Positions 1 to 32,768 of a DNA stretch of 32,768 nt are shown one piece after another (the stretch's first letter is position 1; each line of letters opens with the position of its first letter). Below the pieces are notes generated by a model. That model did no database searches and was not told the origin of the DNA. It was given only the letters and a program-made list of their open reading frames with translations. The DNA is taken from the NCBI GenBank assembly GCA_026993485.1, contig JALWSU010000007.1:1-32768 (forward strand). The letters run 5' to 3'. This stretch comes from Thiotrichaceae bacterium. Lineage in GTDB: Bacteria; Pseudomonadota; Gammaproteobacteria; Beggiatoales; Beggiatoaceae. The position numbers were made by a program, and so were the translations under genes.

Positions 1-20
1 GAAACCTATAATTTAAAGGC

Positions 21-665
21 TTATCTTCTACGACTTTGAAAAGGCCCCCAAGGCATAAATTGCCGCGCTCCATCCATTACTGGTGAAAGCGAGTTTGACA
101 TTTGCTTAACCTTTTGCGTTAGAGAACGTATGCTATACTCCATATAAACTGTTGCTTGTCGCACTTTTCCCATATCTTCTGACATCACAATCATATTATC
201 CGACATTTTATGCAAATCAACTGCAACTACTTGCATATTTCTGGACATTTGTACCATGAGTTTGTTCATGCTAGTGACATTAACAGCCAGTATTTGGACA
301 TTATTAGTTATTTTCTCTATTGAGTTGGTTATTTGTTCTATTGAACTCGTCATTGTTTGCATATTATTTCGCATGTTGCTCATGTCATTAGACATATTAG
401 ACATGGCTTGCTCCATTAAAGAAGCCATATAAAACATATAAGCTGATAGGGCTACAACGAGTAATATCACTGGTACAGCGAGCAATCTTAAAGCATTTAT
501 CTTCTTCTGCTTTATACGATCATGATTTGCCCTATCTTTTTGAATTGTCTCAATTGTGCCATTTAAACGATCAAAAGTTCCCTTCAATGCCACCAATAGC
601 TCTGGCGTGTCTATCTGAGACTTTGTAGGGCTAGATGGATTTTCTGTTTCAATGTTTTCTGTCAT
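21..665 (-). CDS. Single-pass membrane protein with long coiled coil, unknown function
   Basis: Not recognised as a named family. The chosen ATG at 665 gives 214 residues; an upstream in-frame ATG at 737 would add 24 residues that resemble translated leader. The N-terminal ~55 residues are polar, then comes one hydrophobic segment (LLAVPVILLVVALSAYMF), then about 120 residues rich in Met, Asn and Ser in a heptad-like pattern (MSNMSNDMSNMRNN and similar), and a basic tail QSRRR. This suggests one membrane anchor with a long coiled coil, reminiscent of the signalling helices of chemoreceptors but without a recognisable receptor tip. It is transcribed divergently from gspK across a ~115-bp gap. 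The Met-rich repeats may be low-complexity drift. Existence as a gene is likely; its function is open. Confidence 0.7.
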   Translation of the reverse strand: MTENIETENPSSPTKSQIDTPELLVALKGTFDRLNGTIETIQKDRANHDRIKQKKINALRLLAVPVILLVVALSAYMFYMASLMEQAMSNMSNDMSNMRNNMQTMTSSIEQITNSIEKITNNVQILAVNVTSMNKLMVQMSRNMQVVAVDLHKMSDNMIVMSEDMGKVRQATVYMEYSIRSLTQKVKQMSNSLSPVMDGARQFMPWGPFQSRRR

Positions 666-781
666 ATTATGTTTCACTTGAAAGTTATTTAGATGACAAA
701 GATAATAACCAATTTTGGCAAATATGATAATAATCATTATTTATCAAAATCATAATTAAATACCTTTGAGAACTGATAATT

Positions 782-1843
782 ATGCCTTTCCAAAAAATAA
801 ACGGTGCCATTTTAATTATTGTCTTATGGTTTATGGTGATATTAACGATTATGGTGGCGACTTTGGCGACAGAAACTCGTTTATCAGCTCAAGCCGTGTT
901 TTATAACCAAGCCAAATTAGCTAATTGGAATGATACCCTAGCAGCACTAAACGCGGCACAAATGGAATTATTGATTAATCGTATGCCTGATCCTCCAGGA
1001 GATTCTGGAGAAGAACTGAAAAAAGGAGAACAGAGAAATAAAAATTATCGTTTCGATGGACGAGTGCTGAATTTGGCTTATCCAATCCCTGATACAGTGA
1101 GGGTTCGCATTTATGACCATGCTGGCAAAATTAATTTAAAACGCTTATCTAAAAAGCAGATGCGGCAATTATTAGAAAAATTTGTCAATAAAGATATTAC
1201 CAAAGTAGATGCTTTAGAAGATGCTTGGCAAGATTGGATTGATCGTGATGATTTTAGACGCGCTAATGGAGCCGAAAAAGATTATTATGAAACGCTGAAT
1301 CCACCCTATACGCCACGCAATGACCATTTAGAAACAGTAGAAGAACTGTTATTAATTAAGGGATTTGCGAAAATATTTGCAGGGGTGAATATGAATGCAG
1401 CTTTTACTGTTTACGGTACTCATTCTGGCGTTAATCCTAATTTAGCCACCCGTGATGTCTTGCTATTATTGCCTGGACTTGATGAAGAAAGCGTTGATGC
1501 AATTCTGGCGAAACGCGCCGAAACCGAATTTAAGTCTATTACTGATTTTAATGAGATTCTACAACCAGAACAATTAGTAGAACTTAAATCATGGTTTAAC
1601 TTTTCAACTAGCCGTTTTTTTAGTATTGCGATACAAAAAAAAACAGCTAATTTAAAAACGAACGAAAACCCAAACGAAAACCCAAACGAAAACGAAAACG
1701 AAGAAGTTGCCACTAAGCAACGAGCTTATATAGTTACTGTACAACCTAGAGGCTTTAATAAATTTCCTCTGATTTTGAGGGTTGATCCTTATGGAGTTTT
1801 ACCCGAAATGGAGGATAAATCGCCAAAAGGGCCTGAATATTGA
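782..1843 (+). CDS. gspK: Type II secretion minor pseudopilin GspK
   Basis: The 353-residue protein has a type IV pilin-like N-terminus: a short basic leader, Gly8 then AILIIVLWFMVILTIM, as expected for prepilin peptidase cleavage after Gly8. There is no Glu at mature position 5, which is characteristic of GspK. The rest matches the GspK body, including WQDWIDRDD, the N.A conserved stretch GVNPNLATRDVLLLLPGL and a helix-hairpin-helix-like region. GspK caps the pseudopilus tip of the type II secretion system in the periplasm. No other gsp gene is next to it, so it is an orphan here. Near the C-terminus (about residues 295-306) there is a low-complexity NENPNENPNENENEE run, encoded by tandem AAACGAAAACCC-type repeats. 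The start is the first ATG, directly before the leader. Confidence 0.85.
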   Translation: MPFQKINGAILIIVLWFMVILTIMVATLATETRLSAQAVFYNQAKLANWNDTLAALNAAQMELLINRMPDPPGDSGEELKKGEQRNKNYRFDGRVLNLAYPIPDTVRVRIYDHAGKINLKRLSKKQMRQLLEKFVNKDITKVDALEDAWQDWIDRDDFRRANGAEKDYYETLNPPYTPRNDHLETVEELLLIKGFAKIFAGVNMNAAFTVYGTHSGVNPNLATRDVLLLLPGLDEESVDAILAKRAETEFKSITDFNEILQPEQLVELKSWFNFSTSRFFSIAIQKKTANLKTNENPNENPNENENEEVATKQRAYIVTVQPRGFNKFPLILRVDPYGVLPEMEDKSPKGPEY

Positions 1844-1896
1844 TTGTAAAGGGTTAATAATAAAGTTTTTCAGAAATAAAGCAGTTTTTTTATAGT

Positions 1897-1928
1897 TGGA
1901 ATCCAAAGCTTTAGCTTTGGACTTCAAT
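1897..1928. repeat. Palindrome of the CCAAAGCTTTAGCTTTGG family
   Basis: An imperfect inverted repeat centred on CCAAAGCTTTAGCTTTGG lies between the converging gspK and ccmG genes. The same core recurs near 11050, 17884, 19596 and 21937. It would form a stable hairpin on either strand and could terminate both genes. Confidence 0.7.
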
Positions 1929-1932
1929 TGAA

Positions 1933-2457
1933 TCAGCTTTTTTCTAATTTCAAAATCAGTGGTTTCATTTCCTGTTCCCAGATTTGCTCTGTTATTTGCC
2001 CCGTTTGTTTGTAGCGAACTATGCCTTGTTTGTCAATTATAAAGGTTTCTGGTGTGCCTGTTACTCCCCAGTCCATTCCAACTTGCCCCTTTTTGTCAAA
2101 ACCATTGGCAATATATGGATTTCCTGCTTGTCTTAAAACCATCATACCCTCTGAGCGTGTATCTTTGTAACTTAGTCCATAAATGTTGTAACCTTGTCTC
2201 TTAATTTCCATCAACAGAGGATGTTCGTAACGACAGGTAGCACACCAAGATGCCCAGACGTTGAATAGACTTACTTTTCCCAGAAAATCTTTGTTGCTTA
2301 AGGTTTTATTTGGGTCTTCAAGTTGTGGTAAGTTGAAACTTGGTGCTGGTTTGTCAATGCGTGTGGAACCTATATCACGCGGATTTAAACCTAATCCTAT
2401 ATATAAGAAAACGCCTAAAATGGTTACTATAATTAAGGGAAGTGAATAGCGTAACAT
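1933..2457 (-). CDS. ccmG: Thiol:disulfide interchange protein CcmG/DsbE
   Basis: A 174-residue thioredoxin-fold protein with an N-terminal signal anchor (about residues 5-23) that places the domain in the periplasm. The active site is WCATC (Cys72 and Cys75), and the cis-proline loop is GVTGTPETF (Pro136). In this family the protein keeps apocytochrome c haem-binding cysteines reduced. Typical CcmG has WCPTC or WCVTC, so Ala between the cysteines is a mild variant. It is the last gene of the ccmD-ccmE-ccmF-ccmG run on the minus strand, separated from ccmF by 70 bp that hold a palindromic repeat. No ccmH follows: the next gene is the convergent gspK. Confidence 0.9.
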   Translation of the reverse strand: MLRYSLPLIIVTILGVFLYIGLGLNPRDIGSTRIDKPAPSFNLPQLEDPNKTLSNKDFLGKVSLFNVWASWCATCRYEHPLLMEIKRQGYNIYGLSYKDTRSEGMMVLRQAGNPYIANGFDKKGQVGMDWGVTGTPETFIIDKQGIVRYKQTGQITEQIWEQEMKPLILKLEKS

Positions 2458-2490
2458 GATTGTTGTTGTTTCCTAATTGTTGGTGATCAA

Positions 2491-2523
2491 AAACCTCCGA
2501 GGTTTTCAAAACCTCGGAGGTTT
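2491..2523. repeat. Palindromic AAACCTCCGAGGTTTT repeat
   Basis: AAACCTCCGAGGTTTT is followed by its near complement, AAAACCTCGGAGGTTT, making a strong hairpin between ccmF and ccmG. Related copies with a changed central triplet lie at 5183, 15502 and 19716. It may attenuate or terminate transcription within the ccm operon. Confidence 0.8.
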
Positions 2524-2527
2524 AAAC

Positions 2528-4471
2528 TCAAGGAGAATTTAAAGTTTTACGACGATAGCGTTTGTCAAGCAGGGCTAAAATGCCGCCGAATATCATGAAT
2601 AATCCTCCAAACCATATCCAGCGGATAAAGGGTTTGTAGTAAATACGGACACTCCATGCACCACCATCTAAGCGTTCGCCTAAAGCTATATAAATGTCAC
2701 GGGTGAAGCCCCAGTCGATTGCTGCTTCTGTCATCGGCATTTGTTGGACTCGATAAGCGCGTTTTTCTGGATGTAATACGGCTATTTGTTTGCCATTTTT
2801 TAATACTTTAAAGAGACATTGATAAGCATCATAATTTGGGCCGCTAATAGTCTGAGTTCCTTCAAAAATTAAGGAATATTCACCTAATATGAAAGGTTTT
2901 TGCGGTTCAATACGCACGTCTTTTTCAATACTAAAGGCATTTGATAAGGTGACACCTACAACAAATACGGCGACTCCAATATGAGCAAATGTCATTCCAT
3001 AGAAACTACGTGGTAGGCTGCTTATTCCTTTCCAGCCGCCGCCGCGTTGTTTGCCCTTTTCGCGGACATTTTGGAGACTAGTTAAAATAATCCAAGTTGC
3101 GGCTGCAATTCCGGGAAATACAATTAAACCAGCTTTACCCATTACTAAGTAAGGTAGTAGCAAACCTAGTGCAATACTGATTATGAATGTATAAATTAAT
3201 TTTCCAAATAAGCTTTTAGCATTTTCGCTTTTCCAGCGTGTTAGTGGCCCAATGCCAAGTAAAAACATCAGTGGTGCCATTATCCAGAAAAAGACTACTG
3301 AAAAATATGGAGGACCTACGGAAATTTTACCCATGCCCAAGGCATCTAAAAATAGTGGATATAATGTGCCTAGTAATACGCCTGCACAAGCTACTACTAA
3401 TAGGATATTATTCACTAATAATAAGGATTCGCGTGATAAGCCATCAAAATGCCCTCCTTGTCCAACACTCGGCGCACGCCAAGCATATAGTAGTAAAGAA
3501 ATACCAACTACAAGACCTAAAAAGACTAGAATAAAAATTCCTCGTGCTGGATCAGTTGCAAAAGCATGAACTGATGTTAATACGCCTGAACGTACTAAAA
3601 AAGTTCCTAGTAAACTGAGTGAAAATGCGATGATTGCTAATAACACTGTCCAGTTTTTAAAGGCGCTGCGTTTTTCTGTTACTGCTAGGGAGTGAATTAG
3701 GGCAGTTCCTACTAGCCAAGGCATAAATGAGGCATTTTCTACTGGATCCCAAAACCACCAACCGCCCCAGCCGAGTTCATAATATGCCCACCAACTGCCT
3801 AAAACTATGCCAAAGGTTAAAAATATCCATGCGACTAGTGTCCACGGACGCGACCATTTCGCCCAAGCACTATCAAGGGTTCCACCTAGTAATGCTGCTA
3901 TGGCAAAACTAAATGCTATTGAAAATCCTACATATCCCATATATAACATAGGCGGGTGAATTACTAAACCCGGATCCTGTAATAAGGGATTTAAATCACG
4001 TCCATCAATTGGTGCTGGAAAAAGACGCTCAAATGGATTTGAAGTTAATAGCATAAACAATAAAAAGCCGATGCTAATAAAACCCATTACTGCAATTACT
4101 CTGGTTGCCATTTTTTGTGGCAAGCTACGACTAAAAATAACAACAGCTACTGTCCAAAAGTTTAATAATAGAGTCCACAATAATAAAGAACCTTCATGCC
4201 CTCCCCAAACGCTAACTGTGCGATAAATTAAAGGTAAGGCACTATTAGAATTAGATGCTACATAACGAACCGAAAAGTCGTTAGAAATAAAGGCATAAGT
4301 TAAACAAGCAAAGGCGATAATTAAAAAAAACAGTTGTCCAACTGCCGCTGGACGTGCTACGCCCATCCAGTTCGGAATACTCCGTGCCGCACCTATTAGC
4401 GGAAAAATCGTTTGTACTAAAGCTAAGCACAATGCCAAAATTAAAGCAAAATGACCAATCTCAGGAATCAT
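2528..4471 (-). CDS. ccmF: Cytochrome c maturation haem lyase subunit CcmF
   Basis: A 647-residue polytopic inner-membrane protein of the expected family length. It carries the CcmF signatures WGGHEGSLLLW near residue 90 and the tryptophan-rich WWD domain GWGGWWFWDPVENASFMPW near residues 235-250, which binds haem facing the periplasm, plus many transmembrane helices and a periplasmic C-terminal region with a last helix. With CcmH and CcmG it attaches haem from holo-CcmE to apocytochrome c. It starts 21 bp after the ccmE stop, consistent with one transcript. A c-type cytochrome pathway fits a respiratory sulfur oxidiser. Confidence 0.96.
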   Translation of the reverse strand: MIPEIGHFALILALCLALVQTIFPLIGAARSIPNWMGVARPAAVGQLFFLIIAFACLTYAFISNDFSVRYVASNSNSALPLIYRTVSVWGGHEGSLLLWTLLLNFWTVAVVIFSRSLPQKMATRVIAVMGFISIGFLLFMLLTSNPFERLFPAPIDGRDLNPLLQDPGLVIHPPMLYMGYVGFSIAFSFAIAALLGGTLDSAWAKWSRPWTLVAWIFLTFGIVLGSWWAYYELGWGGWWFWDPVENASFMPWLVGTALIHSLAVTEKRSAFKNWTVLLAIIAFSLSLLGTFLVRSGVLTSVHAFATDPARGIFILVFLGLVVGISLLLYAWRAPSVGQGGHFDGLSRESLLLVNNILLVVACAGVLLGTLYPLFLDALGMGKISVGPPYFSVVFFWIMAPLMFLLGIGPLTRWKSENAKSLFGKLIYTFIISIALGLLLPYLVMGKAGLIVFPGIAAATWIILTSLQNVREKGKQRGGGWKGISSLPRSFYGMTFAHIGVAVFVVGVTLSNAFSIEKDVRIEPQKPFILGEYSLIFEGTQTISGPNYDAYQCLFKVLKNGKQIAVLHPEKRAYRVQQMPMTEAAIDWGFTRDIYIALGERLDGGAWSVRIYYKPFIRWIWFGGLFMIFGGILALLDKRYRRKTLNSP

Positions 4472-4492
4472 ATTTAGTTATTTATCAATGAG

Positions 4493-4960
4493 TTATTTAA
4501 TAGTTTTCTCAGTAGACTCTTTGTGAGCTTCTGCCGTTTTCAAAGCATCTGCCACTTCAGGTGGCATATAATTTTCATCGTGCTTTGCTAATACTTCATC
4601 TGCTAAAAATGAATTATCAGGCTGCATTCGCCCAATTGCGACAATCCCTTGCCCTTCACGAAATAAGTCTGGCAATATCCCTGTATATTGCACAGGAATT
4701 GTATGGGCATAGTCAGTGACATCGAACTTAATCAATAAGCTATCTTTAGCCCGTATCACACTGCCTTTTTTTACCATTCCACCAATACGAATTACCCTAT
4801 TTGTAGGAGCTTCGCCCGAAGCTACTTGAGTTGGACTAAAAAAATACAACATATTTTCACTAAAAGCAGTTATAGCTAAAGTGACTGCAATACCAATACC
4901 AACAAGCATCAATAAAATAATACTTAGACGCTTTTTATGGTTTTTATTAAACCTTATCAC
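4493..4960 (-). CDS. ccmE: Cytochrome c maturation haem chaperone CcmE
   Basis: The start is chosen as GTG at 4960, preceded by GGAG at 8 nt, giving a 155-residue protein; extending upstream to an ATG at 5047 would only add translated ccmD sequence in another frame. The N-terminus is basic (VIRFNKNHKKRL), followed by a membrane anchor (about residues 12-32) and a periplasmic beta-barrel domain. The conserved VLAKHDENYMPPEV motif holds the covalent haem-binding His127 and nearby Tyr131. CcmE carries haem from CcmC to CcmF. Its first codons overlap the 3' end of ccmD, as is common in ccm operons and consistent with coupled translation. Confidence 0.94.
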   Translation of the reverse strand: MIRFNKNHKKRLSIILLMLVGIGIAVTLAITAFSENMLYFFSPTQVASGEAPTNRVIRIGGMVKKGSVIRAKDSLLIKFDVTDYAHTIPVQYTGILPDLFREGQGIVAIGRMQPDNSFLADEVLAKHDENYMPPEVADALKTAEAHKESTEKTIK

Positions 4961-5123
4961 GATGTTTTCTCCGTAATTTTCGACTAATAGTACGCAACAG
5001 CATTTTTTCTTGTTGCAAAGGCATAATGAAATTTGCCAATAATACAATAAAGGCTAAGCCATAACTTGTCCAAATGTAAAAGCCATAGCCGCCCATGTGA
5101 AAAAATTCATTTATACTACTCAT
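4947..5123 (-). CDS. ccmD: Haem exporter protein D (CcmD)
   Basis: A 58-residue ORF starting at ATG 5123. The protein begins MSSINEFFHMGGYGFYIW, continues with one transmembrane helix (SYGLAFIVLLANFIM) and ends in a basic tail (RKLRRKHRDKV). The MGGYGFYIW...YG pattern at the membrane entry and the small size are typical of CcmD, which helps release holo-CcmE from the CcmABC complex. It overlaps the start of ccmE by 14 bp. No ccmA, ccmB or ccmC lies upstream; the region beyond 5123 is non-coding and then holds a divergent MCE gene, so those genes must be elsewhere. Confidence 0.9.
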   Translation of the reverse strand: MSSINEFFHMGGYGFYIWTSYGLAFIVLLANFIMPLQQEKMLLRTISRKLRRKHRDKV

Positions 5124-5182
5124 TATTAGGGGGGGTCCTATTGTTAAGTTTTTAGTCTGAACTGTGATTTTAAAGTTAAGCC

Positions 5183-5211
5183 AAACCTGCCAGGTTTTTA
5201 AAACCGGTTTT
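5183..5211. repeat. Degenerate AAACCTGCCAGGTTT repeat
   Basis: AAACCTGCCAGGTTT is followed by a decayed second arm (AAAACCGGTTTT). It is a partial copy of the palindrome family seen at 2491, 15502 and 19716, and lies in the divergent gap between ccmD and the MCE gene. Confidence 0.6.
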
Positions 5212-5364
5212 TACTCTAGTTCCCATGCTGGAGCGAGTGCAAATCAAAGTTTATCATTTAATCACATAAATCCAAGTTCAGACATTTATTTTCTAACTAA
5301 TGTTATATAGTAACAATAATTTGATAAACTATCTTTTTTTTAATCCACAAGACAAAAAATAGTT

Positions 5365-6444
5365 ATGGAAAGTAAAGTAAACTACGCCCTCATTGGGCTA
5401 TTTATAATTATATTAGCTATTGCCTTAGTAGCTTTAATATTATGGTTAAGTGTAGCTGGAAACAATAAACATTATCGAACTTATCAAGTCTATATACAAG
5501 AATCGGTTTCTGGATTAAAACCTAAGGCATCAGTTAAATATCGTGGGGTTGAAGTGGGTTATGTCCGAGATATAGCCTTAATGCCTAATCGTCCTAATGA
5601 GGTACGAGTATTATTAGATATAGAGCAAAATGTACCAATTAAACAAGATAGCTTAGCTATCTTATCTATTCAAGGATTAACTGGATTAGCCCATGTAGAA
5701 TTAACTGGCGGTAGCCGCAATAGCTTAGCACCGGTACGGGAAATAGGACAAGACTATCCAGAAATTAAAAGTGGCCCCTCATTATTAGTACGTTTAGATA
5801 CTGCTATTTCTGGATTATTGAAAAATCTCAATAATATTTCAGGTTCAGCCAATACCTTATTAAGTAATATTAATCCTAAAATTGGTAACAACATCTTGGC
5901 TAATGTTAGCAACCTGTCTCAGGCACTAAATGTCTTGTTATCCCCACAAAATACTAGAGCAGTAACTAATATACTACAAAATATTGAGCTGGTGACTACT
6001 ACTGTGGCTGCGCGTACTAAAAATATTGATCAGGGGCTAGACAATTTTGCAGAGGCAACAAACAATATGAATAAAATCAGTGGCAAATTTATTTCTCTAA
6101 TTGAACAATTGGAAAATAGTATTGTATCTATTGAAGAGAGTTCTAGGGCTTTTGCACGCATTGCTAATGCTATTGAAAAAACTAGCAACGCTTTTACCAA
6201 AACAATGGAGAAAGTTAATAAAACTGTTGTAGCAGCAGAGGATACAACTAAAGCGATTGGCAAAACCGCAAAAGATATTAGTATTGCGGTTAATGAAAGT
6301 CACCAAGATATGAACTATTTTACTCGCCAAGCCTTACCAGAAGTTACAAATTCTTTGCGTGAATTACGAATTTTATTAAAGAGTTTACGTAATTTTTCCC
6401 AAGACTTAGAGCGTAAACCTAATATGCTTTTATTTGGTAAATGA
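5365..6444 (+). CDS. MCE-domain lipid transport protein, MlaD-like
   Basis: A 359-residue protein with one N-terminal transmembrane helix (about residues 8-30) and an MCE domain (about residues 37-115) including YIQESVSGLKPKASVKYRGV and EVGYVRDI, which match the MlaD/MCE core. A long helical, coiled-coil C-terminal region follows (about residues 140-345; Asn-, Thr- and Lys-rich repeats). MCE proteins form periplasmic rings or tubes that pass phospholipids between membranes, energised by an MlaE/MlaF-type ABC transporter. The likely partners are the permease and ATPase at 19967-21890, about 13.5 kb away, so the system appears split, unless another mla operon exists. It is longer than E. coli MlaD (about 183 residues), mainly because of the helical tail. 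Confidence 0.85.
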   Translation: MESKVNYALIGLFIIILAIALVALILWLSVAGNNKHYRTYQVYIQESVSGLKPKASVKYRGVEVGYVRDIALMPNRPNEVRVLLDIEQNVPIKQDSLAILSIQGLTGLAHVELTGGSRNSLAPVREIGQDYPEIKSGPSLLVRLDTAISGLLKNLNNISGSANTLLSNINPKIGNNILANVSNLSQALNVLLSPQNTRAVTNILQNIELVTTTVAARTKNIDQGLDNFAEATNNMNKISGKFISLIEQLENSIVSIEESSRAFARIANAIEKTSNAFTKTMEKVNKTVVAAEDTTKAIGKTAKDISIAVNESHQDMNYFTRQALPEVTNSLRELRILLKSLRNFSQDLERKPNMLLFGK

Positions 6445-6661
6445 TGAACTGATGTTACGTACCTAGCTTCAATTCGCCTAGGGAGGGCTACTAGGGCTAA
6501 AGTCCTAGACTAAAAGCTAAAGTTGGTTAAAGCCGATTGTTTACCTAGTCTAAAGGCTAGATTGGTAAAATGCTAGTCAGCTTTAGCTTTTAATGTCCCA
6601 AATATTGGGATAGGATAATTTGATTATTAACGCAAGTAGGGGTAATTGGCTCCCCCTACTA

Positions 6662-6796
6662 TTTAAGTACCGTGCAAGAATAAAGTGAGATTTTAACTAG
6701 GCTTACTTCGTTTGGAGTTCAAGGTTACCTTGAACAAATATCGCTTGTGCAAGGTAACACTCCAAATTTTAACAAATACATGAATTGGTACTTAAA
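6662..6796. mobile_element. Small MITE-like hairpin element between MCE gene and rppH
   Basis: Terminal inverted repeats TTTAAGTACC (6662-6671) and GGTACTTAAA (6787-6796) enclose a second hairpin: TTTGGAGT plus GGTTACCTTG, which pair with CAAGGTAAC plus ACTCCAAA. CTA flanks both ends, a possible 3-bp duplication, but the right CTA is also the rppH stop codon. The rest of the 352-bp gap (6445-6661) has no gene, only repeats of CTAGTCTAAAGGCTAGA type and a copy of GATGTTACG. Confidence 0.55.
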
Positions 6797-7348
6797 CTAT
6801 ACAGCTTCAGCTAATTTATATGTAAGCTTACGTTTACGTTGGATTGTTTTAGAATGATGTGGAACTAGGTGATACAACTCATTAAGTGCTTGTTTATAAA
6901 CATTCTTTTTAAAATACACAATTTCTTTTGCAGGTTGCCAATAATCAACCCATTGCCATTCATCAAATTCAGGCTGATCAAAGGCATCAAAACGAATCGC
7001 ACTTTCATCAGCTAAAAGTCGTAACATATACCAAACTTGTTTTTGCCCTATACACAAAGGTCTTTGATAATGGCGAATTAAATGGGGTGGTAAACGATAA
7101 CGTAACCAACCACGAGTAGTTCCTAATATTTCTACTTGTTTCGCATTTAAACCTATTTCTTCATATAGCTCACGATACATAGCTCGTTTTGGCGTTTCAT
7201 GTGCTTTAATTCCACCTTGTGGAAATTGCCAAGCTTTTTGTTTCAGGCGTTTTGCCCATAATAGTTGTCCAGCATCATTTGCCAAAATGATACCAACATT
7301 CATTCTGTAACCATCCGTATCAATCATAGGATTAGTCCTCAAATTCAA
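6797..7348 (-). CDS. rppH: RNA pyrophosphohydrolase RppH (Nudix)
   Basis: A 183-residue Nudix hydrolase with the full Nudix box at residues 45-67 (pattern GX5EX7REUXEEXGU; core RELYEEIGL). It opens with [17 protein letters not shown] and later has the RppH-typical WRFPQGG-like segment [13 protein letters not shown]. RppH removes pyrophosphate from the 5' triphosphate end of mRNA and so starts 5'-end-dependent decay. The length is close to E. coli RppH (176). ATG at 7348 is one possible start; the in-frame Met at residue 8 (MIDTDGYR) is the usual RppH start and equally plausible. No operon partner: it is flanked by intergenic repeats. Confidence 0.93.
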
Positions 7349-7944
7349 TAAGGTATTTGTTAAATGTCATTAACATTAAGTTAAGCTTATGTTACCTGAT
7401 TATATAAATAATACAAGCATTATAAAAAAAATAAAATAATAATCAAATATATATATTAGTTTATAGCATATTTTTGATGATTGAGGACTATTTGTAGCTA
7501 CATTTAAATAAATAGGCAAGCTAGTTAATCACGCAGTGTACGCAAAATGTAATATAAAACTTAAGTAAAACAATGAATAAGCATTAGAAATCCATTGAAT
7601 CAACTTGAATTACTAAGTGAATTCTTTAAAATAAATAACTTATATATAACAAATACTTAAGTAGTTAAGAAGCTATTTCAAGCATTTTAATTATCATATG
7701 CAACAAAGTAACATTTTATGACAACATATGATGTTTTATAACCACAATGTTGTATATATGTTGGTATCTAAAACTGTTAATCAAACAAACAAATGAAATA
7801 ATTATTATGAAATAATAAATTACAGAGATTTTTTAGAAAATACTTGATGTGTGTTTTTTACAACAGGGCTGGTTGAGGATTATTAGTTGGCTGGAGGCTA
7901 CTTTCGCTGTAAGCCTTAAACTAAAAAGCTTAAGGCTGATTTTA
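7349..7944. other. 596-bp AT-rich gap without a gene
   Basis: I see no ORF, RNA gene or clear element here. CATATG-containing inverted segments occur around 7690-7765 (CATATGCAAC ... GACAACATATG ... GTTGTATATATG), which might be a regulator-binding region, but nothing is diagnostic. At 7912-7937 an 8-bp perfect inverted repeat (AGCCTTAA / TTAAGGCT) lies just past the stop of the minus-strand gene at 7945, and could end its transcript, although it lacks a T tract. Confidence 0.5.
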
Positions 7945-8454
7945 TTAGCTAGTCATTTTGGCTGAAACAATTCCAATATCGGCTTCAGGATGTGTCTTTT
8001 TAATCAATTTCGTAATTTCATCAACCTGCTGGGTTGCTATATTTAATACTAATAAAATTGATCCCTTTAAAATGGCATCTTGAAACTTTTCTAATTCATG
8101 GTTGGGAATATCACGGGCAATCAAGCCAGAAAGCAGCGTACCAAAACTAGCACCCACAAGGGTTGTGGCAAAAATAACCGCACCGCCTCCAAGAATTACA
8201 CCGGCAGGAGGAAAAACAATAGCTAATAATCCTGCCAACATACCAGCAACACCTCCTACTCCGGCACCGATTTCTACTCCGTGAACAAATTCGGTTTTTT
8301 CTAATTCTGAAGCCTTATTTAAACCTTCGAGTGGAATATCATCGCGTGCTATAACATGAATTTCACTTTCTTTTATACTGACATTTTGCAGGTCATTGAC
8401 CAATTTTTTACAATGTGCCACATCAGGTAACAAAAAATAAAGCTTTCTACGCAT
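7945..8454 (-). CDS. Glycine-zipper membrane protein, DUF1269-like
   Basis: The start is ATG 8454, fixed by a strong GAGGAGG site 5 nt upstream; the open frame further upstream is discarded. The 169-residue protein begins MRRKLYFLLPDVAHCKKLVNDL, followed by a cytosolic alpha/beta segment, then a hydrophobic Gly-rich stretch (about residues 72-128) with GxxxG repeats such as GVEIGAGVGGVAGMLAG and a second helix pair, and a C-terminal segment with a terminal alpha/beta motif. This layout resembles small stress-associated membrane proteins of the DUF1269 type. It is divergent from maeB. The function is unknown, and the family assignment is from pattern only. Confidence 0.75.
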   Translation of the reverse strand: MRRKLYFLLPDVAHCKKLVNDLQNVSIKESEIHVIARDDIPLEGLNKASELEKTEFVHGVEIGAGVGGVAGMLAGLLAIVFPPAGVILGGGAVIFATTLVGASFGTLLSGLIARDIPNHELEKFQDAILKGSILLVLNIATQQVDEITKLIKKTHPEADIGIVSAKMTS

Positions 8455-8691
8455 AGCTGCCTCCTCTAAAAATGGCATTAAACAAACTATTATGGTAGTT
8501 TTATAAACCATAATAGCAGTCTTGCCATCATAGACATCTATTATCAGCTAAGCAACTTTTAATATTGTATAATTACGAAAAATCACTGATAAACAGTAAG
8601 TTAATTATTATTTTATTTGATAATAAAAACAATAATTTAAATTAAACACAAACCTTTTATTTCATATAGTAAAACACCAAAGGGTGAACTC

Positions 8692-10998
8692 ATGTCTGAT
8701 GATTTAAGCGAAAGCGCACTTTATTACCATCGTTTTCCAAAACCAGGAAAATTAGCGATACAAGCCACTAAACCACTTGCTAATCAACGTGACTTAGCAC
8801 TAGCTTATTCTCCCGGAGTTGCCGCAGCTTGTCGGGAAATTGTCCGCGATTCTAGAGAAGTTTCCAATGTTACCTCACGCGGAAATTTAGTCGCTGTTAT
8901 TAGCAATGGCACTGCCGTACTGGGATTAGGTGCTATTGGCGCACTGGCTTCTAAACCAGTGATGGAAGGCAAAGCAGTACTTTTTAAAAAGTTTTCTGAC
9001 ATTGATGTTTTTGATATTGAAATCAACGAAAATGATCCAGAAAAACTGGTTGAAATTATTGCTGGATTAGAGCCGACATTTGGAGCTATTAATCTTGAAG
9101 ATATTAAATCTCCAGAATGTTTTTATGTTGAGCAAAAGCTGAAAGAACGCTTAAAAATTCCCGTATTTCATGATGATCAACACGGTACTGCTATTTGTGT
9201 TGCCGCAGCAGTTCTTAATGGAGTACGGCTAATAGGTAAAGAATTATCTGAAGTAAAATTGGTAACATCAGGTGCAGGTGCTGCCGCCATTGCTTGTTTA
9301 AATTTGCTCGTTGATTTAGGAATTAAGAAAGAGAATATCATTTTAACAGATTCCGTTGGGGTAGTGTACAAGGGACGCACTGAAAGGATGAGCAAGTATA
9401 AGGAAGCTTATGCGATTGAAACTGATAAACGTACCTTAGATGATGCGATTGAAGGAGCCGATATATTTCTTGGTTTATCTATTGGTGGTCTTCTCAAGCC
9501 AGAAATGGTTGCAAAAATGGTTGAACAACCCTTAATTCTTGCGCTGGCGAATCCGACACCAGAAATTATGCCAGAACAAGCCCGTGCAGTGCGCCCTAAA
9601 GCGATTATTGCCACTGGGCGTTCTGATTATCCTAACCAAGTTAATAACGTCTTGTGTTTTCCTTTTATATTTCGTGGTGCCTTAGATACGGGAGCAACAC
9701 AAATTAATCGAGAAATGCACCTAGCCTGTGTCCATGCTATTGCGGATTTAGTTACTAGCACCGAATCTAATATAGCCAGTGCGGGAGCTTCAGAAGTTTT
9801 AAATAAAGCTTATGCTGGCGAAGATTTAAATTTTGGACCTGAATATATTATTCCTAAACCTTTTGATCCGCGCCTAATTACTGTAATTCCGCCTGCTGTT
9901 GCTAAAGCTGCAATGGAGAGCGGAGTAGCCACACGCCCAATTAAAGATTTTAATACCTATCAACAAGGTTTATCGCAATACATGTTCCGTTCGGTTAATG
10001 TGATGAAAAGCCTTTTTAACCGAGCGCGAGAAAATCCACAACGCATTATTTATTCCGAAGGAGAAGATTGGCGGGTTTTGCGAGCAGTGCAAGTACTCTT
10101 AGATGAAGGCTGTATCCAGCCTATTATTGTTGGCAGACATGACGTGATCCGCCAACGTATTAAACAATTACGTTTGCATATTCGCCCAGATGTTGATTTT
10201 GAACTGATTGATCCGCTCAATTATGCTAAGCATAATGAATTAGCCCAAGAATATCATAAAATTATGGGCAGAGATGGGATTTGGCCCGCAGAAGCAGAAG
10301 TAGTGGTGCGTAGTAATACCACAGTGTTAGCTTCTTTACTATTGCGACGAGGAGATGCAGATGCTTTGGTTGCAGGGCCAGTGGGTTCATTCCATGAACA
10401 TTTACGCCATACTGTAAACATTATTGGCTTACGTGAAGGTGTTTCATACCCTGCAGCTATGGATCTATTGATTTTAGATAAAGGCACATATTTTATTGCA
10501 GATACCCATGTAAATTATGAACCAGATGCTCAAGAATTGGCGGAAATTACCGAAATGGCGGCTAATGAAGTCCAGCTTTTTGGCATTACCCCTAAAGTGG
10601 CTTTAGTTTCCCATTCCAACTTTGGGAGTACTGATAATTATTCAGTACTCAATCTCCGTGAAGCATTAAATTTGATTCACGCTAAAATGCCAGATTTAGA
10701 ATGTGATGGCGAAATGCGAACTGATGCGGCGTTAAGTGAAAAAATCCGCAACAGTCTTTATCCTGATTCTCATTTAAAAGGAGAAGCTAATTTACTAATA
10801 ATGCCTAATTTGGATGCAGCTAATATTGCATTTAATGGCATCAAGGCTCTAGCAAATGGCGTATCTGTTGGCCCAATATTGTTGGGAATGCGTAAATCTA
10901 CCCATATTTTAAGTCGCGTTGTTACTACTCGTGGGGTAGTAAATTTAAGTGCATTAGCCGCAGTTGATGCACAAGCATTGTCTGCGAATAAAAACTAA
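8692..10998 (+). CDS. maeB: NADP-dependent malic enzyme with phosphotransacetylase-like domain (MaeB)
   Basis: A 768-residue two-domain enzyme of the MaeB type. The N-terminal ~430 residues are malic enzyme: YSPGVAAAC with Tyr39, [12 protein letters not shown] with Lys94, metal ligands in [10 protein letters not shown] (Glu136, Asp137) and HDDQHGT (Asp161/162), and the dinucleotide loop SGAGAAA near residue 193. The C-terminal ~330 residues resemble phosphate acetyltransferase ([36 protein letters not shown]), which in MaeB proteins is regulatory and binds acetyl-CoA. It decarboxylates malate to pyruvate with formation of NADPH. The start ATG is preceded by AAAGGGTGA. It appears to be a single-gene unit; a MITE-like element follows the stop. 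Confidence 0.96.
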
Positions 10999-11007
10999 CA
11001 ACAATTC

Positions 11008-11159
11008 TAGGACTTACGCATTGACAAACGAATTTTTTTTATTTTCTCCTTGGAGTCCAAAGCTAAAGCTTTGAAATCCAAGTCAAGTAATTTATAAAAG
11101 TTAATAAGTTGTTTTTATTACAAAAAGAAACAATTTCTACTGTCAGTGCGTAAGTCCTA
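11008..11159. mobile_element. 152-bp MITE with TAGGACTTACGCATTGACA termini and AATTC target duplication
   Basis: The left end is TAGGACTTACGCATTGACA; the right end is its inverse with one mismatch. AATTC flanks both ends exactly (11003-11007 and 11160-11164), a 5-bp target site duplication. Inside lies a nested hairpin with the CCAAAGCTAAAGCTTTG core. It has no ORF. The right AATTC supplies the last base of the stop codon of the next minus-strand gene. Confidence 0.85.
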
Positions 11160-11163
11160 AATT

Positions 11164-11856
11164 CTATTTGATAGGTATTAAACGATCACCAAAAGGTGTG
11201 TGTATTAAACGCATACCTGGTGGTATATTTTCAGGTTTAATCTTGGTTTTCGGCGGCATCTTATAACCTTCTTGTGGCATGTTGTATCCTTTTGGCGTTG
11301 GAGGAGCTATAGGTCCATGATTTCTAGGTGTAACCGGCGGTGGTGCTGCTGCGGAGGGTGCTGAAACCAGTGGGGTAATTGCCTTACCACGTTTTAAGCT
11401 AACTGTTGCGGTTTTTTGATCAGCACTACATATAATGCCTTTTTTCTCATTGGATTTACGACAGGGGGCATTTTCAGGATATTCTATCAATATATCCCGT
11501 GCTTCTACCTTTAAGATTTTATAGCCTTCATAACCTTTAATTTCAGTAGGTTTATTATTGAAACGTAAGAGAAATTCTTTTTGATCTGGGCCCCTTAAAA
11601 TAACAGAACGTTTATTCCCGATCCTACTTGTACCAAGTAGGGTAAAATCTTTTTGTGGTAGCAATTCTTTTTTTGGTGGAGCTGGAATATTTTGCATGGG
11701 TGGTTTTGGTTGTTGAAAGTGGCTAGGTAATTGAGGTCTGACAAAAATATAAGGGGGTGGAGAGGGTGGTTTTCCACGATCTGGATTAAATAAATCAAAA
11801 GCAAAAATAGGATTGCTGATTAAAAATACTGCGAGTGTTGAAATTATTATCTTCAT
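11164..11856 (-). CDS. Secreted proline-rich protein of unknown function
   Basis: A 230-residue protein with a signal peptide (MKIIISTLAVFLISNPIFA, cleavage about residue 19). The N-terminal part of the mature protein and the C-terminal ~75 residues are Pro-rich (PPSPPPYIF, PKPPMQ, PPPVTPRN, PPTPKGYNMPQ). Between them is a ~65-residue globular block beginning FTLLGTSRIGNKRSVILRG and ending near ARDILIEYPENAPC; this looks like the small beta domains of PilP or GspC (HR-type) that bind secretin systems, but the match is by eye only. Two cysteines (APCR and IICS) could form a disulfide. It may relate to the type II secretion component gspK in the window; that is speculation. Confidence 0.65.
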   Translation of the reverse strand: MKIIISTLAVFLISNPIFAFDLFNPDRGKPPSPPPYIFVRPQLPSHFQQPKPPMQNIPAPPKKELLPQKDFTLLGTSRIGNKRSVILRGPDQKEFLLRFNNKPTEIKGYEGYKILKVEARDILIEYPENAPCRKSNEKKGIICSADQKTATVSLKRGKAITPLVSAPSAAAPPPVTPRNHGPIAPPTPKGYNMPQEGYKMPPKTKIKPENIPPGMRLIHTPFGDRLIPIK

Positions 11857-11885
11857 AATATCTACCTAACTACTAGCTATTTGTC

Positions 11886-12072
11886 TGATGTTACGTATCC
11901 TTGTTTACGCACTCTTGCTCCAACGCTGGAGCGCAATCTCTTATTTATACACAAGGGCAACCGATTGCCCCTACATGACATGAGAAGACGGTTTACTTAG
12001 TTACTTCGTTGGTAGAGGCAAGCCCTTGTGGTTGTCCTTTGGGGCTGGAGCGAAAGCGCGCGCGTAACATCA
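11886..12072. repeat. Inverted-repeat element bounded by TGATGTTACG / CGTAACATCA
   Basis: Perfect 10-bp inverted ends TGATGTTACG (11886-11895) and CGTAACATCA (12063-12072) bracket 187 bp. Inside are TTGCTCCAACGCTGGAGCG and paired tracts around CAAGGGCAACCGATTGCCCC and its rough complement. It shares pieces with the larger element at 19343-19946. No ORF. Confidence 0.6.
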
Positions 12073-12096
12073 ATTATTAAGGGAGATATCTTAATA

Positions 12097-12231
12097 TTAA
12101 TCTACTAAAAAATATACACCCAAGGCAATTAAAATAGATAAAACTAAGGCGATCCAATCTTCATGCCTATCGGTTTTAAAAAGACTCAATGCTGAGCCTC
12201 GAAGGAATTTTGGTTTTTCTTCTTCAGACAT
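12097..12231 (-). CDS. 44-residue single-helix membrane peptide downstream of the YeiH-type transporter
   Basis: ATG at 12231, preceded by AAAGGATTGAAAT, opens a 44-codon frame: MSEEEKPKFLRGSALSL, then FKTDRHEDWIALVL..., and one predicted transmembrane helix (WIALVLSILIALGVYFLV) ending in Asp before TAA. It begins 17 bp after the stop of the transporter gene at 12249 in the same direction, so it is likely co-transcribed. The charged N-terminus would face the cytoplasm. It may be a small accessory subunit of the transporter. No name can be assigned. Confidence 0.7.
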   Translation of the reverse strand: MSEEEKPKFLRGSALSLFKTDRHEDWIALVLSILIALGVYFLVD

Positions 12232-12248
12232 ATTTCAATCCTTTGTAA

Positions 12249-13805
12249 TTAAATGGTTTCACGTACAAATAATAAGACCACAATCAGGGATAAAACCGCT
12301 TTCAGTGTACCTACAACACCCCCAATCACTAATGGTTGCCCACCAGCCTGCTTAATAGAAGCAAAAGTAATTTGCATCCCTAAGCCTACTAAACCAAAGG
12401 CAAATAACCAAGTAATGAATTGACGGAATTTCTTGATTTTCTTGGCAGTATGGCGAACCGATTTATGCGCTTGTTTCAAGATATGATTAGCTTTCTGAGA
12501 CAAAATCTTGGCATTGACTAAACCACGCAAATTATCATCATCTTCAATAGACATCACTTTTTTATTTTCAATCAATCTATTTAAAGATTCCTTTTGTGCA
12601 GCTACTTGCACTTTATCTAGTTCAGTTTTCAATGTTGCTACAGCGTCTGCTGTTAATAATTTTTCAGCAGGAATATTATTATCAAAATATTTACCCTTAT
12701 AATGATGAGCTGGCGAAAATATACCTGTAGAAGATAGGGCAAACATCAAGAGAAACCCTAAGACAAAAATAGGGAATTTTTGAAACGCCACCTTAGCAAC
12801 ATTAACATCAGGAGCATCTTCTTCACGTTTTACATACCACACCGCTAACCAGACAACTATGATAGGCAAAACCAGTACGCGAGTAATATTAAAAATTTCC
12901 GCCACTTTTAAGGTTTCAATACCATCTGGCTGATAGGCAAGTGCTGCGCCAGCTACTTGAGCAGAGTTAAGGATACCGGTACCTGCCCAAGCTCCAAACT
13001 GGACATAACCTAAATCTAGGATATTACCAACTATGGGAAATAAAAACATGCAGCCAACGCCCCAAAGTAAAATCGTTCCAATTGTATAAGCTATTTCTAC
13101 CGATTTGGCTTGTACTACTGGGGCTGCGGCAACTGTTGCAGATACGCCACATACACCCATACCTGCTGAAAGCACACCACCCATAGAATTAGAAATCTTG
13201 CGCCGTGATGCCATCCATAAGACTAAACCTACTGAACCTAAGACGAAAAAACCCACCATTAAAATAGAAAGTGAACCTAATTGTTGTAATTCTGCGAGAC
13301 TATATAATGTCCCCAGTAAAACTACACCAGTTTTTAAACCTAAACGCGATAAACGCACTCCATTTTCTGCCCAAGCTGGTACTTTAAAAAAGTTTACAAC
13401 AATAATACCAGTTAAAATGCCCAACACAATATAATTGAGTCCAAGTACCTCGTGTAAATACTTAGCCCCCATAATGGGACCTAAAGATTTACTCCAAACA
13501 GCAACTAAAGGAGCAATAAACCAGCGAACTATCATTGCAATAAATAAAATAAAAGTAGCCCCAGCTACTGAGGACAAATAATAATCTAAATGCCCGATTT
13601 TATGCTCAGCAAACAAATGCCATAATCCTACAACAACAGCAATACCGCCAAAGAAATAAGATAAACTAACGATTTCTCCAAAATATTTTTGGATATGTAA
13701 ATATTTAATCACACTATCCATTAGGGAAAAATCTGCTAAGACACCCAAGCTAAGCATAATAATACCCATAATCAATAAAGCTGGGTGTTTGTGAGTATAA
13801 ATCAT
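12249..13805 (-). CDS. YeiH/UPF0324-type putative sulfate exporter with large extra C-terminal insert
   Basis: A polytopic membrane protein. The first ten-helix section has UPF0324/YeiH hallmarks: RLGLKTGVVLLG, GVLSAGMGVCGVSATVAAAPVV, IGTILLWGVGCMFLFPI and a conserved GAWAGTGILNSAQVAGA. E. coli YeiH is about 350 residues, whereas this protein is 518. The difference is mainly a soluble, Lys-rich helical segment (about residues 375-465; ADAVATLKTELDKVQVAAQ, IMEDDDNL-like acidic turn, KILSQKANHILKQAHKSV) between two helices. ATG 13805 is used; an upstream TTG at 13824-13826 overlaps the GGAGG site. The transported substrate is unproven. It is divergent from the DUF945-like gene. Confidence 0.8.
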   Translation of the reverse strand: MIYTHKHPALLIMGIIMLSLGVLADFSLMDSVIKYLHIQKYFGEIVSLSYFFGGIAVVVGLWHLFAEHKIGHLDYYLSSVAGATFILFIAMIVRWFIAPLVAVWSKSLGPIMGAKYLHEVLGLNYIVLGILTGIIVVNFFKVPAWAENGVRLSRLGLKTGVVLLGTLYSLAELQQLGSLSILMVGFFVLGSVGLVLWMASRRKISNSMGGVLSAGMGVCGVSATVAAAPVVQAKSVEIAYTIGTILLWGVGCMFLFPIVGNILDLGYVQFGAWAGTGILNSAQVAGAALAYQPDGIETLKVAEIFNITRVLVLPIIVVWLAVWYVKREEDAPDVNVAKVAFQKFPIFVLGFLLMFALSSTGIFSPAHHYKGKYFDNNIPAEKLLTADAVATLKTELDKVQVAAQKESLNRLIENKKVMSIEDDDNLRGLVNAKILSQKANHILKQAHKSVRHTAKKIKKFRQFITWLFAFGLVGLGMQITFASIKQAGGQPLVIGGVVGTLKAVLSLIVVLLFVRETI

Positions 13806-13951
13806 AACTAGTATTTTATCCTCCAAATTTAAAAAATTTTTATTTTAAACCTTAATAGTGATTTATCACAAGTAGCATCTACTAGACAATTACACAAATA
13901 ATCATTATTATACTTATCTCAATTTAATTTATATAAACAAAGATATATTTT

Positions 13952-15493
13952 ATGAATAAACTACTCAGATTCACAGCTACGAGTTTACTCGTTTGTGGAG
14001 TGAGCATAGGTTTAGCCTCACAAGCAGATACAATCGCAACAATACCAGTTGCCCTGATTCAAACTAGCTCACAAGCAAAAACCAATACCGATACACTCCG
14101 TTTCACTTTGCAACATCGTTTTAATGGAGGCGAACAACTTTCTAGCGAAACCATAGAAATTCCATTTGAGCAGCTTAATAAAAATCCTTTGGTTTTTTTG
14201 CAAACGCTCAAACAACACTTTTCTAAGCTTTTAGAAAAGCAAAGTTTACCTGTAGAAATTGATAGCAAACTTGATTTTGTCTTACCTGCGAAAGCTTTCG
14301 AAATTTTAGGGCAATTGCCAAGTATATCAATTAAAACCAACGTTAATAGCGACGGTAGTGGGAAAAGCGATTTAGTGTCTCCAGCCTATTCACGACAAGT
14401 GCCAGACAAATCTGGTCAGGGCAAGAATGCTTTTATAGATTGGAAAGGCTTGGATGCTCAATTTACGTTTGAAAATAAATTTGAGAATTTGAATGCCAAC
14501 ATCAATCTCAATGGGTTACTACTCAGAGAGTCTGCACTCCACCAACAATTCAGATTGTTTTTAGGAACTAGCCATTTAAGTGGTAATTTTGATAACCAGT
14601 TTATCCCTACTCAATTGAATCTGGATCTTAATTTGCCTAGTTTGCAAAGTCGTTACGACAAATATGCTTCTGATTTAAAAGATTTGTTATTCAAGTTCAA
14701 GTTTAAGAAAAACCCAAAAGGACTTGATCTTGGTTCTATGGATTTTCAAGTTGGCCAGTTGGAAATAGTTGAAAATCATTCAACAATTAGTACAATCAAT
14801 GGATTATCAGTTAGTGCTAGAGGTGAAGAACAAAATGGTTTAGTTAATTATACCTTGCACATTGAACTTGATAAATTGCAAGTACCAGAAAAACTCACTA
14901 TTGGAGAAGGTTCAAATAATGGATTTGTAGCAGAAATCTCATTTAGCAATTTAGATGAGAAAACCTTATTAGTTTTGCAAAACCAAGCACATGAATTGAA
15001 AGGCCAAAAAAATCCTCAAATGGCTACGATGCTGTTATCCCAAAAATTGATGGAAATGTCTTCTCAGTTTTTAGCAAGCTCTCCTCAAATTGGATTCAAA
15101 CTAAAAGTTAATTCGTCAAAGGGTAATTTTGATAGTAATATCGACATCAAACTCAGCGGAAAGAAAATCACTTCTTTAAATCTTCCAGCTTTAGCGTCAC
15201 TTTTGCAGGCAAATGCAAATATCATTGTCAGTAAAACCTTATTGGCACAATTACTGGAAGCTCAAATTCTCCGCAAAATGCAAAAAAGCCTTGCAGATGA
15301 AAATAAGACCTTGAATGATAAGGAATTAGCCTTTTTAACCAAACAAGCTAAACAAGCAAGTAAACAACAATTGCAAATGTTTGTTGGGATGAAATTATTA
15401 GTTGATAGTGGCGATGGTAATTATCATTTAGTTGCGAAGTTTAAAGATAAGAAACTGATTTTAAATGGTGCAGATATGCCGTTTAAATTCTGA
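13952..15493 (+). CDS. YdgA/DUF945-like secreted or periplasmic protein
   Basis: A 513-residue protein with an N-terminal hydrophobic signal or anchor (about residues 4-25; SLLVCGVSIGLASQADT). The body is rich in alternating beta-type sequence, and the C-terminal section ends DGNYHLVAKFKDKKLILNGADMPF, which matches the typical end of DUF945/YdgA proteins (a tyrosine-leucine strand, then a glycine-bounded KLxLNG turn). DUF945 proteins are found in many gammaproteobacteria, with no settled function. The ATG at 13952 has a weak ribosome site. It lies alone; the next gene is convergent with a palindromic repeat between them. Confidence 0.75.
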   Translation: MNKLLRFTATSLLVCGVSIGLASQADTIATIPVALIQTSSQAKTNTDTLRFTLQHRFNGGEQLSSETIEIPFEQLNKNPLVFLQTLKQHFSKLLEKQSLPVEIDSKLDFVLPAKAFEILGQLPSISIKTNVNSDGSGKSDLVSPAYSRQVPDKSGQGKNAFIDWKGLDAQFTFENKFENLNANINLNGLLLRESALHQQFRLFLGTSHLSGNFDNQFIPTQLNLDLNLPSLQSRYDKYASDLKDLLFKFKFKKNPKGLDLGSMDFQVGQLEIVENHSTISTINGLSVSARGEEQNGLVNYTLHIELDKLQVPEKLTIGEGSNNGFVAEISFSNLDEKTLLVLQNQAHELKGQKNPQMATMLLSQKLMEMSSQFLASSPQIGFKLKVNSSKGNFDSNIDIKLSGKKITSLNLPALASLLQANANIIVSKTLLAQLLEAQILRKMQKSLADENKTLNDKELAFLTKQAKQASKQQLQMFVGMKLLVDSGDGNYHLVAKFKDKKLILNGADMPFKF

Positions 15494-15501
15494 GTTATAT
15501 T

Positions 15502-15537
15502 CTAAACCTCTGAGGTTTCCAAAACCTCAGAAGTTTT
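15502..15537. repeat. Palindromic AAACCTCTGAGGTTT repeat between convergent genes
   Basis: AAACCTCTGAGGTTTCC is followed by AAAACCTCAGAAGTTTTA. It belongs to the same family as 2491 and 19716 and sits between two converging stop codons, where it can act as a bidirectional terminator. Confidence 0.75.
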
Positions 15538-15550
15538 AGGCTACCAAAGC

Positions 15551-16054
15551 TTAGACTCCACCACTATGAATTAATTCATAATATCGCTTTTCCAGTTCCT
15601 TTTTATGTTCCAATTCCTCATTAGCTAGATAACGAAATAAATCCTGAATAGGGCCACTAGGAGTTTCTTCAGCTAGACTACTATATTGCTCCATAGCTGC
15701 CTGTTCACGTCCTAAAGCATATTGGAGAATTGCCTGATCATCTATAACTTCATCCAATTTAGGTACTAATATATAATCAGAAAAGCGATGATCATTAGCT
15801 GGTTTTTGAATATACTGCCTTATTTGTTCAGATATTTCTGGGTTATTTTTCAGTTCTTGGAATAATTCAAAATGCCTTTTTTCCTCCTCTGCTAATTCTT
15901 GTACTAAAAGGCGTAGCGGTTTACTGACTTTCGTTTGTAGTTCGCTATAAAGACTAAAAGCGGCTTGTTCAAAATCACTGGCTGTTTCTAAAATCTCGCC
16001 TATAGTGGTTTTTTCCTTAAGCAAATCATAACTTTCTCCTTCATGTACATTCAT
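15551..16054 (-). CDS. Ferritin-like (rubrerythrin-type, no rubredoxin) protein
   Basis: A 167-residue four-helix diiron protein. Metal-ligand motifs fall in the expected places: Glu29 in ASDFEQAAFSLY, EEEKRH (Glu58, His61) on the second helix, REQAAMEQY on the third and NEELEHKKELE on the fourth. No rubredoxin domain (CXXC pair) follows, so it is a short ferritin-family protein rather than full rubrerythrin. It starts 12 bp after the stop of the Fe-S/FAD oxidoreductase gene, so the two are likely one operon; the oxidoreductase could supply electrons to the diiron site. A role in peroxide reduction or iron handling is inferred. Confidence 0.85.
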   Translation of the reverse strand: MNVHEGESYDLLKEKTTIGEILETASDFEQAAFSLYSELQTKVSKPLRLLVQELAEEEKRHFELFQELKNNPEISEQIRQYIQKPANDHRFSDYILVPKLDEVIDDQAILQYALGREQAAMEQYSSLAEETPSGPIQDLFRYLANEELEHKKELEKRYYELIHSGGV

Positions 16055-16066
16055 AAAAATTTACCT

Positions 16067-17851
16067 CTACGTCAAATATTGATGAATACTTGCTGCGACG
16101 CGATGCCCTGCTGCAATAGCATGAATCACATCTGGACCTTCTACCATATCACCAGCGGCCCAGAGCCATGCTACTGAGGTACGCCCGTTTTTATCAATAA
16201 CAAGACGACCTCGCTTATCCCATTCCAATTTTTCAGTCAGTTCCTCATCAAAGCAATTTAAATCAGGAGCTTGTCCTATGGCTTCTACAATCATATCGGC
16301 TTGGTGTTTTATCACATCCTCATCATCATATTTGGGATGAAAACGGCCTTGTTCATCAAATATAGAAATACAACGAACTGTTTCTAATCCGATTAAATTT
16401 CCATCTTCAACTATGCAAGAACGTGGGCCTCTACTGGTAAATAATTGAATTCCTTCCTCATTAGCCTCTTTAATTTCAACTGGATCGGCTAACATTTTAT
16501 CACGGCTTTCTAAAGCTGTGATTGTAATGTTTAGTTCTCCAAACTTTTGCCGTTGTAAGCGTGCCAGACTGCGGGCAATATCAAAAGCTACGTTACCGCC
16601 ACCAATGACAACAATCTGTTTGCCAATTTCAAATGTCTCTTTTAAAGTAATTTGCTGCAATAAATTAATTGCCGAATAAACTTGAGGATGATCGGAATTA
16701 GGTATTCGTGTAGAACGTCCAACATGTAAACCAATAGCAATTACAGTCGCATCATAATCATTTTCTAACTTTGCCAAAGTAATATTCTGACCAATACGAA
16801 TATTACAGCGAATTTCAACCCCCATTGATTGAATAACTCTAATATCCTGATCCAGCTTATCATAAGGTAGGCGATATTCTGGAATACCATAACGCATCAT
16901 ACCACCAGGTTGATCTAGTGCCTCAAAAATAGTCACGGCATGACCTTGATGCGCTAAATCGTAGGCAACAGTTAAACCTGCTGGCCCCGATCCAATAATA
17001 GCGACTTTTTTGCCAGTCGAAATTTTTTTAGAGCCTTCAGCAGCAATTTCTTGAATACGCTCCTCAGAAAGTTTGTCCATAGCATAGCGTTTCAGCCAAC
17101 GAATACTAATTGGTTCACCACGTCTTCCAATTGAGCAAGCCGTTTCACAACGATGCGTACAAACACGCCCACAAACATTTGCTAAAGGATTAGTTCTATA
17201 AATCTGTCTTACAGCCTCTTCTATATTACCAGCCCATATAGCACGGATATATTCTGGTGCGTGCATATTTGTCGGACAAGCTTCGTGGCACATACCACAT
17301 TGAATACAACGCGAAGCTTCTAATAAAGCCTGTTGTTCATCAAAGCCTTGCACAATTTCAACAAAAGAATCCTGTCGCTCTTTTACTGTTAATTCAGGCA
17401 TAGATTGACGTTTTAAATCTAGTAAATCAGAATCCGCAGACTTTGCCCACCCACTGGGAAAACCTAAACCGTGCATTCCTTTTTCATCGGGAAGAATAAA
17501 AAACGTATTTAAATCAAGACTTACATGCACATATTCTCGTGATAAGGCTAATGAACCTGTTGGGCAAACATCGACACATAAGGCACACCAACAACAACGC
17601 CCATAATCAATAGCGGGGCGACGCGCTTTTATACCCTTAATTGGATCACTAGGTAAATCCTTAATATTCACCATACGAATGGCGTGATTATCACAAATGC
17701 TAGAGCAAGTGCCACAACCAATACATTTTTCCCAATCATTTATATGAAATCCGCGATAATTGGGCGCAGCGGGACGCGGTTCAATCGGCAAAGTAATTGG
17801 CTGTCGCCCAAGAAAACTTAAAGTTTTTAGTGGAGCTAGTAAACTGTTCAT
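16067..17851 (-). CDS. GltD-like FAD/NAD(P) oxidoreductase with N-terminal [4Fe-4S] domains
   Basis: A 594-residue protein in three parts. Residues 40-100 hold a ferredoxin-like pair of clusters (Cys43, 46, 49, 53 in CIGCGTCSSIC; and CCWCALCVDVCP at 86-97). Residues 180-245 hold the second Fe-S region typical of glutamate synthase small subunits (CIQCGMCHEACP and CGRVCTHRCETACS). From ~283 on, the GltD flavoprotein core appears: IIGSGPAGLTVAYDLA for FAD and VIGGGNVAFDIARSL for NAD(P). It passes electrons between NAD(P)H and Fe-S carriers. It is not next to gltB, so it is unlikely to be glutamate synthase. Its operon partner is the ferritin-like gene. DsrL and related sulfur-metabolism flavoproteins share the fold; the exact role is open. 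Confidence 0.85.
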   Translation of the reverse strand: MNSLLAPLKTLSFLGRQPITLPIEPRPAAPNYRGFHINDWEKCIGCGTCSSICDNHAIRMVNIKDLPSDPIKGIKARRPAIDYGRCCWCALCVDVCPTGSLALSREYVHVSLDLNTFFILPDEKGMHGLGFPSGWAKSADSDLLDLKRQSMPELTVKERQDSFVEIVQGFDEQQALLEASRCIQCGMCHEACPTNMHAPEYIRAIWAGNIEEAVRQIYRTNPLANVCGRVCTHRCETACSIGRRGEPISIRWLKRYAMDKLSEERIQEIAAEGSKKISTGKKVAIIGSGPAGLTVAYDLAHQGHAVTIFEALDQPGGMMRYGIPEYRLPYDKLDQDIRVIQSMGVEIRCNIRIGQNITLAKLENDYDATVIAIGLHVGRSTRIPNSDHPQVYSAINLLQQITLKETFEIGKQIVVIGGGNVAFDIARSLARLQRQKFGELNITITALESRDKMLADPVEIKEANEEGIQLFTSRGPRSCIVEDGNLIGLETVRCISIFDEQGRFHPKYDDEDVIKHQADMIVEAIGQAPDLNCFDEELTEKLEWDKRGRLVIDKNGRTSVAWLWAAGDMVEGPDVIHAIAAGHRVAASIHQYLT

Positions 17852-17883
17852 AATGTGGTGTTATTCTAATTTAAAAAAATAAT

Positions 17884-17943
17884 GGAGTCCAAAGCTTTAG
17901 CTTTAACTAATAATCATCGCCCAAAGCTAAAGCTTTGGACTCG
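17884..17943. repeat. Two facing copies of the CCAAAGCTTTAGCTTTGG palindrome
   Basis: GGAGTCCAAAGCTTTAGCTTT is followed after ~20 bp by CCAAAGCTAAAGCTTTGGACTC. The two together form an inverted repeat in the gap (17852-18032) between ispA and the oxidoreductase gene. The rest of the gap has no gene. Confidence 0.7.
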
Positions 17944-18032
17944 AATATGTAACTAAATTCATGATTCACTACATAAATGTTTTGAAAAAATTCAGTAAAG
18001 CCTTTAAATATTTAAAAATCAAGGTTCAAATA

Positions 18033-18923
18033 TTAATAACACCGTGTAACAATATATTTAGCCATCCAGCGCAATGGTTCAGCTTGAACATCAAAATCGC
18101 TTATGCTATTAATAGCATCATCAATTAACTCTTGAGCTAGTTTTTTAGCACTAGCTAAACCTAATAAAGATGGATAAGTTACCTTATTGTGAGCAATATC
18201 AGAACCTTGAGGCTTTCCAAGTGTCTCAGTATCAGATTCAACATCTAAAATATCATCTTGAATTTGAAAGGCTAAACCAATACACTTGGCATAATGATCT
18301 AATTTTTCTAAAATATGATTTTCAATAGAGGGAAAAGCCAAAGCACCAAGTTTGACACTAGCGCGAATTAAGGCACCAGTTTTATGTATATGCATATTTT
18401 CCAATTCGGCAATATTTAAAACATAGCCAACAGACTCTATATCAATTGCCTGTCCACCTGCCATGCCACGTGAGCCACTAGCTAAGGCTAATGTTTTTAT
18501 CATTTCCAAGCGTTGTTTATCAGTAGTTTGTAAATTAGGCGCAGAACTTAAGACATAAAATGCCAAAGATTGTAGTGCATCACCAACTAAAATTGCAGTG
18601 GCTTCATCAAAAGCTTTATGACAAGTTGCTTTACCTCGGCGTAAATCATCATTATCCATTGCAGGTAAATCGTCATGTACTAATGAATAAGCATGAATTA
18701 GTTCGACTGCACAAGCAGGTGCATCTAGTGATGTTGGAGTAACATTTAGAGCTTTACCAGCTAAATATACCAGTAAAGGGCGTATCCGTTTACCACCATC
18801 AAGTACACTATAGCGCATTGCCTCATGTAAACGAGTTGGTTGAATTGAAGCCATAGGCAAGTATGATGCTAAAGCGGTTTCAACTCGTTTTTGATAAATT
18901 GTCATTAATGATTTTAAGGACAT
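18033..18923 (-). CDS. ispA: Farnesyl/geranyl diphosphate synthase (IspA)
   Basis: A 296-residue trans-prenyl synthase of normal length. It has the first Asp-rich motif DDLPAMD (Asp84, Asp85, Asp90), the GGKRIRPLL substrate segment near residue 43, and the second Asp-rich motif QDDILD (Asp223, Asp224). The GQAID and KTG...K stretches are also present. It condenses isopentenyl diphosphate with dimethylallyl and geranyl diphosphate to make farnesyl diphosphate for quinones and undecaprenyl lipids. AAAGG lies upstream of ATG 18923. In many relatives xseB precedes it, but no xseB is here; upstream is the divergent MIF-like gene. Confidence 0.95.
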   Translation of the reverse strand: MSLKSLMTIYQKRVETALASYLPMASIQPTRLHEAMRYSVLDGGKRIRPLLVYLAGKALNVTPTSLDAPACAVELIHAYSLVHDDLPAMDNDDLRRGKATCHKAFDEATAILVGDALQSLAFYVLSSAPNLQTTDKQRLEMIKTLALASGSRGMAGGQAIDIESVGYVLNIAELENMHIHKTGALIRASVKLGALAFPSIENHILEKLDHYAKCIGLAFQIQDDILDVESDTETLGKPQGSDIAHNKVTYPSLLGLASAKKLAQELIDDAINSISDFDVQAEPLRWMAKYIVTRCY

Positions 18924-18990
18924 TTATTATTTTACCTTTAATTATAGATAACAGTTTTTTATTTTAACTAATTAATAGCAGCAAAAATTT

Positions 18991-19335
18991 ATGCCATATT
19001 TACAAATTCAAACTAATATTGATATCAAACCAGAACGACAAGCGGATTTATTAAAGAGTGCCTCAGAAATTGTCGCACAAATCTTAAATAAATCAGAAAA
19101 TTATGTAATGGTAGCCTTGCAAGCTAAAACGCCAATGCTATTTGCAGGAACTGAGCAAGCAACAGCGTTTTTAATCTTAAAAAGTCTCCGTTTACCCGTA
19201 GAAAATACCCCATATTTTTCACAAACCTTATGCTCATTTATTGAAGAAAAGTTACAAATTCAAAAAGATAGAATCTATATTGAATTTATAAATCCCGAAC
19301 CATCATTATGGGGTTGGAATGGACGAACTTTTTAA
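18991..19335 (+). CDS. MIF/tautomerase superfamily protein
   Basis: A 114-residue protein, the length of macrophage migration inhibitory factor. It begins MPYLQIQTNI, so Pro becomes the N-terminal catalytic residue once Met is removed. Other similar points are the Lys in LNKSENYVMVAL (near the MIF active-site lysine), the central FAGTEQATAFLILKSLR strand (MIF FGGSSEPCALCSL), and the end DRIYIEFINPEPSLWGWNGRTF (MIF DRVYINYYDMN...VGWNNSTF). It is likely a trimeric keto-enol tautomerase. Bacterial MIF homologues are known but patchy. The in vivo substrate is unknown. It is divergent from ispA. Confidence 0.85.
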   Translation: MPYLQIQTNIDIKPERQADLLKSASEIVAQILNKSENYVMVALQAKTPMLFAGTEQATAFLILKSLRLPVENTPYFSQTLCSFIEEKLQIQKDRIYIEFINPEPSLWGWNGRTF

Positions 19336-19342
19336 TCACTTA

Positions 19343-19946
19343 TGTTACGCATTCTCGTTCCCACGTTCCAGCGCAAGGCAACCACAAGGGATTGCCCCTA
19401 CATCATTGTTTGTAGGGGCAATCCCTTGTAGTTGCCCAGAGAGGCGTTTCAGGATGAAACGCAATGAAATCAATTATTTAAAAAATTATGTATAAAGGAG
19501 TGCGCTCCAGCATGGGAACGCATACTTCGACGCTCTAGCGTTGCTGCCAACAAACTTATGCTTTAGTACTTATGTACCTAACCAATTTTCGTATTGTCCA
19601 AAGCTTTCGCTTTGGAAACCAGCCAAAGCTAAAGCTTTGGACTCCAATATTTTCGTTTTCCTAGTTTCCAAGGCTTCACTGCCATGATATAGCGTTACCC
19701 GATTTAGTTAAGTACAAACCTGCCAGGTTTTTAAAACCTGGTAGGTTTAATCGCTGTATTTTATACAAACAGGTAGTGCTATATTAAGCTATGAAAAAGA
19801 GTACAGCGAATGTCAGACAACAAATAAAACCTTTGATAACTCGTCAGCTAACTGATTGTTTTTTATTCGTTGTCATAGATTCGTTGTACTCCATCCTTGA
19901 ATTTAATGGCAGTGAAGCGGGAGCGTGGGAACGAGAGTGCGTAACA
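19343..19946. mobile_element. 604-bp ORF-less element with 23-bp terminal inverted repeats and nested palindromes
   Basis: The ends match with one mismatch over 23 bp: 19343-19365 starts TGTTACGCATTCTCG and 19924-19946 ends CGAGAGTGCGTAACA. No transposase is encoded. Nested inside are a 26-bp-arm palindrome (19377-19402 with 19411-19436; GGCAACCACAAGGGATTGCC...), two CCAAAGCTTT palindromes (19596-19648), the AAACCTGCCAGGTTT repeat (19716-19748) and a ~30-bp imperfect inverted repeat (about 19798-19893; GAGTACAGCGAAT ... ATTCGTTGTACTC). I found no clear target duplication. It covers nearly the whole gap between the MIF-like gene and the MlaE-like gene. Confidence 0.65.
19716..19748. repeat. 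Palindromic AAACCTGCCAGGTTT repeat
   Basis: AAACCTGCCAGGTTT, TTAAAA, then CCTGGTAGGTTT. It is a member of the family at 2491, 5183 and 15502, nested in the 604-bp element. Confidence 0.75.
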
Positions 19947-19966
19947 TCAGTTAATCACATCAAATA

Positions 19967-21115
19967 ATGAGCGATTTTTCCCATTCTACAAACATAATTA
20001 AAGCCAGTTTAACAAACAAAGCTGATAAAATTTATTGTAATGGTGATTGGACACTAGATGGTATTAGTCAATTAGAACTGCAAATCAAAAAATTTTCTTG
20101 GCCAAAAATTACAACGATTATTTTTGATGGCAGTTCGATTCAAAATATGGATACAGCTGGTGCATGGCTGTTATTTCGTACTCAACAAACTTTAGAACTT
20201 GCTGGACATACAATTATTCTACAAGGATTGAATGCCAAGCATAGTGATTTGTTGCAAATGATGAGAAATCATGCAGCTAATTATCAACCAAGTACACCTC
20301 CACCATCTTATAATATTTTAGAACGTATTGGACAAAAAACTTATAAAAATTATAACCAACTAATTGATTTTTTAGCATTTGTTGGTGAAACTTTCATTGT
20401 TTTTTTACAAGCAATATTTTCTCCAACTCGTATTCGTTGGCAGGCACTATTTGCAAATTTATATTCGGCAGGTGTAACCGCACTACCTATTATTGGTTTA
20501 CTATCCTTTTTAATCGGTATTGTTCTTGCCTATCAAGGTGGCAGTCAATTAAATAAATATGGTGCTAATATTCTTATAGTTGATTTAGTTGGGATAACAC
20601 TTTTGCGTGAAATAGCTCCGTTACTAACCGCGATTATTGTCGCAGGGCGTACTGGTTCAGCTTATACAGCACAAATTGGTACAATGCGCGTTACTGAGGA
20701 AATTGATGCCTTACGTACAATTGGTATTTCACCAATGGAATTATTGGTATTACCAAAATTATTAGCACTAATTATATTAATGCCCTTATTAAGTGCCTAT
20801 GCTGATATTATGGGAATTTTGGGCGGAATGCTAATCTCTAAATTATCATTTGGTGTTAGCATGATAGATTTTATTGATCGTTTTCCTAAAGCAGTTTCTC
20901 TTACTAATTATTTAATAGGCATATCAAAAGCACCTTTTTTTGCGGCTGCTATTGCTTTAATTGCCTCTTATCAAGGGTTTAAAGTTAAAGGTGGAGCTGA
21001 ATCTGTTGGTAAACAGGTAACAATAAGTGTTGTACAATCGATTTTTTTAGTTATTGTACTTGATGCCGTTTTTGCTATTGTATTCAATTTATTGGGCATA
21101 GGATTTTTTAAATAA
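19967..21115 (+). CDS. MlaE-type lipid ABC permease fused to a STAS-like domain
   Basis: A 382-residue protein. The first ~95 residues are a STAS-like domain (TIIFDGSSIQNMDTAGAWLL ... GHTIILQGL), which corresponds to MlaB. The remaining ~260 residues are an MlaE permease with five or six helices and family motifs such as LPIIGLLSFLIGIVLAYQGG, LLREIAPLLTAIIVAGRTGS, IGTMRVTEEIDALRTIG and VGKQVTISVVQS. It moves phospholipids between the inner membrane and an MCE protein. The stop is 4 bp before the start of the ATPase gene, so they form one operon. In E. coli the STAS protein is separate; fusion is known in other bacteria. The MCE subunit candidate is at 5365. Confidence 0.9.
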   Translation: MSDFSHSTNIIKASLTNKADKIYCNGDWTLDGISQLELQIKKFSWPKITTIIFDGSSIQNMDTAGAWLLFRTQQTLELAGHTIILQGLNAKHSDLLQMMRNHAANYQPSTPPPSYNILERIGQKTYKNYNQLIDFLAFVGETFIVFLQAIFSPTRIRWQALFANLYSAGVTALPIIGLLSFLIGIVLAYQGGSQLNKYGANILIVDLVGITLLREIAPLLTAIIVAGRTGSAYTAQIGTMRVTEEIDALRTIGISPMELLVLPKLLALIILMPLLSAYADIMGILGGMLISKLSFGVSMIDFIDRFPKAVSLTNYLIGISKAPFFAAAIALIASYQGFKVKGGAESVGKQVTISVVQSIFLVIVLDAVFAIVFNLLGIGFFK

Positions 21116-21119
21116 AAAT

Positions 21120-21890
21120 ATGTCAGCAAAAACTGAAATAGCAATAAAAATTAAGGATTTACATACTAAATTTGGCTCAACTATTATTCATGAAGGACTA
21201 AATTTAGAAATACGACGTGGTGAAATTATTGGCATTATTGGAGAAAGTGGCTCTGGTAAAACGACACTCTTGCGTGAAATTCTGTTACTTGATAAACCCT
21301 TAGCAGGCTTAATTGAAGTTTTTAATAAAAACATCTTAGACTTAAACAAAAAACAATGCTTGTGGTTACGCCGTCGTTGTGGGGTAATGTTTCAACAGGG
21401 GGCATTATTTAGTTCTTTAACAGTTGCCGAAAATGTAGCAGTACCTTTACATGAACATACAAAACTGAGTAAAAACTTAATCAAAGAAATCGTAGCCTTT
21501 AAAATTGCCTTAGTGGGCTTACCATCTAGTGTTGAAACTAAATATCCTGATCAACTTAGTGGGGGTATGATAAAACGTGCAGCAGTTGCCCGCGCTATTG
21601 CCTTGGATCCAGAAATTTTATTTTTAGATGAACCAACGGCAGGATTAGATCCTATCAGTGCTTTAGCATTGGATAAACTAATCTTGCAATTAAAAAAAAC
21701 ACTTGGTTTAACAATCGTTGTTATCACGCATGATTTAGATACATTGTGGGCTGTAACTGATCGAGTTGCAGTTTTAGCTGATAAACATCTTCTTGATGTT
21801 ATGCCAATTAAAGATTTAATCAAACTTGAACATTTTTGGCTGCAAGAATATTTTCATGGCCCGCGTGGGCGAGCAGCTAATCGGGATTGA
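21120..21890 (+). CDS. ABC transporter ATPase, MlaF-like
   Basis: A 256-residue ATPase with Walker A GESGSGKTT (about residue 43), Q-loop FQQGALFSSLTVAENVAVPL, signature LSGGMIKRAAVARAIALDPE, Walker B ILFLDEPTAGLDPI and H-loop VVITHDLDTL. The signature LSGGM and the adjacent FSSLTVAENV are typical of MlaF-type lipid transport ATPases. It powers the MlaE permease encoded 4 bp upstream. No mlaD, mlaC or mlaA follows; the operon ends at a MITE-like element and then the rRNA promoter region. Confidence 0.92.
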   Translation: MSAKTEIAIKIKDLHTKFGSTIIHEGLNLEIRRGEIIGIIGESGSGKTTLLREILLLDKPLAGLIEVFNKNILDLNKKQCLWLRRRCGVMFQQGALFSSLTVAENVAVPLHEHTKLSKNLIKEIVAFKIALVGLPSSVETKYPDQLSGGMIKRAAVARAIALDPEILFLDEPTAGLDPISALALDKLILQLKKTLGLTIVVITHDLDTLWAVTDRVAVLADKHLLDVMPIKDLIKLEHFWLQEYFHGPRGRAANRD

Positions 21891-21896
21891 ACTTAA

Positions 21897-22043
21897 TATA
21901 ACTTACGCATTGACAAACTATTTTTTTGTTTTTTTTCTTGGAGTCCAAAGCTTTAGCTTTGGACTCCAAGTAATTTATAATTTGTAACATTTTGTTTTTA
22001 TGAAAAAACATATAAAACATCAACTGTCAATGCGTAAGTCCTA
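21897..22043. mobile_element. Second copy of the 150-bp MITE (degenerate left end)
   Basis: ACTTACGCATTGACA (21901-21915) and its inverse TGTCAATGCGTAAGT (22025-22039) match the ends of the element at 11008. The left outer bases have decayed (TATA in place of TAGG) and no target duplication is visible. A perfect 34-bp palindrome with a CCAAAGCTTTAGCTTTGG core is at 21937-21970. This copy sits between mlaF and the rRNA promoters. Confidence 0.8.
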
Positions 22044-22116
22044 ACTATTTACATAATCTGTAATATGTTGATAGATGTCAATTGAATTGTTATCTTTAGC
22101 AAAAGTGAAATAAAAC

Positions 22117-22144
22117 TTGACATCAAAAAGAAAAGCTATATAAT
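22117..22144 (+). promoter_or_regulatory. rRNA operon promoter P1
   Basis: Consensus sigma-70 hexamers TTGACA (22117-22122) and TATAAT (22139-22144) with a 16-bp spacer, followed by AGCGGCTCTC. A 95-bp shift gives P2, with almost the same sequence. Confidence 0.88.
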
Positions 22145-22211
22145 AGCGGCTCTCAATTTAAAGTTAAGTTTTTAACTGATTTGGGTATTATTAAATACTT
22201 AAAAATAAAGC

Positions 22212-22239
22212 TTGACATCAGAAAGAAAAGCTATATAAT
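22212..22239 (+). promoter_or_regulatory. rRNA operon promoter P2
   Basis: TTGACA (22212-22217), 16-bp spacer, TATAAT (22234-22239), then AGCGGCTCTC, the same discriminator as P1. P1 and P2 look like a tandem duplication of about 95 bp. Confidence 0.88.
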
Positions 22240-22334
22240 AGCGGCTCTCAACTGAAGTTAAGTTAAGAAGAATCATCTTTATCTTTGCATTTTTGCACTT
22301 TATTAAATTTAAGTGTTAAATATTAAAATAACGC

Positions 22335-22362
22335 TTGACATTAATAAATAGCATGTTATAAT
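22335..22362 (+). promoter_or_regulatory. rRNA operon promoter P3
   Basis: TTGACA (22335-22340), 16-bp spacer, TATAAT (22357-22362), then GCGCCGAG. The spacer sequence differs from P1/P2, but the hexamers and spacing are perfect. Confidence 0.85.
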
Positions 22363-22404
22363 GCGCCGAGTTGAGTTGATAAATTCAATTATTTAGATTG
22401 AAAA

Positions 22405-22417
22405 TGTTCTTTAATAA
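22405..22417 (+). promoter_or_regulatory. boxA-like antitermination site in the rRNA leader
   Basis: TGTTCTTTAATAA resembles the boxA consensus TGCTCTTTAACAA, and lies in the leader between P3 and 16S as in E. coli rrn operons. Confidence 0.65.
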
Positions 22418-22420
22418 ATA

Positions 22421-22438
22421 GATCAAGTAATTTGTGTG
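22421..22438 (+). other. 5' strand of the 16S processing stem
   Basis: GATCAAGTAATTTGTGTG pairs perfectly over 18 bp with 27282-27299 just past the 16S 3' end. This is the expected RNase III processing stem around pre-16S; it loops out about 4.8 kb that includes all four introns. Confidence 0.85.
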
Positions 22439-22849
22439 GGTGCTTGCGTCGATAGATTAACAATAATTTATTTATAATAATTTCGATGCAAATACTAACT
22501 CAGATTTTTGTTTGAGTAAAAACTTTGCGTCAGCTAGATTTAACAAGATTTAAACTGAAGAGTTTGATCATGGCTCAGATTGAACGCTGGCGGCATGCTT
22601 AATACATGCAAGTCGAACGGTAACATGCCCTTCGGGGTGATGACGAGTGGCGAACGGGTGAGTAATACATAGGAATCTACCTAGTAGTGGGGGACAACTC
22701 GGGGAAACTCGGGCTAATACCGCATATGTCCTACGGGATAAAGTGGGGGACCTTCGGGCCTCACGCTATTAGATGAGCCTATGTCAGATTAGCTAGTTGG
22801 TAGGGTAAAGGCCTACCAAGGCTACGATCTGTAGCTGGTTTGAGAGGAC

Positions 22850-22903
<54 letters not shown>

Positions 22904-23308
22904 AGGGAATATTGGACAATGGGCGCAAGCCTGATCCAGCAATGCCGCGTGTGTGAAGAAGGCCTGCGGGTTGTAAAGCACTTTTTTTTGGGAAGAAAAG
23001 CTTAGAGTTAATACCTCTAAGTGTTGACGTTACCAATAGAATAAGCACCGGCTAACTCTGTGCCAGCAGCCGCGGTAATACAGAGGGTGCGAGCGTTAAT
23101 CGGAATTACTGGGCGTAAAGCGTGCGTAGGCGGTTAAATAAGTCGGATGTGAAAGCCCAAGGCTTAACCTTGGAATTGCATTCGATACTGTTTAGCTAGA
23201 GTACAGTAGAGGAAAGCGGAATTCCTAGTGTAGCGGTGAAATGCGTAGATATTAGGAAGAACACCAGTGGCGAAGGCGGCTTTCTGGACTGATACTGACG
23301 CTGAGGTA

Positions 23309-24267
<959 letters not shown>

Positions 24268-24391
24268 ACCCTGGTAGTCCACGCCCTAAACGATGAGAAC
24301 TAGATGTTGGAGGAAATTGATCCTTTAGTGTCGCAGCTAACGCAATAAGTTCTCCGCCTGGGGAGTACGGCCGCAAGGTTAAAACTCAAAT

Positions 24392-24461
<70 letters not shown>

Positions 24462-24518
24462 GGCCTTGACATCCTCGGAACTTTGCTGAAAAGCGAAGGT
24501 GCCTTCGGGAACCGAGAG

Positions 24519-24553
<35 letters not shown>

Positions 24554-25372
24554 AATTGACTTGCGACCTATAGGAGTGATCCTATAGAAAAAATCAGCTT
24601 ATAACGGTGAAACCCTAACAGAACTTGATGAGGGCAATACCGTGGGAAGTTTAGGAAGTGTCTATAACTTTGAAACAAGAGCAATTAGTAGTTGGAACTC
24701 TGCTAGGAGATGGTTATCTTTATCGAAATGGACGGTTACAAATTGAGCATCAAGAAAAATTTAAGTCATACGTTTTTTGGAAGTATGAGATGCTTCATTC
24801 CATAGTTTCAGGCGTACCAAAAAGGTGTGTTAGGTTCGACAAAAGAACCAATAAAGAGTATGTTTCTTGGCGTTTTTATACTAAAACTGTTTTTCAGAAT
24901 TATCGTAGATATTTTTATGATGAGAATGGAAAGAAGATAGTTCCAAAAAATATTTTTCAGTTGCTTGTTTCTCCACTTGCATTAGCAGTGTGGTTTATGG
25001 ACGATGGTGGTAAAGGAGCAAACACTCCAAAAGGATTGATTATAAGTGCAGCAGGATTTACTTCAATAGAACAAATTTTATTGAAAAAATGTTTGGAAAA
25101 TAATTTTAGATTAATTGTCAATATACACAAAAATGGACAATTTTATATTCCAGCATCATCTTATAACTGCTTTTACAATTTAGTTAATCCTCATATTGTA
25201 CCCTCAATGAGGTACAAACTTCCTATAACCCCGTAACGACTGAGGCGTAATGCCGAGATAACAATTGATTGACGTTTTAAATTTATGATTGTTATAACAC
25301 GCTGACTCTTACTTACCATCAAGTAAGATGAAGATATAGTCTAAACCCATAAGAAATTTTGGGGGGAATTTG
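24554..25372 (+). mobile_element. Group I intron in 16S after position 1078 (S1078), with LAGLIDADG gene
   Basis: The 5' exon ends CUCGUGUCGU and the intron ends ...AATTTG before GAGATGTTGGG. P1 pairs GUCGU with GCGAC (24563-24567), with U·G at the splice site. P2 is CUAUAGGA-GUGA-UCCUAUAG (24568-24587). P7 uses CGACU / GAUAUAGUC (S strand near 25332-25341). P9 has a GAAA loop (one mismatch). The core is very similar to the 23S L2500 intron, including CTTATAACGGTGAAACC and CCGTAACGACTGAGGC. The endonuclease gene is in the P6 loop. Confidence 0.9.
24658..25236 (+). CDS. LAGLIDADG homing endonuclease of the S1078 intron
   Basis: A 192-residue protein with two motifs: LVVGTLLGDGYL (Asp18) and LAVWFMDDGGKG (Asp115/116), LAGLIDADG_2 type. 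The first usable codon is GTG at 24658 after AGGAAG; no ATG is near, so the true start is uncertain. It is read entirely within the L6 loop of its intron. The C-terminus (MRYKLPITP) has a partial homologue in the remnant in the L2500 intron. It presumably cleaves 16S lacking this intron. Confidence 0.85.
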   Translation: MSITLKQEQLVVGTLLGDGYLYRNGRLQIEHQEKFKSYVFWKYEMLHSIVSGVPKRCVRFDKRTNKEYVSWRFYTKTVFQNYRRYFYDENGKKIVPKNIFQLLVSPLALAVWFMDDGGKGANTPKGLIISAAGFTSIEQILLKKCLENNFRLIVNIHKNGQFYIPASSYNCFYNLVNPHIVPSMRYKLPITP

Positions 25373-25410
<38 letters not shown>

Positions 25411-25597
25411 ATCCCTAGTTGCCAGCACGTAATGGTGGGAACTCTAGAGAGACTGCTAGTGACAAACTGGAGGAAGGTGGGGATGACGTCAAGTCATCAT
25501 GGCCCTTACGGCCAGGGCTACACACGTGCTACAATGGGTAGTACAGAGGGTTGCAAACCCGCGAGGGGGAGCTAATCTCACAAAACTACTCGTAGTC

Positions 25598-25650
<53 letters not shown>

Positions 25651-25691
25651 AATCAGCATGTCGCGGTGAATACGTTCCCGGGCCTTGTACA

Positions 25692-26542
25692 AAATAAATG
25701 CGCCTGGCAGTTTATTAGACTAGGTGGTGAAAATCCATCTATTCGTTTTCGGACAACGAATATAGGGAAAGATAGGACACGTTCCGTAAGGAAGTGTCTG
25801 AAGGATCTGGAACAAATGGTAGTCTTAGCAAAAAAAAGGCGTTGTGACTCATGTGTGTACCATGAGGAAGCAACAAACCGTAAAGCCTGCTAGGAATGTC
25901 AGAAATAGCCTAATAAATGACCCAGGGATATCCTGTCGTTAAGATAACCAATCATGCGACGGCAGGAAGTCAGCTGATTCATAGTAGCCGATACGTCGGC
26001 AAAGGATGAAACCTATGAGAGAAATCTCACCTGAAAATATTTCAGGATTTGTAGTAGGTGAAGGATGTTTTTATGTAGAAAGTGGTAAAGATCCTAAGTA
26101 TAAATTAGGGTATAGAGTTAGAGCTGCTTTTTGCATTGAACTTAGAGAGGATGATAGAGAAATACTTGAGGCCATTCAAGAAACATTAGGATGTGGCAAT
26201 ATTTACCAACTCAATTTTGGTAGATATAAAAATTATTCTAAAAAAAATTGGAAACCTCATGTAAAATATAGAGTAAGTAATCAAAATGAGATTATTCACA
26301 AAGTCATTCCTTTCTTTGAAAAGTATCCACTTTTTGGTAAAAAGAAAAAATCATTTGATGTATTTACCAAAATTGTGAAGAAAATTGAGTTCAAAGAACA
26401 TTTAACACCCTATGGTTTAGAAGAAACCAAGAAATTGGTATCTGAACTCAAATCTCTGAATAAAAAAGGCATGTAGGACTCGCTGGATGCGCTAGACACG
26501 CTTGTCCAGTGGGAACGCGACAATGGTTATAATGATCGCAAT
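25692..26542 (+). mobile_element. Group II-type intron in 16S after position 1396, encoding LAGLIDADG instead of reverse transcriptase
   Basis: Exons join as TTGTACA + CACCGCCC, so no terminal G is possible; the intron ends in AAT (group II AY). A conserved-like AUGCGCC start occurs only after six extra nt (AAATAA). Domain I is closed by CCUGG/CCAGG (25703, 25922) and UUUAUUAG/CUAAUAAA (25711, 25910). EBS1 is in the loop UGUGUAC (25854-25860) of CUCAUG/CAUGAG and pairs with exon UGUACA; AAGGC (25836-25840) fits exon GCCUU as EBS2. A domain II hairpin, GCCGA-UACG-UCGGC (domain III, 25987-26000), the ORF in domain IV, a 35-nt domain V-like hairpin (26479-26513) and a domain VI hairpin follow. 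Confidence 0.8.
26015..26476 (+). CDS. LAGLIDADG protein of the 16S-1396 group II-type intron
   Basis: A 153-residue single-motif protein from ATG 26015, chosen because AAAGG is 9 nt upstream; the ATG at 26006 abuts that site. The motif is ENISGFVVGEGCFYV (Glu16 as catalytic acid), LAGLIDADG_1 type, followed by basic helices (KKKKSFDVFTK, KKGM end). The single motif suggests it acts as a homodimer, or that it is a half-size maturase. Group II introns normally encode reverse transcriptases; a family with LAGLIDADG ORFs is known from fungal mitochondrial rRNA genes. It lies in domain IV, just past the domain III hairpin. Confidence 0.85.
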   Translation: MREISPENISGFVVGEGCFYVESGKDPKYKLGYRVRAAFCIELREDDREILEAIQETLGCGNIYQLNFGRYKNYSKKNWKPHVKYRVSNQNEIIHKVIPFFEKYPLFGKKKKSFDVFTKIVKKIEFKEHLTPYGLEETKKLVSELKSLNKKGM

Positions 26543-26641
26543 CACCGCCCGTCACACCATGGGAGTGGGCTGTACCAGAAGTAGGTAGTCTAACCGCAAG
26601 GAGGACGCTTACCACGGTATGGTTCATGACTGGGGTGAAGT

Positions 26642-27204
26642 TTAACGGCTTCCTATGCGAGTAATTGCATAGTAAAATCCAACTATATCGGTGAACCCCT
26701 AACTGTAGTATAAGCAGTGGGCAATGCCGAGGGAAGTTGGGCTAGAAGATAGAAAGAAATGTCTCAAACTAAGCTTGGTAATCAAATTAAACAGTTAGTA
26801 TTAAACACTAAAACCACAAAATCAAAACCTGTTTTTTTGACAAACAAGAAATTTTGTACTAAAATGTTACAATCTTGAACTTATAGATTAGCTTCAAAAT
26901 CTTTTAAGTGACAGACATTACCGAGAACCAAGGTAATAACAAAGGTGATAGATGGTTTATCACCTTAGGGTGCTTGCCCCTTAAACATAACCAAAGCCTA
27001 TTTTGTGGTTTTGGCGTTTTAAAGTAAGAGGTTGTATTTTTTGAAGAAAAGTTATTCTATCTTTGAAAAGCTTGTTAAACCATATATTTTGTCATGTATG
27101 GCACGCAAGTTGCCTTAACCCCGTAGAGGCCATACGTTGGCTCCTTTGAAAAAAGGATGAAGACATGGTCCGACACCCTTAGTAATAAGGGCTAAAACAG
27201 TAAG
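26642..27204 (+). ncRNA. Group I intron in 16S after position 1495 (S1495), no endonuclease
   Basis: The 5' exon ends GGUGAAGU and the intron ends ...CAGTAAG before CGTAACAAGG. P1 is GAAGU with GCUUC (U·G at the splice site). P2 is CUAUGCGA-GUAA-UUGCAUAG (26653-26672). P7 differs from its relatives by compensatory changes: GGCCAU (in CCCCGTAGAGGCCAT) pairs with AUGGUC (in GACATGGTCC). P9 is CCCUUA-GUAA-UAAGGG (27176-27191). About 360 nt between the P4 3' strand and P7 contain only a 39-codon ORF (26759-26878) unlike LAGLIDADG, so an endonuclease gene may have been lost or replaced. Confidence 0.9.
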
Positions 27205-27251
<47 letters not shown>

Positions 27252-27281
27252 AAAGAAAATAATCGTTCGACGTTGAGTACT

Positions 27282-27299
27282 CACACAAATTACTTGATC
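27282..27299 (+). other. 3' strand of the 16S processing stem
   Basis: CACACAAATTACTTGATC is the exact complement of 22421-22438, and closes the RNase III stem around pre-16S. Confidence 0.85.
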
Positions 27300-27325
27300 A
27301 CACACTATATCAATCATGGTGTTAT

Positions 27326-27402
<77 letters not shown>

Positions 27403-27408
27403 AATTTG

Positions 27409-27484
27409 GGGGCTATAGCTCAGCTGGGAGAGCGCCTGCTTTGCACGCAGGAGGTCAACGGTTCGATCCCGTTTAGCTCCACCA
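27409..27484 (+). tRNA. alaT: tRNA-Ala (TGC)
   Basis: A 76-nt cloverleaf with acceptor GGGGCTA/TAGCTCC, anticodon TGC in CTTTGCACG, T-arm AACGGTTCGATCCCGTT and encoded CCA. It follows tRNA-Ile by 6 bp and is nearly identical to E. coli tRNA-Ala. Confidence 0.98.
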
Positions 27485-27571
27485 AGAAATGTTTAGTCCT
27501 AAATATTAAATATTAAGTATTTATATTTAGTATTTAGGACTAAATGTTTAATTTAGTGATTTATAGTTTTA

Positions 27572-27585
27572 TTGTTCTTTAAAAA
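27572..27585 (+). promoter_or_regulatory. Spacer boxA-like site before 23S
   Basis: TTGTTCTTTAAAAA resembles boxA, and lies between the tRNAs and 23S at the position of the spacer boxA in E. coli. Confidence 0.55.
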
Positions 27586-28756
27586 TTTAGGAAATTGATG
27601 AATTACAACGTCAATTTGGGTATATTGCATTCGTAATGCACATAAAATTTAGTTAGAAAAACTTATAATTCCAGAATTTTTGGGGTTATAGGGTTAAGTG
27701 AATAAGCGCACACGGTGGATGCCTTGGCGATAACAGGCGATGAAGGACGTAGTAGCTTGCGATAAGCTTCGGTGAACCAGCAAACAGGTTATGACCCGGA
27801 GATTTCCGAATGGGGGAACCCACCTCTTATGAGGTATCTGCATTTGAATACATAGAATGTAGAGGCGAACCTAGGGAACTGAAACATCTAAGTACCTAGA
27901 GGAAAAGAAATCAACCGAGATTCCGTTAGTAGCGGCGAGCGAACGCGGAACAGCCAAGTTACATCAAGCTTAATAGGTTTAGCAGAATGGTTTTGGAAAA
28001 GCCAACTATATAGGGTGATAGTCCCGTATGCGAAAAACATATTAAGTGGGTAACTAAAAAGTAGGGCGGGACACGTGATATCCTGTCTGAAGAATCTCCT
28101 TCGGGAGAGTGGGGGGACCATCCTCCAAGGCTAAATACTCGTTATCGACCGATAGTGAACCAGTACCGTGAGGGAAAGGCGAAAAGAACCCCTGTTAGGG
28201 GAGTGAAATAGAACCTGAAACCGTGTGCGTACAAGCAGTGGGAGCATAGTTTAGCTATGTGACTGCGTACCTTTTGTATAATGGGTCAGCGACTTACTTT
28301 CAATGGCAAGCTTAACCGAATAGGGGAGGCGTAGGGAAACCGAGTCTGAATAGGGCGATTTGGAAGTCGTTGGGAGTAGACCCGAAACCGAGCGATCTAT
28401 CCATGGTCAGGGTGAAGATGGGGTAATTCCTATTGGAGGCCCGAACCCACTTATGTTGAAAAATGAGGGGATGAACTGTGGATAGGAGTGAAAGGCTAAT
28501 CAAGCTCGGAGATAGCTGGTTCTCCTCGAAAGCTATTTAGGTAGCGCCTCGTGTCTCACTCTCGGGGGTAGAGCACTGTTACGGCTAGGGGGTCATCCCG
28601 ACTTACCAAACCGTTGCAAACTCCGAATACCGAGAAGTGTAATCACGGGAGACACACGGCGGGTGCTAAGGTCCGTCGTGGAAAGGGAAACAGCCCAGAC
28701 CGCCAGCTAAGGTCCCAAAATTATAGCTCAGTGGGAAACGATGTGGGAAGGTATAA

Positions 28757-28818
<62 letters not shown>

Positions 28819-29528
28819 GAATCGGCCCGCGCGGAAGATTTAACGGGGCTTAAGCTATATACCGAAGCTGCGGATATTCTTCTGGAATATGGTAGAGGAG
28901 CGTTCTGTAAGTCTGTGAAGGTGTATTGTGAGATATGCTCGAGATATCAGAAGTGCGAATGCTGACATGAGTAGCGATAATGAGTGTGAAAGACATTCAC
29001 GCCGGAAGTCCAAGGTTTCCTCGCGCAACGTTAATCGGCGCAGGGTGAGTCGGCTCCTAAGGCGAGGCAGAAATGCGTAGTCGATGGAAAACAGGTTAAT
29101 ATTCCTGTACTTTATGTTATTGCGAAGGGGGGACGGAGAAGGCTAGGCCAGCAGAAGATTGGTTGTTTCTGTTCAAGGTTGTAGGCAGAGAACTTAGGTA
29201 AATCCGGGTTCTTAATGTCGAGAACTGATTGTCGAGGTCTTATTAATTTGAGACCGGAGTGGTTGATGCCATGCTTCCAAGAAAAGCCTCTAAGCCTCAG
29301 ATAACATAAAACCGTACCCAAAACCGACACAGGTGGACAGGGTGAGAATCCCAAGGCGCTTGAGAGAACTCGGGTGAAGGAACTAGGCAAAATAGCACCG
29401 TAACTTCGGGAGAAGGTGTGCCCTCATTATGTGAATGGACTTGCTCCAGGAGCAAAAGAGGGTTGCAGTGACCAGGTGGCTGCGACTGTTTATTAAAAAC
29501 ATAGCACTCTGCAAACACGAAAGTGGAC

Positions 29529-29563
<35 letters not shown>

Positions 29564-29596
29564 TAATTGATGATGTTAGGGTAACCGAAGCATTTG

Positions 29597-30424
<828 letters not shown>

Positions 30425-30438
30425 AACGGTCCTAAGGT

Positions 30439-30718
30439 TAATTTAACGCTAGCCTTAGTAAAATTAGGCTATATGCTGGAAAGTTCGGTGTATCCTTCAG
30501 TACTCGTATTTATTGGTAATACAGTAATAATCTGAAAGGTGCGAATAATCAGCAGGAAAGGCTCATATATTTATTTTTGAGAATCCTCAGAGACTACACG
30601 CCTAACACTACATACAATAGTAGTGAAGATATAGTCCGAACTCTATGGCGACATAGAGAAATCAACAGAAATGATTGATTCCATTCAAAAGTAATAAATT
30701 GAATGAGTAACAAAATTG
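30439..30718 (+). ncRNA. Group I intron in 23S after position 1931 (L1931), ORF-less, 280 nt
   Basis: The 5' exon ends CUAAGGU and the intron ends AAATTG before AGCGAAATTCC. P1 is seven pairs, CUAAGGU with GCCUUAG (30452-30458). P7 pairs GACUA (CCTCAGAGACTACACGCC, about 30584-30601) with UAGUC (GATATAGTCC, 30628-30637). P9 is CUCUAUG-GCGA-CAUAGAG (30641-30658), co-varying with the L1917 intron while keeping GCGA. It is the smallest intron here and nearly a minimal version of the L1917 core. Both introns were probably copies of one ancestor. Confidence 0.93.
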
Positions 30719-30765
<47 letters not shown>

Positions 30766-31049
30766 CGATGGCCACGCTGTCTCCACCCGAGACTCAGCGA
30801 AATTGAATTTGCTGTTAAGATGCAGTATACCCGCGGCTAGACGGAAAGACCCCGTGAACCTTTACTATAGCTTTACACTGGACTTTGAACCTGTTTGTGT
30901 AGGATAGGTGGGAGGCTTTGAAGCGATGACGCTAGTTATCGTGGAGCCATCCTTGAAATACCACCCTAACATGTTTGAGGTTCTAACTTCGACCCGTTAT
31001 CCGGGTTAAGGACAGTGTATGGTGGGTAGTTTGACTGGGGCGGTCTCCT

Positions 31050-31974
31050 CAACAAAGTGGGGCTCTATAATGGTAACGTTATAGATGAATTCGGCTATAT
31101 GCTGGAAGGTCCGTTCCCTATAAATCATTGTACCGTTACTCAGTGGTTTAAAAGGGATGTAGTATCTAGTACTATCAAATTAAATTTGATGAAAATGTGT
31201 CTAGTGCGGAAAATCAGCAGGGAAGTCTCATTATAAAATAATGATGACCCCTCAACGACTACACGCCGAACATCCTAATTTAAGGATGGTGATATAGTCT
31301 GAACTATCAGGCGACTGATAGCCGATTTAATCGGAGTTTGGGTGATAATGAGAAGTCGAGAAATAGAAGAATATAAACAGAGATTAAAGCTTTCCCGAAA
31401 ACAACGAGAGGTTTTGGTTGGAATCCTGTTAGGTGATGCTTGTTTAGAAACTTTAAACAATGGACGTACCTATAGGCTGAAAATCGAGCAAAGCGAGAAA
31501 CATCGTGAATATCTTTATCATCTTTACGATTTGTTTAAGGAGTGGGTGTTGACTCCACCTCGAAGTAGAGGGCGTGAAAATTTAAGTTTGGCTTTTAGTA
31601 CAATTAGTCATGCAAGCTTTCGTTTTTATGCTCATCAGTTTTATGGGGATAGTGGCAAAAAAATACCTAAGTTAATTCATCGTTGGTTGACACCTGTTAA
31701 TTTAGCTTATTGGTATATGGATGATGGTTCCATAAAATCAAAAGAGTCAAAAGGTGTTATTTTAAATACACACTCTTTCTCGCGTTCAGAGGTGAATCGA
31801 TTAGCACAAGTCTTAGGAACTGTTTTTGGATTAGAAGCTAAAGAGCGCAAGCAAAAAGATGGCTATCAAGTTTATATTTCAGGTAACTCGTATGAACGAT
31901 TTAAAGAAATCGTTAAACCTCATATTTTAAAATCAATGTGGTATAAAATACCACCACCAAGACGAACACAATTG
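31050..31974 (+). mobile_element. Group I intron in 23S after position 2262 (L2262), with LAGLIDADG gene
   Basis: The 5' exon ends GGUCUCCU; the intron ends CAATTG before CCAAAAGAGTAACGG. P1 is weak (UCCU with GGGG). P2 is an 8-bp stem with a GUAA loop (31065-31084). P7 pairs CGACUA (CCCTCAACGACTACACGCC, about 31250-31268) with UAUAGUC (31291-31300). P9 is CUAUCAG-GCGA-CUGAUAG (31304-31321). The endonuclease gene lies after P9, and its frame continues 12 nt past the 3' splice site. Confidence 0.88.
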
Positions 31975-31986
31975 CCAAAAGAGTAA
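31342..31986 (+). CDS. LAGLIDADG homing endonuclease of the L2262 intron, reading into the 23S exon
   Basis: A 214-residue protein with two motifs: [12 protein letters not shown] (Asp32) and [12 protein letters not shown] (Asp127/128), LAGLIDADG_2 type. GGAG upstream fits GTG 31342 (or ATG 31348, two codons later). Its last codons CCA AAA GAG TAA are read from the 3' rRNA exon; the stop TAA is 23S nucleotides. A spliced-out intron therefore lacks a stop codon, so full-length protein would come only from unspliced precursor. The gene is intact. Confidence 0.9.
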
Positions 31987-32096
31987 CGGAGGAGTGCGAA
32001 GGTACCCTCAGCACGGTCGGAAATCGTGCAATGAGTGCAAAGGCATAAGGGTGCTTGACTGTGAGACCGACAAGTCGAACAGGTACGAAAGTAGGT

Positions 32097-32172
<76 letters not shown>

Positions 32173-32212
32173 TCCTCCCAAGAGTTCACATCGACGGGGG
32201 AGTTTGGCACCT

Positions 32213-32645
32213 CAACATAGGGGTGAAGTGGCAGAAATGTCATTTAAAGTATCGGCTTATAACGGTGAAACCCTAACGAAAACAGACGAGGGCAATACCG
32301 TGGGAAGTCTAACGGAAACACAAAGTTCCATCATAATTGGATGTTTGCTCGGAGATGGATCTATGCGATGTAAAGTCAATGCTTTGTTGGAAGTCAATCA
32401 TTGTTTAGAACAAAAATTCTATGTTGATTGGAAATACCAACAATTAGCTAAATATTTTATTGCCATTTGAATACAAGTTTCCGTTATGACCCCGTAACGA
32501 CTGAGGCTTTAATGCCGAGATGGTGTTCTTCTACCTGAAGACAGGTAAATTTATAGATGCCATAACACGCCGACCCTTCAGTGAAAAACGAGCTTCACTA
32601 AGGTGAAGATATAGTCTATGCGACTGGAAACAGTGGATAAACATG
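32213..32645 (+). mobile_element. Group I intron in 23S after position 2500 (L2500), with endonuclease remnant
   Basis: The 5' exon ends GGCACCU; the intron ends AACATG before CGATGTCGG. P1 is CACCU with GGGUG. P2 is AAGUGGCA-GAAA-UGUCAUUU (32225-32244). P7 is near CGTAACGACTGAGGC / AGATATAGTC. P9 is ACUG-GAAA-CAGU (32623-32634). The core is a close sister of the S1078 intron (CTTATAACGGTGAAACCCTAAC, CCGTAACGACTGAGGC), showing movement between 16S and 23S. It holds a truncated endonuclease gene in the same loop. Confidence 0.9.
32303..32495 (+). pseudogene. Truncated LAGLIDADG endonuclease in the L2500 intron
   Basis: The frame LTETQSSIIIGCLLGDGSM matches the start of the S1078 endonuclease (ITLKQEQLVVGTLLGDGYL). 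After about 50 residues it ends at TGA (32468-32470), and out of frame just downstream the DNA reads YKFPL then a stop, matching the C-terminal RYKLPI of the S1078 enzyme. So an internal deletion of roughly 100+ codons removed the middle, including the second motif. There is no start codon near the expected point. Not a functional gene. Confidence 0.85.
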
Positions 32646-32679
32646 CGATGTCGGCTCATCACATCCTGGGGCTGTAGTC

Positions 32680-32712
<33 letters not shown>

Positions 32713-32768
32713 TGGTACGCGAGCTGGGTTTAGAACGTCGTGAGACAGTTCGGTCCCTATCTGCCGTG

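What the first reader, a model, noticed from the sequence alone, without database searches (positions are those of the whole stretch)
11003..11164. MITE with exact AATTC target duplication
The 152-bp element has 19-bp ends (one mismatch) and a 5-bp duplication, so it moved recently. A second, older copy is at 21897-22043. Both carry a nested CCAAAGCTTT palindrome, so elements are inserted in, or built from, each other. The parent transposase is not in the window.
Basis: seen in the sequence. Interest (0 to 1): 0.5.

Follow-up and report, generated by a model that had tools for sequence, protein, structure and literature searches.

The report
Old mini-transposon carrying a repeated hairpin
The 152-base piece is one of a large family of short, gene-less jumping DNA elements in a giant-sulfur-bacterium genome; they share their ends with transposase-bearing elements found in a related sulfur bacterium and in cyanobacteria, and nearly all of the copies examined carry in their middle a second, independently scattered hairpin repeat.

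Summary
In detail: a 152-bp MITE (11008-11159), 19-bp ends with one mismatch, AATTC duplication. The genome holds 178 matches to the 19-bp end (at most 1 mismatch; reversed control 0). Of 50 own-genome elements examined, 27 have an exact 5-bp duplication (chance about 0.2 in a 38-element test). The likely parent type is an IS701-like element (NCBIfam NF049921) with the same ends and 5-bp duplications; intact transposase genes occur in a Thiomargarita-type relative and a cyanobacterium, but searches of the window's own draft genome found only fragments at two places, one split by a MITE and one followed by a MITE. "Moved recently" is not supported: the window copy is 89% identical to the family consensus (median 92%) and its nearest examined relative is 92%. 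The nested palindrome is a separate REP-like repeat (535 arm matches); of 70 copies classified, 26 lie beside a MITE end, 12 beside the ends of another inverted-repeat family, and 28 beside neither. It is of the same type as the dispersed hairpin reported in the dsrA-intron MITE of Thiomargarita nelsonii Bud S10. The parts are of known kinds; the nesting, and the spread of these ends across two phyla, are the interesting points.

The parts
11003..11007 (.). left copy of the 5-bp target duplication AATTC
   Evidence: duplications of exactly 5 bp in the family
11008..11026 (+). left terminal inverted repeat TAGGACTTACGCATTGACA
   Evidence: same ends on full-length IS701-like elements
11008..11159 (.). 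MITE, copy 1, 152 bp, no reading frame of 80 aa or more
11049..11082 (.). nested REP-like hairpin (one arm partly decayed) in the MITE
   Evidence: RNA fold of 11003-11164 z -9.6
11141..11159 (-). right terminal inverted repeat, one mismatch to the left one
11160..11164 (.). right copy of the duplication AATTC; its last base falls in the stop codon of the reverse-strand frame 11164-11856
21897..22043 (.). MITE, copy 2, 147 bp, worn left end, no duplication left; lies upstream of the rRNA promoter matches
21937..21970 (.). nested hairpin of copy 2: 15-bp perfect stem, 4-base loop
1896..1927 (.). copy of the same hairpin outside the two MITEs, intergenic
17882..17945 (.). copy of the same hairpin (double form) outside the two MITEs, intergenic
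19594..19647 (.). copy of the same hairpin (double form) inside a 611-bp compound insertion (19340-19950) that is absent from the same-genus genome G001

Best explanation
The feature is a non-autonomous transposon (MITE) derived from, or moved in trans by, an IS701-like DDE insertion sequence whose transposase recognises the 19-bp ends TAGGACTTACGCAYTGACA and duplicates 5 bp of target. The family spread in an ancestor of this Beggiatoaceae genome and then largely stopped: only transposase fragments were found in the assembly. The palindrome in its middle is a different repeat, a REP-like hairpin scattered through the genome, which entered the MITE early in this lineage and was copied with it; the same hairpin type also rides in other MITE-like elements. 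Shown: ends, duplication, copy number, same ends and duplication length on full-length elements, a separate distribution of the hairpin. Inferred: trans-mobilisation, order of events, loss of the parent, how the hairpin itself moves.
For: Copies and duplications. Full-length elements: six with both ends (1043-1591 bp). Five (L092, L188, L152, L180, L184) have ends TAGGA[C/G]TTACGCATTGAC; the sixth, L190, has the variant TAGGAGTTACGCAGTTG. 4 of the 6 have exact 5-bp duplications (L092 TACTA, L188 AATCA, L184 ATATC, L190 TAGGT; L152 and L180 do not). L184's interior is masked; the frames of L152 and L180 are broken. L092's protein hits NF049921 at 381 bits, cut-off 250, and L188 and L190 lie on NF049921 matches over the cut-off. 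Own-genome transposase: one 37-39-aa N-terminal fragment at C328 (55-68% identity) with what reads as a worn left end upstream and a MITE about 25 bp after it, and two short fragments at C291 (aa 130-168 and 239-282) with a MITE of duplication TACCC between them. Hairpin as a separate repeat: 535 arms in the own genome at most 1 mismatch off. The first 100 listed exact arms form 71 hairpins: MITE ends on both sides 17, on one side 9; TTGTCCGGAAATAA ends on both sides 6, on one side 6; one loose match 4; none 28; no flanking sequence 1. Reversed end motifs as control: at most 3 of 142 sides. Among relatives, G009, G012 and G013 have the MITE ends but no exact hairpin arm, and G018 has 478 exact hairpin arms but 8 MITE ends. 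48 of 50 MITEs hold the hairpin; the two that do not (both 116 bp) share one junction.
Against: No intact transposase was seen in the own genome, so movement in trans is inferred from other genomes. The genome is a 508-contig draft (93.8% complete), and identical copies or an intact IS could be hidden in contig gaps; some contigs end in MITE ends. The two hairpin-free elements could equally be precise deletions between short CTC repeats, so that the hairpin was inserted rather than always present is not proven. Only about 22 bp of each MITE end match the IS ends, so descent by internal deletion is not shown. The MITE at C328 has no duplication.
Confidence: 0.87

Rival explanations
1. A recently active MITE still being moved; an intact parent is hidden in the assembly gaps.
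For: Exact duplications in 27 of 50 elements; a few pairs of copies are 96-97% identical in the arms; some contigs start or end in a MITE end (e.g. C90:6-16, C80:7888-7898 of 7920, C222:5658-5791 of 5791).
Against: Median identity to the consensus is 92% and the nearest-neighbour median 92.5%; the window copy has 89.4% and no examined relative above 92.0%. The share of intact duplications (0.54) corresponds to about 6% change per site since insertion (my arithmetic), of the same order as the 8% median divergence, so most divergence looks later than insertion.
Confidence: 0.1
2. The central palindrome is an intrinsic part of the MITE, and the solitary palindromes are its worn remains.
For: 48 of 50 MITEs hold it; of 70 hairpins classified, 26 lie beside at least one MITE end, so the link is strong; QMITE2 of Coxiella is said to wear down to REP-like pieces (PMC10969869, passage).
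Against: The hairpin is the centre of inverted-repeat elements with unrelated ends (TTGTCCGGAAATAA, 6 of 70 with both ends), lies in a 611-bp insertion with an 8-bp duplication, a hairpin of the same design lies in the differently ended dsrA-intron MITE of G018, and the distributions among relatives differ.
Confidence: 0.08
3. The elements have been kept because the host uses them, for example as bidirectional transcription terminators or RNA stability elements between convergent genes.
For: Very stable fold as RNA (z -9.6 and -9.8); copy 1 lies between two convergent frames; the hairpin of copy 2 scores as terminator-like; the five window copies of the hairpin found at most 2 mismatches per arm off are all outside frames of the main genes.
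Against: Copy 1 has no terminator-like site by the same scan; the arms are worn about as expected from the loss of duplications; intergenic position is also what selection against gene damage gives.
Confidence: 0.2

Closest known systems
dsrA group I intron MITE and dispersed P9 hairpin of Candidatus Thiomargarita nelsonii Bud S10 (PMC4853749; passages and sections 20 and 22 read)
   Same: A dispersed hairpin found mostly alone and predominantly intergenic but also inside a larger inverted-repeat element with a 5-bp direct repeat. In G018 (probably this or a very near species: dsrA split, hairpin of exactly 51 nt, TATAG repeats) the hairpin TAGGAGTCCAAGATTTATCTTGG matches ours in design and in the GGAGTCCAA core.
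   Different: That MITE has other ends, TATAG repeats, and sits in an intron; the paper found no parent IS. Ours has IS701-like ends.
hupL MITE of the same genome (PMC4853749)
   Same: MITE with 19-bp inverted repeats and hits on 260 of 439 contigs.
   Different: 10-bp direct repeats and a proposed link to a PD-(D/E)XK transposase-like gene; sequence not compared (supplement not available).
IS701-like insertion sequences (NCBIfam NF049921)
   Same: Same ends in L092 and L188, and 5-bp duplications.
   Different: Carry a DDE transposase gene; 1043-1278 bp in the three with an unbroken gene (L190 with variant ends).
REPINs and REP/RAYT systems (PMC3116915, passages read)
   Same: Intergenic, inverted hairpin doublets, hundreds per genome.
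   Different: No RAYT linked to this hairpin was found.
Small dispersed repeats embedded in minitransposons of Nostoc (Elhai et al. 2008; recalled, not read)
   Same: Tiny repeats nested in MITEs.
   Different: 21-27 nt (recalled), other sequences.
Nezha MITE of cyanobacteria (Zhou et al. 2008; seen only as a reference in PMC10969869)
   Same: Cyanobacterial MITE.
   Different: Ends could not be compared.

Membership tests
MITE | short (<500 bp), no transposase gene | tested here: met
   152 bp, no frame of 80 aa or more
MITE | terminal inverted repeats and target duplication | tested here: met
   19 bp with 1 mismatch, AATTC; 27 of 50 own-genome elements with an exact 5-bp duplication
MITE | many copies | tested here: met
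   178 end matches in the own genome; 79 BLAST pieces, some of them the hairpin only
MITE | ends shared with an autonomous element | tested here: met
   in other genomes only
MITE | moved in trans by that transposase | not testable with these tools
   needs an assay
IS701 family as defined in PMC2266710 (passages read) | IS701-type transposase in the parent | tested here: met
   L092: NF049921 381 bits; the older model NF033540 only 91 bits, below its cut-off of 150
IS701 family as defined in PMC2266710 (passages read) | 4-bp direct repeats | tested here: not met
   5 bp in 4 of 6 full-length elements, 5 bp in 21 of 38 MITEs and no 4-bp repeat in any of the 38
IS701 family as defined in PMC2266710 (passages read) | size 1400-1550 bp | tested here: not met
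   1141 (L092), 1278 (L188) and 1043 bp (L190) for those with an unbroken gene
IS701 family as defined in PMC2266710 (passages read) | ends ---YACT-Y--YR | tested here: inconclusive
   TAGGACTTACGCA keeps ACT and the last two positions but not two of the Y; the paper says the consensus does not cover the whole family
REP/RAYT (REPIN), for the nested hairpin | multicopy intergenic palindromes, often in inverted pairs | tested here: met
   intergenic position checked only for the five window copies
REP/RAYT (REPIN), for the nested hairpin | RAYT gene flanked by the same palindrome | tested here: not met
   two Y1_Tnp matches in the own genome, no hairpin in their loci L254 and L255

The most novel reading that the evidence does not exclude
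The GGAGTCC hairpin is an independently mobile, REP-like passenger of large sulfur bacteria that has entered the centres of several unrelated MITE families (IS701-like ends, TTGTCCGGAAATAA ends, the Bud S10 dsrA-intron MITE) and uses their transposition to spread, so that MITEs serve as vehicles for a smaller repeat; the variable centres of the cyanobacterial MITEs with the same ends (other hairpins in 7 of 16 aligned) would be independent cases of the same thing.
Probability: 0.3. Interest if true: 0.6.

Novelty: new member of a known kind. Interest (0 to 1): 0.36.

Why it matters
It names a likely parent type for an abundant MITE and shows that the same 19-bp ends, with 5-bp duplications, occur in Beggiatoaceae and in filamentous cyanobacteria, two groups already suspected of exchanging DNA (PMC4679880, passages read). 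It also offers a concrete, countable case of repeats nested inside repeats, which may help to explain why genomes of large sulfur bacteria assemble into hundreds of contigs.

Tried and rejected
Rejected: a chance inverted repeat. Rejected: that the long end-to-end distances in several own-genome loci are full IS copies; a tblastn of the transposase over all loci then held hit none of the own-genome loci. Looked for and not found: an intact parent gene in the own genome by two protein queries and one profile. Empty site for the two window MITEs: the same-genus genome G001 (59% complete) gave no match to window 10300-15349 except the hairpin, and beyond window 21738 only repeat-sized matches. 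RAYT as mover of the hairpin: no link. Whether the central hairpins of the cyanobacterial MITEs are dispersed repeats there: a weak test only, 4 GTAGGGGC hairpins in the loci scanned, 2 of them outside a MITE as judged by the script; undecided. Flanking inverted repeats of hairpins by local alignment hardly beat re-paired flanks at high scores (score 18 or more: 21 of 112 against a control share of 0.155), probably because many flanks are related MITE arms; I used end motifs instead. My first count by motifs (4 of 51 hairpins with MITE ends on both sides) was biased low, since I had passed over listed places beside known MITE ends when fetching stretches and since duplicates had been credited to MITE loci; I fetched the three missing places and recounted all of the first 100 listed arms, which is the count used here. 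Literature strings: GGACTTACGCA gave one unrelated paper; six strings of the end and the hairpin gave two unrelated papers. In those two searches I found no printed description of this exact element; supplements were not available.

Limits: of up to about 90 elements implied by 178 ends, 50 own-genome elements were aligned. They come from places listed, which are contig-ordered or best-first, not random; elements longer than 300 bp or with ends more than 2 mismatches off were left out. One search counted 38 of them (those with 15 bp of flank in the loci then held). One search covers contigs C2 to C166 only.

Full report
What is there. The element occupies 11008-11159 (152 bp) between AATTC at 11003-11007 and AATTC at 11160-11164, with 19-bp ends differing at one position. 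It sits between the stop of a malic-enzyme-like gene (8692-10998, + strand; named from the look of the translation, not from a search) and the stop of a reverse-strand frame (11164-11856; no Pfam hit). The second copy, 21897-22043, is worn at its left end and lies about 75 bp upstream of the first of three perfect TTGACA-16-TATAAT promoter matches that precede the rRNA operon.

Which organism. The window is one whole contig of a 3.23-Mb, 508-contig genome. So the family is that of the large sulfur bacteria (Beggiatoaceae; inference).

Family size and duplications. The own genome has 142 exact GGACTTACGCA (reversed control 1), 178 matches to TAGGACTTACGCAYTGACA at most 1 mismatch off (control 0) and 79 BLAST pieces to the element, some of them the hairpin only. 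In 38 elements with both ends, 21 have an exact 5-bp duplication, none has one of 3, 4, 6 or 7 bp, and re-pairing the flanks gives a mean of 0.24; shifting the boundary by 1-3 bases gives 0, or 1 in one case. In the larger set it is 27 of 50.

Age. Over 114 arm columns outside the hairpin, the median identity to the consensus is 92.0%, the median pairwise identity 85.8%, the median nearest neighbour 92.5%; window copy 1 is at 89.4% (nearest 92.0%) and copy 2 at 83.3% (nearest 86.7%). A few pairs reach 96-97%. The retained duplications (0.54 of copies, ten positions each) correspond to about 6% change per site (my arithmetic). The window element is therefore not recent by this measure; an exact duplication is expected in roughly a third of copies as diverged as it is (0.894 to the tenth power). 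Caveat: identical repeats are lost at contig ends in a draft assembly.

Parent. The 19-bp end occurs in 25 of 57 genomes searched: 24 of 36 of the same family (the own genome included) and 1 of 21 of other families of the class. Full-length elements with an unbroken gene: Anabaenopsis elenkinii L092, 1141 bp, transposase at 381 bits to NF049921; G018 L188, 1278 bp, 55% identical protein; G012 L190, 1043 bp, with variant ends TAGGAGTTACGCAGTTG. Of six full-length elements listed, 4 have exact 5-bp duplications. By the published definition IS701 makes 4-bp repeats and is 1400-1550 bp long (PMC2266710, passages), so the parent is IS701-like by transposase but fails two defining features; I do not file it as classical IS701. 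Outside the own genome, 38 of 50 short elements found in the loci had exact 5-bp duplications. In 35 genomes, 6 have an NF049921 match over the cut-off; the own genome is not one of them.

The parent in the own genome is wreckage. C328 keeps 37-39 N-terminal residues behind what reads as a worn left end and is followed about 25 bp later by a MITE that has no duplication. C291 keeps two fragments, between which a MITE lies with duplication TACCC.

The nested hairpin is something else. TTGGAGTCCAAAGC has 274 + 261 matches in the own genome at most 1 mismatch off (control 0). Copies are either a tight 32-34-bp hairpin or a longer double form, often with ACGAAGTAAGCG-type inserts. The first 100 listed exact arms (contigs C2 to C166) form 71 hairpins; one lay too near a contig end to be read. 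Of the other 70, 17 have MITE ends on both sides and 9 on one side, 6 have TTGTCCGGAAATAA ends on both sides and 6 on one side, 4 have one loose match, and 28 have none; reversed end motifs gave at most 3 matches in 142 sides. So the hairpin is strongly linked to this MITE but is more often found away from it. Exact arms occur in 6 of 35 genomes, all in the same family, with a pattern unlike that of the MITE ends. 48 of 50 own MITEs hold it; two 116-bp copies lack it at the same junction TTTTCTC|CAAGT, which fits either an original empty form or deletion between CTC repeats.

Link to print. In G018 dsrA is split at about residue 193 by an insert that holds TAGGAGTCCAAGATTTATCTTGG-GACAG-CCAAGATAAATCTTGGACTCCTA, 51 nt, between TATAG repeats. 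This matches the account of Thiomargarita nelsonii Bud S10: a group I intron in dsrA with a 51-bp P9 hairpin, parts of which are found on more than 100 contigs, and a MITE with TATAG repeats (PMC4853749, section 20). The window's hairpin has the same design and core, in a MITE with other ends. The own genome's dsrA is split at the same place by about 630 bp.

How it works (inferred). An IS701-like transposase binds the 19-bp ends, cuts out or copies the element and joins it to a 5-bp staggered cut; the MITE was carried in trans until the transposase genes decayed. The hairpin was copied as a passenger. How the hairpin moves by itself is not known; the two Y1 transposase matches in the genome are not flanked by it. 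A terminator or RNA role is possible (RNA folds z -9.6 and -9.8), but copy 1 does not score as a terminator while copy 2 does.

Related nesting elsewhere. In 16 aligned cyanobacterial MITEs with the same ends (those similar to L137), 7 carry an additional central hairpin of two other sequences and 9 do not. That these are dispersed repeats in their genomes was not shown.

Noticed in passing
window 19340-19950: A 611-bp block of stacked repeats absent from the same-genus genome G001, whose contig C239 runs straight from the match ending at window 19342 to the match starting at 19951 with 11 bp overlap; 8-bp duplication TTAATCAC, outer inverted repeats near TTACGCATTCTCGTTCCCACG, and inside it the GGAGTCC hairpin and an inverted-repeat element starting TATAGCGTTACCCG around a CCTGCCAGG hairpin.
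   Followed up: partly
L239:2091-2180, L260:2597-2697, L283, L284, L291, L297 (own genome): A second MITE-like family with ends TTGTCCGGAAATAA that carries the same central hairpin. Its parent was not sought.
   Followed up: partly
L304 (own genome, C259:1600-2150): A MITE whose central hairpin itself holds the TATAGCGTTACCCG element with its own CCTGCCAGG hairpin: nesting of several levels.
   Followed up: no
window 22552-31045: rRNA operon split by several insertions: two group I introns in the 23S gene region (30398-30658, 31035-31321) and LAGLIDADG endonuclease frames (23474-24217, 24658-25236, 26006-26476, 29772-30305, and 31342-31986 just beyond).
   Followed up: no
L260 (own genome, C333:156-2009): dsrA is split by about 630 bp at the same place as in the Thiomargarita-type genome G018; the split parts lie in one open frame of 649 codons.
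   Followed up: partly
window 22117-22362: Three perfect TTGACA-16-TATAAT promoter matches upstream of the 16S gene; the first two lie in a near-identical repeated stretch.
   Followed up: no
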